A stretch of DNA of 64,000 bases from Janthinobacterium lividum (GTDB taxonomy: Bacteria > Pseudomonadota > Gammaproteobacteria > Burkholderiales > Burkholderiaceae_D). Shown here in pieces: positions 1-64,000 of this stretch (positions are counted from its first letter, which is position 1; every line of letters begins with the position of its first letter). The notes under the pieces are model-generated. The model was not told the DNA's origin and searched no databases. It saw nothing but the letters and a program-made list of their open reading frames with translations. The stretch spans positions 3,906,001-3,970,000 of the forward strand of contig NZ_CP075583.1 in NCBI RefSeq assembly GCF_023509035.1, read 5' to 3'. The translations under genes and the position numbers were made by a program.

Positions 1-96
1 AAGTGGTGGCGCCATGGTGCCTGGAGTCCGGGTGTGGGTCTGTGCGCTGAGCAACTCTGCGACGATTGCTTGCCAAATTCCTGCTGGTGGGATAAA

Positions 97-112
97 TTCC
101 CATATATGGGAA
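97..112. promoter_or_regulatory. 16-bp perfect palindrome overlapping a regulator start codon
   Basis: A perfect inverted repeat (TTCCC-ATATAT-GGGAA) covers the ATG at 106 of the XRE-cupin regulator. Such a site at a regulator's own start is a plausible autorepression operator; that role is inferred. The first 96 bases of the window hold no gene that I can support. Confidence 0.45.
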
Positions 113-678
113 ATAAAGAATTGACTGATAACGATACGGAACAGCGCCTGGCGGCGCGTTTAAAGCAGTTGCGCGTGGAGCGGGGCTGGTCGCTGGATCA
201 GCTGGCCAGTGCCAGCCAGGTCAGCCGCGCCACCCTGTCGCGCCTGGAAAACGGCGAAGTCAGCCCGACCACGGTCGTGCTGGGCAAGCTGTGCGCCGCG
301 TATGGCCTGGCCATGTCGCGCCTGCTGCGCATGGTCGAGGACGATTTCCCACCCCTGCTGCTGCGGGCCCAGCAAAGCGTGTGGACGGACCCAACTGCCG
401 GTTTTATCCGCCGTTCCGTCTCGCCCCCTTCGCGCGCCTTGGCGGGTGAAGCGCTCGAATGCGAGCTGGGCGCGGGCGTGACGATCGCCTACGCTGCCTC
501 GCCGCGGCCCGGCATGGAACACCATCTGTTGCTGCAGGAAGGCAAGCTGAACGTGACCGTCGACGGTCGTTCGCACGACTTGCAAGCCGGCGACTGCCTG
601 CGCTACCAGCTACACGGCGCCAGCGCGTTTACGACGCCGCCAGACAGCGGTGTCCGCTATTTTCTCTTTCTTGTCTGA
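106..678 (+). CDS. XRE-family transcriptional regulator with C-terminal cupin domain
   Basis: The 190-residue product has an N-terminal helix-turn-helix (about residues 16-70, with the segment SLDQLASASQVSRATLSRLE) and a C-terminal beta-rich cupin region (about 115-185, around HHLLLQEGKLNV). This is the usual layout of one-domain-sensor XRE-cupin repressors such as PuuR and SutR. The ATG at 106 is preferred over an upstream in-frame codon at 34 because the HTH begins soon after it and a GGTGGGA stretch lies upstream. A GNAT acetyltransferase follows 7 bases after the stop on the same strand, so the two are probably cotranscribed. The ligand is unknown. A 16-bp palindrome over the start suggests autoregulation. 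Confidence 0.85.
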   Translation: MGNKELTDNDTEQRLAARLKQLRVERGWSLDQLASASQVSRATLSRLENGEVSPTTVVLGKLCAAYGLAMSRLLRMVEDDFPPLLLRAQQSVWTDPTAGFIRRSVSPPSRALAGEALECELGAGVTIAYAASPRPGMEHHLLLQEGKLNVTVDGRSHDLQAGDCLRYQLHGASAFTTPPDSGVRYFLFLV

Positions 679-685
679 GGTCACC

Positions 686-1210
686 ATGTCCGCATCGCTA
701 CGCCACTTTTCGTCCACCGATATTCTCGAACGCTTGCCGGAACTGGGCGCCTTGCTGCAAGACTGCGTGCACGACGGCGCCAGCATCGGTTTTATCTTGC
801 CGTTCGACACGGCGGCCAGCCAGGCGTTCTGGGTGGATAACGTGTTGCCGGCCGTCACGCGCGGCGTGCGCCTGCTGCTGGTAGCCGAGGTGGACGGGAA
901 GGTGGCCGGTGCCGTGCAGCTGGACTGGGACACCAATCCCAACCAGGCGCACCGGGCCGAAGTGCGCAAGCTGCTGGTCGCGCCCGCTTTCCGCCGGCGC
1001 GGCCTTGCGCGCCAGCTGATGCAGGCGCTGGAAGAACAGGCGCGCCTCTTGCCGCGCAGCCTGCTGACCCTGGATACGCGCAGCAGCGACCATGCCGAAC
1101 CGTTGTATTTGTCGCTCGGCTACGTGGTGGCGGGCAGCATCCCCGGCTATGCGCTGGCGCCGGCCGGCGACCGGCTGGACGCCACCACCATCATGTACAG
1201 GCAGCTATAG
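686..1210 (+). CDS. GNAT family N-acetyltransferase
   Basis: The 174-residue protein has the GNAT acetyl-CoA binding motif A: a hydrophobic strand ending in VRKLLVAP followed by the pyrophosphate loop FRRRGLARQLM (about residues 95-115). A C-terminal LYLSLGYVVAGSIPGYAL strand matches motif B. It should transfer an acetyl group to an unknown amine in the cytoplasm. The start at 686 has a TGAGG ribosome site 7 bases upstream; an earlier in-frame ATG at 650 lies inside the preceding regulator and lacks one. Its tight linkage to the XRE-cupin gene suggests joint control. Confidence 0.88.
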   Translation: MSASLRHFSSTDILERLPELGALLQDCVHDGASIGFILPFDTAASQAFWVDNVLPAVTRGVRLLLVAEVDGKVAGAVQLDWDTNPNQAHRAEVRKLLVAPAFRRRGLARQLMQALEEQARLLPRSLLTLDTRSSDHAEPLYLSLGYVVAGSIPGYALAPAGDRLDATTIMYRQL

Positions 1211-1230
1211 CGACTCTATGGCGGGGGAAC

Positions 1231-2619
1231 TCAGGCTTTCAGTCGCGTTCTAACGCTTGCGGCGGGCAGGGTTGTCGGCGCGGTGACGATGTGCGGGGCG
1301 TGTGCGGCCACCAGGCTGATGCCGTGCGGCGCCTGGGCAGGTGCCTGGTCACGGCTCAGCTTGAAGATGTCGACCGTGCCCGACAGTCGCGTGGCGCGCT
1401 GCTGCATGCCGGCCGCCGCCGTCGATGCCTGCTCCACCAGGGCCGCGTTTTGCTGCGTGACCTGTTCCATCTGCACGATGGCGGCATTGACTTGTTCGAT
1501 GCCGGACAATTGCTCGCCGCTGGCCATGCTGATTTCGCCCATGATGCCCGTTACGCGGTGCACGCTGGCCACAATCTCGCGCATGGTGGCGCCGGCAGTG
1601 TCGACCAGGCGCGCGCCTGCGTCGACACGCTCCACGGAGTCGCCGATCAATTGCTTGATTTCCTTCGCCGCACCGGCTGAGCGTTGTGCCAGGGTACGGA
1701 CTTCAGCGGCCACGACGGCAAAACCGCGCCCTTGTTCGCCGGCCCGTGCCGCTTCCACGGCCGCGTTCAAGGCCAGGATATTCGTCTGGAAGGCGATGGC
1801 GTCGATGGCGCCGATGATGTCAACGATTTTTTTCGACGAAGCGTTGATCGAGCTCATGGTGTCGACCACTTGCGCCACCACCGTGCCCCCTTTGCCGGCC
1901 ACTGCGGCGGCAGATTGCGCCAACTGATTGGCTTGCCGTGCGTTATCGGCATTTTGCTTGACGGTGCCAGTCAGCTCTTCCATCGAGGCGGCCGTGCGCT
2001 CCAGCGAGCTGGCTTGCGCCTGCGTGCGCTGCGACAAGTCCTGGTTGCCAGCCGCAATCTCGATTGACGCGCCCGCGATGTCGTGTGTGCCGCCGCGCAC
2101 CTCGCCCACGATATTGATCAAGCTGGCATTCATGTCTTTCAGGGCCTGTAGCAATTGCCCCACTTCATCACGAGAATCGACGTGAATATGCTCGCTCAAG
2201 TCGCCACCAGCCACCTTGCGCGCCACTTTGACGGCATGCCGCAAAGGTCGCACGATGCCGCTGCTGATGAACCAGGCCGTCGCCAGGCTCAACACGCCTC
2301 CGACCAGGCCCAGCGCAATGATCAGCACGCTGGTATCGTGCGCGCGGGCCATGGCCGCCTCGGCCGCCGTACGCATCTGCGCCGATTGTGTGGCGATCTG
2401 CTGGTCGAGCTCGAGCTGGGCAGGCTGTTCTTGCGTGGTGTTGCGTGTAGCCTGCAATTGCGCGATGCGCGCATAGCGCTGGTTCACGCTGCTGTCGATT
2501 TCCCCGCTCACGGTCGATAACTGCCACGTGCCGATGACCACCACCACGGCCAGTAAAAGCGAAGTGAGCAAAAAGCCTGTGGTCAGGCGTACACCGATAC
2601 GTATGTTTGAAATATTCAT
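1231..2619 (-). CDS. Methyl-accepting chemotaxis protein with a very short periplasmic region
   Basis: The 462-residue chemoreceptor has TM1 at about 12-33, a periplasmic stretch of only about 60 residues, TM2 at about 97-119, HAMP at about 120-172 and an MCP signalling domain to about 430. The near-invariant hairpin tip is present ([20 protein letters not shown], continuing [18 protein letters not shown]). Usual four-helix-bundle receptors have about 150 periplasmic residues, so this one can hold only about half a bundle and may sense membrane state or a partner protein instead. No C-terminal CheR/CheB tether pentapeptide is evident. It stands alone with no che genes nearby. Confidence 0.93.
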
Positions 2620-2974
2620 GTCCCCTCAGCTGTTGTCCCATGGTGGCCGTTTTCCATGCCTGCGGCATGGCGCGGCGCCTGTCCCCTGAAGTTGCCGGGG
2701 TGAAATGAGTGTAGCAGCGCGGTACTAAGTAATCTATAAATATTTCCATATTGGAATTAGTCACTGCTTGTTTGGCAACAGCAGCAACTTCCATAGAAAT
2801 GCATCGCCTCTTTGCCTGGCGCCTGGCTTGTTGCCAGATAAAATCACCCGCCTGATTACAGACTCGTCCTACCTCGCTCCCGGGCATTATCCGACTGGCG
2901 TATACCGGTGCTGCGCCTACACTGTTTATTGCACAGACCCGAAGGCGGGTCCTTTCTACTTACAGGAGGCTGAT
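2620..2974. other. Intergenic region between the divergent chemoreceptor and DUF378 genes
   Basis: This is a 355-base gap. It has an AT-richer centre near 2730-2770 and a small CCCG/CGGG hairpin at about 2939-2950 just before the ribosome site of the DUF378 gene. I see no convincing flagellar-type promoter for the chemoreceptor and no RNA gene. Confidence 0.4.
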
Positions 2975-3238
2975 ATGGCGAATATCCAGGCAGGATCGGA
3001 CGGTGCGGCAAACGAGGAAATGACGGCCAAGCGCTTGAACGTGGTCGACTGGATCTCCATGATCCTGCTGATCGTGGGTGGCTTGAACTGGGCGCTGGTG
3101 GGCTTGTTTGATATTGATATCGTGGCCCGCATCCTCGGCGCCATGTCGACGGCGTCGCGCGGCGTGTACGTGCTGGTGGGGCTGGCGGCGCTGTATTCCA
3201 TCTATCTGTGCGTGCGCAAGCTGCCAGCCAAGCCCTAA
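2975..3238 (+). CDS. DUF378 family small membrane protein
   Basis: The 87-residue protein has a polar N-terminus followed by two predicted membrane helices. The first contains WISMILLIVGGLNWALVGLF and the second VYVLVGLAALYSIYL. The VGGLNWALVGLF segment is the signature of DUF378 (YuzA-like) inner-membrane proteins, whose function is unknown. The ATG at 2975 sits 5 bases after a strong AGGAGG site, which rules out the longer upstream in-frame extension. A second small gene follows 9 bases after its stop and is likely cotranscribed. Confidence 0.85.
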   Translation: MANIQAGSDGAANEEMTAKRLNVVDWISMILLIVGGLNWALVGLFDIDIVARILGAMSTASRGVYVLVGLAALYSIYLCVRKLPAKP

Positions 3239-3247
3239 GGGAAGCAT

Positions 3248-3598
3248 ATGCCTGTCGGTGCCAATACCCGGCGCGAACGCGAATTCAAGAAGCTGGAACG
3301 GGATTTCAGGCAGGAAGGACGCTACCCGGGCCGTGAGGAAGAAGTCGCGGCCCGCATCGTGAACAAGCAAAGGGCGCAGGCGGGTGAAATCCGGGCGGCG
3401 CAGCAGCGGAAAAGTGCCGGCAGCCTGGCCTCGAGTGCACTAGCGTCAGATTTGCCCATCGCCGGCTACCAGCATTTGACGGTGGCGCAGATCCGCGACA
3501 AGCTGGGCGGCCTGTCTGTTGCACAGCGCCAGCGCCTGCGCGACTATGAAGCGGCGCACAAGAAGCGCAAGGGCGTGCTGCAAGCGCTGGAGGTTTGA
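3248..3598 (+). CDS. Small basic protein of the type often labelled plasmid stabilisation protein
   Basis: The 116-residue, highly charged protein has an Arg/Glu/Lys-rich helical first half and a compact C-terminus reading GYQHLTVAQIRDKLGGLS followed by RLRDYEAAHKKRKGVLQALE. I recall this C-terminal pattern from chromosomal stress-related proteins that databases label as plasmid stabilisation proteins; the label has no mechanistic basis that I know of. The C-terminal part resembles a small helical nucleic-acid binding fold (Rho-N/SAP-like), which is an inference. It lies 9 bases downstream of the DUF378 gene. Confidence 0.7.
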   Translation: MPVGANTRREREFKKLERDFRQEGRYPGREEEVAARIVNKQRAQAGEIRAAQQRKSAGSLASSALASDLPIAGYQHLTVAQIRDKLGGLSVAQRQRLRDYEAAHKKRKGVLQALEV

Positions 3599-3747
3599 TC
3601 TGGTGTCATGGACTTGAGGCGCTTTGCCTAGCTGCATGCCTGATGACGTGTGAAGGGCGGCCAGTGCACGGCCAGCTTCCTTGCCAGCAGGAGCGTGGGT
3701 GCATGCCTTGTTGGTGCAGACCTTATTCCTGCGCTAAGTGGCGGTGC

Positions 3748-4155
3748 TTATTGCGTGCGCAGGTAGGCCAGCAAATCGGCCACTTGCTGCGCATTGCCGA
3801 TGCCCCAGAAGCGCATGTTATTGCCGGGAATGAAATCGCTCGGTGCTTTCAGGAAGCCGGCCAGGTTTTGCTCGGTCCAGACGATATTCGCGTTTTTCAT
3901 GGCCGCCGAGTATTTATAGTCGGTGGTGGCACCGGCCTTGCGGCCGATCACGCCCGTCAGCTTGGGGCCAAAGCCGCCGCGCGCCGATGGCCCCACCTGG
4001 TGGCAGGAGGCGCACTTGCGAAACGCGGCTTTGCCCGCTTCGGCATTTCCCGTGAGGACGGCAGGAGCGGCTGCCTGTGCGGCGGCTACCGACGCCAGCA
4101 GCAAGGCTGCAACGGCAAGAGTAGGGGACCAGAGAAAAAGAAATGGGTATGTCAT
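3748..4155 (-). CDS. Periplasmic class I cytochrome c
   Basis: The 135-residue protein has a Sec signal peptide (about 1-30, ending AAQAAA) and one haem c site, C48-A-S-C51-H52. The likely axial methionine is M114 in GNNMRFWGI. The spacing and the GFGPKLTGVIGRKAG segment match small soluble c2/c552-type electron carriers. It should shuttle electrons between periplasmic redox enzymes. It is a single gene with no oxidase or maturation genes nearby. The 149-base gap before it (3599-3747) appears empty. Confidence 0.9.
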   Translation of the reverse strand: MTYPFLFLWSPTLAVAALLLASVAAAQAAAPAVLTGNAEAGKAAFRKCASCHQVGPSARGGFGPKLTGVIGRKAGATTDYKYSAAMKNANIVWTEQNLAGFLKAPSDFIPGNNMRFWGIGNAQQVADLLAYLRTQ

Positions 4156-4285
4156 CGGTGAGGCGGAAGTGCGCGATATGGCAAGGGATGGCGCATTTTA
4201 CAGGCCGGCATCAAAAACTGCCCGCCAGCTGCGCAGCCATGCCAGGCAGCGCGGCAGGAAGCGGCAGAGGATGGAATGAATACCG

Positions 4286-5165
4286 CTAGCGCTTGCCGCC
4301 CTGTGCGCCGAGTGCCGCCATGGCCGACGCGAACACGATGCAGGCGATGGCCAGCCACTGGGTCAGGCTCAGCAGTTCTCCCAGCACGGCCATGGCGGCC
4401 AGCGCGCTGACGGCTGGCGCCGCGCTGCTGAACATGCCGAACACGCCTTGCGGCAAGCGGCGCAGGGCAAAAATTTCCAGCGAATACGGCAGGGCGCTGG
4501 ACAGCATGGCAATGGCCAGGCCCATCAAGGCAATAGATGGCGCCAGCAAGGCCGTGCCCGAATACGCGACGCCGATGGGCACCGTCACCATGGCCGCCAC
4601 CGTCATGCCCCAAGCCACGGCTTGCCCGCCTTGCAAGGTCGAGGCGCGCTTGCCGAAGATGATATACAGCGCCCAGCACAGCGCCGCCCCCAGCGCATAC
4701 GCCACGCCGACGGGGTCCAGGCTGCCGGGGCTGCCTTGCAAGGGCAGCAGTAAATATAACCCGAACACGGCGCAGGCTACCGCCAGCAAATCGCGGGGCC
4801 GGCGCGATGACAGCATGGCCACGGCCAACGGCCCCGTCACCTCGATGGCCACGGCGATGCCAATCGGTATCAGCGCAAACGCCCGGTAAATCAGCAAGTT
4901 CATCAGCCCCAGTACGGAACCGTAGACCAGCAAGTTCAGCACATCCTTGCGCGTCAGGCGATAGCGCCACGGCCGGAAGATCGCCAGCAGGATCAGCGCC
5001 GAAAACCCCACGCGATATGCCGTAATCCCTTCGACCCCGATGACAGGAAACAGATTCTTCGCAATCGCCGCCCCCAGATTGACGGAAATCTGCCCTCCCA
5101 GTACGGCCAGGGATGGGAGCAGGATGCTGTCGGGGGAGGGAAGAGGTCGAGGCGGGGGAGGTCAT
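4286..5165 (-). CDS. RhtA-like DMT/EamA exporter, apparent frameshift near the N-terminus
   Basis: Ten-helix drug/metabolite transporter with EamA repeats, closest in motif to the threonine/homoserine exporter RhtA (ITALRV-like, then EVTGPLAVAMLSSRRPRDLL, then ALPYSLEIFALRRLP). The open frame has no ordinary start upstream of a GTG at 5011, yet homologous sequence (PSLAVLGGQISVNLGAAIAK) continues in frame back to about 5131. An ATG at 5165 reading MTSPASTSSLP joins it if one base is removed from the G run at 5132-5136; an ATG at 5175 joins it if one base is added. The shift is more likely a homopolymer sequencing error than decay. The substrate is inferred. Confidence 0.8.
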
Positions 5166-5392
5166 GGGACGCCATTTTAATATGCCTGAAGCTGCCAGTC
5201 GCTGGCAGATTGGTAAGCTGGGGAGATTTAACTGGGCAGTTGCTGACATGACTGGTGCATCGCGGCTACTTTTTCGACATCATGTTGCGAAATACGCTAC
5301 AGTTGTAGAATCGTTTGCTTAGTGGTCAGAAGCCGCAGTTCCTAATCGAACAGCCTTTACCATTGTGAGTCTTAACACTTTCGGGAGCCACC

Positions 5393-5593
5393 ATGCAAAT
5401 GGTCCGAGTAAATTCCAGTGCCATTGTTGTGATTGGTTACGACGAGCAAACAGCTCGCATGCGTATCTAATTCCAGCAAGGGCATAGTTATGATTTTTGC
5501 CGAGTACCTTTAAATGTGCACGCTGCGTTCATGCGTACCTACTCCAAGGGTACTTACTACAATGAGCACATCAAAAACTGCTACCAATTCTAA
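5393..5593 (+). pseudogene. KTSC-domain gene interrupted by an in-frame stop
   Basis: From the ATG at 5393 the frame reads a KTSC domain: VNSSAIVVIGYDEQ, then TARMRI, a TAA at 5468-5470, then FQQGHSYDF and YSKGTYYNEHIKNCYQF, ending at a second TAA at 5591-5593. Both halves stay in the same frame, so a single substitution created the stop. A GGGAG ribosome site lies at about 5383. KTSC proteins are small (about 65-70 residues), often near phage or DNA-processing genes, and the domain has been linked to nucleic-acid functions. This copy should give only a 25-residue fragment unless the stop is read through or is a sequencing error. Confidence 0.75.
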
Positions 5594-5724
5594 TCGGTAT
5601 TTTGCCAAAAAGAGTCAGCAATCGGCCAAAAGCCGACATTCAAATGCTTGTGCGGTTTTTTATTTTTATTTTAGCTGTATCGACATTCAGAAAAATTGGA
5701 ATTTCACATGAAAGGAACCATTCA

Positions 5725-6723
5725 ATGGATTTCCGTGTAATCGCAAAATCCTATAATTCCTACGGCGGTCACACAACGTTGTCTCCGATTGGAGATTTTC
5801 TTCTGGCGGGAGGTGGCAGTTTTGGAGACGCGATTAAGGAAATTTCAATCACGCTTCACTTTAGGGACTCTGGCCCGGCAAAGAAGACGTTGGAATCTCT
5901 CTTGGAAACGCACAACAATTTCCGGTTAACGCTACCTAAGGTCACTTATCGAAGAGCAAAGAGCAAGGTCGAGATCGTTATCGCTAGCGAATTGATGGAA
6001 GGTCGGGACTGGACGCATTCTTCAACATTGTCTTTGCCACTTTTTAAAGCAGGTGTTGATGAAGTCATAAATGCATTAGGACTATTGAGAACACGACTGA
6101 AGCGCACCGATGATTTTAACTTGGAGAAATTTCTAGACCACTGTGAAGCTGCCAAGAAAAGCGTCCCGAATTCGGAGAAAGCTCTTCAAATCCTTGCATC
6201 TGAGCTGAAGGCAGCAGCACAAGCCAAGCATGATGGAATATCACCTTGGGAGAAGTTGGGAATTGATTGGGAGGACTTTCATCCCAAAGCACGCGAAATT
6301 TTAGATGATCCATTTTTTTGGAACTGCACGGATGATTTCTCGCCGAACGGCAATGATACTGGAGCTAATCTTCTGGAGAGCTATCGCGATTGGCACAAGA
6401 CTCACAAGGACGTAATGCCAATTCGATTCCTTGAGAAACTTGCAAAGCAGTGGGGATACTCCGACATAGACGCCATGGACGATGATGTTCGCTGCGAAGC
6501 GTCGATTGCTCTCGCATTTGCGGATATAAAGTTAAGAGCGGCATGCGACCAACAGGCGCGACAACTGGCATTAGACTCTATTGGGCAGCAAAGAACTCAG
6601 GCGCTGGCCGATGGGGACTGGTCTCATCGCGAAGAAAAGCTAAATGCTTTAAATCAGATCGAAGCAAAGTTGAAGCAAATGGATGACACCATGATGCATT
6701 TGCGCGCTGAAGGGCACCTATAA
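5725..6723 (+). CDS. Unrecognised 332-residue protein with a possible YfeS-like C-terminal region
   Basis: I do not recognise the N-terminal half (about 1-150), which is a mixed alpha/beta, probably cytoplasmic segment without signal peptide or membrane helix. The region from about 185 onward (WEKLGIDWEDFHPKAREILD, then FFWNCTDDFSPNGNDTGANL) resembles what I remember of the uncharacterised YfeS family, in which a Trp-rich, aspartate-rich motif is followed by a helical tail. That match is from memory and not certain. The ATG at 5725 has an AAAGGAACC ribosome site; the upstream in-frame ATGs lie in AT-rich sequence without one. It is the first intact gene of the AT-rich island. Confidence 0.65.
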   Translation: MDFRVIAKSYNSYGGHTTLSPIGDFLLAGGGSFGDAIKEISITLHFRDSGPAKKTLESLLETHNNFRLTLPKVTYRRAKSKVEIVIASELMEGRDWTHSSTLSLPLFKAGVDEVINALGLLRTRLKRTDDFNLEKFLDHCEAAKKSVPNSEKALQILASELKAAAQAKHDGISPWEKLGIDWEDFHPKAREILDDPFFWNCTDDFSPNGNDTGANLLESYRDWHKTHKDVMPIRFLEKLAKQWGYSDIDAMDDDVRCEASIALAFADIKLRAACDQQARQLALDSIGQQRTQALADGDWSHREEKLNALNQIEAKLKQMDDTMMHLRAEGHL

Positions 6724-6785
6724 CTTTGACGTTCAAATTAACTTCGAGCGGCAGCAATGGGGTGGCACCTGCCAACGACGGCACC

Positions 6786-6800
6786 CGGCTAGAAGCGGAC
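6786..6800 (+). repeat. Copy A of an island intergenic repeat
   Basis: The 15-base core CGGCTAGAAGCGGAC lies in the spacer before the gene at 6836. It matches copy B (7325-7339) at 14 of 15 positions, and its last nine bases recur at 8485-8493. The upstream stretch CAACGACGGCA is shared with the spacer at about 7757-7767, whose following sequence is a degenerate version of the core. Confidence 0.5.
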
Positions 6801-6835
6801 GTAACGTTTCCTTCGACAAACCACATTCCTAACGT

Positions 6836-7288
6836 ATGAGTTATTCAATTCAAGCCATTATCGCTAAGCAAGGGACTTTTGCTAAGGAGCTTCCCGATGG
6901 CATGGTGGTGCTCCAGCTCGATTGTGGAGTAGAAATGATTCCGCTTGGGAGCAAGGCACGAAAAATCTACGGGATTCCTTTTTTGCCGCTGACAGATGAG
7001 GGTAGCGAAGAGCTACCGTCGCCCCTACAGAATATATGTTCCACGCTTGGCGCTCACGGGCCAGTTGCAGATATCGAAGCGGAGTTCTTCGGTGGAAGTG
7101 GCACGCAAGCTCACGTGTTGATTCCAGGGCAAGACGCCGATACGCTCGTCGCCGTTTCAGAGGACGTCATCAATCAGGCGCTTGGCTGGCTTGGTGTACA
7201 GCCTCTCGATAGTCAAGATCAGTTTGATACAGTTGGGCTTAACAAGCATCGAGAAACCGATTCGTGGATTGTCGGCAGCCATCCTTAA
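6836..7288 (+). CDS. Hypothetical protein in accessory island
   Basis: The product is a soluble 150-residue protein with no signal peptide or membrane helix. It opens MSYSIQAIIAKQGTF and contains the motif FFGGSGTQAHVL at about residues 84-96, with acidic residues preceding it. I recall the pairing of an IPFLPLTDE motif with the FFGG.GTQ motif from small orphan proteins in other proteobacteria, but I know no function; an immunity-type role is only a guess. It lies 112 bases after the preceding gene and shares its strand and low GC. The RBS is weak. Confidence 0.6.
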   Translation: MSYSIQAIIAKQGTFAKELPDGMVVLQLDCGVEMIPLGSKARKIYGIPFLPLTDEGSEELPSPLQNICSTLGAHGPVADIEAEFFGGSGTQAHVLIPGQDADTLVAVSEDVINQALGWLGVQPLDSQDQFDTVGLNKHRETDSWIVGSHP

Positions 7289-7324
7289 CATCTGCAACGG
7301 AGGGAACCTTGCAACTACAGCAGG

Positions 7325-7339
7325 CGGCCAGAAGCGGAC
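7325..7339 (+). repeat. Copy B of an island intergenic repeat
   Basis: CGGCCAGAAGCGGAC lies in the spacer between the genes ending at 7288 and starting at 7375. It differs from copy A at one base. Both copies lie about 35-50 bases before the next start codon. Confidence 0.5.
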
Positions 7340-7374
7340 AATCAAAAGTTCAGACACTATCTATAAGGAAAATC

Positions 7375-7623
7375 ATGCTTCAACTGCGTCCCAATTGCGA
7401 GTGCTGCGACAAAAATCTTCCGCCCGAATCCACCGAAGCTCTCATCTGTTCCTTCGAGTGCACATTCTGCACAGCGTGTGCCATTTCTATCCTTGAAGGT
7501 ACTTGTCCAAACTGCGGCGGTGAATTGCTTGCTCGACCTCGGCGTCCATTGGCGAAACTTGCTAACAGCCCGGCTTCTACGCAGCGCATTTACAAACCAG
7601 CTGGTTGCGAGAAGGCGGCCTGA
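7375..7623 (+). CDS. DUF1272 zinc-ribbon-like protein
   Basis: The 82-residue protein has the DUF1272 pattern: LRPNCECCDKNLP near the start, then FECTFCTACA, then CPNCGGEL, followed by a basic tail. The paired cysteines (about residues 7, 9, 10, 26, 29, 32, 43 and 46) should bind zinc. The function of the family is unknown; nucleic-acid or protein binding is likely from the ribbon fold. The ATG at 7375 has an AAGGAAA site upstream. It is part of the same-strand run of island genes. Confidence 0.85.
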   Translation: MLQLRPNCECCDKNLPPESTEALICSFECTFCTACAISILEGTCPNCGGELLARPRRPLAKLANSPASTQRIYKPAGCEKAA

Positions 7624-7848
7624 TGTTCGTCCTCACATCACTTTCAATCGACCAGTCTTCGTCCGATCTTTTTTGAAAGAACGGGTGCACGAGGTTGCCA
7701 CGCAGTGCCCAAGCAGGTGCAGCGCAACCTTAATGCCCGCGTTGGGGCAAGCTGTCAACGACGGCAACCGGCCAAAACCAGTCGTTCAACTAGCAGTATC
7801 GATTCGACTTCTGATCAGAACGCCCCCGCCAGTGCGATTTATCCTGCA

Positions 7849-8451
7849 ATGAAAGCTACCATGCCCGGCATAGCAATTGAACTCAATGGCAGTCACTTCA
7901 TAACAATCGACCTTGCGGGAATGGATGTCGTAGATGTATCTGTGCATGGTGCGCTCGATCAAGCGCCGAAAGCAGTGCTGGATGCACACGGTGGCAATTA
8001 CTCTGATGGGGGATGCGGCCATTTGATTTGGGTCGCCGAACAGTCAATTTTTCCCGGCGAGGCGTTGAGCGTGAAGCTGATCGCGGCATGCGGCATTACC
8101 GCACGCGGCCGGACAATTCAAGAGCTATACCCGGATGACGAGCCGGTCTCCCAGGCAGATTTCACAATAAGTGAGGAAATGGCTGTAGAAATACGGGCCC
8201 GTCCAAGACTGCATGAGGCATTTTCCGTGGAGGCCGCGACCTCAAATGGCCAACTGGCGGCAGCGATCAGTAATGAGCTCAATACGAGTTTCACCTTTGG
8301 CGTCTTATGGGATTTCACACGCCCAAATCAGGCACGCGTTCGTCTAACTACGCATTGCCTTGACGACGTGCTTGCACGCAAGGCGGGCACCAACCACTTA
8401 GAAGCCGTTCTTTCGCTCGGCGACAGTGCCTCGTTTTCTCTGAATTCATAA
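7849..8451 (+). CDS. Hypothetical protein in accessory island
   Basis: The product is an acidic, soluble protein of about 200 residues that I do not recognise. It has no signal peptide or membrane segment. The sequence is beta-rich (for example FITIDLAGMDVVDVSVHG and SFTFGVLWDFTRP), which would suit a binding domain. The start is uncertain: ATGs at 7849 and 7861 are both possible, and neither has a clear ribosome site. The longer frame back to 7705 looks like spacer sequence. The 225-base spacer before it (7624-7848) holds a degenerate island repeat and no gene. Confidence 0.55.
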   Translation: MKATMPGIAIELNGSHFITIDLAGMDVVDVSVHGALDQAPKAVLDAHGGNYSDGGCGHLIWVAEQSIFPGEALSVKLIAACGITARGRTIQELYPDDEPVSQADFTISEEMAVEIRARPRLHEAFSVEAATSNGQLAAAISNELNTSFTFGVLWDFTRPNQARVRLTTHCLDDVLARKAGTNHLEAVLSLGDSASFSLNS

Positions 8452-8743
8452 GGGTGCTTGCAAGCGAATGTCCGCAAAGGGGCGGAAGCGGACGTTACAA
8501 GTTTTGCCTGTTTTGCGGAGTAAGCGGCCTTTTCTTGCATTCACCAGCATTATTAAAAGCGGTGAAGTTCGACGCCATTGCGGGCGTTGACGATGGTGGC
8601 ACGAACATGGTGAAAATAGAGCATCAGCGCGGTAGTCGTAATTGCCGGATTTATCCGTCTGGTATACTGACCGACGTGGCTGCCCTGCATTCCTTGCTGC
8701 CTGTCGCACCACATATTTACCAGTAACTCGGGAGTATTATTGA
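8452..8743. other. Right end of the island: spacer with inverted repeat and possible promoter
   Basis: At 8467-8496 a 9-base inverted repeat (AATGTCCGC / GCGGACGTT, one mismatch) contains the nine-base core shared with repeat copies A and B. Further on, a TATACT at about 8662 preceded by TTGCCG 15 bases upstream is a weak candidate promoter for the gene at 8744. No open reading frame here looks real. Confidence 0.4.
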
Positions 8744-9157
8744 ATGACTGTTTTTAGTATCGGCGACACCAATTTTGAAGTGGATGTAGCGAAATCAAGC
8801 ATTAGTCTGGAAGCTCATGGCAGCGGCATGCTGGAGCTCAATATCGATGTCCACGGCGATGATGATGTGTTTATGCGCTTGACCGAGCCGGAGGATGCGG
8901 AATGGTCGTCGGCGCTGTATCCGCCGGCCTTTTTCCTGCACGGCTTGCGCATACCGGAAGGGCAGGGAGGAGCGTTTGCGATCGGGATGCTGGATACGCA
9001 TCCCGAGGCAGAGGAATCGGGTATCTATATGATGGAATATGGCGACGTGTCGGCCGTCAATATTATCGAATTGTCCGCACGGCGCCTGCTCGTGTCTGGC
9101 GTGGTGGACTTGTACGGCAAGCGCCTGCCATTTCATATTGATCTGCCGCGCAGCTAG
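8744..9157 (+). CDS. Hypothetical acidic protein
   Basis: The 137-residue soluble protein begins MTVFSIGDTNFEVDVAKSSI and is strongly acidic and beta-rich, without signal peptide or membrane helix. I do not recognise the family. An ACTCGGGAG stretch before the ATG may serve as the ribosome site. Its GC content returns to that of the chromosome, so it may mark the edge of the island. It is convergent with the phytase gene. Confidence 0.6.
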   Translation: MTVFSIGDTNFEVDVAKSSISLEAHGSGMLELNIDVHGDDDVFMRLTEPEDAEWSSALYPPAFFLHGLRIPEGQGGAFAIGMLDTHPEAEESGIYMMEYGDVSAVNIIELSARRLLVSGVVDLYGKRLPFHIDLPRS

Positions 9158-9238
9158 TGCCGGGGCAGGTCTCCTCGTGATTGGAATGCACCCAATTGTG
9201 GCGCATTCCCCCGCGGAGCCGGCCCCGCTCCTGCCTGA

Positions 9239-11118
9239 TTACTTCAGCCCTAACGCTTTCGCCACATCCCCCCACGCCACATACTTGAAGTTCTGCGGCC
9301 CATCGGGCAAGCGCTTGTAGCCGTCCTGGATCACCAACATGCCTTGCGCATACGCGCCGCCCAGGTTGGCGGAGGTGACGTCGAGGCCATCCGTTTCCGA
9401 GGTGCCGTCTATGCTGGCCGGCAAGTTGAAGCCTACCTTGAAGCGGCCGCGCACCTTGTACGGGGCTTGGGCGTCGAGCACCACGTAGCTGCTGTCACCC
9501 TGGCTGGAAACGATCAGGTAGCCGGTGTTGGGCGCGCCCCCGGCTTGCGGTAGATGGCCATGCCTTCCACGTCGGCGCTCAAGTGCGCTCCCACGGGCAA
9601 GACCATGCTCAGGGAGTCCGGCTTGGCAGCGTCGGCCGAGGTGGTCCAGATGCCGCGCGTTTCCTCGCCCAGGAACAAGCGGGCGTTGGCGTCGTCGGCC
9701 ACGCAGCCTTCCGGTTGGGTGGCGACCTTGAAGCTGCGCAAGAGAGTGGCGCTGAACTGCTTGTCGCTCAAACTGATGCGGTACTGCTGGAAGGTGCCGT
9801 CCTTGTCGTTGATGAACGCTTCCACGCCGCCGCTGGCCGGCTGGTACAGACACATGCCGTAGATGCTTTTCAGGCCGGTAGGAAAACGGCCCGCTTCCTT
9901 CACTTCGCCGCTGGCATTGATGGTGAAGAGCATCATGCTGTTGTCGTCGCGCTGGGTGGCCACGGCCAGGTCGACCTTGCTGCCGCCAAGACTGATGTTC
10001 TGGCGCACGTCAACGTTGTTCAGGCGGCCTACTTCCAGCAGCTGCGTTTGCTTGCCTTGCAGGTCGTAGACGAGCAGTCCTTGCTTCTTGTTGGTGCCGA
10101 GGATGCGCGCGTCGGCGGGGTTGCTGGACAGCCAGATGGCAGGATCGTCTGCCGCGTCGCCCTGGCGCGCCATTGGCTCTGTCTGCGCTTGCGGGGCGAT
10201 GATGGCCACCGCAGGCGATGTTTCCGACTTGCCGTTCCATTTCAAGGGCCGCGCTTGCCAACCGTTCTTGCCGCGCAGCAGCAAGGAGTCCCTGTCCAGC
10301 GCCAACTGGCTGTCGCCCTTGCGCACGTTCAAGGCCACGGCTTGCGGCGGCAGGGCCGTCCACTGTCCGCCCTGATGGGCGAACAGGTGCAGCTTGTCCG
10401 CCTTGCCGTCGAGCACGGCCACGCCACCAGGCAGCACGGCCAGCGCACCGGCGCCGCCGTCCAGCTGGCCATATGGCTTGCGCAGCGCCACCACTGCACG
10501 CTTGCCCATGCCTTCGGACTCGGCGTCATACGCCCATACACCCATGTTCGACTCGCTCACCAGCAGGCGCTGAGCGCCGTCGTCGACTCTGCAATGCTTC
10601 GCGTGCGGCGGCAAAGCGAGCTTACGCACCAGGCTGCGCTGCTCGCCCTGCATCACCCATTGTTCCGCTTGCCCATCCTTGCCGATCAAGAACAGATGGT
10701 CGAGCTGCTGGGCGTCGCGGTACAGGCAGGACGCTTCGACGGAAAACGTCGGTACGGGAAACGGCGCCAGCTTGACCAGCTTGCCCGCCTGCACATCGAC
10801 GGAGACGGGCAGCGGGCGCTGCGTGTCCGCTTCCAGGAAGACGGCCAGGACCTTGCCGCCATCGATGCGCATGTCGAGCTGCTTGGCGCGCACGGCGATG
10901 CGGTCCTGTTCCTTGCCGGCCGGATCGAACAGGCGCAAGCCGTGCTTGTCAAGGGTCAGCCAGCCGCCACCGGGCAGGCGCGCCAGCTCTTCGGCCTCTA
11001 GCGCGAAGGCAGGTACATCGTTAGACGCGACCGAGGCGGCCTGCGCCGTGACGGTGAGGCAGAAAGCAGCCAGCAAAGCGCTGCAGAGCACGGTTTTTTT
11101 CATGTTATTTGACATCAT
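9239..11118 (-). CDS. Beta-propeller phytase, secreted, with one frameshift
   Basis: About 626 residues after frame repair. A signal peptide (MKKTVLCSALLAAF...AQA) precedes a degenerate first half and a C-terminal beta-propeller phytase domain with DDPAIWL, LNNVDVRQN, QPEGCVADD, LFLGEETRGIW, ADVEGMAIY, YLIVSSQGDSSY and ETDGLDVTS, the Ca-binding and phosphate-site motifs of this family. It hydrolyses phytate to release phosphate outside the cytoplasm. The frame breaks at the C run 9537-9541: the last 100 residues lie in another frame and are restored by one added base. The start overlaps the stop of the TonB receptor (TGATG), so the two are translationally coupled; an ATG at 11103 is an alternative. 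Confidence 0.88.
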
Positions 11119-13656
11119 CAGAAGGCGCTGGCTTTCAGGCTCACTTTGAAAGTGCGGCCATATTGTTCGTTCTGCACGTTATATTGCTTCGTGCCCTGGT
11201 AGACATAGTATTTCTCGTTGTTCAGGTTGGCCGCCTCGAACATCAGTTGGAACTGTTTATTGATCTGGTACGACAGCGAGAAATCGAGCTGCTTCTGGCC
11301 GGCGACGATATGGTCCTGGCTTTGGTCCAGGATGTCGCCGCCCATTTCCAGCAGATAGGGCGACTTGTAGTTGAGGGCCAGGCGGGCGCTGACCGGGCCT
11401 GTTTCGTAGCCCAGCATTAAGTTCATCACCTGGTTCGACTGGCCCGGCAGGCGGATGTCACGCTTGAGTTGCTTGTTCGTCGCCTTGTCGAAGCGGCCGA
11501 TTTGCGCGCTCGAGGTGCTCAAGGTGCCATTCACGCCGACAAGAAACTTGTTGAATGGCGCCGGCAGCATGCGCAGCGGCTGCATGTAAGCCAGTTCGAT
11601 GCCTTTGACCTTGGCCGCATCGCCATTCGCATACGAGGTTGCCGTCGTGTAGCCCGTCCATTGACCCGTGCCAGCCAGGTTGGTCGTGTAGGTAAAATTC
11701 TTGATGTCCTTGTAGAAACCGTAGGCGGACATCACGCCGTCGTTGCCCAGCACGCGCTCGATACCCAGATCCACGTTGTTTGCCTTCAGCGGCTTCAAGT
11801 CCGGGTTGCCGATCACGGCTTCCGTGTTGCTGGCCAGGCTGATGCCGGGCGCCAGCTGGCTGAAGTTGGCGCGCACCACGGCTTGTGTCCAGGCGGCTCG
11901 CACGCTGGTTTTTTGATCCAGGTCATAACGGGTTTGCAGGTTTGGCAGCCAGTTGGTGTACGAACGTTCGCGCGTCAGTGCCGTGGCGACGCCTGCGCTG
12001 TCCACTTGCGAGCCGGCTGCTTCAAAGCTGGTGCGCTGTGCGCGCACGCCGCCGAGGATGTGCCAGGCGTCGAAGTCGTAGCTGTTCTGCACATACATGG
12101 CGTTGATGTCTTCATGCATGCGGTAGTCGTTGATGATGGACTCGGTGGCCAGGCGCGCCTTGCTGCGGTCCAGGCCGGCCACGCGGGCGCGTATCAGGGC
12201 CGGATCCAGCGCCACGCCGATGTTGCCCAGGTCGTAGTCGAGGTTGTGGCCTTGCACGAAGTTGCTCATCGAGGTGGAGCCGGCGCCCCAGTAATTGCCG
12301 CTCGATGCCTTGCTGCTGTTGTAGGCCCATTGATCCGTGTCATTGGTTTTTTCACGGCGGCTGACTTTGGCGCCGAATTTCAGGGTGGCGATGTCGAATT
12401 TGCGCGCCAGGTCGATGCGCGCGTGGTGTTCATTGTCTTTCGAGTAGCGCTTCTGCAGGGTGATGGCGTTCAGCGCATAGTTGGCCGGATCGTACAGCGA
12501 GGCGGGGCCGCTCAATTTTGGCTCCTGGGTATCCGTGAAACTGATGCCGGCGAAATTGCTGGTGCCGCGGAAACGGCCATCGTTCAGCGATTCCGGCGTG
12601 TCTTCCGTGGCGCGGCTCATGCCGCCTTTCACGTCCAGGGTCCAGTCGCCCGATTTCTGCTGCGTGCCCAGCACGAGCGAGCGCACTTGCTGCGTGTACT
12701 TGCGCTGGCGGATGCGGCGCTCGGCGCGCGCGCTGGCCGTGGCTCCTTCGGCCAGGCTGCCGCCCGCAATATTGCTGATGGTCAGGCGGTCGCGCACTTC
12801 ATCGTCGGAAAATTCGCTGACGAAGGAGCGCAAAAACCAGCTGTTGCCCGCTTCGGGGCGGTAATCGAGGTTGACGGCCAGGGCGCCGCGCTTGCGCACC
12901 GGCAGGTAGTCGCGCAATTCTAGGCCCGACAACTTAGCCTTGTTCCAGGCGCCGCCCGTTTCCACGTCATCGGAGCCGAACGAGCGCTTTTCCGCGCTCA
13001 GGCCGGCGGCCACGCCCAGCTTGCCGTCGAGGAAGCGCTGGGCCCACAGGGCGCCGCCGCTGGGGCTGGTCTTGCCCGTCTTTTTCATCGTAGCTGGCGC
13101 CCACGTTGGCCGACAGCAGCTTGCCCGGCAAGTCGAAGGCGGACAGCGATTTGACTTCGATGGTGGCGCCCAGCGAGTTGGCGTCCATTTCCGGCAGCAA
13201 GGTCTTCGACACTTCCAGCGTGCGGATCAGGCCGGCAGGCAGGATGTCCAGCGCTACGGCGCGGCGGCCCGCTTCCGGCGATGGCACCAGCGCGCCATTG
13301 ATGGTGACGGCGTTCAGGTCCGGCCCCAGGCCGCGCACCGTGATATAGCGGCCTTCGCCCTGGTCGCGCTGCACGGACACGCCCGGCAAGCGGGCCAGCG
13401 CTTCGGCCGCGTTCTTGTCCGGCAAGCCGCCGATATCGTCGCTGCTGATGACGCTGATGATGTTGTCGGCTTTCTCTTGCGCGGCGATGGCGTTGCGCAG
13501 GCTGGCACGCTGGCCGCTGACGACCACGGTGGCGGCCGCCTGGCTGTCCGCATCTTGCGCTTGCGCATGGCTTTGACCGCTGAAGACGGCCATGATGCCG
13601 AGGGCCAGGGCGGTGAGGCGCAGCGGGGAGGGGGACGAAGTGTGCATGGTTTTCAT
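11118..13656 (-). CDS. TonB-dependent outer-membrane receptor next to phytase, with one frameshift
   Basis: About 845 residues after repair. A signal peptide (MKTMHTSSPSPLRLTALALG...) is followed by a plug domain (ISVISSDDIGGLPDKNAAEA, LPGVSVQRDQGEGRYITVRG, LGATIEVKS) of the Caulobacter-type TonB receptor group and a long 22-strand barrel ending in the aromatic FKVSLKASAF. The frame breaks at a T run at 13081-13085 and is restored by removing one base, giving ASYDEKTGKTSPS. Its position upstream of, and overlapping, the phytase, together with a Pho box, suggests uptake of phytate or inositol phosphates. That substrate is inferred. Confidence 0.88.
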
Positions 13657-13704
13657 GTGGGGCTCGGTTAGGGGAAGGAACCGGGCGGATTCTAGGCAGC
13701 AAAT

Positions 13705-13722
13705 ATGACGGTTGCGTGACAG
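13705..13722 (-). promoter_or_regulatory. Candidate Pho box upstream of the TonB receptor/phytase operon
   Basis: On the minus strand the sequence reads CTGTCAC-GCAA-CCGTCAT, two 7-base PhoB half-sites with the canonical 4-base spacer and one mismatch from CTGTCA(T/C). It ends about 49 bases before the receptor start. PhoB activation under phosphate limitation fits a phytase operon. The rest of the 13657-13961 gap shows nothing further. Confidence 0.65.
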
Positions 13723-13961
13723 GTTAGGGCTTGCCACTCTGAAAACAACGGCATGGGAACGCTTTCCGGCCGGAAATGAACCGTGGTGAGCTGAAATGAC
13801 CTGCCAGCGCAGGGCGCATGGACGATCGCTTGCCGTATTTGCATCAGCTGCGCTGGTAATGATGAGCCGTTTGCACCTGCCGCACGGGCGTCGGGCATGT
13901 CATCGTGCCGTCATGGGCGGGCGCTATCGTGGCGACAGCACCACTTTTAAAGGTTCCCCAC

Positions 13962-14871
13962 ATGCTGCCGTTGCACCGTAACAGCCTGATCGCCGCCGCG
14001 CTGGCATTGCCCCTGTTCTTATGCCTGTACGCCACACTGGGGCATCCTAAACCGTTTGCCATCTGGAAGTGGATGGATATCGTCTGCGAAGGCGGCACGG
14101 CCGTCATGGCGGGCATCTGGTTCTTGTTTTACCCTCAGCAGCCGGCCGCGCGGACGGGTGACGAGTTTGATCGCTGGCGGCCTGTGCGCCATCATGCTGG
14201 GTTCCTGGGCCGATTGCCTGGACGAATTCTTTGCCGTCGATAAGAGCGCCGTATGGGATAACTGGCTGGAAGCCTTGATTCCGTTCGGCATGCTGGTGTT
14301 GACGATCGGCATGTATTACTGGCGCCAGGAACAGTTTCGCTTGAACGAGCACCTGCAAAAGCGCGAACGCCTGTTCCGCGACCACCGCGCCTTCGATCGT
14401 ATCACGCAACTGGCCGACGCCAGCTACCTGCGCACGCAGATGCGCCTGGAACAGGAGCGCCGGCCGGGCCTCGATTGCGCGCTGGTCTTGCTCGATATCG
14501 ACAGCTTTCACCTGATTAACCGCGAATACGGCCACCGCGAAGGCGACCGCGTGCTGCAAGCCGTGGGCCACATGCTGCTGTTGAACTTGCGTAATGACGA
14601 TTTGCTGTGCCGCTATGCGGGTGACCGCTTCGCCGTGCTGATGCCGGGCGTGTCGCGCGAAGATGCGGCCGTGAAGGCGCGCCACCTGTGCGCCATGGTG
14701 GGGCAGATGCGCCACCACGCCAACGATAACCGCGAAATTCGCTTGAGCTTGCGGCACGCGTGCTCGCTCACCGATGGCGTGCCGGAAGTGGTGCTTGCCG
14801 AACTGAGCCGAGCCGTGGAAACGCCTGGCCGGAGCGCCAGTCCCAGGGCCAGCGCCGCCGCGCCTGCCTGA
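13962..14871 (+). CDS. Membrane protein with degenerate GGDEF domain, one frameshift
   Basis: About 302 residues after repair. Membrane helices fill the first 120 residues (LIAAALALPLFLCLYATLG onward), then a coiled linker, then a GGDEF-type domain (ITQLADASYLRTQM, LVLLDIDSFHLINREYGHRE). The active-site loop reads YAGDRF instead of GG[DE]EF, so cyclase activity is doubtful; it may bind GTP or only signal by interaction. The frame shifts at a T run at 14127-14130 and is restored by removing one base. Its stop overlaps the start of the AraC-type gene (TGATG), so the two are coupled. Confidence 0.8.
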
Positions 14872-15896
14872 TGCCGCTGAACCAGCAAGGCGACCCCAGC
14901 ATCGCGGCCCATCACCAGCCGGCGCTGGTGCTCGACTACGCGCGCAGCCGCGAGCTGGCCACGGCGCCGCTGCTCAAGGGCACGGGCCTCGATGGCGGCG
15001 CGCTGCCGTCCGAGGAAAGCCAGGTCAGCGCCGCGCAATATTTGCAATTGCTGGCCAATGTGGCGCGCGGCCTGGACAGTGTCGACACCAGCTTCATGCT
15101 GGGTCAGCAAATGTTGCCCGGCCATTACGGCGCCGCCAGCCACGCCTTGCTGCAGGCGCAGAATCTGCGCCAGGCCCTGACGATCCTGTGCGATTTTCAT
15201 ACCTTGCTGTGTCCGCTGTTGCAACCGCGTTTGCGCGCGGCGGGCGACATGCATGTGCTGTACTGGGTCGATGCGTTCGGCGCGCCGAGCCAGCTGCCTT
15301 TTTTGGTGGAAATGCACATGACGGCGCTGGCGGCCATGTGCCGCTGGCTGGCGGGCGAGGCGCTGCCGTGGCGCTTCTGCTTCAACCGCGCGCGGCCCCG
15401 TCACGTGGAGCAGCACGAGGTACACCTGGGCCAGGCGCTGCGTTTCGATTGTCAGGTCGACGCCATGCTCATCGATTCCAGCTGGCTCGACAAGCCCTGG
15501 CCACGTGGCAATGCAACGGCGGCCGCACTGGCCTTGCGCGCTGCGGCCGTGGCGCCCGTGCCGGCAGCCAGTCTGCTCGGTGCGCTGTACGACTACCTGC
15601 TGGCCAATATCCGCTGCGCGCCGACCCTGGAGCGCACGGCGCAGGAGTTTGGCGTCAGTCCCGCCACCTTGAAACGTCACCTGGCGCGCCATGGCACGCA
15701 TTTCCAGGCCGAGCTGGACCAGGTGCGCGCGCACAAGGCCATCTACCTGTTCCAGGCGCATGGCTACGACAATGATGCAGTGGCCGCCTACCTCGGCTTT
15801 CATGATGCCACTAACTTTCGCCGCTCGTTCAAGCGCTGGACGGGGCAAACGCCGCAGCTATTGCGTCACGCGCTGGCCTTGTTTGTGGCTGGATGA
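14871..15896 (+). CDS. AraC-family transcriptional regulator
   Basis: The 341-residue protein has an N-terminal ligand-type domain (about 20-200; an arabinose-operon-regulator-like segment of the kind seen in OruR/ArgR-type AraC proteins) and a C-terminal double HTH (about 245-335) with LERTAQEFGVSPATLKRHLA and VAAYLGFHDATNFRRSFKRW. It is translationally coupled to the degenerate GGDEF protein, which suggests a membrane-sensing input. It lies directly upstream of phcBSRQ on the same strand but with a 263-base gap that shows no gene, so it may control that operon; this is inference. Confidence 0.88.
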   Translation: MPLNQQGDPSIAAHHQPALVLDYARSRELATAPLLKGTGLDGGALPSEESQVSAAQYLQLLANVARGLDSVDTSFMLGQQMLPGHYGAASHALLQAQNLRQALTILCDFHTLLCPLLQPRLRAAGDMHVLYWVDAFGAPSQLPFLVEMHMTALAAMCRWLAGEALPWRFCFNRARPRHVEQHEVHLGQALRFDCQVDAMLIDSSWLDKPWPRGNATAAALALRAAAVAPVPAASLLGALYDYLLANIRCAPTLERTAQEFGVSPATLKRHLARHGTHFQAELDQVRAHKAIYLFQAHGYDNDAVAAYLGFHDATNFRRSFKRWTGQTPQLLRHALALFVAG

Positions 15897-16159
15897 TCGA
15901 CGGCGTTGCGCGTTAGCGCCATGGACTGTCGTTCCAGAGGGAACAATTGCCCGTTCTGCTACATCCATAGTACACTCGATCAGAGAGCGAACAGACGCGC
16001 TTTGAGGCGCTCCGGCACAGCGTCACGCGACGCTGCAACGCCGCCATTTCGATGGCGGGCCGGCGGCAGACGACCGGTGTGCCGTGCCTTAACCCAGCCT
16101 GGAAATTGGCGTGCCCCGTGTGGTGCGCCGGAAACCGGGCAACTTGATAATGCTCAATC

Positions 16160-17555
16160 GTGTATTCACAATCGCAGATCGATCCAGTCGTCAGCTTCCG
16201 CAACACCCAGGGTGAGGCGGTGCGCGGCACGATTTTCAACTTGCAGCGCAATTCGCTGGTCATGGAAATCTACAATCCATACTCGATTGTGCAGGTCAGC
16301 GAGGTGCTCAATGACGTGACGGTGCGCATGGGGGCGAAAAAACGCCTACGTCGGCAAGGCCGTCGTCATCAGCAGCGTCAACACGGGCTTGACCGCCATC
16401 GTTTCCGTGACCCTGATCGACGAGTGGCGCGAATTGAGTGACGTGGTCGTGGTCAAGGGCGCCGTGGCGAAAGAGTCCAGCGCCTTTGTCGCCGGCTGGG
16501 GCGAGCGCTTCCGCATCCGCCGCGACTACCAAATCGTCGTCAACGAAATGCGCGCCTTTTTATCGGAAGTGGCGCGCTGGGTCGAGCAGGTCGACTTGTC
16601 GGACTCGCTGCCGAAGGAAAATGGCCGCCTGCGTCCCGATATCTTCGATGAACTGGCGTTGCCGCTGATGGAGCAGACCCAGCTGTACTTGCGCCAACTC
16701 GAGGTGGAAGCGTCCCTCGTCGAGGAAGAGCGGGCGCCGGCCCACCGCGCATTTGCCCAGGCCGCCTTGCACCCCCTGATCCTGCGCGCGCCTTTCGTCT
16801 TCCGCACGTTTACCAAACCGCTCGGCTATGCGGGCGACTACCAGATGGTCAACCAGTTGCTCGACGATCCGCGCCAGGGACCGAGCACCTATTTTCAAAT
16901 CGTCAATGCGGCCTTTTTGCAGGCAGCCGTGGCGACGGCGCACCGCAACCGCATCGATATCCTGACGGAATTTCTGTCGCAGAAAGCGGCCGCGGCGCGC
17001 GCGGCAGGGCGCGTCTACAAGGTGCTCAACGTGGGCTGCGGCCCGGCCATCGAGGTGCAGCGTTTCCTGGAAACCTGCCCGGATGCGCAATGGCTGGCGT
17101 TCGAACTGGTCGACTTCAGCAGCGAGACGCTGGACTGGACGCGCGCGCGCCTGACCACCATCATGCAGCGCACGGGGCGCGTGGTCGAGATCGATTATGT
17201 GCACGACTCCGTACATAACCTGCTCAAGCGCCGCCATGGCTCTGGTATCACGGGCTTGCCCGGCAGTTTCGACGCCGTGTATTGCGCCGGCCTGTTCGAC
17301 TATCTGTCCGACAAGGTCTGCGCGCGCCTGCTGATGCACTTCGCCTCGCGCGTGGGACCCGGTGGGCGCCTGCTGGTGACGAATGTGCACGCGAATAATC
17401 CGGGCAAGTTCGGCATGGAGCATTTGCTGGAGTGGCATTTGATCTATCGCAATGAAGAGGGCTTGTCGGCCTTGCTGCCCGAGCACGCAATGGATCCCTT
17501 GATCTATGTCGACGCCACGGGTGTGAATGTGTTTGCGGAAGTGAGCATTCCTTGA
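16160..17555 (+). CDS. phcB: PhcB-like SAM-dependent methyltransferase, one frameshift
   Basis: About 464 residues after repair. The N-terminal part (about 1-120; VSFRNTQGEAVRGTIFNLQR, YSIVQVSEVL) is PilZ-like, and a class I methyltransferase domain follows with SAM motif I VLNVGCGPAIEV and motif LVDFSSETLDW. In Ralstonia PhcB makes the quorum signal 3-hydroxypalmitate or 3-hydroxymyristate methyl ester from the fatty acid. The order phcB-phcS-phcR-phcQ here matches that operon. The frame breaks in the G/A runs at 16330-16342, restored by removing one base. The start is uncertain; a GTG at 16160 is used because the conserved N-terminus begins there. Confidence 0.85.
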
Positions 17556-18898
17556 TGGATACTCCAGGCCTGCACGCCGGCTACTCGGCCGTTTTGCGCG
17601 ACTTCCGCCTGGAATTCAGCCGCGGCGGTGCCTACACGGGCATCGTGCTGATCTTGCTGGGCATGGGCCTCGATTCGGCCCTGTATCCGGACAAGCAGTC
17701 CGCGTTCACCAGTGCGCGCATCCTTGTGTCCGTGCTGATATTTTGCGTCGTGCTGGCCATGCGCACGCGCTGGGCGCAAGACCGCATCCAGGGGCTGACT
17801 TTTGTGTGGCTGATCCTGCCGCAAATCATGATCGCCTGGATGATCGCCGTCACGGAAGGCGCCACCTCGATCTATTATGTGGGCATGACCCTGGCCATCT
17901 ATTCGTCGGGCATCGTGCTGGCCTTCGGCTTGTGGCAAAACATGGTCTTCGGCGCCATCTCCTGCCTGCTGTACGTTGCCGCCTGCGCCTGGCATGCGGG
18001 CGGCTTCGACTTGCCGGGCACGTTTGTCGTCAATTGCTTGTTCCTCATCATGTCGGCCAGCATCAGCGCCGTCTTCACCTATTTCAATGAGCGTGCCCGC
18101 TTCATGCTGTTCCAGCTGAAGGCGGAAGTGGCGCAAAAGAACACGCAGCTGGAAGAAACCAACAAAAGCCTGGCCGATATCAAGGGACAGATGCTGCAGC
18201 AAGAGAAAATGGCCGCCATCGGCACCCTGGCCGCCGGCATGCTGCATGAAGTGAACAATCCCGTGAACTTCTGCATGATGGCCATCGAGGTGGCTATCGA
18301 AGACCCGGCCGCCAAGCAAAGCGCCCTCATCAGTGAATGCCTGGCTGACGCCAAGCAGGGCATGCTGCGCGTGCAGCACATCGTATCCGACTTGAAGACC
18401 TTTGCCTACCGCAAGAGCGGCAACCAGCTGGAAACGGGGCATTTCCAGTTCCGCAGGGCGCTCGATGCGGCCATCCGCCTGGTGGGGCATGAAACGAAAA
18501 ATGTCAGCATCAGCCACGACTTGCCCGTCGACACCCTGGTGCGCGGCGACGAAGCGGCCATCGTGGGCGTGCTGATCAACTTGCTGGGCAATGCCGTGCT
18601 GTCCATGCGCAAGGGCAATGCGCCGCCGTTCGAGATCCGCATCACGGCCCACTGGGATGAAAACCGCCTGCGCATCAGCGTGCGCGACAATGGCCCCGGC
18701 ATCGCCCCGGAAAACCTGGCGCGCGTGTTCGAACCGTTCTTCACCACGCGCGAAGTGGGGCAGGGCCTGGGCTTGGGGCTGAGCATCAGCTATGGCGTGA
18801 TCGAGCGCCACGGCGGCACCCTCAGCGCAGAAAGCGAGCTGGGCGAATGGGCCAGCATGAATTTTGACCTGCAGCGCTCCGATTGGGAGGGCCGCTAG
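17555..18898 (+). CDS. phcS: PhcS-like quorum-sensing sensor histidine kinase
   Basis: The 447-residue kinase has about six membrane helices (25-175), a linker coiled coil (185-215), a histidine phosphorylation site in TLAAGMLHEVNNPVNF (His231) and an HATPase domain with LINLLGNAVLSM, VRDNGPGIAPENL and GQGLGLGLSISY. By analogy with Ralstonia it binds the hydroxy fatty acid methyl ester in the membrane and phosphorylates PhcR. The start ATG overlaps the PhcB stop (TGATG). A few residues in the helices set ligand specificity in relatives; which ester is used here cannot be read from sequence. Confidence 0.88.
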   Translation: MDTPGLHAGYSAVLRDFRLEFSRGGAYTGIVLILLGMGLDSALYPDKQSAFTSARILVSVLIFCVVLAMRTRWAQDRIQGLTFVWLILPQIMIAWMIAVTEGATSIYYVGMTLAIYSSGIVLAFGLWQNMVFGAISCLLYVAACAWHAGGFDLPGTFVVNCLFLIMSASISAVFTYFNERARFMLFQLKAEVAQKNTQLEETNKSLADIKGQMLQQEKMAAIGTLAAGMLHEVNNPVNFCMMAIEVAIEDPAAKQSALISECLADAKQGMLRVQHIVSDLKTFAYRKSGNQLETGHFQFRRALDAAIRLVGHETKNVSISHDLPVDTLVRGDEAAIVGVLINLLGNAVLSMRKGNAPPFEIRITAHWDENRLRISVRDNGPGIAPENLARVFEPFFTTREVGQGLGLGLSISYGVIERHGGTLSAESELGEWASMNFDLQRSDWEGR

Positions 18899-18899
18899 C

Positions 18900-19997
18900 A
18901 TGGACAACGATAGCCGCGCCTGCGTGCTGTACGTGGACGATGAAGAGCTCGCCTGCAAGTATTTCGAGCGCGCCGTCGGTCAGCGCTACCGCGTGCTGTC
19001 GGCGCAGAGCGTCGATGCGGCGCTGGCCCTGCTGGAAGACGAGGCCGCGCAGATCGACGTGCTCGTCACCGACTACCGCATGCCGGACCGCCTGGGCAGC
19101 GAGTTGATGCAGGAAGTGGCGCAGCGCTACCCGCACATCGTCTGCATGCTCGTCACCGCGTATGCGGACAAGGACGTGCTGCTCGAACTGATCAACGGCG
19201 GCACGCTATTCCGCCTGCTGGAAAAACCGCTCGACTTGCCCGCCATGCTAACGGCGCTGCAACTGGCCGTGCAGACGGGACGCGAGCGCGCCGCGCGCCG
19301 CCAGGGGCTCGTGGCGATGGAGGAATCGCTGGCCTTCCTCGCGCATGAATTGAACACCCCGCTGGCGGCCATCGCCAATTTTGCGCGCGGCATCGCGCGG
19401 CGCGCGCAGGCGGACGCCGCACCGCAGGCCGAGATCGGCGAAGCGGCCGCCTTGATGCACGACAATGCACGCTATTGCCTGTCTGTCCTGGCCAGCTTTA
19501 TCGACACGGTGCGCCTGGCCAGCGCCGGACCGGGCATGCAAGGGGGACGCCGCGCCGGCAGCGCGCGCCAGCTGCTGGCCGCCTTGCTCGACAGCTATCC
19601 CTTGAGCACGGCACAGCGCGCCGCCATCAGGGTCGAGCAGGGCGACGATTTCTCCATTGCCGAGTCACCCAATTGCGTCGCGCTGATTTTATCGTCCGTG
19701 CTGGCAAATGCCTTGCGTTCGGCCGGCGAGCAAACCCATCCGGCGATCGGCATCCGCATCGATGCCGGCCGCATCACGGTGCGCGACAACGGCGCCGGCA
19801 TCGCCCCCGAGATTGTCGAACAGCTGTTGATCGACCCCGTCAGTGCCAGCGGCGGCGAAGGCAAGGGCTGGGGCATGGTGTTTTGCCACCGCATGATGCA
19901 GTCCTTCGGCGGCAACCTCGATATCGCCACCGAGTTCGGCAGTTCCACCACGGTAACCCTGAATTTTCCAGTACATATAAGGAACGAGCATGATTGA
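18900..19997 (+). CDS. phcR: PhcR-like response regulator with C-terminal kinase domain
   Basis: The 365-residue protein has a receiver domain (1-125; VLYVDDEELA, phospho-acceptor D58 in VTDYRMP, K109 in LLEKPLDLP) joined to a histidine kinase half with H149 in LAFLAHELNTPLAAIANF and an HATPase domain (VRDNGAGIAPEI, GKGWGMVFCHRMM). This receiver-first hybrid layout is typical of PhcR. It should accept phosphate from PhcS and relieve repression of the global regulator PhcA in relatives; no phcA-like LysR gene lies in this window. A GGGAGG site precedes the start, which lies 1 base after the phcS stop. Confidence 0.87.
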   Translation: MDNDSRACVLYVDDEELACKYFERAVGQRYRVLSAQSVDAALALLEDEAAQIDVLVTDYRMPDRLGSELMQEVAQRYPHIVCMLVTAYADKDVLLELINGGTLFRLLEKPLDLPAMLTALQLAVQTGRERAARRQGLVAMEESLAFLAHELNTPLAAIANFARGIARRAQADAAPQAEIGEAAALMHDNARYCLSVLASFIDTVRLASAGPGMQGGRRAGSARQLLAALLDSYPLSTAQRAAIRVEQGDDFSIAESPNCVALILSSVLANALRSAGEQTHPAIGIRIDAGRITVRDNGAGIAPEIVEQLLIDPVSASGGEGKGWGMVFCHRMMQSFGGNLDIATEFGSSTTVTLNFPVHIRNEHD

Positions 19998-21003
19998 CGC
20001 CAATCTGCGTTTACCGGCTCAGCGTGAGTCGGCGCAAGGCTTGCCGACGATACTCTATGTCGATGACGAGGCCAACGCCCTCAAATACTTCCAGCGCGCG
20101 ATCGCGCCGCTGGCCGACGTACTGACGGCCACTTCGGTCGAGGAGGGCAAGCGCATCCTCGACGAGCAGGCCGACCGCATCGCCGTGCTGGTATCGGATC
20201 AGCGCATGCCCGGCGCCTACGGTAACGAGTTGCTGTCCTATGCCTGGGACCGCTATCCGCATATCGTGCGCATCCTGACCACCGCGTATTCCGAGCTGGA
20301 GCACACGGTGGAAGCCGTCAACCAGGGGCAAATCCACCGCTACATCCAGAAGCCGTGGGATATTGCGGCGCTGCGCATGGAATTGAAGCAGGCTTTGGAA
20401 CTGGCGCGGCTGCGCAATGAACACGCCCAGTTACTGCGCGAAAAGCTGATGGTGCGCCAGCGGCAAGCCGTCGCCAACCGTATCGGCACCCTGTACGCCT
20501 TGTGCGCCAGCCTGGCAGGTCCGGAGCAGCAGCTGCCCGTGGAAGCGTATTTGTCGGCGGCCCTGACGGCCGGCGTCACGCCACCCGAGCCGAACTGGCT
20601 GTTGATGGATTATGCCGACCTGGTCAGTTCGGAAGCCTTCCGCGGCACGGCCTTTGCCGCCGCCGTGCGCCAGCAGCTCGACACGCTCGAGCGCGAGCAT
20701 CCTGGGCGTGGCGTGGAACAGGTGATCGACATGCTGCTGCCCGTGTTTGGCGCGGCACTGCAGAATCAGGGCGGCACGGCGCTGTTTCTCGATGGCCGCC
20801 TGCTGACGGAATTCCTGGAAACACCGACCACCACGCCTGTCTCGTCCATCCACTCTTTCTGGCTGGCCAGCTTGCTGTGGCTGGCGCGGCGCGGCTGGTC
20901 CTTGCAGCTCAGTAAGACAGAAATGGGCTTGCAAGGCAAGGTGGTGCAGGCTGAACCGGCGCTCACGCCGGACCACCTGGCCGCCTGGATCGAGCAGTTC
21001 TGA
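19990..21003 (+). CDS. phcQ: PhcQ-like response regulator
   Basis: The 337-residue protein has a receiver domain (18-140; ILYVDDEANALKYF, phospho-acceptor D70 in VSDQRMP, lysine in YIQKPWD) followed by a helical linker and a C-terminal region without a DNA-binding motif. In Ralstonia PhcQ is the second response regulator of the system and modulates most PhcA-dependent genes. The start overlaps the phcR stop by 8 bases, consistent with one operon. A strong hairpin 14 bases after the stop ends the unit. Confidence 0.85.
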   Translation: MIDANLRLPAQRESAQGLPTILYVDDEANALKYFQRAIAPLADVLTATSVEEGKRILDEQADRIAVLVSDQRMPGAYGNELLSYAWDRYPHIVRILTTAYSELEHTVEAVNQGQIHRYIQKPWDIAALRMELKQALELARLRNEHAQLLREKLMVRQRQAVANRIGTLYALCASLAGPEQQLPVEAYLSAALTAGVTPPEPNWLLMDYADLVSSEAFRGTAFAAAVRQQLDTLEREHPGRGVEQVIDMLLPVFGAALQNQGGTALFLDGRLLTEFLETPTTTPVSSIHSFWLASLLWLARRGWSLQLSKTEMGLQGKVVQAEPALTPDHLAAWIEQF

Positions 21004-21016
21004 CGGGGCACTAACT

Positions 21017-21043
21017 GAAACAGGGCCGCGCGGGCCCTGTTTC
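21017..21043. terminator. Hairpin terminator after phcQ
   Basis: Perfect 11-base stem GAAACAGGGCC / GGCCCTGTTTC around a 5-base loop. It lies between the convergent phcQ and SRPBCC genes and has A- and T-containing flanks on either side, so it could stop transcription both ways. Confidence 0.65.
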
Positions 21044-21061
21044 TGCTTGCTGCGAGCGGGC

Positions 21062-21589
21062 TTAGCGCTCCGCAGCTGCCTTCAGGTTGTTCAAGCCTTT
21101 TTCAAAATCCTTGCCGATCATCCTGTCCATGCTGACAAACACCGTCATGACCTTGCTGACGTAAGGGCTGGGACCCGTCATGGTCCAGTTCACCTTGGTG
21201 CTGTCGCCCTCGGGCGTCATGCTAAACGTGGTGGTGTTATGGCTTTCAAACGGCTTGAGGAAGTCCAGCTTGATGACGGTGCGTTCGGGCTGGGCCGCTT
21301 CCGTGATTTCCATGCGGCCGGCGCCCACCTTGTCATTGCCTTGCCATGCATATTGCGCGCCCAGGCCATTGGTCGGCCCCGAAAACGTGCGGCGCATGGC
21401 CGGATCGAGCTTTTCCCACGGCGACCACGCGGCCCAGTAATGGAAGTCCGTGATCAGGGCGGCAATTTTCTCGGGCGGGGCCTTGATGGTGATTTCGCGC
21501 TGGACACTGAAGGTGTCGGGTTTGGTGGTGGCATAGCCGAGGATGGCGGCGACGACGACAACGATCAGCAGCAGGGTTTTTTTGATCAT
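21062..21589 (-). CDS. SRPBCC (START-like) family protein with N-terminal membrane anchor
   Basis: The 175-residue protein has a hydrophobic N-terminal helix (MIKKTLLLIVVVVAAILGYA) followed by an SRPBCC hydrophobic-ligand cavity fold (VQREITIKAPPEKIAALITD, WAAWSPWEKLDPAM). The family is often labelled polyketide cyclase. It probably binds a hydrophobic molecule on the periplasmic side. Its position just after the quorum-sensing operon, in convergent orientation, does not imply a link. Confidence 0.88.
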   Translation of the reverse strand: MIKKTLLLIVVVVAAILGYATTKPDTFSVQREITIKAPPEKIAALITDFHYWAAWSPWEKLDPAMRRTFSGPTNGLGAQYAWQGNDKVGAGRMEITEAAQPERTVIKLDFLKPFESHNTTTFSMTPEGDSTKVNWTMTGPSPYVSKVMTVFVSMDRMIGKDFEKGLNNLKAAAER

Positions 21590-21814
21590 ATGCTCTCCAA
21601 ATCTTGAATGGTCGATGCGAACAAATCAAGGCAATCTTAGCAGATATGAATGGCTGTGCGCGGGCTGTTGGTCTTTATTTGCGCCAGCTCTGCGCAGGGC
21701 CGCCTGCACACTCGTTTCCCTCCGCGCACAGCCGCGCACGCCAGGTTTGTGCAGGTTTGTGGTGAGGGCCGCCGTCCGCTAGAATGCTGGCCTGCAAAGA
21801 TTTCAGAGGGAAAT

Positions 21815-22600
21815 ATGATTCAACGTTCGATCGCCAGGCTGACCCTGGCGTGCGGCCTGCTGGCTTCCGCCTTTGCCGCGAACCTGGCGCATGCCGATGC
21901 CTGTCCCGCTCATTATGTGGATGGCCGCAAGCCGGAAATCACCAACCCCAAACTGGACGTGGCGACCAAGGAGCTGTGCTACAACGTGTTTGGCGTGATG
22001 CATTCGGGTATTACGCGTACGCCGTTGTGGTCGGCAGAACATTTGACGGCGAACAACCTGGAAGCGGCACAGGACTTGTCGCGTGAAAATTCCTTCCATG
22101 CCGAACGCAAGCTGCCCGTCGCCCAGCGCGCGGAATTGGCCGATTATGCGCGCAGCGGCTTCGACCGTGGCCACATGGCGCCCAACGGCGACATGCCGGA
22201 CCGCCAGAGCCAGCGCGACAGTTTTACCCTGGCCAACATGGTGCCGCAAGATGCGCGCAATAACCGCTATGTGTGGGCCGGCATCGAGGGCGCCGTGCGC
22301 AAGATGGCGAAGAAAGAGGGCGACCTGTACGTGATCACGGGGCCGGCTTTTATTGGAGGCAACCTGCGCAAGGTGGGAAGAGTCATTGTGCCCAGCCATC
22401 TGTACAAGGCCGTGTACAGCCCGCGTCAGCGCGCCGGCGCCGCCTACTTCATTGAAAACGTCGACACCAAGACGTATGAAGTGCTGAGCATTGCACAACT
22501 GGAAGACAGAATAGGCATCGATCTGTTACCGTCGCTGACGCGGCAGCAAAAGTTGCGCATGCTGAGTTTGCCGAAGATCAATAGCAAGTCCAGGAAATAA
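21815..22600 (+). CDS. Secreted DNA/RNA non-specific endonuclease (NucA/endonuclease G type)
   Basis: The 261-residue protein has a signal peptide (to about residue 27, ending AANLAHA) and the NUC catalytic motif DRGHMAPNGDM with His120 as the general base; a downstream NMVPQDARNN supplies the metal-binding Asn. It cleaves DNA and RNA non-specifically with Mg, probably in the periplasm or outside. The ATG at 21815 has an AGAGGGA site 6 bases upstream. It is followed after 21 bases by a small orphan gene. Confidence 0.9.
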   Translation: MIQRSIARLTLACGLLASAFAANLAHADACPAHYVDGRKPEITNPKLDVATKELCYNVFGVMHSGITRTPLWSAEHLTANNLEAAQDLSRENSFHAERKLPVAQRAELADYARSGFDRGHMAPNGDMPDRQSQRDSFTLANMVPQDARNNRYVWAGIEGAVRKMAKKEGDLYVITGPAFIGGNLRKVGRVIVPSHLYKAVYSPRQRAGAAYFIENVDTKTYEVLSIAQLEDRIGIDLLPSLTRQQKLRMLSLPKINSKSRK

Positions 22601-22621
22601 GACCGTCAAAAAGGAAATCCC

Positions 22622-22876
22622 ATGTGCGCAAAGAAATTCGTCCCATATGCCAATGAAAGCGATGTGCTGGACATTGGCAATCTGACCATCGAAAACAGGA
22701 TCGACCGCGTCAGCATCAGCGGCGACATAGACCTGACCCTGGACAAGCCGGGCCTCGTCCTGGCGAAACAGCTGCAAAAACTGCTGGCCGACGTGGTGGC
22801 GCAGCTGGAAAAGCAGGAACTGCCCGACCTGCTGCCGCCGCCCGAGGTCACGTCGGTGGCCAATCCCTTCGAATGA
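22622..22876 (+). CDS. Small hypothetical protein
   Basis: The 84-residue protein has no signal peptide. It contains a short beta-strand section (IENRIDRVSISGDIDLTLDK), then a leucine-rich helix (LVLAKQLQKLLADVVAQLEK) and a Pro-rich end. I know similar short proteins of unknown function in Oxalobacteraceae and relatives. An AAGGAAA site precedes the ATG. Cotranscription with the nuclease gene is likely. Confidence 0.75.
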   Translation: MCAKKFVPYANESDVLDIGNLTIENRIDRVSISGDIDLTLDKPGLVLAKQLQKLLADVVAQLEKQELPDLLPPPEVTSVANPFE

Positions 22877-22891
22877 AGCGGGCGGGGAGGG

Positions 22892-25228
22892 CTACTGTGC
22901 CGCTTTGGCGGCGCGATAGTAGCCTTTCCGGCTGAGCTCTTCCGGGGCATTTGCGACTTCATACGCGGTCAGGGCGATCGCGATGGCGGAATATTGCTGC
23001 GCCGAGCTGAAAGGCAGCACGTTTTCATACGTGTCGAGCACCGTGTGATGCACGCGGGGATAGTCGAAATCGCCGAGCACGGTAAATTTCGGCGTCGGCA
23101 CGCCATGCAGGCTGAAGACGGCGTCATCGCTGCCCGCCCGCGCGTTTATCGCCTTGCTGGCATCGCGCGGCACGTCCTGGATGGTCGCGGCGAAGCCGAA
23201 CACGGGATGGACGTCTTGCAGGGCCTGTTCAACCCGGCCAAACACGGGCTTCCAGGCCGAGGGAATCGCGATGCCGTCGATGGCGCCAGGCCGGCCATCG
23301 CGGTTGAGCATCATGACGATATTTTTTAATTCACCCGCATGCCGCTCGGCGAACGCGAACGCACCCTTGCGGCCGATTTCCTCCGCGCCGAAGGCGACCA
23401 GCATGATGCTGCGGCGCGGCTTCGCTTCGGATAGCGCCAGCAGGCGCATCGCTTCCAGCATGGTGGCCACGCCGCCGCCATTGTCGGCCGCGCCGGTGCC
23501 GCCATCGTAGCTGTCGAGGTGGGCGCCGATCAGTACGACTTCGTCCGGCTTTTCCGTGCCCGGAATGCGGGCCACGACATTGTGATACGTCACCGGCCCC
23601 GGATAAAACCAGTTGCGGATGTCGAACTCCAGGGTGACCGCTACACCGCGCGCCAGGCGCTGGCGGATGTCGGCGTATTGTGACGTAGCCAGCTTGATGT
23701 CGGGCAAGATCGGCAGGGTCGCCCAGGTGGCGGGCGCCGCGCTGGCAGCATACAGAGGTTCTTCGCCAGACTGGATGGTACCCAGGGCGCCGGCCTCCAT
23801 CAGCACCCGGGTGATGGCCCTGGGCTGGTGGATGGTCGTGCCATCGCGCCCGCCACCCCCGCTTTCGCCGCCCGTCAGCACCCATGTGCCCTTGAATTGC
23901 GCGGCGCGTTCCAGCGCCTCTTCCAGGGTAGCCGGTCCCAGGGTGACCAGGCCCTGCTGCACGCCACGCGTGCCAGCCGTGTAGGCGGGCGTCGCCATGC
24001 GCAGGGCTTGCTCCTGGGGCGCCAGCATCTTGCCCGACCAGGGACCGCGATTGAAGCCGACGGGTATCTGGCCCGCTTCTTCCAGTTCGGCTTGCACGCC
24101 CCATTGCTGCAATTGCATGCGCGCCCACTGCGCCGCATGCGTGTAGGCGTCGCTGCCGGCCATGCGGCCGCCGAAGCGGTTGCTCAGGATGTCGAGCCAG
24201 TCCATCGCGCGCGGTTCGCTGGTGCCCAGCGCAACAATCCGGCGCGCCGTGGCGTCGCCGGACGGCGAGGGCGCGGCCTCGATGCCGGCATTCCTGCCGG
24301 ACAGCGTGGCCAGGAAGGCGGGCAGCCTGTCTTGCCGGCGTGCCGCCAGCGCCGCGTCCAGCTTCGCTGAGCGATAGCGGCTATCCTGGCGCAGCAGGGT
24401 TTCGTAGGCGTGCAGCACGCCCTGTATGCCCGCCAGGTCGCTGGCGCTCTGCTGCCCGATCTGGTCCGGGTGTTCGATCTGGAAGGCCATCACGCTGGCC
24501 AGATACTGGAAGCGCAGCGCTTCGCGCGTGGCAGCCCTGGGAGCGATGTTCAGCCAGCCATCGAGTGCGCTTGCCTCGAGCGTGAGGTCGGGAATGTCAT
24601 CGATCCATGCGCTGAGCCAGGCGCCGTCGCGCTGTTGCAGCGCCAGCGGATCGTGCTGCGCGGCCATCTGCACCACGCGCGCGCGCTCGGCCGGGGTCGA
24701 TGGGCCGCGCGCTGCGCTGTCTGCCGTAGCCGCCGGCAGTGCGGCCGGCAGCGTCGGCGGCACATAGCGCTCCTTGAGCCGCGTGCCGTTCACAGGCTTG
24801 GGTTCGTTCTCATCGGTTTCGACCAGGCGTTCGCCGCTCAGCACCTTGCCTTTGGCTTGCAAGGTCCAGCGGATCGTTACCTCGGTGCTGATATCCTTGC
24901 CGTTGCGCCCCGTGCTGACGCGCTTGCCGCCGTGCCGGAAGACGGTACCGGCGGGGCCGACCGTCCCGTTGACCGTGCGCGGCGAGGTGAGCTGGCCCCT
25001 TTCGTCGAGCCATGCGATCGTCGCGCGCATGCCGCCTTGCTCTTCGGTAATGTCGAGGATGCCCGTGTCGATCAGGTCGACCTCGACGCCATTCGTCGTG
25101 GTCGTGCCGGTCGCCGTCTGGAATTGCCACTGTCCGACGAGGGCAGGCGTTTGCGCGTACAGGGTGGCCGGTAGCGTGGCAGCCGCGAGGATGCACGTGG
25201 CGTAAAGGTGGGGATGGAGCAGGTGCAT
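22892..25228 (-). CDS. Secreted M28 family zinc aminopeptidase with PA domain
   Basis: About 778 residues: a signal peptide ending LYAQ, an N-terminal beta-rich region (to about 140), a PA-type insert (around 400-540) and a C-terminal M28 catalytic domain. The zinc ligands are visible in GAHLDSYDGG, GAADNGGGV, AFGAEEIGRKG, NRDGRPGA and RVHHTVLDTYEN. It is a periplasmic or extracellular co-catalytic zinc exopeptidase. Three starts are possible: a GTG at 25252, ATG at 25243 and ATG at 25228. The last is chosen for its AAGGAT site 7 bases upstream. It lies downstream of the M16 peptidase gene, beyond a strong hairpin. Confidence 0.88.
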   Translation of the reverse strand: MHLLHPHLYATCILAAATLPATLYAQTPALVGQWQFQTATGTTTTNGVEVDLIDTGILDITEEQGGMRATIAWLDERGQLTSPRTVNGTVGPAGTVFRHGGKRVSTGRNGKDISTEVTIRWTLQAKGKVLSGERLVETDENEPKPVNGTRLKERYVPPTLPAALPAATADSAARGPSTPAERARVVQMAAQHDPLALQQRDGAWLSAWIDDIPDLTLEASALDGWLNIAPRAATREALRFQYLASVMAFQIEHPDQIGQQSASDLAGIQGVLHAYETLLRQDSRYRSAKLDAALAARRQDRLPAFLATLSGRNAGIEAAPSPSGDATARRIVALGTSEPRAMDWLDILSNRFGGRMAGSDAYTHAAQWARMQLQQWGVQAELEEAGQIPVGFNRGPWSGKMLAPQEQALRMATPAYTAGTRGVQQGLVTLGPATLEEALERAAQFKGTWVLTGGESGGGGRDGTTIHQPRAITRVLMEAGALGTIQSGEEPLYAASAAPATWATLPILPDIKLATSQYADIRQRLARGVAVTLEFDIRNWFYPGPVTYHNVVARIPGTEKPDEVVLIGAHLDSYDGGTGAADNGGGVATMLEAMRLLALSEAKPRRSIMLVAFGAEEIGRKGAFAFAERHAGELKNIVMMLNRDGRPGAIDGIAIPSAWKPVFGRVEQALQDVHPVFGFAATIQDVPRDASKAINARAGSDDAVFSLHGVPTPKFTVLGDFDYPRVHHTVLDTYENVLPFSSAQQYSAIAIALTAYEVANAPEELSRKGYYRAAKAAQ

Positions 25229-25359
25229 GGTTATCCTTGTCATGGTTTTCACTCGGGAAGAGTCGAAAAACAGTATGGGGATAACCAGATTGACAAGATG
25301 CTACTTTCCGACCAAGGCCGGGATTTACGGACTGAAGGCGCTTTTGGCCGCGCCAAATA

Positions 25360-25406
25360 CCAGATCAACCTCGTCCGATGCGGCTTGCCGGACGAGGTTG
25401 ATCTGG
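25360..25406 (-). terminator. Perfect 18-base inverted repeat between the M16 and M28 peptidase genes
   Basis: Arms 25360-25377 and 25389-25406 are perfectly complementary around an 11-base loop. On the minus strand the stem starts 9 bases after the M16 stop and is followed by TATTT. It is likely a terminator or an mRNA-stabilising 3' end for the M16 gene. The weak U tract leaves partial read-through into the M28 gene possible. Confidence 0.6.
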
Positions 25407-25414
25407 CAAAACGC

Positions 25415-28291
25415 TTACTTCGCGAAGGCTTGCGCTGCTGGCGTCACGGTGACGGCTGACGGTGTGATGTTCAGTTTCATCGCGCCGATGACCTTGTCTT
25501 CATCGAGCAGGGCCTGCGGCTTGTTGCCGTCGTACTTGATGGGAGAAAACGCGTCGCTGACGAGCTTTTCCTTCAGGCCGGCCGCATCCTTGGCAACGAT
25601 CACCACGGATAGGTTCTTCGCCGACAAATGCTGTTTGATGGCGCGGTTGACGTCGGACACCGTCAGTTTTGACAAGCCATCACGCATCAGCTTGGTAAAT
25701 TCCGGCGTGCCATACCATTGCGAGTCGAGCGCATAGCCCAGTTGCTGGTCTTGCGTCGACGTCATGACGAAGACGTTCTTCATCAGGTAATCGCGCGTGG
25801 TGGCGAAGTCGTCCTGCGTCAGGCCGTTGTCGATGAGCTTGCCCAATTCCGTCAGGGCCACGCGCAGGGCGAAGTGGGCGTTGTCCGGCGCCACTGGGCG
25901 GATCCAGATTTCGAACAGCTGCGCCTTGCGGCCCAGGTTCGGGTTCGGGAAGAACTGAACCATGCCGCGCGGGAAGGCTTCGATATACGCGTAATCGCCA
26001 TAGTTCATGCCGCGAATTTCACGGATGCGCTGGTACAGGTAGGAATTCGAGGCGCGGTGCTCGCCCAGCCACGTTTTCGCCAGCCACAGGGCGGGGAAGT
26101 CCGGGTGCGTGCGCGTCACGTCGAGCGGCAGGCCGAAGGAAATCGCCGTGGCGCGCGTGTTTTTCTCGAGGATTTCCACTTCCAGGCCCTGCGCCTTGCG
26201 GCCTGCGGGTTTCACCGTGGCTGGCAAGCCGGGGCCGGCCGGCAGCGTCGCCAGCGCCTGCGTCAGTGTAGCCGTCATGGCGTCGGACACATCGCCGGAA
26301 ATGCCCACCTTGACGGCGCCTTGCGCATACGCGCTCTTCCAGAACTGTTTGACATCGTCGAGAGTGATGGCGTCGATGCCGGCGACCGTGCCCAGCACCG
26401 GGTGGCCGTAAGGCGTCCCCGCATACACATTGGTTTGCAGGCGTTCCTTGGCGAATTCCTCTTCGTTATTGTCCTTCAGGTCCAGCAACAGCGCGTTGCG
26501 TTGCGTATCTTTCAGGCGGCGGAAGTCGTCTTCGCGGAAACCGGGCGAGAGCAGCAGCGGCAGGGCGATGGCGTTGAACTGGGTCCAGTTATCCTTGTGG
26601 ATGGAGCCCGTAAACGTCGTCATTTCCTTGTCCACCTGCTGGGAGAAGCTGCCGGCCAGCGGGAACAGGGCCTGGTTGACTTCGTCGATCTTGCGCTCGG
26701 ACGAGCCGCCGGACGCCACCATGGCGGCCGTCAGCGCGGCCAGGCCTTCCTTGCCTTGCGGGTCTTGCGCCGAGCCGGCCGTAAACAGCAGCTTGTAGCG
26801 GATTTGCGGCAGCGCGGACTTTTGCACCAGCACGTCGAATTTTGCGTTCGACGCGGCCGGCAGCAGGCTGGCCAGTTTCGGCGTGGTGGCGATGGCCGCC
26901 GCCATCGGCTGATACGACAGGGTCGTCACCACCAGGCCGTCGTCCGTCAGGTATTTGCGCGCGGCCGCCTGCAGGTCGGCCGGCGTGAGCGTATCGATCA
27001 GGCGGTAGTACTGGTTGATGGTGGCATACGAGCGGTCGAAATGCACAAAGGAAGCCAGGGTGCCGGCGATCTGCTCCGTGTTGTCGAGCGAGCGGATCAA
27101 ACCGTATTTTTCGGCCGACTTGGCATCCGCCAGGTCTTTTTCGCTCACTAGCGTGTCGCGCAGCTGCGCCACGGTGGCCAGGATGGCGTCGCGCACGTAG
27201 ACGGCGTCATCGATGTTTTTCACGCGCGCGCCGAGCACGGCCAACGTCGGGTCGACCCGGTCCGGCGTCATGTCGAATAACTGATCGACTTTTTGCTCGT
27301 TCTGCACCAGGCGTTTATACAGCGGCGAGGTGCGACCGAACGACAGCGACAGCAGGGTCGCCAGCGCGGCCTGGTCCTTGTCCTTCACGGAAAACGCGGG
27401 CGCGTGGAAACCCACGGCCACCCACGGCAGGGTCGGCGTGGGCCAGGCCACGTGCTTGTAGACGGGGCCGCGCGGCGCGGGTTCCACGGGCACGGCCGCT
27501 TGCTGCTTGCCGCGCTGCCAGCTACTCCAGTATTTTTCTACCAGCGCGATGGCTTGCTGCGGTTCCACATCGCCGGCGATGATGATGGTCGTGCGCTCGG
27601 GACGGTACCAGCGGTCGAAGAAGATCTTCGAATATGCGTACTGGTTCGGCATGTCTTCGATGTCCTGGATGAAACCCATCGTCGTATGCTTGTAGGTATG
27701 CGTCGTGTAGGCGCTGTCGCGCATCACTTCGAACAGTTTCGAGACGGGATTGGCGCTGTTCTTGTTGTATTCGCCCAGCACGGCCCGCGATTCCGTCTTG
27801 AACGCGTCTTCCGCGTAATCGAGGTGCTGGAAGCGGTCCGCCTCCACCTTCAGCACGGTTTCCAGGTCTTGCTTGGCAAACGTGGTGTGGTAATTGGTCA
27901 AGTCGTCGCTCGTGTACGCGTTCTGGCGCGCGCCGGCGCGGGTGATGACTTCCTGGTATTTCTCGGGCGGATAAGCCTTGGTGCCGCGGAACATCATGTG
28001 TTCGAAGAAGTGGGCGAAGCCGGACTTGCCCGGCTCGACTTCATTGCGCGAGCCTGTCTGCACGGGAATCTGCAAGGAGACCAGGTTGGGGAAGCCGGTT
28101 GGCACGATGATGATCTTTAAACCGTTGGCCAGGGTCTTTTCCGTGGCTTTGAATGGCAGCAAATCGGCCTTGCTGGCGGCAGCGCTGTGGGCGGCGGCCG
28201 GTTTGACGGGCGCGGCGGCCAGGTTCGACGCGGCCATGGCCGACAGGGCCAGGGCGAAAGCAGGTAATACATTGGGCATGATTCTTGACAC
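25415..28291 (-). CDS. Secreted M16 family metallopeptidase (insulinase/pitrilysin type)
   Basis: About 958 residues with a signal peptide and two M16 repeats. The first repeat carries the inverted zinc motif HFFEH in SGFAHFFEHMMFRGTK with downstream glutamates; the second half lacks the motif and should form the closed clam-shell partner. It degrades peptides in the periplasm. A GTG at 28291 is chosen as the start because AAGAAGGAG lies 6 bases before it; an ATG at 28279 is 12 bases downstream and lacks a site of its own. It is one of two large exopeptidases in tandem on this strand. Confidence 0.9.
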   Translation of the reverse strand: MSRIMPNVLPAFALALSAMAASNLAAAPVKPAAAHSAAASKADLLPFKATEKTLANGLKIIIVPTGFPNLVSLQIPVQTGSRNEVEPGKSGFAHFFEHMMFRGTKAYPPEKYQEVITRAGARQNAYTSDDLTNYHTTFAKQDLETVLKVEADRFQHLDYAEDAFKTESRAVLGEYNKNSANPVSKLFEVMRDSAYTTHTYKHTTMGFIQDIEDMPNQYAYSKIFFDRWYRPERTTIIIAGDVEPQQAIALVEKYWSSWQRGKQQAAVPVEPAPRGPVYKHVAWPTPTLPWVAVGFHAPAFSVKDKDQAALATLLSLSFGRTSPLYKRLVQNEQKVDQLFDMTPDRVDPTLAVLGARVKNIDDAVYVRDAILATVAQLRDTLVSEKDLADAKSAEKYGLIRSLDNTEQIAGTLASFVHFDRSYATINQYYRLIDTLTPADLQAAARKYLTDDGLVVTTLSYQPMAAAIATTPKLASLLPAASNAKFDVLVQKSALPQIRYKLLFTAGSAQDPQGKEGLAALTAAMVASGGSSERKIDEVNQALFPLAGSFSQQVDKEMTTFTGSIHKDNWTQFNAIALPLLLSPGFREDDFRRLKDTQRNALLLDLKDNNEEEFAKERLQTNVYAGTPYGHPVLGTVAGIDAITLDDVKQFWKSAYAQGAVKVGISGDVSDAMTATLTQALATLPAGPGLPATVKPAGRKAQGLEVEILEKNTRATAISFGLPLDVTRTHPDFPALWLAKTWLGEHRASNSYLYQRIREIRGMNYGDYAYIEAFPRGMVQFFPNPNLGRKAQLFEIWIRPVAPDNAHFALRVALTELGKLIDNGLTQDDFATTRDYLMKNVFVMTSTQDQQLGYALDSQWYGTPEFTKLMRDGLSKLTVSDVNRAIKQHLSAKNLSVVIVAKDAAGLKEKLVSDAFSPIKYDGNKPQALLDEDKVIGAMKLNITPSAVTVTPAAQAFAK

Positions 28292-28399
28292 GAAGGCTCC
28301 TTCTTTTTTGGAATGTGGAAAGTGCAACGCCGCAGCATAGAATATTCGTGCCGCCCTGCATAGGGGCAGGAGGCTTTCGGGCAGGTGCTGCGGGGTGGA

Positions 28400-28732
28400 T
28401 TAAAAGTCGGGCCGCAGGATGCGTGCCGTCAGGTGGGTCAGGAAGTCGCGCCGGGTGGGCAGGAACATGCGGATATACACGATGTCGTGCGCCCGGTCAT
28501 GGTGGTAGACGACGCGGATATCTTCGCACAGGCGTTGCCGTACATCCATGCCGACTTCGCGGGCGGCCGCGACGGGCGTGCCGCTGTCGGGGAAAGCTTT
28601 GAGATCAGTCAATAGCTGCCGGAAAGCCGAGAGGAACTGCGCATGGGCGGCGGCCGTATGGTGCGCCTTGAAGTCGCTGCGTAATTCCTCGAAATCGGCT
28701 TGCGCGCTTTTCAGTACGATGATGCGCGCCAT
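28400..28732 (-). CDS. Type II toxin of the RelE/ParE family
   Basis: The 110-residue protein shows the RelE/ParE fold pattern: an N-terminal strand (MARIIVLKSAQADFEELR), two helices, then C-terminal strands LCEDIRVVYHHDRAHDIVYI and an RRDF near the end. Toxins of this group either cleave mRNA at the ribosome or block gyrase; which applies cannot be told here. The start lies 2 bases after the antitoxin stop, the normal antitoxin-first order. Confidence 0.88.
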   Translation of the reverse strand: MARIIVLKSAQADFEELRSDFKAHHTAAAHAQFLSAFRQLLTDLKAFPDSGTPVAAAREVGMDVRQRLCEDIRVVYHHDRAHDIVYIRMFLPTRRDFLTHLTARILRPDF

Positions 28733-28733
28733 C

Positions 28734-29021
28734 TCAATCCTGGTCGAGGCTGGCCAGGAAATCTTCTTCGGACACCACGCCGTCGCGCGCGATCTCCCGG
28801 TTGCCCATGGCGATCAGCTTCATGAACGCGTGCTGTTCCTGCATCTGCCGCGCTTGCCGTTTGCCTTCCTGATACGCGTGCATGGACAGCACGACCATTT
28901 TCGCTTCGCCATTTTGCGTGATGATGATGGGTTCGTCCTGGCCCGCATCAAAGCTGTTGACGATCTCCGTCGTATTGGCCTTGAGATAGGAAATCGGCTT
29001 GATGCGTTCCTTGAGGTTCAT
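28734..29021 (-). CDS. Type II antitoxin of the Phd/YefM family
   Basis: The 95-residue protein has the Phd/YefM N-terminal domain: ISYLKANTTEIVNSF, then EPIIITQNGEAKMVVLSMHA. An acidic helical C-terminus (EEDFLASLDQD) should wrap the toxin. It neutralises the RelE/ParE toxin encoded directly downstream and, by family, represses its own promoter. A palindrome next to a -10-like TATATT lies 44-55 bases upstream. Confidence 0.9.
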   Translation of the reverse strand: MNLKERIKPISYLKANTTEIVNSFDAGQDEPIIITQNGEAKMVVLSMHAYQEGKRQARQMQEQHAFMKLIAMGNREIARDGVVSEEDFLASLDQD

Positions 29022-29057
29022 GGCGGCTCCGAATGCGAAAAAACTGTGACAGGACTA

Positions 29058-29076
29058 AATATACACCAAATTTGGT
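29058..29076 (-). promoter_or_regulatory. Candidate promoter -10 and operator of the toxin-antitoxin operon
   Basis: A perfect 12-base palindrome ACCAAATTTGGT (29065-29076) abuts a minus-strand TATATT (29058-29063). Phd/YefM proteins bind palindromes overlapping their own promoters, so this is the likely operator. Confidence 0.5.
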
Positions 29077-29104
29077 CGTGCTCTTTGATGCTTGCATTTG
29101 TTGC

Positions 29105-30091
29105 CTACGTGAGTGTCCTTTCCGGCAGGCTGATGCGGTTGCGGCCCAGGTGCTTGGCGCGGTACAGGGCGCAGTCGGCCGTGTGGATCAGTTGTCCCAG
29201 TTCCGTGCCGGGGCCAGGCAGGGCCGTGGCGGCGCCGATGCTGACTGTGACGCAGGCGCCGTCGGGACGCTTGCGCGGTAGTTGCAGCCGTTCCACGCGC
29301 TGTCGGATGCGTTCCGCCACGATGGCCGCGCCCTTGAGCGACTGGTTCGGCAGGATGACGGCGAATTCTTCGCCGCCATAGCGGGCCACCAGGTCGTTCG
29401 TGCGCATCTCGCTGGCCACGGCGCCGGCCACCTTGCGCAGGCACAGGTCGCCGCCTTGGTGGCCGTGGCTGTCGTTGTACTCCTTGAAATTGTCGACATC
29501 GACCATCAGTAGCGAAAGGGGCTGGCCCTGGCGCTGGGCACGCTGCCATTCGGCAAGGATGGTACCGTCGAAGCAGCGCCGGTTTGCCAGGCCCGTCAGG
29601 CCGTCGCGCGTGGCCAGGCGTTCCAGTTCCACGTGCGCGCGTTTTTCGTCCGTCATGTCGCGCAGGGTTTCGACGACGGCGATCAGTTCGCCGTGATTGC
29701 CATAGATGGGGCTGGCATCGACGGCCAGGTAGCGCCGCCGTCCCGTGCGCGGCATGTCGCACCAGTTTTCCGCGCACAGATTGCTGCCCGTGCTGCTGCG
29801 ATATTGCTGCTGGGCATGCAAGGCGCGCATATCGCCGCCGCGCCCGGCCAACAGCAGGTCGGCCAGGGTAGGGCGCTCGTCGTTGTAAAAGCAGCGTCCC
29901 GGCTCGCGCGTGCGCAGCACTTCACTTGCCGGCACGCCCGTCAGCTGCTCGCAGGCGCGGTTCCAGATCATCACCTGGCCATGCACGTCGAGGACAAAGG
30001 TGGGCACCACCAGCAATTCCATCATCTTGACGGCGAAACCCTGGGCTTCATCGCAGGGCGATGCGCTGGCCTGTGCATGGCTATCCGGCAT
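29105..30091 (-). CDS. PAS-GGDEF diguanylate cyclase
   Basis: The 328-residue soluble protein has an N-terminal PAS domain (about 20-150; VVPTFVLDVHGQVMIWNRAC) and a GGDEF domain (about 165-325) with LLMVDVDNFKEYNDSHGHQG and the intact active site RYGGEEFAVILP. It should make cyclic di-GMP in response to a PAS-sensed cue. CFYNDERP in the PAS insert matches cyclases of the type with a Cys-containing PAS loop. The ATG at 30091 has AAGGATG upstream; a much longer frame to 30655 is antisense to the kinase gene region and lacks support. It lies 88 bases downstream of a histidine kinase gene. Confidence 0.9.
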   Translation of the reverse strand: MPDSHAQASASPCDEAQGFAVKMMELLVVPTFVLDVHGQVMIWNRACEQLTGVPASEVLRTREPGRCFYNDERPTLADLLLAGRGGDMRALHAQQQYRSSTGSNLCAENWCDMPRTGRRRYLAVDASPIYGNHGELIAVVETLRDMTDEKRAHVELERLATRDGLTGLANRRCFDGTILAEWQRAQRQGQPLSLLMVDVDNFKEYNDSHGHQGGDLCLRKVAGAVASEMRTNDLVARYGGEEFAVILPNQSLKGAAIVAERIRQRVERLQLPRKRPDGACVTVSIGAATALPGPGTELGQLIHTADCALYRAKHLGRNRISLPERTLT

Positions 30092-30179
30092 GTAAGCATC
30101 CTTCTTGGGGTGAATGGGAGTGGTTCGCAGGCCATGATGCAGCGTGGCGGGCCGATGATGTTGATATTGAGCAACATTT

Positions 30180-31067
30180 TCAGTGATGAAGCAGCGGTAT
30201 CTCCTCGCAGGCGGCCAGTGGCAGTGACAGGTGCAAGGTGGTGCCGGTGCCGCTGTGGCTGTCGATGTGCAGGCTGCCGCCGGCGGCGGCCACGCGCTCA
30301 TGCATGCCGGACAGGCCGCAACCGAGACGTGGTGGCGAACCCGACAGCCCGACGCCGTCGTCGCTGATGTGGCATGCCAGGGTGGCGCCCACTTGTTGCA
30401 GGCATAGCTGGACATGCGTGGCATGCGCATGGCGGGCAATGTTCGCCAGCGCTTCCTGCAGCGCGTGATACAGCAGGGGGCCATGCGCGTTGCCAGCGGC
30501 GGCGTCGCAGCGGTAATCGCAGCTGCAATCGATGCCCGTGGTGCGCTTGAAGTCCGCCAGCAAGCCGTCGCATGCCGCTTGCAGGCCGGCGTCGAGGGCG
30601 GGCGGGCGCAGGTCGTGGATGACGCTGCGCAGCGCCGCGATGCTGAGGTCGACATTGTGCGCCATCATGGCCAGTTGCCGCGCCAGCAAGGGCGTCGCGC
30701 CATGCGTGCTGGTCTGCAGCATGGCCAGGTCGATTTTCAGGGTCAGCAGATGCTGGCCCAGGTCGTCGTGGATGTCGCGCCCGATGCGCAGGCGTTCCTG
30801 CGCGCGCGCCTTGCGCTGCTCGCTGGCCAGGTGCGCATGCTCGGCATCCGTGCGCAACTGTTCCAGCGCTTGCAGGCGCAGCGCCAGGCGGTGCTGGCGC
30901 CACAGCAGTACCGCCAGCGCGCCGAGCAGTATGGCGCAGGCCAGCATCAACGGGAATAGCGGCCTGGCGGCATGGCCAGCGTGCACGGAAGCGAGTGCAC
31001 CGGCCGCCAGGCAGGCCAGAATGCTCAGACGGTACGGCGGGCGTATCCAGCGTTGCACCATAGCCAT
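30180..31067 (-). CDS. NarL-type (HisKA_3) sensor histidine kinase
   Basis: The 295-residue protein has two membrane helices in the first 60 residues with almost no periplasmic loop, a coiled linker, and a HisKA_3 dimerisation motif GRDIHDDLGQHLLTLKIDL with the phosphorylated His. The HATPase region shows LQEALANIARHAHATHV, SDDGVGL and GLSGMHERV. Such kinases usually pair with LuxR-type regulators, but none is adjacent. The PAS-GGDEF cyclase follows on the same strand and may be in the same operon. Confidence 0.88.
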   Translation of the reverse strand: MAMVQRWIRPPYRLSILACLAAGALASVHAGHAARPLFPLMLACAILLGALAVLLWRQHRLALRLQALEQLRTDAEHAHLASEQRKARAQERLRIGRDIHDDLGQHLLTLKIDLAMLQTSTHGATPLLARQLAMMAHNVDLSIAALRSVIHDLRPPALDAGLQAACDGLLADFKRTTGIDCSCDYRCDAAAGNAHGPLLYHALQEALANIARHAHATHVQLCLQQVGATLACHISDDGVGLSGSPPRLGCGLSGMHERVAAAGGSLHIDSHSGTGTTLHLSLPLAACEEIPLLHH

Positions 31068-31224
31068 GCTCCCAAAAAATATTTTCCAATTGGCAATGCT
31101 CTTACAGAAAATATATTAACCTGGGGCTATTTATATTGTCTAAACGCAAAATCTGCGCAGTTATGCCCTCCAGCGTGGCTTTCCTGTCTCTGGATGCCGC
31201 AGCGGCAGGCGGCAGGCACGGCAT

Positions 31225-31255
31225 TTGCACGGGAAGTGTCGTGGCGGCATATAAT
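31225..31255 (+). promoter_or_regulatory. Candidate sigma-70 promoter for queE-queD-tadA
   Basis: TTGCAC at 31225-31230 and a perfect TATAAT at 31250-31255, separated by 19 bases (slightly long). The expected transcript starts near 31262, giving a leader of about 90 bases before queE. No preQ1 riboswitch motif is apparent in that leader. Confidence 0.45.
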
Positions 31256-31352
31256 AGAGGGTTGTCAATCGGCTTTTGTGGTGACGGCGCGGTGCGCCGG
31301 CCTCGATGCGTTCGCCCTGCGCGATGACGCCAGCCAGCTCTTAGGAAATACA

Positions 31353-31988
31353 GTGACTTATAGCATCAAAGAGATTTTTTATACCCTGCAGGGCGAAGGT
31401 GCGCACGCGGGCCGTCCAGCCGTGTTTTGCCGCTTTTCCGGCTGCAACCTGTGGACGGGCCGCGAAAGCGACCGCGCCACGGCCGTATGTCAGTTCTGCG
31501 ATACGGATTTCGTCGGCACGGACGGCGAACTGGGCGGCAAGTTCAAGACCCCCCAGGAATTGGCCGCGCTGATCGACAGCCTGTGGCCAGCCAGCTACGC
31601 GCCCAGCAAATACGTGGTGTTTACGGGCGGCGAACCGCTGCTGCAACTGGACACGGCCCTGATCGACGCCATGCATGCGGTCGGCTTTACCATCGCCATC
31701 GAAACCAACGGCACCTTGCCTGTGCCAGCCGGCGTGGACTGGATCTGTGTCAGCCCGAAGATGGGCTCCACCCTGGTGGTGCACAAAGGTAATGAAATCA
31801 AGGTGGTCATTCCCCAGTTCCAGCAAGACCTGGCCGCCTACGAACATTTGGATTTCGAGAACTTCTTCGTGCAAGCGATGGACGGCCCCCTGGCCGCGCA
31901 CAATATGCAGCTGGCCATCGAAACGTGCAAAAGCAACCCGAAGTGGAAGCTGAGCCTGCAAACCCATAAACTCCTGCAAATTCCTTAA
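31353..31988 (+). CDS. queE: 7-carboxy-7-deazaguanine synthase QueE
   Basis: The 211-residue radical-SAM enzyme converts 6-carboxytetrahydropterin to 7-carboxy-7-deazaguanine in queuosine synthesis. Its unusual cluster motif is C31-x14-C46-x2-C49 (starting CNLWTGRESD, ending CQFCDTDF), the proteobacterial long form rather than Cx3Cx2C. EIFYTLQGEGAHAG and FTGGEPLLQ are family signatures. The GTG at 31353 follows TAGGAAA. queD follows after 23 bases and tadA overlaps queD, so this is a tRNA-modification operon. Confidence 0.95.
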   Translation: MTYSIKEIFYTLQGEGAHAGRPAVFCRFSGCNLWTGRESDRATAVCQFCDTDFVGTDGELGGKFKTPQELAALIDSLWPASYAPSKYVVFTGGEPLLQLDTALIDAMHAVGFTIAIETNGTLPVPAGVDWICVSPKMGSTLVVHKGNEIKVVIPQFQQDLAAYEHLDFENFFVQAMDGPLAAHNMQLAIETCKSNPKWKLSLQTHKLLQIP

Positions 31989-32011
31989 ATAAGTATTACC
32001 AATAAAATAAT

Positions 32012-32960
<949 letters not shown>

Positions 32961-33086
32961 CACCAGCCCTGACAGGGCAGGGCCGCCATGGACTTGCCGC
33001 GCATGACAGCATGCCAGCCATGCCAGCCATCGCGGCTGGCATTTTTTATAACTGTTGCGAAATAACATCTGTCTAGACCAACTGCC

Positions 33087-33112
33087 ATTCTCAAATGAGA
33101 ATGATTCGTGTT
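33087..33112 (+). promoter_or_regulatory. Candidate Fur box upstream of the haem receptor
   Basis: ATTCTC-AAAT-GAGAAT (33087-33102) runs into GATTCGTG, giving overlapping GAGAATGATT-type elements like betaproteobacterial and Pseudomonas Fur sites. It lies about 90 bases upstream of the receptor start. Iron-dependent repression is inferred. Confidence 0.6.
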
Positions 33113-33200
33113 ACAGTATTGTTTTCGCCAGCAAACTTCCCTTGCGTATCGTTATCGATCCGGGTTCAAGAGCCAGCCTTTACTCTTAGACCGGATCATC

Positions 33201-35561
33201 ATGACTACAGTGCCTACGCAGCGCTCCGCTGCCCCCGTTGTTCCTGCCACCCAACTGCCTGCCCGCCGCCACAACCTGGTGCTGCGTGCCGCCTTACTGG
33301 GCCTGTTCGCCGCGCCCCTGCTACCCGTGGCCGCGCAAAATGCCGCCGTCAACGCGGGCACTGCTGCCCAGGAACCGGCCAAGCTGCCTGTCTTCCCTGA
33401 AATCGTCGTCAATGCCAAGCAGGATTACGAGCGCCGCGCCGGCACCAAGACGGTGATCCGCAGCGACGACCTGGAACGCCGCAACGTGACGGACATGGCC
33501 GGTATCGTGCGCTATCAGCCGTTGATCAGCACGCCAATGGCGGCCTCGGGCGGCGGCGGCATCTGGGATGGCGCGGGCAATACCGGTTACAACATCCGTG
33601 GCCTGGAAGGCAACCGCGTCAGCCTGGATGTTGACGGCATTTCCCTGCCGGATGCGGCGCCGAAGCCAGATGGCACGGCCCTCAATGCCTTCGGCACGGG
33701 CCGCGATTATTTCGATCCTGAAACTTTCCGTGAAGTGCGCATCGATTCGGGCACGACGGCCGCCAGCGGCGCCAATCCCGGCCTGGGCGGCGGCGTGGCT
33801 TTCATCACCAAGTCGCCCGAGGATTACCTGGGCGAAGGCCAAGACCACTACGTGGCCTATAAATACGGCCGCGCGACCGCCGACCGCAGCAATGCGCACA
33901 CCCTGACGGGCGCCGCCAAGATCGGTGCCAATCTACAAGGCCTGGCCGTGTACGTGCACCGCGATGGTGAGCAGCTTGACAGCCGCGGCAGCGCGCCCGT
34001 CAACCCGGATGACTGGCATTCGAACGCCTTGCTGTCGAAGCTGGTGTGGGCCTTGCCTGGCGAACAAAAGCTGGACTTGACGGTCGACATGTTCGAACGC
34101 AAGAACAAGCGCGATCTGCGCAACAAGGTCAGCGCCCTGTATCCGGACGGCGTGCAGCAGGATTCCACCACCAAGCGTACCCGCGTCAGCCTGGGCCACG
34201 AGGTGGTGCTGAAGGATTTCGCCCTGTTCGACCGCCTGACCTCGAAAGTTTATCTGCAAAACGCGAAGATCGACGACAAGAGCAAGGGACGCTATACCTA
34301 CCGCGGCAACTTCCAGCGCGCCATCGACACCAGCTTCAAGAATGACAGCATCGGTTTGAGCTCGGAAGCGTTCAAGCAGCTCAACGCCGACAACGCACTG
34401 CTGTATGGCGTGCAGCTGGAGCAGGGAAAATCGCGCCGTCCCTGGATGGAGGACCGTACGGCGGTCGCCACGGGCGCACACGAGATCACGCGCAAGAACC
34501 GCATGGCCGACATGGACAGCACCAAGCTGGCGCTGTATGTGCGCGATGACTACAGTTTCAATGTGGCCGGCAAGAAGGCGGTCCTGACGCCGGGCTTGCG
34601 CGCCGACTACCGCAAGAATGAGCCGAAAAACCTGCAAAACTATGTGACCGCCGTGCCGAATGCGGCCAAGGAAGTGCGCAAGGAAAGCGACAGCTATTTC
34701 ACGCCGAGCCTGAGCCTGACCGTGGAAGTACTGCCGCAAATCAATGCTTATGCCACCTTTACCCGCGGCACGCGCTTGCCGACGCCAGCCGAGCGCACGG
34801 GCACCTACGATTCCTTCAGCTACACGAGCACGAATGGCTATGCCATCCTGGGCAATGCCAATTTACGCAAGGAAACCAGCAAGGCCTACGAGCTGGGCTT
34901 GAAGGGCGATGTCGCCAAGGGTTTGAGCATGCATGCCTCCGTCTACCAGACGGAATACAAGGGCATGATCGAGTATGTGATGCAGGAAGATGATCCGGTG
35001 AACTACCCCACCATCACCCAGGGCTTGTACCGTCCCGAAAACATCGGCAATGCGCGCACCTGGGGCGCCGAGCTGAGCTTGCGCGCGGAACTGGGTACCT
35101 GGTTGCCGGCCATGCAGGGCTATCGCGTCGACCTGGCCACGGGCGTGGCCAAGGGCCGCTCCTTCAATACCCTGACGGGCGAGAGCGGCGGCCTGGCCTC
35201 GGTGGCGCCGGCCAAGACGGCGCTGACCTTCGGCTATGACCATACCAACAAGCTGTTCGGCCTGGAACTGACGGCCTTGCATGCGGGCGACAAACAGGCG
35301 CCGAACGACTTGCTGACGGGCACGACCGCGCCGCGCTTCAAGGTGCCGTCGTACACAATTTTCGACCTGTCGACCTACTGGAACGTGCACAAGAACGCGA
35401 AGATCGTCGTCGGCGTATACAACTTGACGGATCGCAAGTACTGGGATTACGCCGCCGCGCGCAGCCTGTCTGCCGGCACCACGGTGGCTTCCCGCACGGA
35501 GATCGAGCGCTACGCCAAGCCCGGCCGCAACGTCGCCGCCAGCCTCAGCGTCAACTATTGA
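33201..35561 (+). CDS. hmuR: TonB-dependent haem/haemoglobin receptor
   Basis: The 786-residue outer-membrane protein has a long signal peptide ending PLLPVAAQ, a plug (EIVVNAKQDYERRAGTKTVI, TGYNIRGLEGNRVSLDVDGI) and a barrel ending SLSVNY. The plug pattern and the LPTPAERTGTYDSF segment match the TonB haem-haemoglobin receptor family. It imports haem across the outer membrane using TonB energy. A HemS/HmuS-family gene follows. A Fur-type site lies upstream. No tonB-exbBD or inner-membrane haem ABC genes are in the window. Confidence 0.85.
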   Translation: MTTVPTQRSAAPVVPATQLPARRHNLVLRAALLGLFAAPLLPVAAQNAAVNAGTAAQEPAKLPVFPEIVVNAKQDYERRAGTKTVIRSDDLERRNVTDMAGIVRYQPLISTPMAASGGGGIWDGAGNTGYNIRGLEGNRVSLDVDGISLPDAAPKPDGTALNAFGTGRDYFDPETFREVRIDSGTTAASGANPGLGGGVAFITKSPEDYLGEGQDHYVAYKYGRATADRSNAHTLTGAAKIGANLQGLAVYVHRDGEQLDSRGSAPVNPDDWHSNALLSKLVWALPGEQKLDLTVDMFERKNKRDLRNKVSALYPDGVQQDSTTKRTRVSLGHEVVLKDFALFDRLTSKVYLQNAKIDDKSKGRYTYRGNFQRAIDTSFKNDSIGLSSEAFKQLNADNALLYGVQLEQGKSRRPWMEDRTAVATGAHEITRKNRMADMDSTKLALYVRDDYSFNVAGKKAVLTPGLRADYRKNEPKNLQNYVTAVPNAAKEVRKESDSYFTPSLSLTVEVLPQINAYATFTRGTRLPTPAERTGTYDSFSYTSTNGYAILGNANLRKETSKAYELGLKGDVAKGLSMHASVYQTEYKGMIEYVMQEDDPVNYPTITQGLYRPENIGNARTWGAELSLRAELGTWLPAMQGYRVDLATGVAKGRSFNTLTGESGGLASVAPAKTALTFGYDHTNKLFGLELTALHAGDKQAPNDLLTGTTAPRFKVPSYTIFDLSTYWNVHKNAKIVVGVYNLTDRKYWDYAAARSLSAGTTVASRTEIERYAKPGRNVAASLSVNY

Positions 35562-35572
35562 TTTTTACCGGG

Positions 35573-35597
35573 GAGGGGCGCTTGTCCCTCTTTTTTT
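35573..35597 (+). terminator. Short GC hairpin with T-run between hmuR and hmuS
   Basis: GAGGG (35573-35577) pairs with CCCTC (35586-35590) and is followed directly by seven T residues. This is a rho-independent-type site inside the predicted operon, so it may attenuate hmuS expression. Confidence 0.5.
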
Positions 35598-35622
35598 CCA
35601 TGTTTGATTGAATGGTCTCTCT

Positions 35623-36780
35623 ATGAAGTTATCCAAACTCGTTCTATCCCTGCTAGGCAGCCTGCTGATTGCAAACGCAACTGCGGCCCCAGCCACCTTG
35701 GCGGAACGCTGGTCCACCTTGCGCACGGAACAGCCGAAGCTGCAGATCCGCGACGCGGCGCGCGCGCTGGGTGTGTCTGAAGCGCAATTGCTGGCAACCA
35801 ATATCGGCAAGGGCGTGACGCGCCTGCAGGCGGACGGCAACCAGCCGCGCGAAATCATGCGCGCGGCGCTGGACCTGGGCATCGTGCAAGCGATCACGCG
35901 CAATGAAAACGGCGTCATCGAAACGACGGGCACGGCCAGCAAATTCAAGCAGGCGGGCGACAAGTCCGAGCAGGCCGACGCCAAGCAGGATCCGGAAACG
36001 GAAGCGCGGCAACGCAATATCGCCGGCGGCTACCTGGGCGGCCAGATCGACCTGCGTTTCCACTTTGAACACTGGAAATACGCATTTGCCGTGGAACAAG
36101 CGGGCCGCGACGGCAAGCCGACGCGCAGCCTGCAATTTTTTGACGCCAACGGCACGGCCGTGCACAAGATCTACCTGCGCAACGAGCCGGGCGTGGCCGT
36201 CTACGACAAGCTGGTGGCGACCTTCCGCATGCCCCAGCAAAGCGCGGAATTGAATGTGCTGGCCGTGGCGTCGAAAGCGGCGGAAAAACCGGATGCCGAA
36301 ATCGACGTCAAGGAATTCCAGCTGGCCTGGAAAGACATGACGGACGTGCACCAGTTCGCGCAAATCATGCGCGAATTTCATCTGACCCGCGAACAGGCTC
36401 TGCGCCTGGCGCCGGCCGGCGTGGTCGAGCGCGTGACGCCGGCAGCGCTGCGCACCCTGCTGGAAAACGCGGCGAAGAACAAGGTTGCCATCATGGTGTT
36501 CCTGGGCAATGAAGGCTTGACGCAGATATACAGCGGCAAGATCGAGAAAACCATGGCCGCCGGCGGTTTCTTCAACGTGCTCGATCCGGACTTCAACCTG
36601 CACATCCGCGACACGGCCCTGCGCAGCGGCTGGGTCGTCAAGCGCGGCGGCGTCACCTCGGTCGAGTTTTTCGATAACGACGGCACGCAAGTGGTTTCCT
36701 TCTTCGGCGTACGCGAACGGGGCAAACCGCAGCCACAAGCGTGGGTCGATCTGGCTGATTCCTTGCCAAAGGCCAAGTAA
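35623..36780 (+). CDS. hmuS: HemS/HmuS/ChuS-family haem protein carrying an export signal
   Basis: The 385-residue protein has two tandem HemS-like halves. The first has AERWSTLRTEQPKLQIRDAA and VQAITRNENGVIE; the second ends with FNVLDPDFNLHIRDTALRSG and FFGVRERGKPQPQAW. Family members degrade or traffic haem in the cytoplasm. This one begins MKLSKLVLSLLGSLLIANAT followed by AAPATLAERW, a clear Sec signal peptide, so it should act in the periplasm, perhaps as a haem carrier. The canonical NES.VHE motif is altered (RNENGVIE). The ATG at 35623 is the likely start; a TTG at 35608 is possible. It follows the haem receptor by 61 bases. Confidence 0.85.
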   Translation: MKLSKLVLSLLGSLLIANATAAPATLAERWSTLRTEQPKLQIRDAARALGVSEAQLLATNIGKGVTRLQADGNQPREIMRAALDLGIVQAITRNENGVIETTGTASKFKQAGDKSEQADAKQDPETEARQRNIAGGYLGGQIDLRFHFEHWKYAFAVEQAGRDGKPTRSLQFFDANGTAVHKIYLRNEPGVAVYDKLVATFRMPQQSAELNVLAVASKAAEKPDAEIDVKEFQLAWKDMTDVHQFAQIMREFHLTREQALRLAPAGVVERVTPAALRTLLENAAKNKVAIMVFLGNEGLTQIYSGKIEKTMAAGGFFNVLDPDFNLHIRDTALRSGWVVKRGGVTSVEFFDNDGTQVVSFFGVRERGKPQPQAWVDLADSLPKAK

Positions 36781-36942
36781 GCAGCACCGTTGATTCAGTA
36801 CAGTTGTCGCGCGCCGTACCGGCGCGGCAACACTTCAGCTGAGTGCCGCGTGCCGGTCTCATGTCTGAAGCACAATAGTGGTATGCTGAGTGCAAGGCAG
36901 CAGCGATCGTGTCTGCGTGCTGGTTCCTGAAGAGAGGCAATC

Positions 36943-37860
36943 ATGGCAACCATCATGGCGAACGGCCTCAACATAGCTTATGAAAGCCACGGCGACTCTG
37001 ACGATCCGTGCGTGCTGCTGGTCATGGGCCTGGGCATGCAACTGATCGCCTGGCCGGCGGACTTCGTCGAAGGCATCGTCGAGCAAGGCTTTCGGGTTGT
37101 ACGTTTCGACAACCGCGACTGCGGCCTGTCGAGCAAGATGGCGCTGGCGGGCAAGCCTTATCTGCCGTTGGCCTATGTGAAAAACCTCGTCGGCTGGCCC
37201 CTGAAAACTTCCTACACCCTGAATGACATGGCGGACGACGCGCTGGGCTTGCTGGCGGCCTTGCGCATTGCCCAGGCGCACGTGATTGGCGTGTCGATGG
37301 GCGGCATGATCGCGCAAGTGATGGCGGCGCACGCGCCGCAGCAGGTGCTCAGTCTGACCTCCATCATGTCGAGCAGCGGCCGGCGCGGCTTGCCCGGCCC
37401 CACGCGGGCCGCGCGCAATGCGCTATTGCAACGTCCGAAACGCAATGCCAGCCGCGCCGAACTGATGGCGCACATGGCTGCCACCGTGCGTGTCATCGGC
37501 AGTCCCGCCTATCCCGTGTCGGAAAAACTGCTGTACCAACGCATCGAAGCGGCGCTGCAGCGGGGCAGTTGCCCGGAAGGCGTGGCGCGGCAAATGGTGG
37601 CTATTGCCGCCTCGGGCGAGCGCACGGCCTTGCTGCCAAGTATCAGCTGTCCTGCGCTGGTGATCCATGGCGCAGCCGATCCCTTGATCCCCGTTGCCTG
37701 CGGCATCGATACGGCGGCACTGATTCCTGGCGCCCGGCTGGAAGTGATCGAAGGCATGGGGCACGACATGCCGCCCCAGTTGATCGAGCGTCTGCTCGCC
37801 TTGATCGATGTGCATCTGCAAGGTAAGATGGCGCCCCAGATGCGCTCCCAGCCAGCCTAG
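36943..37860 (+). CDS. Alpha/beta hydrolase
   Basis: The 305-residue protein has the alpha/beta hydrolase fold with the nucleophile elbow GVSMGG (Ser118), the acid in HGAADPLIPV and His in IEGMGHDMPPQL. An oxyanion segment VLLVMGLGMQLIAWP follows the first strand. No signal peptide is seen, so it is cytoplasmic. The substrate is unknown; the pattern is common among esterases of the RsmG/TesA-like and aclacinomycin-methylesterase-like groups. An AGAGAGG site lies before the ATG. Confidence 0.88.
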   Translation: MATIMANGLNIAYESHGDSDDPCVLLVMGLGMQLIAWPADFVEGIVEQGFRVVRFDNRDCGLSSKMALAGKPYLPLAYVKNLVGWPLKTSYTLNDMADDALGLLAALRIAQAHVIGVSMGGMIAQVMAAHAPQQVLSLTSIMSSSGRRGLPGPTRAARNALLQRPKRNASRAELMAHMAATVRVIGSPAYPVSEKLLYQRIEAALQRGSCPEGVARQMVAIAASGERTALLPSISCPALVIHGAADPLIPVACGIDTAALIPGARLEVIEGMGHDMPPQLIERLLALIDVHLQGKMAPQMRSQPA

Positions 37861-37893
37861 GCGCGCCCATTCTTATTTACGTGCGGGCATATT

Positions 37894-38811
37894 TTGAAGA
37901 CACCTGAGATTGGCATCGCCATCGTCGCGCCGGGCGGTTGTGCGCCCGACGAAGCGGCACTGGCGCGCGGCATCGCCCGCTTGCAGGCGCAAGGCGCCAC
38001 CGTTCACAATTACTACGACCCCGAGCACACATTCCAGCGTTTCGGCGGCACGGATGCGGGGCGCCTGGCGCAACTCCATGCCGCAGCTGCCGACCCGGCC
38101 GTGCAAGTGGTGATCGCCTTGCGCGGCAGCTACGGCATCAGCCGCATCCTGCCCGAGATCGATTTCCAGGCCATGGCCGACAGCCGTAAACTGTTTGTCG
38201 GTTACAGCGATTTTACGGCCTTCCATATGGGCTTGCTGGCGAAAACGGGCCGCGCCAGCTTTGCCGGCCCCATGGTCTGCGACGATTTCATCCGCGACGA
38301 GCCCGAGCAATTTACGCTCGATCAACTGTGGTCGTGCCTGGCCGGTCCCGCCCACGCGGTCACGGGCACTTCCGTTGGCAATCCTCAGGTCGAGGTCACG
38401 GGTAAATTATGGGGCGGCAACCTGGCCATGCTGGTCCACTTGCTGGGCACGCCATATTTCCCCGAGATCGATGGCGGTATCCTGTTCCTGGAAGACGTCA
38501 ATGAACACCCGTACCGGGTCGAGCGCATGCTGCTGCAATTGCTGCACGCCGGCGTCATTGGCCGGCAGCAAGCGGTGGTGCTCGGTGACTTTTCCGGCTA
38601 CAAATTGAGCCCGATGGACAAGGGCTACGATGCCGACGCCATGCTGGCCTACGTGCGCGAACGCTTGCCTGTACCCGTGTTGACGGGGCTCGAGTTCGGC
38701 CATATCCGCCGCCGAGTCACCTTGCCGTTCGGAGGCAAGGCGCGGCTGCGATCGGATGCGTCCGGCTTCAGCCTGACGGTGACCGATTACCCGACCCTGG
38801 CGCGCCCCTGA
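37894..38811 (+). CDS. ldcA: Muramoyltetrapeptide LD-carboxypeptidase (peptidase S66)
   Basis: The 305-residue cytoplasmic serine peptidase has the likely triad Ser105 (FVGYSDFTAFH), Glu200 (ILFLEDVNEHPYRVE) and His270 (LEFGHIRRRVTLPFG). It removes the terminal D-Ala from murein tetrapeptides during peptidoglycan recycling. The start is a TTG at 37894, chosen because the family N-terminus (IGIAIVAPGG) begins at once. It lies 33 bases after the hydrolase gene and just before a DUF418 gene on the same strand. Confidence 0.9.
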   Translation: MKTPEIGIAIVAPGGCAPDEAALARGIARLQAQGATVHNYYDPEHTFQRFGGTDAGRLAQLHAAAADPAVQVVIALRGSYGISRILPEIDFQAMADSRKLFVGYSDFTAFHMGLLAKTGRASFAGPMVCDDFIRDEPEQFTLDQLWSCLAGPAHAVTGTSVGNPQVEVTGKLWGGNLAMLVHLLGTPYFPEIDGGILFLEDVNEHPYRVERMLLQLLHAGVIGRQQAVVLGDFSGYKLSPMDKGYDADAMLAYVRERLPVPVLTGLEFGHIRRRVTLPFGGKARLRSDASGFSLTVTDYPTLARP

Positions 38812-38837
38812 ACGCCGTAAACGCCAAGCCCGGCAGG

Positions 38838-39995
38838 TTGCTGCAGCTCGATGTGCTGCGCGGCATCGCCGTGTTTGGCATCTTGCTGGTGAATATCTGG
38901 GGCTTTGCCTGGGGCACGATTTCCTTGCGCTACGGCACCTTGCCGGCGCAGCCGCCCGTACTCGACCAGCTCGTCATTTTTCTGGTCGCGGCGCTGGCGC
39001 AATTCAAGTTCTATCCCATCTTCGCGTTTCTGTTTGGCGCCGGCTTTGCCTTGCAGACACGTTCCCTGCAGCGCCAGCTGGGCGGCTGGGAGGCCGCGCA
39101 AGCCGCCTACCGGCGCCGTTTGCGCTGGCTGCTGGCATTCGGCCTGCTGCACGGTTTCCTCATCTGGAGCGGCGACGTGCTGACCTCGTATGCCGTCGCC
39201 GGGATGCTGATCCTGCCCCTGGCATCTGCCAGGCTCAGCCGCGTGCGCAACCGCGCGTGGTTGGTAGCGGCCGGTTTTTTGCTGTTCATGTGTCTGCTGA
39301 TTCCCGTGGGCCAGCAGGGCGGCGCGCCGGATATCGCGCGCGATCTGCAAGGCTTTGCGGACCGCTACGCCATCTACACGCAAGGCGGCGCGTGGGCCGT
39401 GGCCAAGCTGCGCGCCAACGATTTCCTCGTGTCCTTGCTGTACGCCGCTGTCATGCTGCCGCATATCATCGTGCTATTCCTGCTGGGCATCTTGTCCGTG
39501 CGTTGTGGCTGGCTGACGCAGCCGCAGCGCCACCAGCGCATGTGGCGCCGCGTGCGTGCCGTGGGACTGGGCGCGGGTTTGCCGTTCAGTCTGCTGGCAG
39601 CGGGCGCCATCGCCTGGCAAGTGGCTGACCCGTATCAAACCGTTTTCGACACGGCCCTGTTCGAAGTGGGCCTGTTCGCCGGCGGCCCCGTGCTGGCGGC
39701 CGGCTATGTGGCCGCATTGATGCTGGCCAGCCCTTTCATGCTGCGCTGGCTAGGCGCATGGCTGGCGCCCGTGGGACGCATGGCGCTGAGCAATTATTTG
39801 TTGCAATCGCTGCTCGGCACCTGGCTGCTGCAGGGGCCGGGCCTGGGCTGGGGCGCCCGTTTGCGTCCGGTCGAGATGCTGGGCCTGGCGGCAGTGCTCA
39901 TGGTGGGGCAAGTGCTGCTGAGCCGCTACTGGTTACAGTATTTCCGCCAGGGGCCGATGGAAGCGCTGTGGCGCCGGCTGGCGCGCCTGCCTTAA
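38838..39995 (+). CDS. DUF418 family membrane protein (YeiB-like)
   Basis: The protein has about ten membrane helices and the DUF418 pattern: LDVLRGIAVFGILLVNI at the N-terminus, FYPIFAFLFGAGFALQ, and a C-terminal MALSNYLLQSLLG. Its function is unknown; relatives are inner-membrane proteins related to acyltransferase-type folds. The start is uncertain. A TTG at 38838 is the first standard codon, but sequence typical of the family (LNAVNAKPGR) extends back to a CTG at 38808 that overlaps the ldcA stop. It is convergent with the YedK gene and overlaps its 3' end. Confidence 0.85.
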   Translation: MLQLDVLRGIAVFGILLVNIWGFAWGTISLRYGTLPAQPPVLDQLVIFLVAALAQFKFYPIFAFLFGAGFALQTRSLQRQLGGWEAAQAAYRRRLRWLLAFGLLHGFLIWSGDVLTSYAVAGMLILPLASARLSRVRNRAWLVAAGFLLFMCLLIPVGQQGGAPDIARDLQGFADRYAIYTQGGAWAVAKLRANDFLVSLLYAAVMLPHIIVLFLLGILSVRCGWLTQPQRHQRMWRRVRAVGLGAGLPFSLLAAGAIAWQVADPYQTVFDTALFEVGLFAGGPVLAAGYVAALMLASPFMLRWLGAWLAPVGRMALSNYLLQSLLGTWLLQGPGLGWGARLRPVEMLGLAAVLMVGQVLLSRYWLQYFRQGPMEALWRRLARLP

Positions 39996-40707
39996 TCCGT
40001 TCCCCAGTCAAATGCGCCTTGCGCTGCGGCTGTTGGCGGTGCCTTGGCCTTGGCGGATGGCACCAGTGGATTATCGACGGCATGCCACTCGAACAGGTCC
40101 GTATCGAGCATGCAGGTGCGCGCCAGGTGCAGCGCTTGCTCGGGAGCGAGTGTGGGATCTAGCCAGCGGTGCGCGTCTTCCAGGCTGACGGTCACGGGGC
40201 GGCGGTCGTGGATATCCACCATGCCGCCCAGGCTGTCGGCCGTCACCAGCACGAAACCGGCTTCCTCGCGGTTGACCTTGTACGGCCCGAACTGGGCCAA
40301 CGCCAGCAGGAACAGGCGCGCGCGATCCTTGCGGTGGATGTGCCAGGGCTGCTTGCTGCCTTTCTCTCCCGTCCATTCATACCAGCCGGAAACGCTAACG
40401 ACGCCGCGCCCTGCGCGCAGCAAGGGCTTCCAGTAGGCGCCAGCCAATTTTTCCAGACGGGCATTGATGGCGATGGGAATTTTTTCTTGCCGGGGGCGGG
40501 CACGGCTTGCGCGGCCCAGGCGGGGCGGTAGCCCCAGAAGACATCGTCGACCCGGTGCACACCATCCTGGATGTGCAAGATGGGCCGGTAAGTGCCGGGC
40601 GAAACGTTCAGGTGCGGCTCGGCTTCGCTGTCGAACACCGCATCGGTCCAGCCGAAGGACGACGCCATTACGCGCGCCGTGTCATTTTGATCGAATCGTC
40701 CACACAT
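39992..40707 (-). CDS. yedK: SOS-response-associated peptidase YedK/HMCES, one frameshift
   Basis: About 238 residues after repair. The conserved N-terminus MCGRFDQND gives the catalytic Cys2, which crosslinks to abasic sites in single-stranded DNA; later motifs include WGYRPAW, SVSGWYEWTG and VDIHDRRPVTV. The protein protects abasic sites at forks. The frame breaks in a T run at 40480-40485; one added base restores IPIAINARLEKL, which matches the family (AINAR...). The frame loss is most likely a sequencing indel. Confidence 0.85.
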
Positions 40708-40854
40708 GCTGAAATCATACCCGATCGCCCGGCGCCGCGCGGGCGTGCGCGTGCGCGCTTCCTGTGTGTGGTCAAACGTACAGACTGTGGGCGGCAACTG
40801 GCGCACAGTGGAGGCCAGTCAGGTTCCTGACGTTATTCTTATATCGGAGGAATT

Positions 40855-41076
40855 ATGTCTTTTGAAAATCCCACCATCCACAAAGGTTTTATCATCAGCG
40901 CCACGGCCAGCCAGCGTCGCGATGGCCGCTGGGTTGGCTCGTATGTCAGCCAGAACCAGGCGTGTGGCGCGTATGCGGACACTTGTGACTATGACGATTG
41001 CAGCAACGAAAAAGAAGCGCAGCAACTGGCACTGTCCATCGGCTGGCGACTAGCCGATGGCGTGCCGGTACGCTGA
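40855..41076 (+). CDS. Small hypothetical protein
   Basis: The 73-residue protein has an ordered N-terminal part (HKGFIISATASQRRDGRWVG) and three cysteines (ACGAYADTCDYDDCSN). It has no signal peptide. A TCGGAGGAATT site gives the ATG strong support. The DGRW.G pattern resembles the 101-residue gene at 41402-41707 (EKDGRYRGM), so the two may be distant relatives. No function known. Confidence 0.75.
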   Translation: MSFENPTIHKGFIISATASQRRDGRWVGSYVSQNQACGAYADTCDYDDCSNEKEAQQLALSIGWRLADGVPVR

Positions 41077-41082
41077 GCGGCC

Positions 41083-41328
41083 TTAGCGCTTGCCGCGCAG
41101 GGCCAGCAGCAAGCCTGCGAACGGTAGCAGCAGGGCGGCACCCAGCCGTACGGAGGTCAGGGAAGCGATCTCCACGCCCAGCACATGGGGCAAGGCCAGG
41201 AGCAACAGGGGGGCGGGCACGGCAATCGCGAAGAAAAACAGGTACCACGAGTAGCCATTTTTCTTCGCCAGCAAGGCGATCAGCGCGCAGCCGACCAGAA
41301 AGACCAGCGGTAAATTCACAAATTCCAT
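41083..41328 (-). CDS. Small inner-membrane protein
   Basis: The 81-residue protein has three predicted membrane helices (VNLPLVFLVGCALIALLA, WYLFFFAIAVPAPLLLLAL and AALLLPFAGLLLALRG) and a basic C-terminus. It belongs to no family I recognise. It is convergent with the gene ending at 41076. Confidence 0.7.
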   Translation of the reverse strand: MEFVNLPLVFLVGCALIALLAKKNGYSWYLFFFAIAVPAPLLLLALPHVLGVEIASLTSVRLGAALLLPFAGLLLALRGKR

Positions 41329-41401
41329 GGTTCTGAGTTTTCATCCGGGAAAGCGCGTCATTATACGCGCCAGCCCGGGTGGTCGGATGGGCTTGCCAGC
41401 G

Positions 41402-41707
41402 TCAGTTGCCGATGAAATCCGGCGGCTGCGGCGTCTGTTTGCCCGCCAGCGGCGCATCGGCTGGCAGCAGCGCGTTGATGGCGCCGTTATAGATGAGTTC
41501 CTGAGCATACGCCGACGCCTCGATCAAGGCCGCATGCACGGATTTGAAACTGCTCAGCGTTTCAATCAGCACGGGCTTGGCGTACACCTGCAGCGTATCG
41601 CCGCGCTTGGTGATCAAGATCATGCCCCGGTAGCGCCCATCCTTCTCCAGCGCCCCCGCCACATGAAATTCATAACCCCTGATCTGGTGTTTTTGTTCCT
41701 GATCCAT
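41402..41707 (-). CDS. Hypothetical protein
   Basis: The 101-residue soluble protein starts MDQEQKHQIRGYEFHVAGAL and contains DGRYRGMILITKRGDTLQVY; the C-terminus is Pro-rich. I have seen related small proteins of unknown function in Janthinobacterium-like genomes. GGCGGGTGAC lies upstream of the start. No signal peptide. Confidence 0.7.
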   Translation of the reverse strand: MDQEQKHQIRGYEFHVAGALEKDGRYRGMILITKRGDTLQVYAKPVLIETLSSFKSVHAALIEASAYAQELIYNGAINALLPADAPLAGKQTPQPPDFIGN

Positions 41708-41816
41708 GTCACCCGCCTCCAGACCTGACTGTCATGGCCCAGACCTTTTCTACGCGTATTGAACGGTCGAGTCTTTGATCTGATCAATACTGTCAGCCAT
41801 GGTTCAACTAGCGTCA

Positions 41817-42023
41817 TTACCCAGCGCGAATGGCGCGGATCTGCTGGGCCGTTTCCTCGATTTCCCGATACGCTTCCTGGATATAGCCATTGATCGGATG
41901 CCCATCCATCCACTCGAAATAGGCGCGCTCGTCGTGTTTGATGGCAAAAGGGACGTGGTGATCGCGTATTGACTCGGCCGTTTCGCGCACCAGCGAGGCA
42001 AAAAGAAGCTCCAGAGTTTCCAT
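41817..42023 (-). CDS. Small hypothetical protein
   Basis: The 68-residue helical, acidic protein begins METLELLFASLVRETAESIR and contains FEWMDGHPINGYIQEAYREI. No known domain. The ATG at 42023 has AAGGTG 8 bases upstream; an ATG at 42044 is possible but lacks a site. It sits between two unrelated genes on the same strand. Confidence 0.65.
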   Translation of the reverse strand: METLELLFASLVRETAESIRDHHVPFAIKHDERAYFEWMDGHPINGYIQEAYREIEETAQQIRAIRAG

Positions 42024-42124
42024 GATGGTCACCTTGCGAGACATGAATGCAGAGTGACGAATGTAGCACAAAGTGGAGCTTGGTCCACGCCGCTTGCCGT
42101 GGCGTGCGCGGGGATTGCGCGGTT

Positions 42125-42694
42125 TCAGGCCGGATGACCGATATGCTCGTACAGGATCACGCAGCCGATGACGATCAGCACCAGGCCACCCACGAGTTCG
42201 GCGCGCCGTCCCGCCACCGTGCCCAGCACGCGGCCCAGCATCACGCCCAGCGTCACCATGACGAAGGTGGAAAAGCCGATGGCCGCCGCCGTCACGACGA
42301 TATTGGCGCCCAGCAAAGCCAGGCCCGCGCCGACCACCATGGCGTCGATGCTGGTGGCCAGGCCGGTCACGGCCAGCACCCAGAACGAGTGCGATTGCGC
42401 CGGCGCTTCGTCCTCGTCGGCGTCGCCAAGGGCGTTGCGTATCATCAACAACCCGATGATGCCCAGCAGGCTGAAAGCGATCCAGTGATCCCACGCTTCC
42501 ACGTAAGGCGCTGCCACGCTGCCCAGGGCCCAGCCGATGATGGGCGTGATGGCTTCGATGACGCCAAAGATCAGGCCCGTGCGCAGGGCCTCGCGCCATT
42601 GCGGCTTGTGCAAGGCGGCGCCCTTGCCCACGGCGGCCGCGAAGGCATCGGTGGACATGGCAAGGGAGAGGGCGGCGGTGGCGGCGAAATTCAT
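42125..42694 (-). CDS. mntP: Manganese efflux pump MntP
   Basis: The 189-residue protein has six membrane helices. The first bears the signature [17 protein letters not shown] and the fourth [20 protein letters not shown], the internal repeat with metal-binding aspartates. It exports Mn(II) across the inner membrane. The ATG at 42694 starts the family N-terminus. An open frame continues upstream for 46 codons, including a hydrophobic stretch, but this lies in the probable leader. The upstream neighbour on this strand is uppP. Confidence 0.93.
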
Positions 42695-42877
42695 CGTTGG
42701 CTTTCTGTAAAACCTGGCTGGGATGATAGTTAACACAATAACGCCTAAGAAAACCGTAGCGAGCGGAAGGGAGTTATGGTCGAGAAGCGCAACTGTACGA
42801 AGGTACAGTGAGCATCGCAGGCCGTAAATCACGACGCGCAGCAGGTTTGATAGGTGTTTAACGCAAACCCGGCGATT
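42695..42877 (-). promoter_or_regulatory. Leader region of mntP with a stem-loop
   Basis: A 183-base leader precedes mntP. It contains a 7-base hairpin ACTGTAC/GTACAGT (42792-42809) with a 4-base loop. In other bacteria mntP is often controlled by a yybP-ykoY Mn riboswitch; I do not see its GGGGAGTA-type core on the coding strand. The region may still be a cis-acting RNA or an N-terminal extension of the gene. Confidence 0.35.
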
Positions 42878-43732
42878 TTACCCTAGGTACAGCACCACCA
42901 AGGAGGCCAGCAGGCAATACGCGCCAAAAAAATGCCAGCGGCCCTGTTCCAGCCAGCGCGACAGCCAGCGCAGGGCCAGCAAGCCGGCCAGGAAGGAAAG
43001 CAGCATGCCCAGCAGGCTAGGACCGAGCAGGTGCAGCAGGCTGTTGCCGTGTTCCAGATGGTCCAGGCTGCCATTTGCCACGGCTTGGTAGAAGCGCCAG
43101 CCTTCCTTGACCAGCACGGCAGGCGTCAGCACCACGGCCAGGGCAAAGCTGAATTCCTCGGCACGGCGCTGCGGCACGCCCATGGCGATGCCGGCCGAAA
43201 TGGTGGCGCCCGATCGGGAGAACCCGCGGAATGGCAGGCACAGGCCTTGCACTGCGCCGATCACCATCGCCTTGCCGATGGACAAGGTGCCGTGCTGGCG
43301 CGCTTGCAGGCGCGACGAAGCGATGATCAGCACGCCGGCGGCGGCCAGCGCGGCGGCCATCAGTTTTGCGTTGCCAAACAGGTGTTCGATTTCAAAGCCG
43401 GGCGCATCCTTGCTCATGACGTGGGTAATGCCTTTCAGCAAGCCAAAGCCGACGAGGCCCGTCAGGGCCGTAGCGGCCACGAGCAGCAGGACATTGCTGC
43501 GGAAGGCGGTGGCCGAACTGAAGTACGTGGCGCGCCAGGATTTCCAGAAATACACGATGACGGCAAACATGGTACCCGTGTGCAGCATCACCAGCAGCAT
43601 GGTCAGCTCAGGCGATGTGGGGTCCAGGCCCATCAGCTTTTCCGCCATGATGACGTGGGCGGAGCTGGACACGGGCAGCAGCTCGGCGAAGCCCTGGACG
43701 ATGGAAAGAATAAATAGTTGAAAAAAACTCAT
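42878..43732 (-). CDS. uppP: Undecaprenyl-diphosphatase UppP (BacA)
   Basis: The 284-residue membrane enzyme has the two UppP motifs: GFAELLPVSSSAH (residues 14-26, with the catalytic Glu/His region) and LPFRGFSRSGATIS. It dephosphorylates undecaprenyl pyrophosphate so the lipid carrier can be reused for peptidoglycan; loss raises bacitracin sensitivity. Note the first motif reads FAELLPVSSSAH rather than TEFLPISSTGH, the variant typical of betaproteobacteria. mntP lies downstream. Confidence 0.93.
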   Translation of the reverse strand: MSFFQLFILSIVQGFAELLPVSSSAHVIMAEKLMGLDPTSPELTMLLVMLHTGTMFAVIVYFWKSWRATYFSSATAFRSNVLLLVAATALTGLVGFGLLKGITHVMSKDAPGFEIEHLFGNAKLMAAALAAAGVLIIASSRLQARQHGTLSIGKAMVIGAVQGLCLPFRGFSRSGATISAGIAMGVPQRRAEEFSFALAVVLTPAVLVKEGWRFYQAVANGSLDHLEHGNSLLHLLGPSLLGMLLSFLAGLLALRWLSRWLEQGRWHFFGAYCLLASLVVLYLG

Positions 43733-43828
43733 GGATATCTGTACTCGGGCGGGGGAAGAAGGGTTGCCGATTTTACCCGCCAGATGCGGCGGGCACGCCC
43801 CGCGCCAGATTACAGTTTGTCCATCTTG

Positions 43829-44686
43829 TTATTGGCTGGCTGCTCCTTGCGGCTTGAACACGGTGCGGAAAGCCCGCAAGGCTGCCGGGTGATAGATCGT
43901 GCCATGGCTTTCTTCCGGCATCTTTTCCAGGTGCCATTGCAAGCCGGGTGGCGCTTGTTTTTGCAGCACCTCGGACAGGTGCTGCACTTCGATGGCGATG
44001 CCCGCTTCGCTGCTGGACGCCAGGTACAGGCTATGCTTGCCTGGCGCGCCTTTCGCCAGCAGGGCTGCCGCCTGGCGCGGCAGGGCGCCATGATTCCACC
44101 ACAGGCTGGGGTCGAACGCCAGGTAATGGTCGAACAGCTGCGGTTCCAGCAAATAGGTTTCCACCACGAACAGGCCTGCCAGCGATTCGCCGACGATGGC
44201 CGTCTCGCCCGTCGTGCGGTAACGGCGCCTGACTTCCGGCATCAGCTCATCACGGATAAAGGCCCGGTAGGAAGACGCGCCGCCCACTACGGGGGCGATC
44301 TTGCGGTCTTGCACATTCTCGGTCGGGCCCGTCAAATCGCGCCGTCGCTGCGTGTTTTGCATGCCGACCAGCATGAAGGGGCGCATCGTGCCATTTGCCA
44401 CCGACACTTGCAGCAAGCCGGCCACGTGTAAAAAGTCTTCGGCCACGCCGCCGTCCGGCATGTACAGCACGGGCAAGGGCGCGTCTGGCGGTGTATCCCA
44501 GGCGCGCGCCATGTACACATTGATGTGGCGCTTTTCCTTAAGCGCTTGCGAATCGATGACAAAGCTTTCGCCGATGACCAGCGGGGTGGCTGCGCTGGCG
44601 GCGGCCGGTACGGCATGGGCAAGGTGAAAGGGGCTGGACAGCAGCAGGGCGGCGGTGAGGTGCAGTGCAAGGCAAGAGTGGCGCAT
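43829..44686 (-). CDS. Secreted alpha/beta hydrolase of the esterase D/Fes-like group
   Basis: The 285-residue protein has a signal peptide (MRHSCLALHLTAALLL...AHA) and an alpha/beta hydrolase domain with LPVLYMPDGG as the oxyanion region and nucleophile motif IVGESLAG. YLAFDPSLWWNHG is typical of the esterase D / Fes-IroE group that cleaves acyl or siderophore esters. The ATG at 44686 has CAGGAAA upstream; the longer frame from 44740 lacks it. The substrate is unknown. Confidence 0.85.
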   Translation of the reverse strand: MRHSCLALHLTAALLLSSPFHLAHAVPAAASAATPLVIGESFVIDSQALKEKRHINVYMARAWDTPPDAPLPVLYMPDGGVAEDFLHVAGLLQVSVANGTMRPFMLVGMQNTQRRRDLTGPTENVQDRKIAPVVGGASSYRAFIRDELMPEVRRRYRTTGETAIVGESLAGLFVVETYLLEPQLFDHYLAFDPSLWWNHGALPRQAAALLAKGAPGKHSLYLASSSEAGIAIEVQHLSEVLQKQAPPGLQWHLEKMPEESHGTIYHPAALRAFRTVFKPQGAASQ

Positions 44687-44771
44687 GGTTTCCTGTGATA
44701 AGTAGTGGATCGATGGCATGTACTCGTATAGACATGCCATCGGGCAATTCTATCTTATCTTTGAAACAGCC

Positions 44772-45413
44772 TTACCTGATCGTCAAGAGTTTTCGCTCGC
44801 GCACGATACCCGCCTTGTCGACCGTGTAGGCGACCAGCAAGGCGCCATCGTCCGCGCAGGCATGGCAGCTCTTCAGGGGCGTAGAAAACAGCACGCTCTG
44901 GCCGCCATCACCGGTGGCCGTGCTGCCGACGAAGTCGGCGGGCGCAAACGGGACAGAGTCTGGATGGGCGGCGGCAAAGGCGCGCCAGGCCGGTGTGGCG
45001 CGGTCTTCCTCGCGCACGGAGTCCTCATCGACGTCGATGGCCGCGCCATCGCTGCCGATCAGGATGGTGCCTTCATTCGTGTTGGCGCGGAATGGATAGG
45101 TGACGGTGGCCAGGGCTGCCTTGCCCAGCGGGCGCCAGGCGGAGATGAAGCCCGCCTTGTTTGCCTTGACCAGCATCATGGCGGCGGCGATGGCTTGCGG
45201 ACGCGCGCCGACGCGCTGCATGGTGCGCAGCATGCAGACGTCGGGGGCGGTGGGCGACTCTTCGCTGCGGCAGGCCGACAGCGAGCGCTCCTGCCACACG
45301 GCGCGCGCATCGATGGGGCCTGTCGGTTGCGACTGGGCATGGGCCGCCTGCATGGTGGCCAGAGCGGAGAAAACAAGTAAGGCGAAGCCGCGGCGGGAAA
45401 ATCGTGTGGGCAT
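44772..45413 (-). CDS. Hypothetical exported protein
   Basis: The 213-residue protein has a signal peptide (MPTRFSRRGFALLVFSALAT, cleaved after AAHAQ). The mature part contains four cysteines (around LSACRSEE, DVCMLRTM and SCHACADDG), likely to form periplasmic disulfides. I do not recognise the family. The ATG at 45413 is preferred to the TTG at 45437 because the signal peptide then starts normally. Confidence 0.7.
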   Translation of the reverse strand: MPTRFSRRGFALLVFSALATMQAAHAQSQPTGPIDARAVWQERSLSACRSEESPTAPDVCMLRTMQRVGARPQAIAAAMMLVKANKAGFISAWRPLGKAALATVTYPFRANTNEGTILIGSDGAAIDVDEDSVREEDRATPAWRAFAAAHPDSVPFAPADFVGSTATGDGGQSVLFSTPLKSCHACADDGALLVAYTVDKAGIVRERKLLTIR

Positions 45414-45515
45414 GGGGGCTTTCAGTAGCGGAATCAAGTAAGCGTTCGATTATAGGAGGGGGCCGGCGTGCTTGCGCGCACGGCTGGCCTTGCTGCCAGC
45501 CGGCTTGCGCCTCGC

Positions 45516-45896
45516 TTAACGCTTCTTTGCCGCCGCCTGGCGCAGCGCCTTGGCTTCCTGCTTGTTGCGAATGTGGGGGCGCGTGGCCAGCTCCGCCTTG
45601 ACGGCGGCGATGGCGGCGCCGAACTGCTGCTCGGCCTGCGCCGGGCTGGCGCCTGCATAATCGTGCTCGTTGGATTGCGCCGCACGCAGCCGGCGCAGCA
45701 GTGCCAGCAACTGCTTGCCGTGCAGGCTGGCCAAGTCCTGCGCCAGCACTTGCTTGACCAGCGCGCCTTCCACATGGTCGGGGTCGAGCAGGCGCAGCAG
45801 GGCCAGGCCTGCTGGCTGGGCGACTGGTGTCAGTTTGGGTTTATCCACCGGCAGTTTATAGATGAGTGAAGGATTACAGGTATTCCCAGATTTCAT
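45516..45896 (-). CDS. Hypothetical basic helical protein
   Basis: A soluble protein of about 126 residues that ends in a basic tail (RQAAAKKR). It is helical and Ala/Leu-rich (LASLHGKQLLALLRRLRAAQ). The start is uncertain: the ATG at 45896 lies inside the 3' end of the neighbouring gene, and a GTG at 45845 would give a shorter product. No ribosome site decides it. No family recognised. Confidence 0.55.
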   Translation of the reverse strand: MKSGNTCNPSLIYKLPVDKPKLTPVAQPAGLALLRLLDPDHVEGALVKQVLAQDLASLHGKQLLALLRRLRAAQSNEHDYAGASPAQAEQQFGAAIAAVKAELATRPHIRNKQEAKALRQAAAKKR

Positions 45897-46563
45897 CAAA
45901 GGTTTCGCGCGCGAAATCGTTGCGCCAGGCTTCCGAGTTCTTTTCACGGCTGACGGGAAATACGGCGCGCCAGGTCTGCTTCGGCGAGCTGGTGTAGGTT
46001 GCGGCGATCTTTTTCAGGCCGGCCGTGCATTGCTCGACCTTGCAGCCGCTCTTTGCCAGTTGCTGGGCTGCAGCCGCCCATGCCACTGGCACTTTGACGA
46101 CCTGGCATTCGAAGCTGACGGCGGCCGTCTGCATGCCGTTTTCCACCGTCACGGGGTCCGCTTTGGTGGCTTGGCACACGGCGCCATTCTTGGCGGCGAT
46201 GACATTCGCTGCCAGCAGTTCGGCGGCCGGCTTCACTGCCGCTTGCATGGCGGCCGGGAACAGGTCGGCGATCAGCTTGCCAGTTTCCGTTGGGAACTTG
46301 GCGTCCGCTTCCTTCAGGCCGCTGTACGACGCATATTCGGCGCTCTGGTGGCCCGCCAGACGCGTGGGGCGCAGGTAGGCGTTGAGCTTGGCGACGCTGG
46401 CTTCATCCTGGTTGATGATGGTCTTGATGTACAGGTTGGCCACGTCGGCCGGCGCCAGCTCCACGGCTGTCTCAGTGGCGATAGCGGGCTGGGCCAGCGC
46501 CACGGCAGCTGCAAAGGTGGCTGCCAGCAGGGATGTGCGTGAGGTTTCTTGTGTTTGATGCAT
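45874..46563 (-). CDS. Hypothetical exported protein
   Basis: The 229-residue protein starts MHQTQETSRTSLLAATFAAA with a signal peptide ending AIATE. The mature part has four cysteines (VCQATK, FECQVV, SGCKVEQCTAG) and is helical. I do not recognise the family. The ATG at 46563 has GGAG 8 bases upstream; the in-frame codon at 46659 does not. The next gene's ATG overlaps its end. Confidence 0.72.
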   Translation of the reverse strand: MHQTQETSRTSLLAATFAAAVALAQPAIATETAVELAPADVANLYIKTIINQDEASVAKLNAYLRPTRLAGHQSAEYASYSGLKEADAKFPTETGKLIADLFPAAMQAAVKPAAELLAANVIAAKNGAVCQATKADPVTVENGMQTAAVSFECQVVKVPVAWAAAAQQLAKSGCKVEQCTAGLKKIAATYTSSPKQTWRAVFPVSREKNSEAWRNDFARETFDEIWEYL

Positions 46564-46660
46564 GTATTTTCTCCACGATTCGATGTCAGGCGCCAAAAGA
46601 TGCCTAGCGGCAATTCTGGCGCGCGCATTATATATGGTGAAACTCATAATGTTGCGCACT

Positions 46661-48333
46661 TTAGGCGTCCGCCTTGCTTGCCGCTGCCAGCAAGGCCAGC
46701 AGCAGCTCCTTGCGCCGGCCTTCCGCCTTGCGTGCCAGGGCTGCCAGTTTTTCCAGTTTGCCCCAGACCGGATACAGCATGTGCTCCACCAGATAGCCTT
46801 CCAGCCCTTGCAATTGCTGGTAGAACAGTTCCAGTTTCTCTACATCCTCCAGTTCTCCCTGGATCCTGACCTTTGCGTTATCCGTGCACGCGCGCAGGCA
46901 CGCCGCCAGCACGGGAGTGGACTCGCTCGTCACGCCATGTTTTTCGGCGAAGGCGGCCGTGAACTGATCCTGCACGGACTGGTGCTCTTCGTCGACGTTG
47001 GCCATGTAGTGCTGCACCAGCGGGAAATAGCGAGAGTCGAGCAAGCCCAGGCCAAACGTGGCATAGCTGCCGGGCATGCAATTCTTTTCGCCTTCCGTGT
47101 CGGCATAGAACTCGAATTCTTCGATGGCCGCGCGCGCATACGCTTCCAGTTGCGGCTGCAGGGACGCATAGGCGACGGCGTTGGCAAAGAAGCGGTGCGT
47201 GTCGGACTTGGCCAGGCCTTTCAATGGAAGATATTCCTTCACCTTGGACTTGAGCTTGATCTGGTAGCTTTTTGGGAAGCCGTTTTGTAGCAAATGCGTG
47301 ATGAATGCCAGCGCCTGCGCATATGCGCCTTCCTCTTCCCGGGCAATCGTGATGCTGATGGTGGCAAACACATCGTTGGCGCGGCATTCCAGCAGCGCAT
47401 TTTTCAGGTGGATGTCGCCATCGGGGAAGCTGCCGCTGCCTTCCTTGAGCATGCGCACGGCCCGTTCGCTGCCCAGTTCGCGCGCGATTTCCAGGAATTT
47501 CAGGCCCTTTGATTTGGCGTAGCTCGGTTCGTGGCGCAATATCATCACGGCGCCATACAGCAGCAGGTCGATCGGCTGCAGCCCTTGCGTATCGGGCGCC
47601 GCGCCCATTTTCAAGGTGTATTCCGTGGCGCGGTAGCTCGATAGCGCGCGGTCATAGTATTGCGGCAGGAAGACATTTTCCGCCCATACGGTGATGGCGC
47701 GGATAATATGGTAGCGGTGCTCAGCCAGCGTGTCCGGGCGTGCCTTGTTCAAGGCCTGGATGCGGTCATACTGGGCGATGATCCATGCCACGTCAGGTTG
47801 CGGAAACAGCTGTTTGTCGAGCAGGTGGCGTGCCAGGAAGAACGTTTCCTGCGGTAGCGTTGGCTCGCTGCCCTGCGTGAGCGTTTGCCCGATGTAGGCA
47901 TGGATGTTTTCCAGCAAGGCCTGGCGCTTGCCGTCGTTGACGTATTCCAGCAAGGTCAGGTGCAGCTTGCCCTGCGCCGTCTGGAACTTGCCGCGGAAGG
48001 CGAAGCGGTAGTCGATCATCGGCGTGTCCACCAGCGGCGCCAGGCGGGCCTGCACCAGCGCCGTCAGCTGCGGCGCGATCAGCTCGCGCACTTGCGCATC
48101 GTCCAGGCGCGCCGGCGTTCTGGGGCGCGCGTCGTCGTCATCGAAACCCAGGTCGAGATCGTCGGCGGTGGTGCGGCCCGGCTTGTAGTCGAGCAGGAAG
48201 TCATTGAAGACGCCTGCTTGCAAAGGGGGCGATTGGCGGACTGCTCCGGGGCCGTGCGCTGCTGGCGCTCATCGAACCAGGCGTGGATGGCCGCCGTCAT
48301 TTCCTGTGTTGCCAGTTCTATAAGTGTACTCAT
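46661..48333 (-). CDS. DUF6138 family protein, one frameshift
   Basis: About 557 residues after repair. The C-terminal two thirds carries the DUF6138 pattern as I recall it: GAYAQALAFITHLLQNGF, KSYQIKLKSKVKEYLPLKG, THRFFANAVAYA, EKNCMPGSYATFGLGLLDSR and YMANVDEEHQSVQDQFTAAF. The function is unknown. The N-terminus MSTLIELATQEMTAAIHAWF lies in another frame; it joins the main frame if one base is added to the G run at 48225-48229. A likely sequencing indel. No signal peptide, so cytoplasmic. Confidence 0.8.
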
Positions 48334-48453
48334 GTATATCGCATCTTCCCTGCATTGCACGTGACAGCGCCACCGCTTGCCGTTACGGTCATGTTTAATA
48401 TAAAGCACTATTTTAGGTGCTCAAGCCTGGCCGCAACAAGGGCCGCACGAGCG

Positions 48454-48771
48454 TCAGGAGGGGGCGGAGAGGAAGCGCGCGTCGATTTCGTCGGACTGCG
48501 GTCCCACGGTGATCGTGGTGTGCCAGCCGGAAGGTGTGTCATTGCCATCAAACAAGGCGATGCGCGTGTGGACAAACAGGACTGCATACACGCCGGATTT
48601 CATGTCGCGGTTCAAGTCCCAGTGCATGAGCTCAACGGCTTCGCCCATGCGCGGCAGATGGGCGCCCGGCGGCAGCAGGATGTTCTGATTGACGAATTCC
48701 CGGGTCGGGCCCGGTTCCTTGTGGTGCGGATCGATGTAGCGGAACGAGACGCTGGTAACAATGTTTTGCAT
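48454..48771 (-). CDS. Hypothetical protein
   Basis: The 105-residue soluble protein starts MQNIVTSVSFRYIDPHHKEP and is beta-rich (HWDLNRDMKSGVYAVLFVHT). I recognise no family. The ATG at 48771 has GGTGTC upstream and gives a natural N-terminus; the longer frame from 48846 reads through an unlikely promoter region. Confidence 0.65.
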   Translation of the reverse strand: MQNIVTSVSFRYIDPHHKEPGPTREFVNQNILLPPGAHLPRMGEAVELMHWDLNRDMKSGVYAVLFVHTRIALFDGNDTPSGWHTTITVGPQSDEIDARFLSAPS

Positions 48772-48931
48772 GCTTGACACCTGCTTGATTAAGTACATGA
48801 TGACAATAGCACAGTGGATGGCCGATGCGTGCGCTGCAGGCGCCATCAGCTACGTACGGTAACAGACGGAGTTTGACTGGTCGTCGCGCTAGGCTTGCGT
48901 ATTCTTAATCATTGAGATTGCTGAAAACGTC

Positions 48932-50083
48932 ATGATGCATTTATTCCTAGCGGAAAATCGCGCCGAGCTGGAGCGCCGTTGCCGTGACAAAGTCGCCAAG
49001 CGACCCCTGCGTTTTCCGACCGAAATACAGTTAAGAGAAGGCATTCCCATCTTTCTGGAGCAGCTGATCCGCACCCTGAAGGCGGAAGAGGCCGGCAAGC
49101 TGGCGCAAAGCCTGGCCATTTCCGGTCCCGCCGACGGCAGTGCGCAGGGCACATCGGAACTGGCCAACAGCGCCACCACCCACGGCGGGCAATTGCTGGC
49201 GCTTGGCTATTCCGTGAGCCAGGTAGTGCACGATTATGGCGATCTGTGCCAGGCTGTCAGCGATCTGGCCGTGGAGCTGGACGAGGAATTTGCCGTCGAG
49301 GAATTCAGGACGCTGAACCGTTGCCTCGACAACGGCATTGCCGAAGCCGTATCGGAATTTACCCAGCGGCGCGACGTGCTGATTGCCAATGAACAGGCAT
49401 TGGCACTGAGCCAGCGCATCGGCTACTTGGCCCATGAACTGCGCAATCACCTGGGAACGGCCGGCCTGGCCGTCGCCGCGCTCAAGCAAGGCGGCATGGG
49501 TGTGGCAGGCGCACCTGGAGCCGTGCTCGACCGCAGCCTCGTGGGTTTGCGCACCCTGATCGACCGCTCGTTGGTGGACGTGCGGGTGGAGGCGGGCTTG
49601 ACCTTGCAGCGTTCGGTTTTCTTCCTGAGCAACTTCATCAGTGAACTGAGCCATTCGGCCAGCCTGGAAGCGAACTTGATGCGTTGCACCCTGGTCGTGG
49701 ACGAGGTCGATCCCTTGTTGCAGCTCCACGCGGACCAGGATTTGCTGCTCTCCGCCGTGGGGAACCTGCTGCAGAATGCCTTCAAGTTTGGCGCGCCGCA
49801 TGGCACGGTGGTGGTGCGCGCGTATGGGAACGGCGAGCGGGCCAGGATTGAAGTGGAGGACAACGGCGCCGGCCTGTCGCCGGAGGCAGCAGATGACCTG
49901 TTTCTGCCCTTTACGCAAGGCGGCGCCAGCAAGACGGGCCCTGGACTAGGCCTGTCGATCGCCCGGCGCAGCGTGGAGGCGAATGGCGGTATCTTGAGCA
50001 TGGAAAGCGTGCCTGGCCATGGCAGTGTCTTCATCATCGACTTGCCCCGGCATGACGATCCTGCGCTCACGTTCGCCACATAA
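48932..50083 (+). CDS. Soluble sensor histidine kinase
   Basis: The 383-residue protein lacks membrane helices. A helical N-terminal sensor part (about 1-160; GGQLLALGYSVSQVVHDYGD) resembles RsbRD-type N-terminal domains. The dimerisation site is GYLAHELRNHLGTAGLAV (His near 170), followed by an HATPase domain with LLQNAFKFG, EDNGAGLSPE and TGPGLGLSIARRSVE. A small gene follows after 14 bases. No response regulator is next to it, so the partner is unknown. The two adjacent ATGs at 48932 and 48935 are equivalent. Confidence 0.88.
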   Translation: MMHLFLAENRAELERRCRDKVAKRPLRFPTEIQLREGIPIFLEQLIRTLKAEEAGKLAQSLAISGPADGSAQGTSELANSATTHGGQLLALGYSVSQVVHDYGDLCQAVSDLAVELDEEFAVEEFRTLNRCLDNGIAEAVSEFTQRRDVLIANEQALALSQRIGYLAHELRNHLGTAGLAVAALKQGGMGVAGAPGAVLDRSLVGLRTLIDRSLVDVRVEAGLTLQRSVFFLSNFISELSHSASLEANLMRCTLVVDEVDPLLQLHADQDLLLSAVGNLLQNAFKFGAPHGTVVVRAYGNGERARIEVEDNGAGLSPEAADDLFLPFTQGGASKTGPGLGLSIARRSVEANGGILSMESVPGHGSVFIIDLPRHDDPALTFAT

Positions 50084-50097
50084 GGGGAGCCCCATCC

Positions 50098-50355
50098 ATG
50101 CCCTATGACATCCTGCGCGACAGCATCGCGCTCGAAGCGGCGGGCGACGCCATCCGCTTCCATTTGACCGTCTTCGGGGCGGAAAAGACCTGCCGCATCA
50201 CCGTGACGGCCTTGCACAGCCTGAATCAGGGGCAGGGTGGCGATTTGCTGGCCATCTTCGACACGCACCGCCTGCGCATCGGCCAGCGCGCCTTCGCTTA
50301 TCTGAGCCGTGATCTGCTGGTCAGCAATGTGGTCTTGCGCGCACTTGATTTTTAG
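50098..50355 (+). CDS. Small hypothetical protein linked to the histidine kinase gene
   Basis: The 85-residue protein begins MPYDILRDSIALEAAGDAIR and contains FHLTVFGAEKTCRITVTALH. It somewhat resembles DUF1488-like proteins, an uncertain match from memory. An AGGGGAG site and the short 14-base gap suggest it is cotranscribed with the kinase. Confidence 0.65.
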   Translation: MPYDILRDSIALEAAGDAIRFHLTVFGAEKTCRITVTALHSLNQGQGGDLLAIFDTHRLRIGQRAFAYLSRDLLVSNVVLRALDF

Positions 50356-50661
50356 TTACTATTTCCTGTGCCGCCGTCCGTGCCCAGGCCAGATATGGTA
50401 TTTCCGCACAGATCGTCAAGTAAATGCAGGTATGGCTGGACGGAAATGTTACATCTGGGTATTCTGCGCATCTGATACTTATTTCTATACAGAAAAAGGT
50501 AAGAGGGCGGTTCGTGCCGGCGGCAACGCGGTGCGCGCTGCCAGGCAAGGTCAGACATGCAAAGGTGAAGTCGTCCGCTTGCTGAGCGAAACGGTCATGT
50601 TTCGGCTCGCGGTGGGCAGGGAACAGTGCTGTCATCTTTAAAATAGTAGGAGAGGTTGCTC
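50356..50661. other. Intergenic region before the DUF3334 gene
   Basis: This is a 306-base gap, AT-richer near 50390-50500. Overlapping ORFs on both strands do not look like genes. A GGAGAGG ribosome site for the next gene lies at its end. I see no clear terminator or RNA. Confidence 0.4.
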
Positions 50662-51354
50662 ATGGATGCAGAAAAGGATGTTGTGTACGGTACAGAAGAT
50701 TTGTTGATGAGTTTGTGCAACTCGGTGGTTCGGGTGCTCAACGTTGCAACGCAAAGTAAAGTCAATTATTCAGGCATGGTGCAGCGCATCACCAAGACCG
50801 GCCTGAAGCCGGACATCGGTTGCTTCGTGATGTTCGATGGTGGTTTCACGGGCCTGGTGGTGCTCAATTTTGCCGCCGATACGGCGATGGAAATCTACGA
50901 GCGCTACATGTTGCACATGGGTATGCCGAAGTCGGAGCTGGCCAGTTTTTACACGTCGGACGAAGTGTCGAACATCATGGGCGAGCTGATGAACCAGATC
51001 GTGGGCGACTTCACGGGCAAGGTACGGCGCGAGCTGCAAACGAATATCACCCAGAGCCAGCCGAAGATGCTGGTGCTGAACAAGCAGGTGATGCTCAGCG
51101 TCGACACGCCGCTGGACCGCCCGGAAATGCGCCGCGTTACTTTCTACACGGAAAAGAACAATATTTTCTATCTGGAACTGGCGATCGACCGTACCGAGTT
51201 CATCAAGTTGCATGATTTCGATTCGCGCGAAGTCGATGCCGATTCGCTGATGGATACGGAATACGCGAACCGCGAACGGGATGCCGCCCCGGCGCCTGCA
51301 GCGGAACCGGAAGACGACGACAACGCCGACCTGCTCAAGTCCCTGGGCATGTAA
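50662..51354 (+). CDS. DUF3334 family protein (CheX-like)
   Basis: The 230-residue soluble protein matches the DUF3334 pattern: TEDLLMSLCNSVVRVLN, PDIGCFVMFDGGFTGLVV, TSDEVSNIMGELMNQIVGDF and KQVMLSVDTPLDRPEMRRVT. The GELMNQIVGDF helix resembles the CheC/CheX phosphatase motif region, so a link to chemotaxis signalling is possible but not proven. The acidic tail (EPEDDDNADLLKSLGM) is typical of a disordered end. A GGAGAGG site supports the ATG at 50662. Confidence 0.85.
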   Translation: MDAEKDVVYGTEDLLMSLCNSVVRVLNVATQSKVNYSGMVQRITKTGLKPDIGCFVMFDGGFTGLVVLNFAADTAMEIYERYMLHMGMPKSELASFYTSDEVSNIMGELMNQIVGDFTGKVRRELQTNITQSQPKMLVLNKQVMLSVDTPLDRPEMRRVTFYTEKNNIFYLELAIDRTEFIKLHDFDSREVDADSLMDTEYANRERDAAPAPAAEPEDDDNADLLKSLGM

Positions 51355-51391
51355 GCGGGCCTTGCCACTAGCGGCGGCATACTTGCCGCCG

Positions 51392-51625
51392 CTAGTCGAT
51401 GATGTTTGCCTTGCGCAAGCTGTCTGGCAAAAATATAGCCCCCAGAATACCAAACACAACAAACAGCGGGCCACCGATCCACGTAAGAGCCGTGCCTGAC
51501 GTCATGTCAAAGAACTTGCGGCATAGGGACGCGATCAAAAAAGCATATAAGTCCGCTGTCCCCAGCACGATGCTAGTGATGGCGACGGCATTTCTTGCTG
51601 TCCTGATGATCTTGTTGGAATTCAT
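51392..51625 (-). CDS. Small inner-membrane protein
   Basis: The 77-residue protein has two membrane helices (AVAITSIVLGTADLYAFLIA and WIGGPLFVVFGILGAIFL). I recognise no family. It follows the 51629-52342 gene on the same strand by 3 bases, so the two are likely cotranscribed. Confidence 0.65.
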   Translation of the reverse strand: MNSNKIIRTARNAVAITSIVLGTADLYAFLIASLCRKFFDMTSGTALTWIGGPLFVVFGILGAIFLPDSLRKANIID

Positions 51626-51628
51626 TGC

Positions 51629-52342
51629 TTATCTCATTTCCGGCCATGCCAGCACATCGTGCGCGCCGCCGCGAGGCTGGGCGGGGGGCAACGAAGATAC
51701 TTTTTCCAGCCGCCGTTCTCCCGCGATGCCGGGCTGCTTGCCATCATCAAGCGACCAGTACTCGAGCGCATATACATAACTGCCGTCGATGATGGTCAGC
51801 GTTTCCTTCTGGCGGCCGTTGGGCGCCTTGTAATACAGGCGCCGCGCGGGCCTGCCATCGACGCGCTGATTGAACGATTGCGCCGATATGGTCGCGCGCT
51901 TGCCCGTCTTGCCCGCCATCGACATTGCCGTGATCGTCACGTAAGCCCGCTCCGGGCAGCGGGCCAGCAGGTGGGCGCCGCTCAGGACGGTGGGATGCGT
52001 CTGATCCAGCGGGAAGCCGAACGGCTGCACGCCAGCGATATCCTGGCAATCCATCTGCCGCGCCAGAGCCGTCAGCGTGGCCGGATCGAGCGCGCTCGTA
52101 TGGTGTTTTTCAGCGGCCTGCGCCTGGCCCAATGCCAGGCGGCGCTCCAGCTCGGCCAGCGAGATGTCGCTGGGCACGGGCAGCGGCGCGGGGGCGTCGG
52201 GATCGGCGGCCTTCGACGTTTCCGCCTGCATGCGCGAGGCGACGGAGTGGCTGCGCTCGGCTTGCTCAAGGCGGCCGGCAGCCAGACCCGTGTTGGCGAG
52301 GCATGCGGTGATGGCCAGCGTAAAAACATGTTTTGTCAGCAT
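51629..52342 (-). CDS. Hypothetical exported protein
   Basis: The 237-residue protein has a signal peptide (MLTKHVFTLAITACLANTG, cleaved after LAAG). A disordered Pro/Ala segment leads to a domain with two cysteines (ARQMDCQDIAG, LLARCPERAYV) and beta strands (RRLYYKAPNGRQKETLTIID). I do not recognise the family. An in-frame extension to 52585 crosses AT-rich, promoter-like sequence and is rejected. Confidence 0.65.
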   Translation of the reverse strand: MLTKHVFTLAITACLANTGLAAGRLEQAERSHSVASRMQAETSKAADPDAPAPLPVPSDISLAELERRLALGQAQAAEKHHTSALDPATLTALARQMDCQDIAGVQPFGFPLDQTHPTVLSGAHLLARCPERAYVTITAMSMAGKTGKRATISAQSFNQRVDGRPARRLYYKAPNGRQKETLTIIDGSYVYALEYWSLDDGKQPGIAGERRLEKVSSLPPAQPRGGAHDVLAWPEMR

Positions 52343-52829
52343 GGGATATCGTGGAGGCGCGCAAACACCATCTCTGGAAAACGGCAGTGTATATTGGTAT
52401 GGAGACGTTGGAATTTCTAAATTGAAATTATTTGTGCTGATTTGACGTCTATGGAAAATGCACTGTGGTAAAAAATATATAATCGCTAAAAAAGAAAAGT
52501 ATTTTTTAGCATCACAGTGATATACATCAATAAGATTGTCACAGATATACACAAATCTCGCTACCCTGCCAGAGAGCTGTTCCATCGTGTGCGTCTCTTT
52601 GCCGGTCCTTATCTTGAGTCATTGATTCTTAAGGATGCCATTCGTTGCGGATAGTTGACTGTGCAAGCTGCCTGTTTTTTATTTTGCTGATCGCGCCATG
52701 TGGGTTTCTGAAAAGCAAGATAGGTTTGCATGAGTGCGACAGCTTATCTGGCTGCCCTGCAGGGAGCTTCTTCTTGCGGGACGCGGTGGCGCGAAGTTTT
52801 CTGACGATCACAGTCCCTTTGGAGGCTGG
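52343..52829. other. AT-rich intergenic region upstream of the sigma-54 activator gene
   Basis: A 487-base divergent spacer. It contains a 9-base inverted repeat GCTAAAAAA/TTTTTTAGC (52485-52510) in a very AT-rich tract (52430-52560). That is the kind of DNA seen at H-NS-type silenced promoters. No gene or RNA is supported. A GGAGG ribosome site for the activator lies at its right end. Confidence 0.4.
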
Positions 52830-54176
52830 ATGTTGAAACGACAGTTATTGTGTATTGATTTGAGTGGCAATGGTTTGCTGCATGGGGCAGGCGTGCAGCA
52901 GTTTGCTGTGGCGTGGGAAGGCTGGCAAGTCTGTACCGTGACAGGCCTGGCGGCTGCGACACGTGCGCTACGCACGCAGACCTTTCCGGTTGGGGTACTG
53001 ATTTCTTCGTTCGATGGGATGGGAGAAATCGACAGTTTCTTGCATCATCATTGGGAGATGCAATGGGTGGGCATTTTTCCACCACCTGCCTTGCAGGCGG
53101 CCGCATGCCGGCGCCTGGTCCGCGACCATTGCCATGATTACCACACTTTGCCTGTCGACATGCTGCGGCTGCGGCATACCCTGGGCCATGCCTACGGCTA
53201 CGCCACTTTGCGAGAGATGCCGGACACGCCTCTGTGCGCGCTGGAACAGGCTGATATGGCGCTCAAGGGCAATGGCGTCGCCATTGGCCGTTTGCGGCGC
53301 CAAATAATCAAGGTCGCTGCTGCCAGCGCGCCGGTGCTGATCTGGGGCGAGTCGGGCAGTGGCAAGGAACTGGCAGCGCAAGCCATACATGTCCATTCCG
53401 CGCGGGCGGCAGGTCCCTTCGTGCCCATCAACTGCGGCGCCATTCCGGCCGGCCTGGCGCAATCGGAGCTGTTTGGCCATGAACGGGGCGCCTTCACGGG
53501 AGCCACGCGCGACAAGCGGGGCTTGATCGAGTCAGCGGCCGGAGGCACGATATTTCTTGACGAGATAGGCGACTTGCCGCTCCCCCTGCAAACCAATTTG
53601 CTGCGCTTTCTGCAGGAAAAAACGATTTACCGTGTCGGCGCCACGCAGAGCACTGCTGTTGACGCGCGCGTCATTGCTGCTTCGCATGTCAATTTGCTGG
53701 AGGCAGTGCAGCAGGGGAAATTTCGCGAGGATTTGTACTACCGGCTCAACGTGCTGGCGCTCGATGTCCCTCCTTTGCGCGACAGGAAGGAAGACTTGAT
53801 GTTGCTGGCAAATCATTTTTTTGCCACCTATGTGGCGGAGCGGGCGCCGATGGTCAAAGGCTTCAGCAACGCTGCCGTCGAGGCGATTTGCAATTATGCC
53901 TGGCCGGGCAATGTGCGCGAATTGATCAACCGGGTGCGACGCGCCATGGTGATGGCGGAAGGCCGGGCGATCATGCCGCAAGACCTGGGCTTGTCCGTTG
54001 CGGACGCGCCAGGCGCCGATGTCGCACTCGGCAGTATTCGCTTGCGCTCGGACCGTGACGCCGTGCAGGCATGCCTGGCCAGTGCCGGCAGCAATGTCAG
54101 CAAGGCCGCACGCGATCTGGGCGTGTCTCGCATGACGCTGTACCGGATGATCAAAAAGCTCAATATCGAATGTTGA
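52830..54176 (+). CDS. Sigma-54-dependent transcriptional activator (VpsR-like)
   Basis: The 448-residue protein has an N-terminal receiver-like domain (about 1-130) without the usual phospho-acceptor DxR motif, then an AAA+ sigma-54 activation domain (150-390): Walker A GESGSGKE (173-180), GAFTGA (220-225), Walker B GGTIFLDEIGD (238-248), and a Fis-type HTH at the end (NVSKAARDLGVSRMTLYRMI). It should bind upstream sites and open sigma-54 promoters by ATP hydrolysis. A consensus -24/-12 promoter lies in the gap to the next operon on the same strand. The ATG at 52830 follows GGAGG; the frame from 52734 is longer but unsupported. Confidence 0.92.
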   Translation: MLKRQLLCIDLSGNGLLHGAGVQQFAVAWEGWQVCTVTGLAAATRALRTQTFPVGVLISSFDGMGEIDSFLHHHWEMQWVGIFPPPALQAAACRRLVRDHCHDYHTLPVDMLRLRHTLGHAYGYATLREMPDTPLCALEQADMALKGNGVAIGRLRRQIIKVAAASAPVLIWGESGSGKELAAQAIHVHSARAAGPFVPINCGAIPAGLAQSELFGHERGAFTGATRDKRGLIESAAGGTIFLDEIGDLPLPLQTNLLRFLQEKTIYRVGATQSTAVDARVIAASHVNLLEAVQQGKFREDLYYRLNVLALDVPPLRDRKEDLMLLANHFFATYVAERAPMVKGFSNAAVEAICNYAWPGNVRELINRVRRAMVMAEGRAIMPQDLGLSVADAPGADVALGSIRLRSDRDAVQACLASAGSNVSKAARDLGVSRMTLYRMIKKLNIEC

Positions 54177-54458
54177 ACCTGACGCCTCAGCGGACGTTTT
54201 TTGTCCTGCGTGTGGATAGCCGTAGCGAAAACGGTGTAACATGATTGATACAGTCGCAGGACGGGCATGATGTTCTGCAAGTTCTTGATTTTGAATGGAT
54301 ATTTCTGTTTTTTCAAGGCGGTTCTGAAAAGTGGGTGGCGCACAGCTGTGACAGTTTTTCGTTTTTTGTTTGCCAAGTTTCCTAGGGGAATGCCCTGTAA
54401 GCCGAAGCTCATCGAATAAGGCGTTGTAATTCAATGGCTTGGCTCAGTGCTTTATCGC

Positions 54459-54474
54459 TGGCACCAAATTTGCT
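54459..54474 (+). promoter_or_regulatory. Sigma-54 (-24/-12) promoter of the secretion operon
   Basis: TGGCAC-CAAAT-TTGCT has GG at 54460-54461 and GC at 54472-54473, the exact 12-base spacing of the sigma-54 consensus. It lies 69 bases before the first operon gene and downstream of the sigma-54 activator gene; the transcript should start near 54485. The rest of the 54177-54542 gap holds no gene but must contain activator sites, which I cannot pick out. Confidence 0.8.
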
Positions 54475-54542
54475 GTGAAGCTATGGACCCGACGAGTCAG
54501 TCTGGTGCCAGCATCCTGATTAACTTTTAAAGAGGAACTGCA

Positions 54543-56090
54543 ATGAAAAAAACTCTCATAGCGGCAGCGATCACGCTGGCCTTTAGCTTCAGCGTCCATG
54601 CCCAGAACAATGGCTCGACCAGGGTCGATGATGTCACGGGTGTCAATACCCAGACGGCGAGCAACACCACGACACTGTCTGGCGCCGGGCCCGGGGCGAA
54701 CGGGCATTCCACCGCTACGCAAGATAATAACTCGGACCAGAATAACGACAAGAGCACAGGGCAAAACAATAGCAGCGGCAACGCGAATGCCAGTGCGCTG
54801 GGTGCATCCGCAGCAAACAATGGCGGCACCAGCACCAGTAGCGCGGCAAATGCCTTCAATACTTCGACGGCAACGGCAGCGAGCACCCTGAGTGGCGCGG
54901 TGTCGGGCAACCAGGTCAGTAACATCGGCAATTACGCTACCAATAGTGGCAATACCAACGGTGGCACAGGCAAGGGTGGCATCGGCGGCAGTGCACTGGG
55001 CGGCAGCGCCTTTGGCAAGGGCGGCTCGGGTGGCGATGCCACCGGTGGCGCAGGCGCCGCGGGTGCGAGCGGTGGAAACGCCAGGAATGGCAGTGCCATC
55101 AATGGCGCAGCGGTCGTGGGCGACAGCACGGCCGGTGCAGGTGGCGCAGGCGGACTGGCCAAGAATGCCAGTAGCGGGGACGCCGGTGCTGGCGGAGCAG
55201 GCGGCGCAGGTGGCCGCGGTGCGGCCGGTGGTGATATCTATGGCGGCAACGGCGGCAGGGGTGGCTTGGCAGGCAGTGCCACGGGCGGCGCTGGCGGCGA
55301 TACTGGCCGCACGTCAGGCGGCAACGGCGGCGATAGCGGCCAATCCATCGGCGGTGCAGGTGGCGACGGTGGCTACAGCCGTAGCGCCGCTGGCGGCGAT
55401 GGCGGTAGCGGCAGTGCCAACAGCCACGCCAGAAATGCGGGTGGTGGCGTCTCCACTTCCACCGGTGGTACTGGGACGGGCGGTGCCGGTGGTGCCGGTG
55501 GCACCAATACAGCTGGTGCAGGTGCCGCAGGCGGTGGAAGTGGCTCAGGTGCCGGTGGTGCTGGCGCTGCATTGACGAGTACCGGTGGCGCCGGGGCCGC
55601 GGCAACTGGTGGTGCCGGTGGTGCCGGTGGTGCTGGCGCGGGTGGTACCAGCACTGGCGGCAGCGGCGCCGCTGGTGCGGCGGGCGGCAGTGGCGGCAGC
55701 AGCGGGCTGGCGCAAAACACGGGTGGCGCCGGTGCGGCTGGCGGCAGTTCCAGCAATGGCAGCGCAACAAACGGTTCGCCTTCGAACGGCAGCGCCAATG
55801 CCGGTGCTGGCGGCGCTGGCGGTGCCGGTGGCGGCGGCAATACCGCTGGCGCTGGCGGTAGCGGTGGCACGAACACTGCCGGCGCGGCAACTGGCGGTGC
55901 GGGCGCTGGCGGCACCGGTGGTGCTGGCGGTACGGTGGCTGTCAATGCAGGCGCTTTCGACATGTCCAATACCATGACCGGTACCGCGCAGTCGGCGGCC
56001 GGCTTGCTGGTCATCAGCCAGAACAGCGGTATTTCTTCGCTGATACAGCAAAGTGTGACGGTGCAGGCCAATCTGGCAGTGGGACACTAA
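54543..56090 (+). CDS. Secreted Gly/Ala/Ser-rich repeat protein, candidate main cargo of the Fap-like operon
   Basis: The 515-residue protein has a signal peptide (MKKTLIAAAITLAFSFSVHA), an Asn/Ser/Thr-rich zone (22-115), a long GGA/GGX low-complexity tract resembling mycobacterial PE_PGRS or silk (120-460), and a conserved-looking C-terminus AAGLLVISQNSGISSLIQQS followed by VTVQANL. The same [VI]IQNS-type signature recurs in the two other small secreted proteins of the operon. It has no cysteines after the signal peptide. A fibre, matrix or surface-coat role is inferred from composition and the FapD/FapF-like neighbours. An AGAGGA site precedes the ATG. The tract is coded by GGCGGT-type repeats that can slip. 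Confidence 0.85.
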   Translation: MKKTLIAAAITLAFSFSVHAQNNGSTRVDDVTGVNTQTASNTTTLSGAGPGANGHSTATQDNNSDQNNDKSTGQNNSSGNANASALGASAANNGGTSTSSAANAFNTSTATAASTLSGAVSGNQVSNIGNYATNSGNTNGGTGKGGIGGSALGGSAFGKGGSGGDATGGAGAAGASGGNARNGSAINGAAVVGDSTAGAGGAGGLAKNASSGDAGAGGAGGAGGRGAAGGDIYGGNGGRGGLAGSATGGAGGDTGRTSGGNGGDSGQSIGGAGGDGGYSRSAAGGDGGSGSANSHARNAGGGVSTSTGGTGTGGAGGAGGTNTAGAGAAGGGSGSGAGGAGAALTSTGGAGAAATGGAGGAGGAGAGGTSTGGSGAAGAAGGSGGSSGLAQNTGGAGAAGGSSSNGSATNGSPSNGSANAGAGGAGGAGGGGNTAGAGGSGGTNTAGAATGGAGAGGTGGAGGTVAVNAGAFDMSNTMTGTAQSAAGLLVISQNSGISSLIQQSVTVQANLAVGH

Positions 56091-56112
56091 GCTAGCGCTT
56101 GCTTGGTGTCAG

Positions 56113-56141
56113 GCTCCGCCGCGGCAATGCCGCGGCGGAGC
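56113..56141 (+). terminator. 13-base perfect hairpin after the Gly-rich gene
   Basis: GCTCCGCCGCGGC pairs perfectly with GCCGCGGCGGAGC around an AAT loop, 22 bases after the stop codon. There is no T-run, so it may act as a transcript-stabilising or attenuating stem that leaves most message on the cargo gene, rather than a full stop. Confidence 0.55.
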
Positions 56142-56169
56142 ATCGCAAGTCATGAACAAGGGGATGAGC

Positions 56170-56604
56170 ATGCGCCTTTTTTTTCATTCGATATGCTGTG
56201 CCAGCCTGGTCTGTCTTTCCACAGGCGCCATGGCTGCACAGGAAGCAAGGGCGCTGCCCTTGCTTGCCGGGCCAGAGTTGAGTCTACAGATTGTTGCTCT
56301 GACGAACACTTCGCTGACGGCGCTGATGCCGTTGACGGCGGATAGAACTTTTGCCGGGAGCCTTGGCCGGCCCGCTGGCGAATACGCGCTGGATCAGGCG
56401 CGTGGCGGCACCGATACCGTTACCAATGAAGCGCGCCTGAGTGGCTTTGTCACTGGTAACTCGGCCAGCTACATCAGCACGGGGGCCAACACCATCGATG
56501 GCGCCGCGTTTGCCAACGCCTCCGGCATCCCGATCGTCATTCAGAACTCGGGCGCCAATGTGTTGATCCAGAACGCCACCATCATCAATTTGCAGTTGCG
56601 CTAG
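56170..56604 (+). CDS. Small secreted protein of the Fap-like operon with an LDQARGG motif
   Basis: The 144-residue protein has a signal peptide (MRLFFHSICCASLVCLSTGA, ending AMAAQ), then a spacer, an LDQARGG motif at 74-80 and a C-terminal segment (PIVIQNSGANVLIQNATIIN) that resembles the C-terminus of the Gly-rich protein. Double-glycine motifs are cut sites for C39 peptidases such as the one encoded next. Start choice: the ATG at 56170 has AGGGG 6 bases upstream; ATGs at 56152 and 56164 are also possible. A minor subunit or nucleator is likely by analogy with Fap. Confidence 0.75.
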   Translation: MRLFFHSICCASLVCLSTGAMAAQEARALPLLAGPELSLQIVALTNTSLTALMPLTADRTFAGSLGRPAGEYALDQARGGTDTVTNEARLSGFVTGNSASYISTGANTIDGAAFANASGIPIVIQNSGANVLIQNATIINLQLR

Positions 56605-56606
56605 GC

Positions 56607-57347
56607 ATGACGATATCCAGCACATTCTCGCTGCTCATGCTGTGCCTGCCTTTACTTGGCGGGCTGGCATCCCCAAGCGCTGGCGCGGCCGATATCGGCG
56701 CCTTCGGCAGCGCGCGCTTTGATGTGCCAGTTATCAGCATGCGCGAGGCGCGTTTCCAGCGCACCTTGCATCAGCAATACGACTTCAGTTGTGGTTCCGC
56801 CGCGGTGGCCACCCTGCTGACCCATCATTACGCCGATCCTGTGACGGAGGAGTTTGTTTTTGAGCAAATGTACCAGCAAGGTGATCAGCAAAAGATCCGC
56901 CGCGAAGGATTTTCCTTGCTCGATATTAAGCGTTTCCTTGGGACCCGAGGCTTTCTGGCCGATGGGTTTCAGTTGCCGCTGGATAAGTTAGTCGAGGCGG
57001 GCTTTCCCGCCATCGTGCTGGTGGCCGAGAAAGGCTACCGGCATTTTGTCGTGGTCAAGGGGCTGAACCAGAGCCGCGTGTTGATCGGTGATCCGGCCGG
57101 CGGCACGCGGGCCATGCCGCGCGCCGGTTTCGAGGCGATCTGGCAGGGCCGTTTGCTGTTTGTGATCCATGGACGCGCGACGCCGGCCACACCGGGCCCG
57201 GCGGCGGCTGAGGTGGCAATGCAGGAGGCCCGCTTCAATGATGTCGATGACTGGCGCGCGGCGCCGCAAGCGCCACTGGGGATGGCGATCAGCCGCAGCG
57301 GCCTCGATCAGATCACCATGCCGAAGAATGATGGTGGGAATTTTTAA
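56607..57347 (+). CDS. C39 family peptidase, FapD-like
   Basis: The 246-residue protein has a signal peptide (to about residue 28, ending AGAAD) and a papain-like C39 domain with Cys62 in QYDFSCGSAAVATLL, His146 in YRHFVVVKG and Asp162 in IGDPAGG. C39 enzymes cut after double-glycine leaders; FapD in Pseudomonas is a periplasmic member required for amyloid export. The two small proteins beside it carry QARGG, a matching candidate cut site. It starts 2 bases after the preceding stop. Confidence 0.9.
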   Translation: MTISSTFSLLMLCLPLLGGLASPSAGAADIGAFGSARFDVPVISMREARFQRTLHQQYDFSCGSAAVATLLTHHYADPVTEEFVFEQMYQQGDQQKIRREGFSLLDIKRFLGTRGFLADGFQLPLDKLVEAGFPAIVLVAEKGYRHFVVVKGLNQSRVLIGDPAGGTRAMPRAGFEAIWQGRLLFVIHGRATPATPGPAAAEVAMQEARFNDVDDWRAAPQAPLGMAISRSGLDQITMPKNDGGNF

Positions 57348-57376
57348 TGGCGGGCAAACGCCGCGCTGGAGGATGT

Positions 57377-57880
57377 ATGCACAAGAAAGAGCGGTGGATG
57401 GCTGCCAGCCTGGCGTGCCTGCTTGTTGCCGCGCAGAATGCTTACGCCGCACTGCCCGAAGCGGGATGGACGGCGGTCAGCGATGAAACGCTGGAGCAGG
57501 CACGGGGCGGCTTCGACATGCCAGGTGGCTTGAGCCTGTCTTTGGGAATCGAGCGCCTGGTCAGCATCAATGGCAACGTGGTTTCCAGCGTGGCGTTCAC
57601 GATTGCCGATGTGGCGCACCTGAGCGTCGAGGAAGCGAGCCTGGCGCGTACGGCAATCACGTCGATGAATGTCTTGCAAAATGGCGCCGGCAACGTATTT
57701 TCACCAGGCCCGATGGCGCAAACGATGGCCGGCACCGTGATCCAGAACAGCTTGAATGACCAGGTCTTGCGCACCCAGACGATCGTCAATAGCAGCGTGA
57801 ACAGTCTTGCATTGCTGAAGTTGGCGAACTTTCAGGACACCTTGCAAAATGCGCTAAGCACGGTGGCAGGTCCCAAATAG
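57377..57880 (+). CDS. Small secreted FapE-like protein with an LEQARGG motif
   Basis: The 167-residue protein has a signal peptide (MHKKERWMAASLACLLVAAQ, ending NAYA), a short acidic propeptide, an LEQARGG motif with the two glycines at residues 44-45, then a domain (GLSLSLGIERLVSINGNVVS) and a TVIQNSLNDQVLR segment. This layout (leader, double glycine, mature part) fits a C39 substrate. The ATG at 57377 has GGAGG 5 bases upstream; the ATG at 57347 overlaps the peptidase stop and lacks a site. Confidence 0.8.
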   Translation: MHKKERWMAASLACLLVAAQNAYAALPEAGWTAVSDETLEQARGGFDMPGGLSLSLGIERLVSINGNVVSSVAFTIADVAHLSVEEASLARTAITSMNVLQNGAGNVFSPGPMAQTMAGTVIQNSLNDQVLRTQTIVNSSVNSLALLKLANFQDTLQNALSTVAGPK

Positions 57881-57996
57881 GGTTTTCAGCAAGCCGCCTG
57901 GATTCCCCGGGCGGTATCGTGCAGTAGCGCCGGGCCTTTGCGGTGGTGTTGCCAGGGCCGGCTACTGACAGGCAGGGCTTGTCATCGGGAGAGACT

Positions 57997-59333
57997 ATGC
58001 GGCATCTTTACTTATTGCGATTCGGTACGGTGGGTGTGTCGGCGTTGCTGCTGTGTACGGCTGTTCAGGCCCAGCAATCGCCCGGCACCGGCCAGGATGA
58101 TCTGGTGGCGCAGTTGGCAAGCCTGAAGGCGCAACTGGCCGAACAGCGGCAGCAGCTGGAACTGCTGCGTGCATCGATGCAAGAGCAGCAGCACCGCATT
58201 GAGGTGCTGCAGGGCGCTGCGCCTCTCGACAATAACCTCCTGGCCAGGCAGCGGGGCACGGGTTTGCGGGGGGCATATCTGTCGCTGGCCGAGGCTCAGG
58301 ACACCGTGTCCGCTCCGGAGACGCCGCCGCCATCGACGCCCCAGCCGGTGGGGCAAGCTCCCAGCCCCCCATCCGGCCGCCTGAGGTGGCGCCGCTGTTC
58401 GAGCAGCCAGGCGTGCTGACGGCCAAGGGGAAATATGTGCTGGAACCGTCGATGCAATTCGGTTACTCGTCCAGCAATAGGGTCGCCCTGGTCGGTTACA
58501 CCATTATTCCCGCATTGTTGATCGGTTTGATCGATGTGCGCGAAGTCAAGCGCAATACCTTCACGGCCGCCCTGGCCGTGCGTACCGGCTTGAGCAACCG
58601 TCTTGAAGTCGAAGCCAAGGTGCCCTATGTCTATCGTTCTGATGCCACCGTCAGCCGCGAACTGTTTACGGGCACGGCCGTAGAGCGGGTTTTCGACACC
58701 AGCGGGCGCGCCTTGGGCGATATCGAGGTGGCCGCCCGTTACCAACTGAACAATGGCGGCACCGATAAGCCATACTACGTGGCCGGCCTGCGCTTCAAGT
58801 CGCGCACCGGACGCGATCCGTTCGAGGTTGTCACCGACTGTACGCAACGCTGCGTGGGCGAGAATGTGACTGGTACGGGCTTGCCGATGGACTTGCCCAC
58901 CGGCTCCGGTTTCTATTCCCTGCAGCCCAGCCTGACCTGGCTGTTTCCCTCTGATCCGGCCGTATTCTTTGGCAGCATCAGCTACCTGCACAGCTTCAAG
59001 CGCACCGATGTCAGCCGCCTGGTGCTCAATGGCGTACGCGAACCTCTGGGCACCATCGAGCCTGGGAAAATTTTCGGCGTGAATTTCGGCATCGGCCTGG
59101 CGCTGAATGAAAAGGCGTCGCTCAGCCTGGGCTACGATCACAGCAGCGTTGGACGCACGCGTCAAAATGGCGTGACCGTGCCCGGTTCCGTGCGCACGCA
59201 GCTTGGCACCTTGCTGATGGGGTTTTCGTATCGCCTTAGCAAGGACCGGAGCTTGAACGTGTCGGTGGGCGCCGGTCTGACGCGCGACACCCCGGACGTT
59301 TCCATTTCGGTCCGGGTGCCGATGACCTTTTAA
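57997..59333 (+). CDS. FapF-like outer-membrane barrel with coiled-coil plug, one frameshift
   Basis: About 445 residues after repair. A signal peptide ending AVQAQQ is followed by a coiled coil (about 33-75; LVAQLASLKAQLAEQRQQLE), a Pro-rich linker and a barrel of about 300 residues ending in Phe (SVRVPMTF), the BAM-recognition end. FapF of Pseudomonas has the same coiled-coil-plus-barrel plan and exports Fap amyloid subunits. The linker crosses a C run at 58365-58370; one added base joins the frames (giving PPIRPPEVAPLFEQ). GGGAGAG precedes the ATG. It should secrete the operon's cargo. Confidence 0.82.
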
Positions 59334-59384
59334 CGGCGGGCGGGGAGGGCAAGGCAGCCCCGACAGGCTGCCGCTCGCTCGCCC

Positions 59385-59927
59385 CTAGCGGCCAGCCATC
59401 GCCGACGCAATCTCGATCGAACTCAGTTTCCAGCCCCACACGCCATGGCGAAGCAGGACCAGCGCGCCTTCCTGCGCATTGCCATCCTTCGCCCGCACAA
59501 TGAAGGTGTTTACGCCGGCATAGCCTGCCGAATAGTTGGCCTTCTTCTGCGCGCCATCGGCGGGCGCATCCGTATTCGCATCTGCTTGCGGGCTGACGGC
59601 GCTCTTGTTGACCAGCGCGACGACGCCGGCAGGCGAGACCATGGTGTCGACCATCTTGCCCAGCATGGCGCTGGCGATCGACTCCCCCAGGGCGGCCAGC
59701 GGGTTGCCGCTGCCGGCTGTCGCTTCGATGCTGCGGGCCATGCTGGCTTCCAGCTGCGTCTTGACGCTGGTGCGCAAGGCTGGGAAGTCCACATGTGCGG
59801 CCAAGGCTTCGGCATTGCGTTCGGCCAGCGCAGCCTTGATCTGGTGCAAGGCGTAATACGGCGAAGCATAGGCGGTGACAGCGACGGCAATGACGGCTAC
59901 GGCCGCGGCGATAGTGATTTTTTTCAA
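59385..59927 (-). CDS. DUF2939 family exported protein
   Basis: The 180-residue protein has an N-terminal membrane or signal helix (MKKITIAAAVAVIAVAVTAY) followed by the DUF2939 pattern SPYYALHQIKAALAERNAEA, HVDFPALRTSVKTQLEASMA and a C-terminal WGWKLSSIEI. The function is unknown. It is convergent with the FapF-like gene. Confidence 0.88.
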   Translation of the reverse strand: MKKITIAAAVAVIAVAVTAYASPYYALHQIKAALAERNAEALAAHVDFPALRTSVKTQLEASMARSIEATAGSGNPLAALGESIASAMLGKMVDTMVSPAGVVALVNKSAVSPQADANTDAPADGAQKKANYSAGYAGVNTFIVRAKDGNAQEGALVLLRHGVWGWKLSSIEIASAMAGR

Positions 59928-60148
59928 GTGAGACCTATACGGTGATGAGAAGAAAAACGGTGTCAGCGCAGCGTAGCTGCTAAATGGCGATACAGCAATA
60001 ATATTTTCTTGCCATTATTCTCATCCTGTTTTCTCCGTCGCGCGAAGTGCGCTGCCCTTGGCCAGTATAGAGTGATGAGGGTGGGTGCTGTATAATGGGA
60101 GAAAAGTACTTAACTAGCTGTTTTAACTGAATAAAGACCCAATATCAC

Positions 60149-61747
60149 ATGCTATCTACAGCTAACATTACGATGCAGTTTGGCGCCAAGCCATTGTTTG
60201 AGAATATCTCCGTCAAGTTCGGCGACGGCAACCGCTATGGTTTGATCGGCGCGAACGGCTGCGGCAAGTCGACGTTCATGAAGATCCTGGGCGGCGACCT
60301 GGATCCGTCGGGCGGCAATGTCATGCTCGATACCAACGAGCGCCTGGGCAAGCTGCGCCAGGACCAATTTGCGTTTGAAGACATGCGCGTCCTCGACGTG
60401 GTCATGATGGGCCACACGGAAATGTGGGCCGCCATCCAGCAACGCGACGCGATCTACGCGAATCCGGAAGCAACGGATGACGACTACATGCAGGCAGCCG
60501 ATCTGGAAGGCAAAGTCTCCGAATACGACGGCTACACGGCCGAATCGCGCGCCGGCGAACTGCTGCTGGGCGCCGGTGTCGCCATCGAGCTGCATCAAGG
60601 TCCGATGAGCAATGTCTCGCCAGGCTGGAAGCTGCGCGTGCTGCTGGCGCAGGCGCTGTTCTCGAACCCGGACATCCTGCTGCTCGACGAGCCGACGAAT
60701 AACCTCGATATCAACACGATTCGCTGGCTGGAAGACGTGCTCAACGAGCGCAATTCCACCATGATCATCATTTCCCATGATCGCCACTTCCTGAACCAGG
60801 TCTGCACCCACGTAGCCGATATGGACTACGGTACCCTGAAGATTTATCCAGGCAACTACGACGAATACATGTTCGCTTCGACCCAGGCGCGCAACCAGCA
60901 GCTGGCCAACAACGCGAAAGCGAAAGACAAGGTTGCCGAGCTGCAGGAATTCGTGCGCCGCTTCGCCGCGAACAAATCCAAGGCCCGCCAGGCCACGTCG
61001 CGCGCCAAGCAGATCGAAAAGATCAAGGTCGACGACATCAAGCCATCGTCGCGTGCCTATCCGTTCGTGCGTTTCGACGGCGAAAAGAAATTGCACCGCC
61101 TGGCCGTGGAAGTCGAGAACATCTCGAAAGGTTTTGACCGCCAGTTGTTCAAGAATTTCAGCATCATGGTCGAGGCGGGCGAACGCATCGCCATCATCGG
61201 CGCCAACGGCGCCGGCAAGACCACCATGCTGCGTTGCATCGCGGGCGACATCGCGGGCCTGCAGCCTGATCAAGGCCGCGTGAAGTGGGCGGAAAACGCC
61301 AACGTGGGCTACATGCCGCAAGACCCGACGGAAGATTTCGCCAAGGACACGAACCTGACCGACTGGATCGGCCAGTGGACGAAAGAGGGCGACGACGACC
61401 AGGCCGTGCGATCCATCCTGGGCCGCTTGCTGTTCGGCGGTGACGATGTGAAAAAGGCTGTCAAGGTGCTGTCCGGCGGTGAAAAAGGCCGCATGATGTA
61501 CGGCAAGCTGATGCTGGGCCGCCACAACGTGCTGATGCTCGATGAGCCGACCAACCACATGGACATGGAATCGATCGAATCCTTGAACATCGCGCTGGAA
61601 AAGTACGCGGGCACCCTGATGTTCGTCTCGCATGACCGCGAATTCGTGTCTTCGCTGGCCAATCGCATCATCGAGATCAAGGAAGATGAAGTGGTCGATT
61701 ACCGCGGCAACTACGAAGACTATTTGAAGAGCCAGGGTATTGATTAA
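60149..61747 (+). CDS. ybiT: ABC-F family ATPase, YbiT-like
   Basis: The 532-residue soluble protein has two ABC domains joined by a basic helical linker (about 240-300) and no membrane part. Site 1: [26 protein letters not shown]. Site 2: [34 protein letters not shown]. Note that the first signature motif is VSPGWKLR instead of LSGGx. ABC-F proteins act at the ribosome in translation. The length and the linker match YbiT rather than EttA or Uup. The 221-base gap before it is mostly empty. Confidence 0.9.
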
Positions 61748-61884
61748 TATCTAAGGCAATATGCCGGATGAGGCGCCAGTCGCGCATCCGGCAGCACCAC
61801 ACCGACGCGCCGCGGTTTTTTCGTTCCGGCGCACTTGCTTTATTGCGTTCGTGCCGGTCTATCCCGTTTTTGTTTGACACAGCC

Positions 61885-63018
61885 ATGCAAACTTTAGCCA
61901 TCAAATCCGTCGAGTATGAACATCCACAAGACGGAGCCAGCTGCACTGCCCACGCCTGGGCACGCACGCCAGCGACGCCTTCCCCGGCTGAAAAAGCCGA
62001 ACTGATCACGCGCATCAAGCGCCTGCTGATCGAGCGCGAAGCCGTGCTCGTTGCCCACTACTACGTTGATGCCGACCTGCAAGACCTGGCCGAAGCCACG
62101 GGCGGCTGCGTCTCCGATTCCCTGGAAATGGCCCGCTTCGGGCGCGACCATCCGGCCAAGACCCTGGTCGTGGCAGGCGTGCGTTTCATGGGCGAAACGG
62201 CCAAGATCCTCAGTCCCGAGAAAACCGTGCTGATGCCGGACCTCGACGCGACCTGTTCGCTCGATCTCGGTTGCCCGGTGGACGAATTCACGGCCTTCTG
62301 CGATGCCCATCCGGATCGCACGGTGGTGGTCTACGCCAACACCAGCGCGGCCGTCAAAGCGCGCGCCGACTGGATGGTGACGTCGTCGATTGGCCTCGAC
62401 ATCGTCGCCCACCTGCATGCGCAGGGCAAGAAAATCCTCTGGGCGCCCGATAAACACCTGGGTTCGTATATCCAGAAGGAAACGGGCGCCGACATGCTGC
62501 TGTGGCAGGGTAGCTGCCTGGTGCACGACGAATTCAAGGGCATCGAACTCGATCTGCTCAAGGAAGAGTATCCGCAAGCCAAGGTGCTCGTGCATCCGGA
62601 GTCGCCCGCGAACGTGGTGGCGCTGGCTGACATGGTCGGTTCGACGTCGCAAATGATTGCCGCAGCGCAAACCATGGATACGGATACCTTCATCGTCGCC
62701 ACCGACAACGGCATCCTGCACAAGATGCGCGCGGCCGCACCGGGCAAGCGCTTCATCGAAGCGCCCACGGCTGGCAACAGCGCCACGTGCAAGAGTTGCG
62801 CGCATTGCCCGTGGATGGCCATGAATGGCTTGCTGAACCTGGCGGAAACGCTGGAAAACATGCACAACGAAATCCACGTCGATCCTGCCGTCGGCCAGCT
62901 GGCTGTGCGCTCGATCAATCGCATGCTCGACTTCGCCGCCGCCAAGAAGGCGGGCCTCAAGCCAGGTGCGGACCTGGCAAAAGAAACCACATTGTTCCAA
63001 GGAATCGGTCCAGCATGA
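61885..63018 (+). CDS. nadA: Quinolinate synthase NadA
   Basis: The 377-residue enzyme makes quinolinate from iminoaspartate and dihydroxyacetone phosphate using a 4Fe-4S cluster. It is recognised from [40 protein letters not shown], and cysteine segments DLGCPVDEF and [13 protein letters not shown]. The ATG at 61885 is chosen; an in-frame ATG at 61768 lies in spacer. Its stop overlaps the nadC start, giving a two-enzyme NAD operon. Confidence 0.95.
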
Positions 63019-63881
63019 GTACCCTCGTTAATTCTTTCGCTCCCTTCGATCCGGCCCTGGCGCGCGCGTTCGAAGGCAATTTGCTGGCCGCCTTGCTGGA
63101 AGACGTGGGCCAGTGCGACCTGACGGGCGAGCTGGTGCCGCCCGACCATATCGTCACGGCCAGAGTCATCGTGCGCGAAGCGGCCGTGCTGTGCGGCGCG
63201 CCGTGGTTCGAAGGCATCATGAAAAGCCTGGACCGCAGCATCGATATCGCTTGGCATTACGCCGAAGCCGACATGATGACGGCCGACAGCGTCGTTTGCA
63301 CGATCCAGGCGCCCGCGCGCGCCTTGCTCACGGCCGAGCGCAGCGCCCTCAATTTCCTGCAACTGCTGTCGGCCGTGGCCACGGCCACGCGCCAGTACGT
63401 CGATGTGGTCGCCGGCACCAAGGCGTCCATCCTCGACACGCGCAAGACCCTGCCTGGCCTGCGCCTGGCGCAAAAGTATGCGGTGCGCGTCGGCGGTGGC
63501 AAGAACCAGCGCCTGGCCCTGTACGATGGCATCCTGATCAAGGAAAACCATATCGCGGCCGCGGGCGGCGTCAGCCAGGCCCTGGAAAATGCGCGTAACC
63601 TCGACGCGGGCGTGCCCGTGCAGATCGAGGTGGAAACCCTGGCGCAATTGCAGGAAGCGCTGAACGCGGGCGCCGTCTCCGTCTTGCTCGATAACTTCAG
63701 CAACGACATGATGCGCGAAGCCGTGGCCTTGACGAATGGCCGCGCCTTGCTGGAAGCGTCGGGCGGCATCAATGTCGACACCGTGCGCGCCATTGCCGAA
63801 ACGGGTGTGGACCGCATCTCGATCGGCAGCCTGACCAAGGATGTGCGGGCTACTGATTACTCCTTGCGCATCGTCGGCTGA
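63015..63881 (+). CDS. nadC: Nicotinate-nucleotide diphosphorylase NadC
   Basis: The 288-residue enzyme converts quinolinate and PRPP to nicotinate mononucleotide. Motifs include [54 protein letters not shown] and a C-terminal [16 protein letters not shown]. The ATG overlaps the nadA stop (ATGA). The next gene's ATG overlaps its stop, so a third gene is coupled to the NAD pair. Confidence 0.95.
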
Positions 63882-64000
63882 TGAACAGGGCAGGGCGGCG
63901 CCTGCTGGCCTTGGCGCTGCTGTGGCCAGCATTCGCCGTGCCAGTGCAGGCGCGCGAGCTGCTGGCCGTGGGCGCGCAGTTCGAGCGCGTCTTCGAATAC
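63881..64000 (+). CDS. Start of an exported protein, cut off by the window end
   Basis: The ATG overlaps the nadC stop (TGATG). The visible 40 residues are a signal peptide ([20 protein letters not shown], cleaved near VQA) and the first mature residues RELLAVGAQFERVFEY, which would suit a periplasmic solute-binding protein. The family cannot be settled from this fragment. Confidence 0.6.
   Translation, partial: MNRAGRRLLALALLWPAFAVPVQARELLAVGAQFERVFEY

Follow-up and report, generated by a model that had tools for sequence, protein, structure and literature searches.

Judged from its genes, the locus at 52830-59333 of the window, the whole stretch of 64,000 nucleotides analysed here, is a real and conserved sister system of Pseudomonas Fap with a glycine-rich subunit whose core is split. 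Taking the parts together, we consider it probable that this is a sigma-54 cassette in which a C39 peptidase licenses export through an outer-membrane barrel and in which the exported subunits stack in the manner of FapC while carrying a glycine-rich loop. All features lie on the forward strand, in the order sigma-54 activator, -24/-12 site, glycine-rich cargo, small secreted protein 1 (SM1), C39 peptidase, small secreted protein 2 (SM2), and FapF-like barrel. An earlier sequence-only reading of this region had its span and residue numbers correct, and the Fap-like machinery that it proposed is borne out by proteins resembling FapD, FapF, and probably FapE. The host has been described as a soil-and-water bacterium, and its genome is a single contig; among named records, those closest that carry this locus are Janthinobacterium.

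Gene content and control of the cassette

Ninety-two stretches were examined, with the duplicates L065, L066, L068, L070, L072, L074, L075, L077, L078, and L079 omitted, and all except L081 carry a C39 peptidase; these 91 comprise 61 loci of the window type, 13 of the Fap type, and 17 others. The window-type label was given where SM1 or SM2 was found by profiles built partly from the same loci, so the near-complete counts of SM1 (58/61), SM2 (61/61), and both (58/61) are partly built in; the results for barrel, activator, promoter, and peptidase tree are independent of this labelling. A barrel is present at 56 of the 61 loci, and 43 have a large cargo when a strict rule is applied, which misses the cargo at seven further loci; several of the stretches end at a contig end. 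All parts together (SM1, SM2, barrel, activator, and strict-rule cargo) occur at 39 of 61 loci, and the gene set is conserved more than chance would allow.

The first gene (52830-54176) encodes the anticipated sigma-54-dependent activator, in which Pfam recognizes a VpsR-like N-terminal domain (PF20161, 1.1e-11), an AAA+ domain (PF00158, 5.5e-66), and a Fis-type helix-turn-helix (HTH_8). A related activator lies within the stretch examined at 44 of 61 window-type and 9 of 13 Fap-type loci. The proposed -24/-12 promoter was found at 54459-54474, 69 nt 5' of the cargo ATG, and is the sole zero-mismatch match in the window, where matches with up to two mismatches number 52 against 55 expected by chance. 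Among 47 window-type large-cargo genes (L060_8147 and L073_4839, being SM1 or out of frame, are not counted), 40 have a site with at most one mismatch upstream, 43-115 nt from the chosen ATG and exact in 20 cases, and the best sites of the remaining seven have two or three mismatches. At the sequence level, the locus combines a -24/-12 promoter with an adjoining activator gene. Control by sigma-54 appears to have been the right call, and the conserved promoter suggests that the activator would turn on the cassette from this site directly before the cargo gene. The cargo and its helpers would then reach the periplasm by their signal peptides, which were judged by eye.

The C39 peptidase (56607-57347) has an apparent signal peptide, matches PF03412 at 7e-20, and scores 127.7 bits against the FapD profile NF058616. 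This is under the curated cut-off of 330, which none of the genomes sampled passed (0/200 and 0/274); the cut-off is not discriminating here because genomes with Fap-repeat loci fail it too. The C62/H146/D162 triad noted at the outset is invariant in all 23 peptidases that were aligned, among them some from other locus types.

The barrel gene is divided between an N part (57997-58419), with signal peptide, coiled coil, and linker, and a barrel part (58386-59333) in a different frame, which matches the solved FapF structure 5o67 at E 1.1e-27 and the FapF profile NF058560 at 140.6 bits, where the curated cut-off is 700. The coiled-coil, FapF-like character first ascribed to this protein is upheld, but in this genome it is spread over two frames and is not one gene. 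With its barrel gene frameshifted, the system may be off here, and the whole locus could be seen as a dead remnant that is decaying in this genome and has no product. The broken frame is in keeping with such decay, as is the patchy presence of the locus across the genus, where a close barrel match occurs in 14 of 37 genomes (a count that takes in the window's own genome and one fragment) and flank spacing varies. In 26 genomes the two flanking genes are no more than 10 kb apart: the distance is 7.8-9.2 kb in 6 genomes with the locus at this site and 0.02-3.8 kb in the other 20. The cassette has therefore been gained or lost as a unit; in G011 and G013 it sits at another place. We nevertheless regard decay as improbable, since the remaining reading frames are open and conserved, the promoter has no mismatch, and the relatives are intact, with a single barrel frame of 450-490 aa in all 11 genus relatives whose gene lies wholly inside a contig. 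The break reflects either a frameshift private to this genome or an error in sequencing; it sits in a C-rich stretch, and sequencing errors are common in such stretches of a single-contig assembly, which also argues against a remnant.

A core unit divided by a glycine-rich insertion

The cargo gene (54543-56090) encodes 515 aa with 31% Gly overall, in agreement with the Gly/Ala-rich, secreted-looking protein first described, and both its ends are conserved among 21 aligned relatives. The product seems to be an exported fibre protein with a very long glycine-rich stretch. Residues 114-130 (54882-54932) match the SM1 segment 'LSGFVTGNSA' and form the N-half of a core unit (HHalign E 7.5e-4, probability 25%, 0/60 shuffles as good), and the conserved C-terminal unit (55935-56087) forms the C-half and is homologous by HHalign to SM1 and to the tandem-repeat cargos of sister loci. 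Between the two halves sits a PGRS-like region (54957-55937), which has 43% Gly across aa 141-465 and a weak periodicity of 3 (lag 3, z 4.0). In SM1 (56152-56604, 150 aa) the core unit is undivided; going by these alignments, the glycine-rich part of the cargo is an insertion inside one core unit. The E-values obtained with the tandem-repeat seeds (nine segments, one from L054) and the VGN set (102 segments) are favoured because the seed pattern was written after viewing those proteins; the comparison of the cargo N-half with SM1 was not selected by such a pattern, but its probability is no higher than the 25% given above.

Both small secreted proteins were correctly foreseen, and they are homologous to each other (HHalign E 1.2e-9). 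SM2 (57377-57880) aligns with five FapE proteins at E 2.2e-4 (probability 45%, 0/40 shuffles as good), and its operon place and LxxxRG motif agree with FapE, although a FapE profile gave no match below E 1e-3 over the 61 window-type loci; we take SM2 to be probably FapE-like. The sequence-only reading had not named a FapE-like protein. Because the other HHalign comparisons of SM2 failed, namely of its C terminus with Fap repeats (21/40 shuffles as good), the cargo C terminus (22/40), and the tandem repeats (33/60), SM2 joins the core-unit group through SM1 only.

Direct HHalign comparisons of SM1 and of the cargo C terminus with Fap sequences were likewise negative. A first impression by eye that the end of SM1 is Fap-like was not borne out directly, as 7/40 shuffles did as well for the SM1 C terminus against Fap repeats, 5/60 for SM1 against 90 Fap repeats, and 3/40 for SM1 against FapE. 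The cargo C terminus gave no significant match to Fap repeats (25/40 shuffles as good), to the set of 90 (32/60), or to FapE (22/40). The statement that the cargo is not FapB/FapC-like is thus right insofar as no Fap repeats were found by profile at any of the 61 window-type loci, but the C-terminal unit is homologous to the tandem-repeat cargos, for one of which, that of L054, a FapC fold is predicted. A Foldseek check of this tandem-repeat fold placed FapC first, at E 0.11, and the second FapC entry, 9nqd, is absent from the Z list of the fold comparison. The tandem-repeat profile found nothing among PDB sequences at E up to 1, and PF27129 is shown on tandem-repeat relatives. The cargo itself has no Pfam family at E up to 10, and a homologous-protein search with the whole cargo returned only 6 proteins, a yield that its low-complexity sequence most probably explains. 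An AlphaFold2 model of the glycine-rich cargo (21 rows) was set aside at pLDDT 35 and pTM 0.20.

Contrary to what had been supposed, the silk/PGRS-like protein does not define the cargo, since the cargo slot holds a protein with <20% Gly at 10 of the 45 scored window-type loci; the PGRS-like part is one elaboration. The C-terminal unit is retained in cargos whose middle parts differ greatly (Gly-rich, DNS-rich, or tandem), as a secretion signal would be, and the bulk of the cargo is of low complexity with no predictable fold. These observations would suit a non-amyloid matrix or adhesin, in which a disordered, hydrated, PGRS-like coat is exported, the small proteins serve as export factors, and the C-terminal unit is no more than the signal that barrel and peptidase read. 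We think this unlikely, because the unit is repeated along the L054, L209, and L210 cargos, which a signal need not be, and because the L054 model matches the FapC amyloid. Under the Fap-like reading that we prefer, the core units of the cargo and SM1 would stack outside the cell as FapC-like Greek-key layers, and the glycine-rich block, lying near a turn in the layer, would form a long projecting loop that sets the surface properties of the fibre. This suggests that an amyloid layer can bear a very large loop, a property that would be relevant to biofilm matrices and display materials.

A candidate cut site for the C39 peptidase

SM1 and SM2 share an LxxxRGG motif, present as LDQARGG in SM1 (56389-56409) and as LEQARGG in SM2 (57491-57511), where it aligns with the LxxxRG[K/R] of FapE. 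Among the loci, LxxxRGG occurs in 39 of 58 SM1 and 50 of 57 SM2 proteins, compared with 29 of 2209 background ORFs and none of 39 large cargos; the FapE form LxxxRG[K/R][Y/F] is found in 12 of 13 FapE proteins. At E <= 0.001, at least 2775 of 7995 scored candidates from protein databases are relatives of SM1, and of the best 120 of these, 119 carry LxxxRGG, none has a Pfam domain, and all are nameless or called 'hypothetical'. The linker in the N part of the barrel gene holds LARQRGT (58240-58260), and an LxxxRG motif occurs in 24 of 55 barrel linkers against 13% of shuffles, a weak signal in a count that omits the window's own barrel.

LxxxRGG resembles a double-glycine leader, the consensus of which has L at -7. 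This resemblance and the presence of a C39 peptidase would fit a peptide-export system in which SM1 and SM2 are double-glycine prepeptides with active C-terminal parts and the glycine-rich protein is an accessory. Such a system would need to be reconciled with several features: no C39-ABC transporter is seen among the locus ORFs, the C39 protein appears to carry its own signal peptide, the SM1 core is common to the cargo, and, among solved structures, FapF is closest to the barrel. We therefore give peptide export hardly any credence. In the Fap-like system that we favour, the periplasmic FapD-like peptidase would cut SM1 and SM2 at LxxxRGG, and perhaps also the barrel linker at LxxxRG, and cutting would license export through the FapF-like barrel. 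This proposal draws on the conservation of the motif and on published FapD/FapE work. According to one report, FapC secretion requires the active cysteine of FapD, the target of FapD is unclear, and Fap proteins lack canonical C39 sites, while FapE appears processed (PMC5557850); a paper of 2025 still words it that FapD 'is thought to process' both FapE and FapF's periplasmic region (PMC12822426). LxxxRG[GKR] is offered as a concrete, testable guess at where FapD cuts, a point that has long been unclear.

A more specific picture, which we hold only tentatively and rate below even, combines several of these elements. It would place the locus in a separate Fap-type lineage that builds a bottle-brush amyloid, with a single FapC-like layer per subunit, split by a loop of ~200-580 residues, glycine-rich here, that is displayed at every layer. 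The periplasmic C39 peptidase would be a true double-glycine protease, cleaving at LxxxRGG two subunits that license export and perhaps also the linker of the barrel, and the same site, as RG[K/R], would be that of FapD in FapE.

A separate clade and its relation to known systems

The C39 tree, which is unrooted and has 86 rows with no named Pseudomonas FapD among them (L035, L044, L061, L062, and L218, 5 of the 91 loci, are omitted), sets the 57 window-type rows apart by a branch with SH-aLRT 99 and the 13 Fap rows by another, also at 99, and the 16 other rows group together at 57. The window peptidase does not fall inside the canonical Fap clade of this unrooted tree. Fap repeats were found by profile at 13 of 13 Fap loci versus 0 of 61 window-type loci, and the Fap loci have FapE (13/13) and neither SM1 nor SM2 (0/13). 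The same machinery with standard FapB/FapC, which the sequence-only reading had named as evidence against its proposal, is therefore seen at 13 loci, yet these form a separate clade. G170 and G247 each carry both a Fap-repeat locus and a window-type locus. The cargo C-terminal profile matched 16 of 200 order genomes and 8 of 274 class genomes, 23 of them distinct, and in each of the 23 a FapD-family match sits no further than about 1.2 kb away on that contig; SM1 profile matches occur in 9 of the 274 class genomes. Judged by the C39 tree, export of the Fap kind extends to a clade in Beta- and Gammaproteobacteria and Geotalea.

In the open-access papers searched, we found nothing on functional amyloid in Janthinobacterium and nothing on topic for a C39/sigma-54 glycine-rich secretion locus, for Fap amyloid in Geobacter, Dechloromonas, or Acidithiobacillus, or for FilF/filABCDEF, DUF6160/FilA, and PE_PGRS/polyglycine II. 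The pairing of FapD and FapF as such is not new, because one paper describes both proteins as members of two larger families (PMC3792158) and another reports co-located fapD and fapF homologues in five additional phyla (PMC6173800). According to the former, FapA is often missing from Fap operons, Fap linkers have already been proposed to be exposed and to tune the fibre, and a many-repeat Acidithiobacillus system is classed under Fap (PMC3792158); this last system may be of the L054 type.

Compared with Pseudomonas FapABCDEF, the window locus shares the C39 peptidase, the coiled-coil FapF-like barrel, a probable FapE-like protein, large and small secreted subunits, and a similar gene order. 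However, it belongs to a separate C39 clade and lacks Fap repeats, its core unit is of another sequence type with a glycine-rich insertion, and it has RGG where Fap has RG[K/R]. The putative Fil pilus of Acinetobacter (FilB/FilC, NCBIfam) also has a C39 peptidase and a FapF-like barrel, and its profiles reach 115.7 bits of a cut-off of 475 (FilB) and 56.9 of 630 (FilC) on the window proteins; the window locus has neither FilB/FilC equivalogs nor a DUF6160 cargo, DUF6160 having no match on its proteins. The DUF6160-type cargos of L140 and L141, which belong to a third group (DUF6160 confirmed for L141), carry a similar LxxxTGQ element, but the peptidases of DUF6160/Fil-type loci lie outside the window-type clade. 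Finally, the long GGA/GGX-rich region of the cargo resembles that of mycobacterial PE_PGRS proteins; no PE domain was seen in the cargo, as it has no Pfam match, and unlike those proteins it carries a conserved Fap-related unit.

Genomic site of the locus and the barrel reading frame

The locus (52830-59333) is a cassette with occupied and empty sites, lying between flanking genes at 50656-51354 and 59385-59927. Among the 26 genus genomes in which counterparts of these two genes lie no more than 10 kb apart, 20 have them next to or near each other. Within the cassette, the barrel gene (57997-59333, forward strand) carries a frameshift within a C-rich stretch, while the gene is unbroken in all genus relatives in which it lies whole inside a contig (11/11).

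Copy number of cassette and cargo in other C39 loci

In Massilia phosphatilytica (L030), the cassette occurs twice, consecutively, on a single contig, whose end truncates the first copy. Two consecutive large Gly-rich cargo genes precede the gene for SM1, the first small secreted protein, in L036, L046, L048, and L052. L209 has one tandem-repeat cargo gene upstream of SM1 and a second (L209:7658-8644) downstream of SM2, the other small secreted protein, on the same strand.

Other locus types with a C39 peptidase

A third type of C39 and barrel locus is represented by L082, L083, and L084, from genus relatives, together with L140 and L141, the latter two having DUF6160-like cargos with an LxxxTGQ element. 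In the stretch examined around each Fap-type locus, a related sigma-54 activator is also present near 9 of the 13 (L080, L135, L137, L213-L215, and L220-L222).
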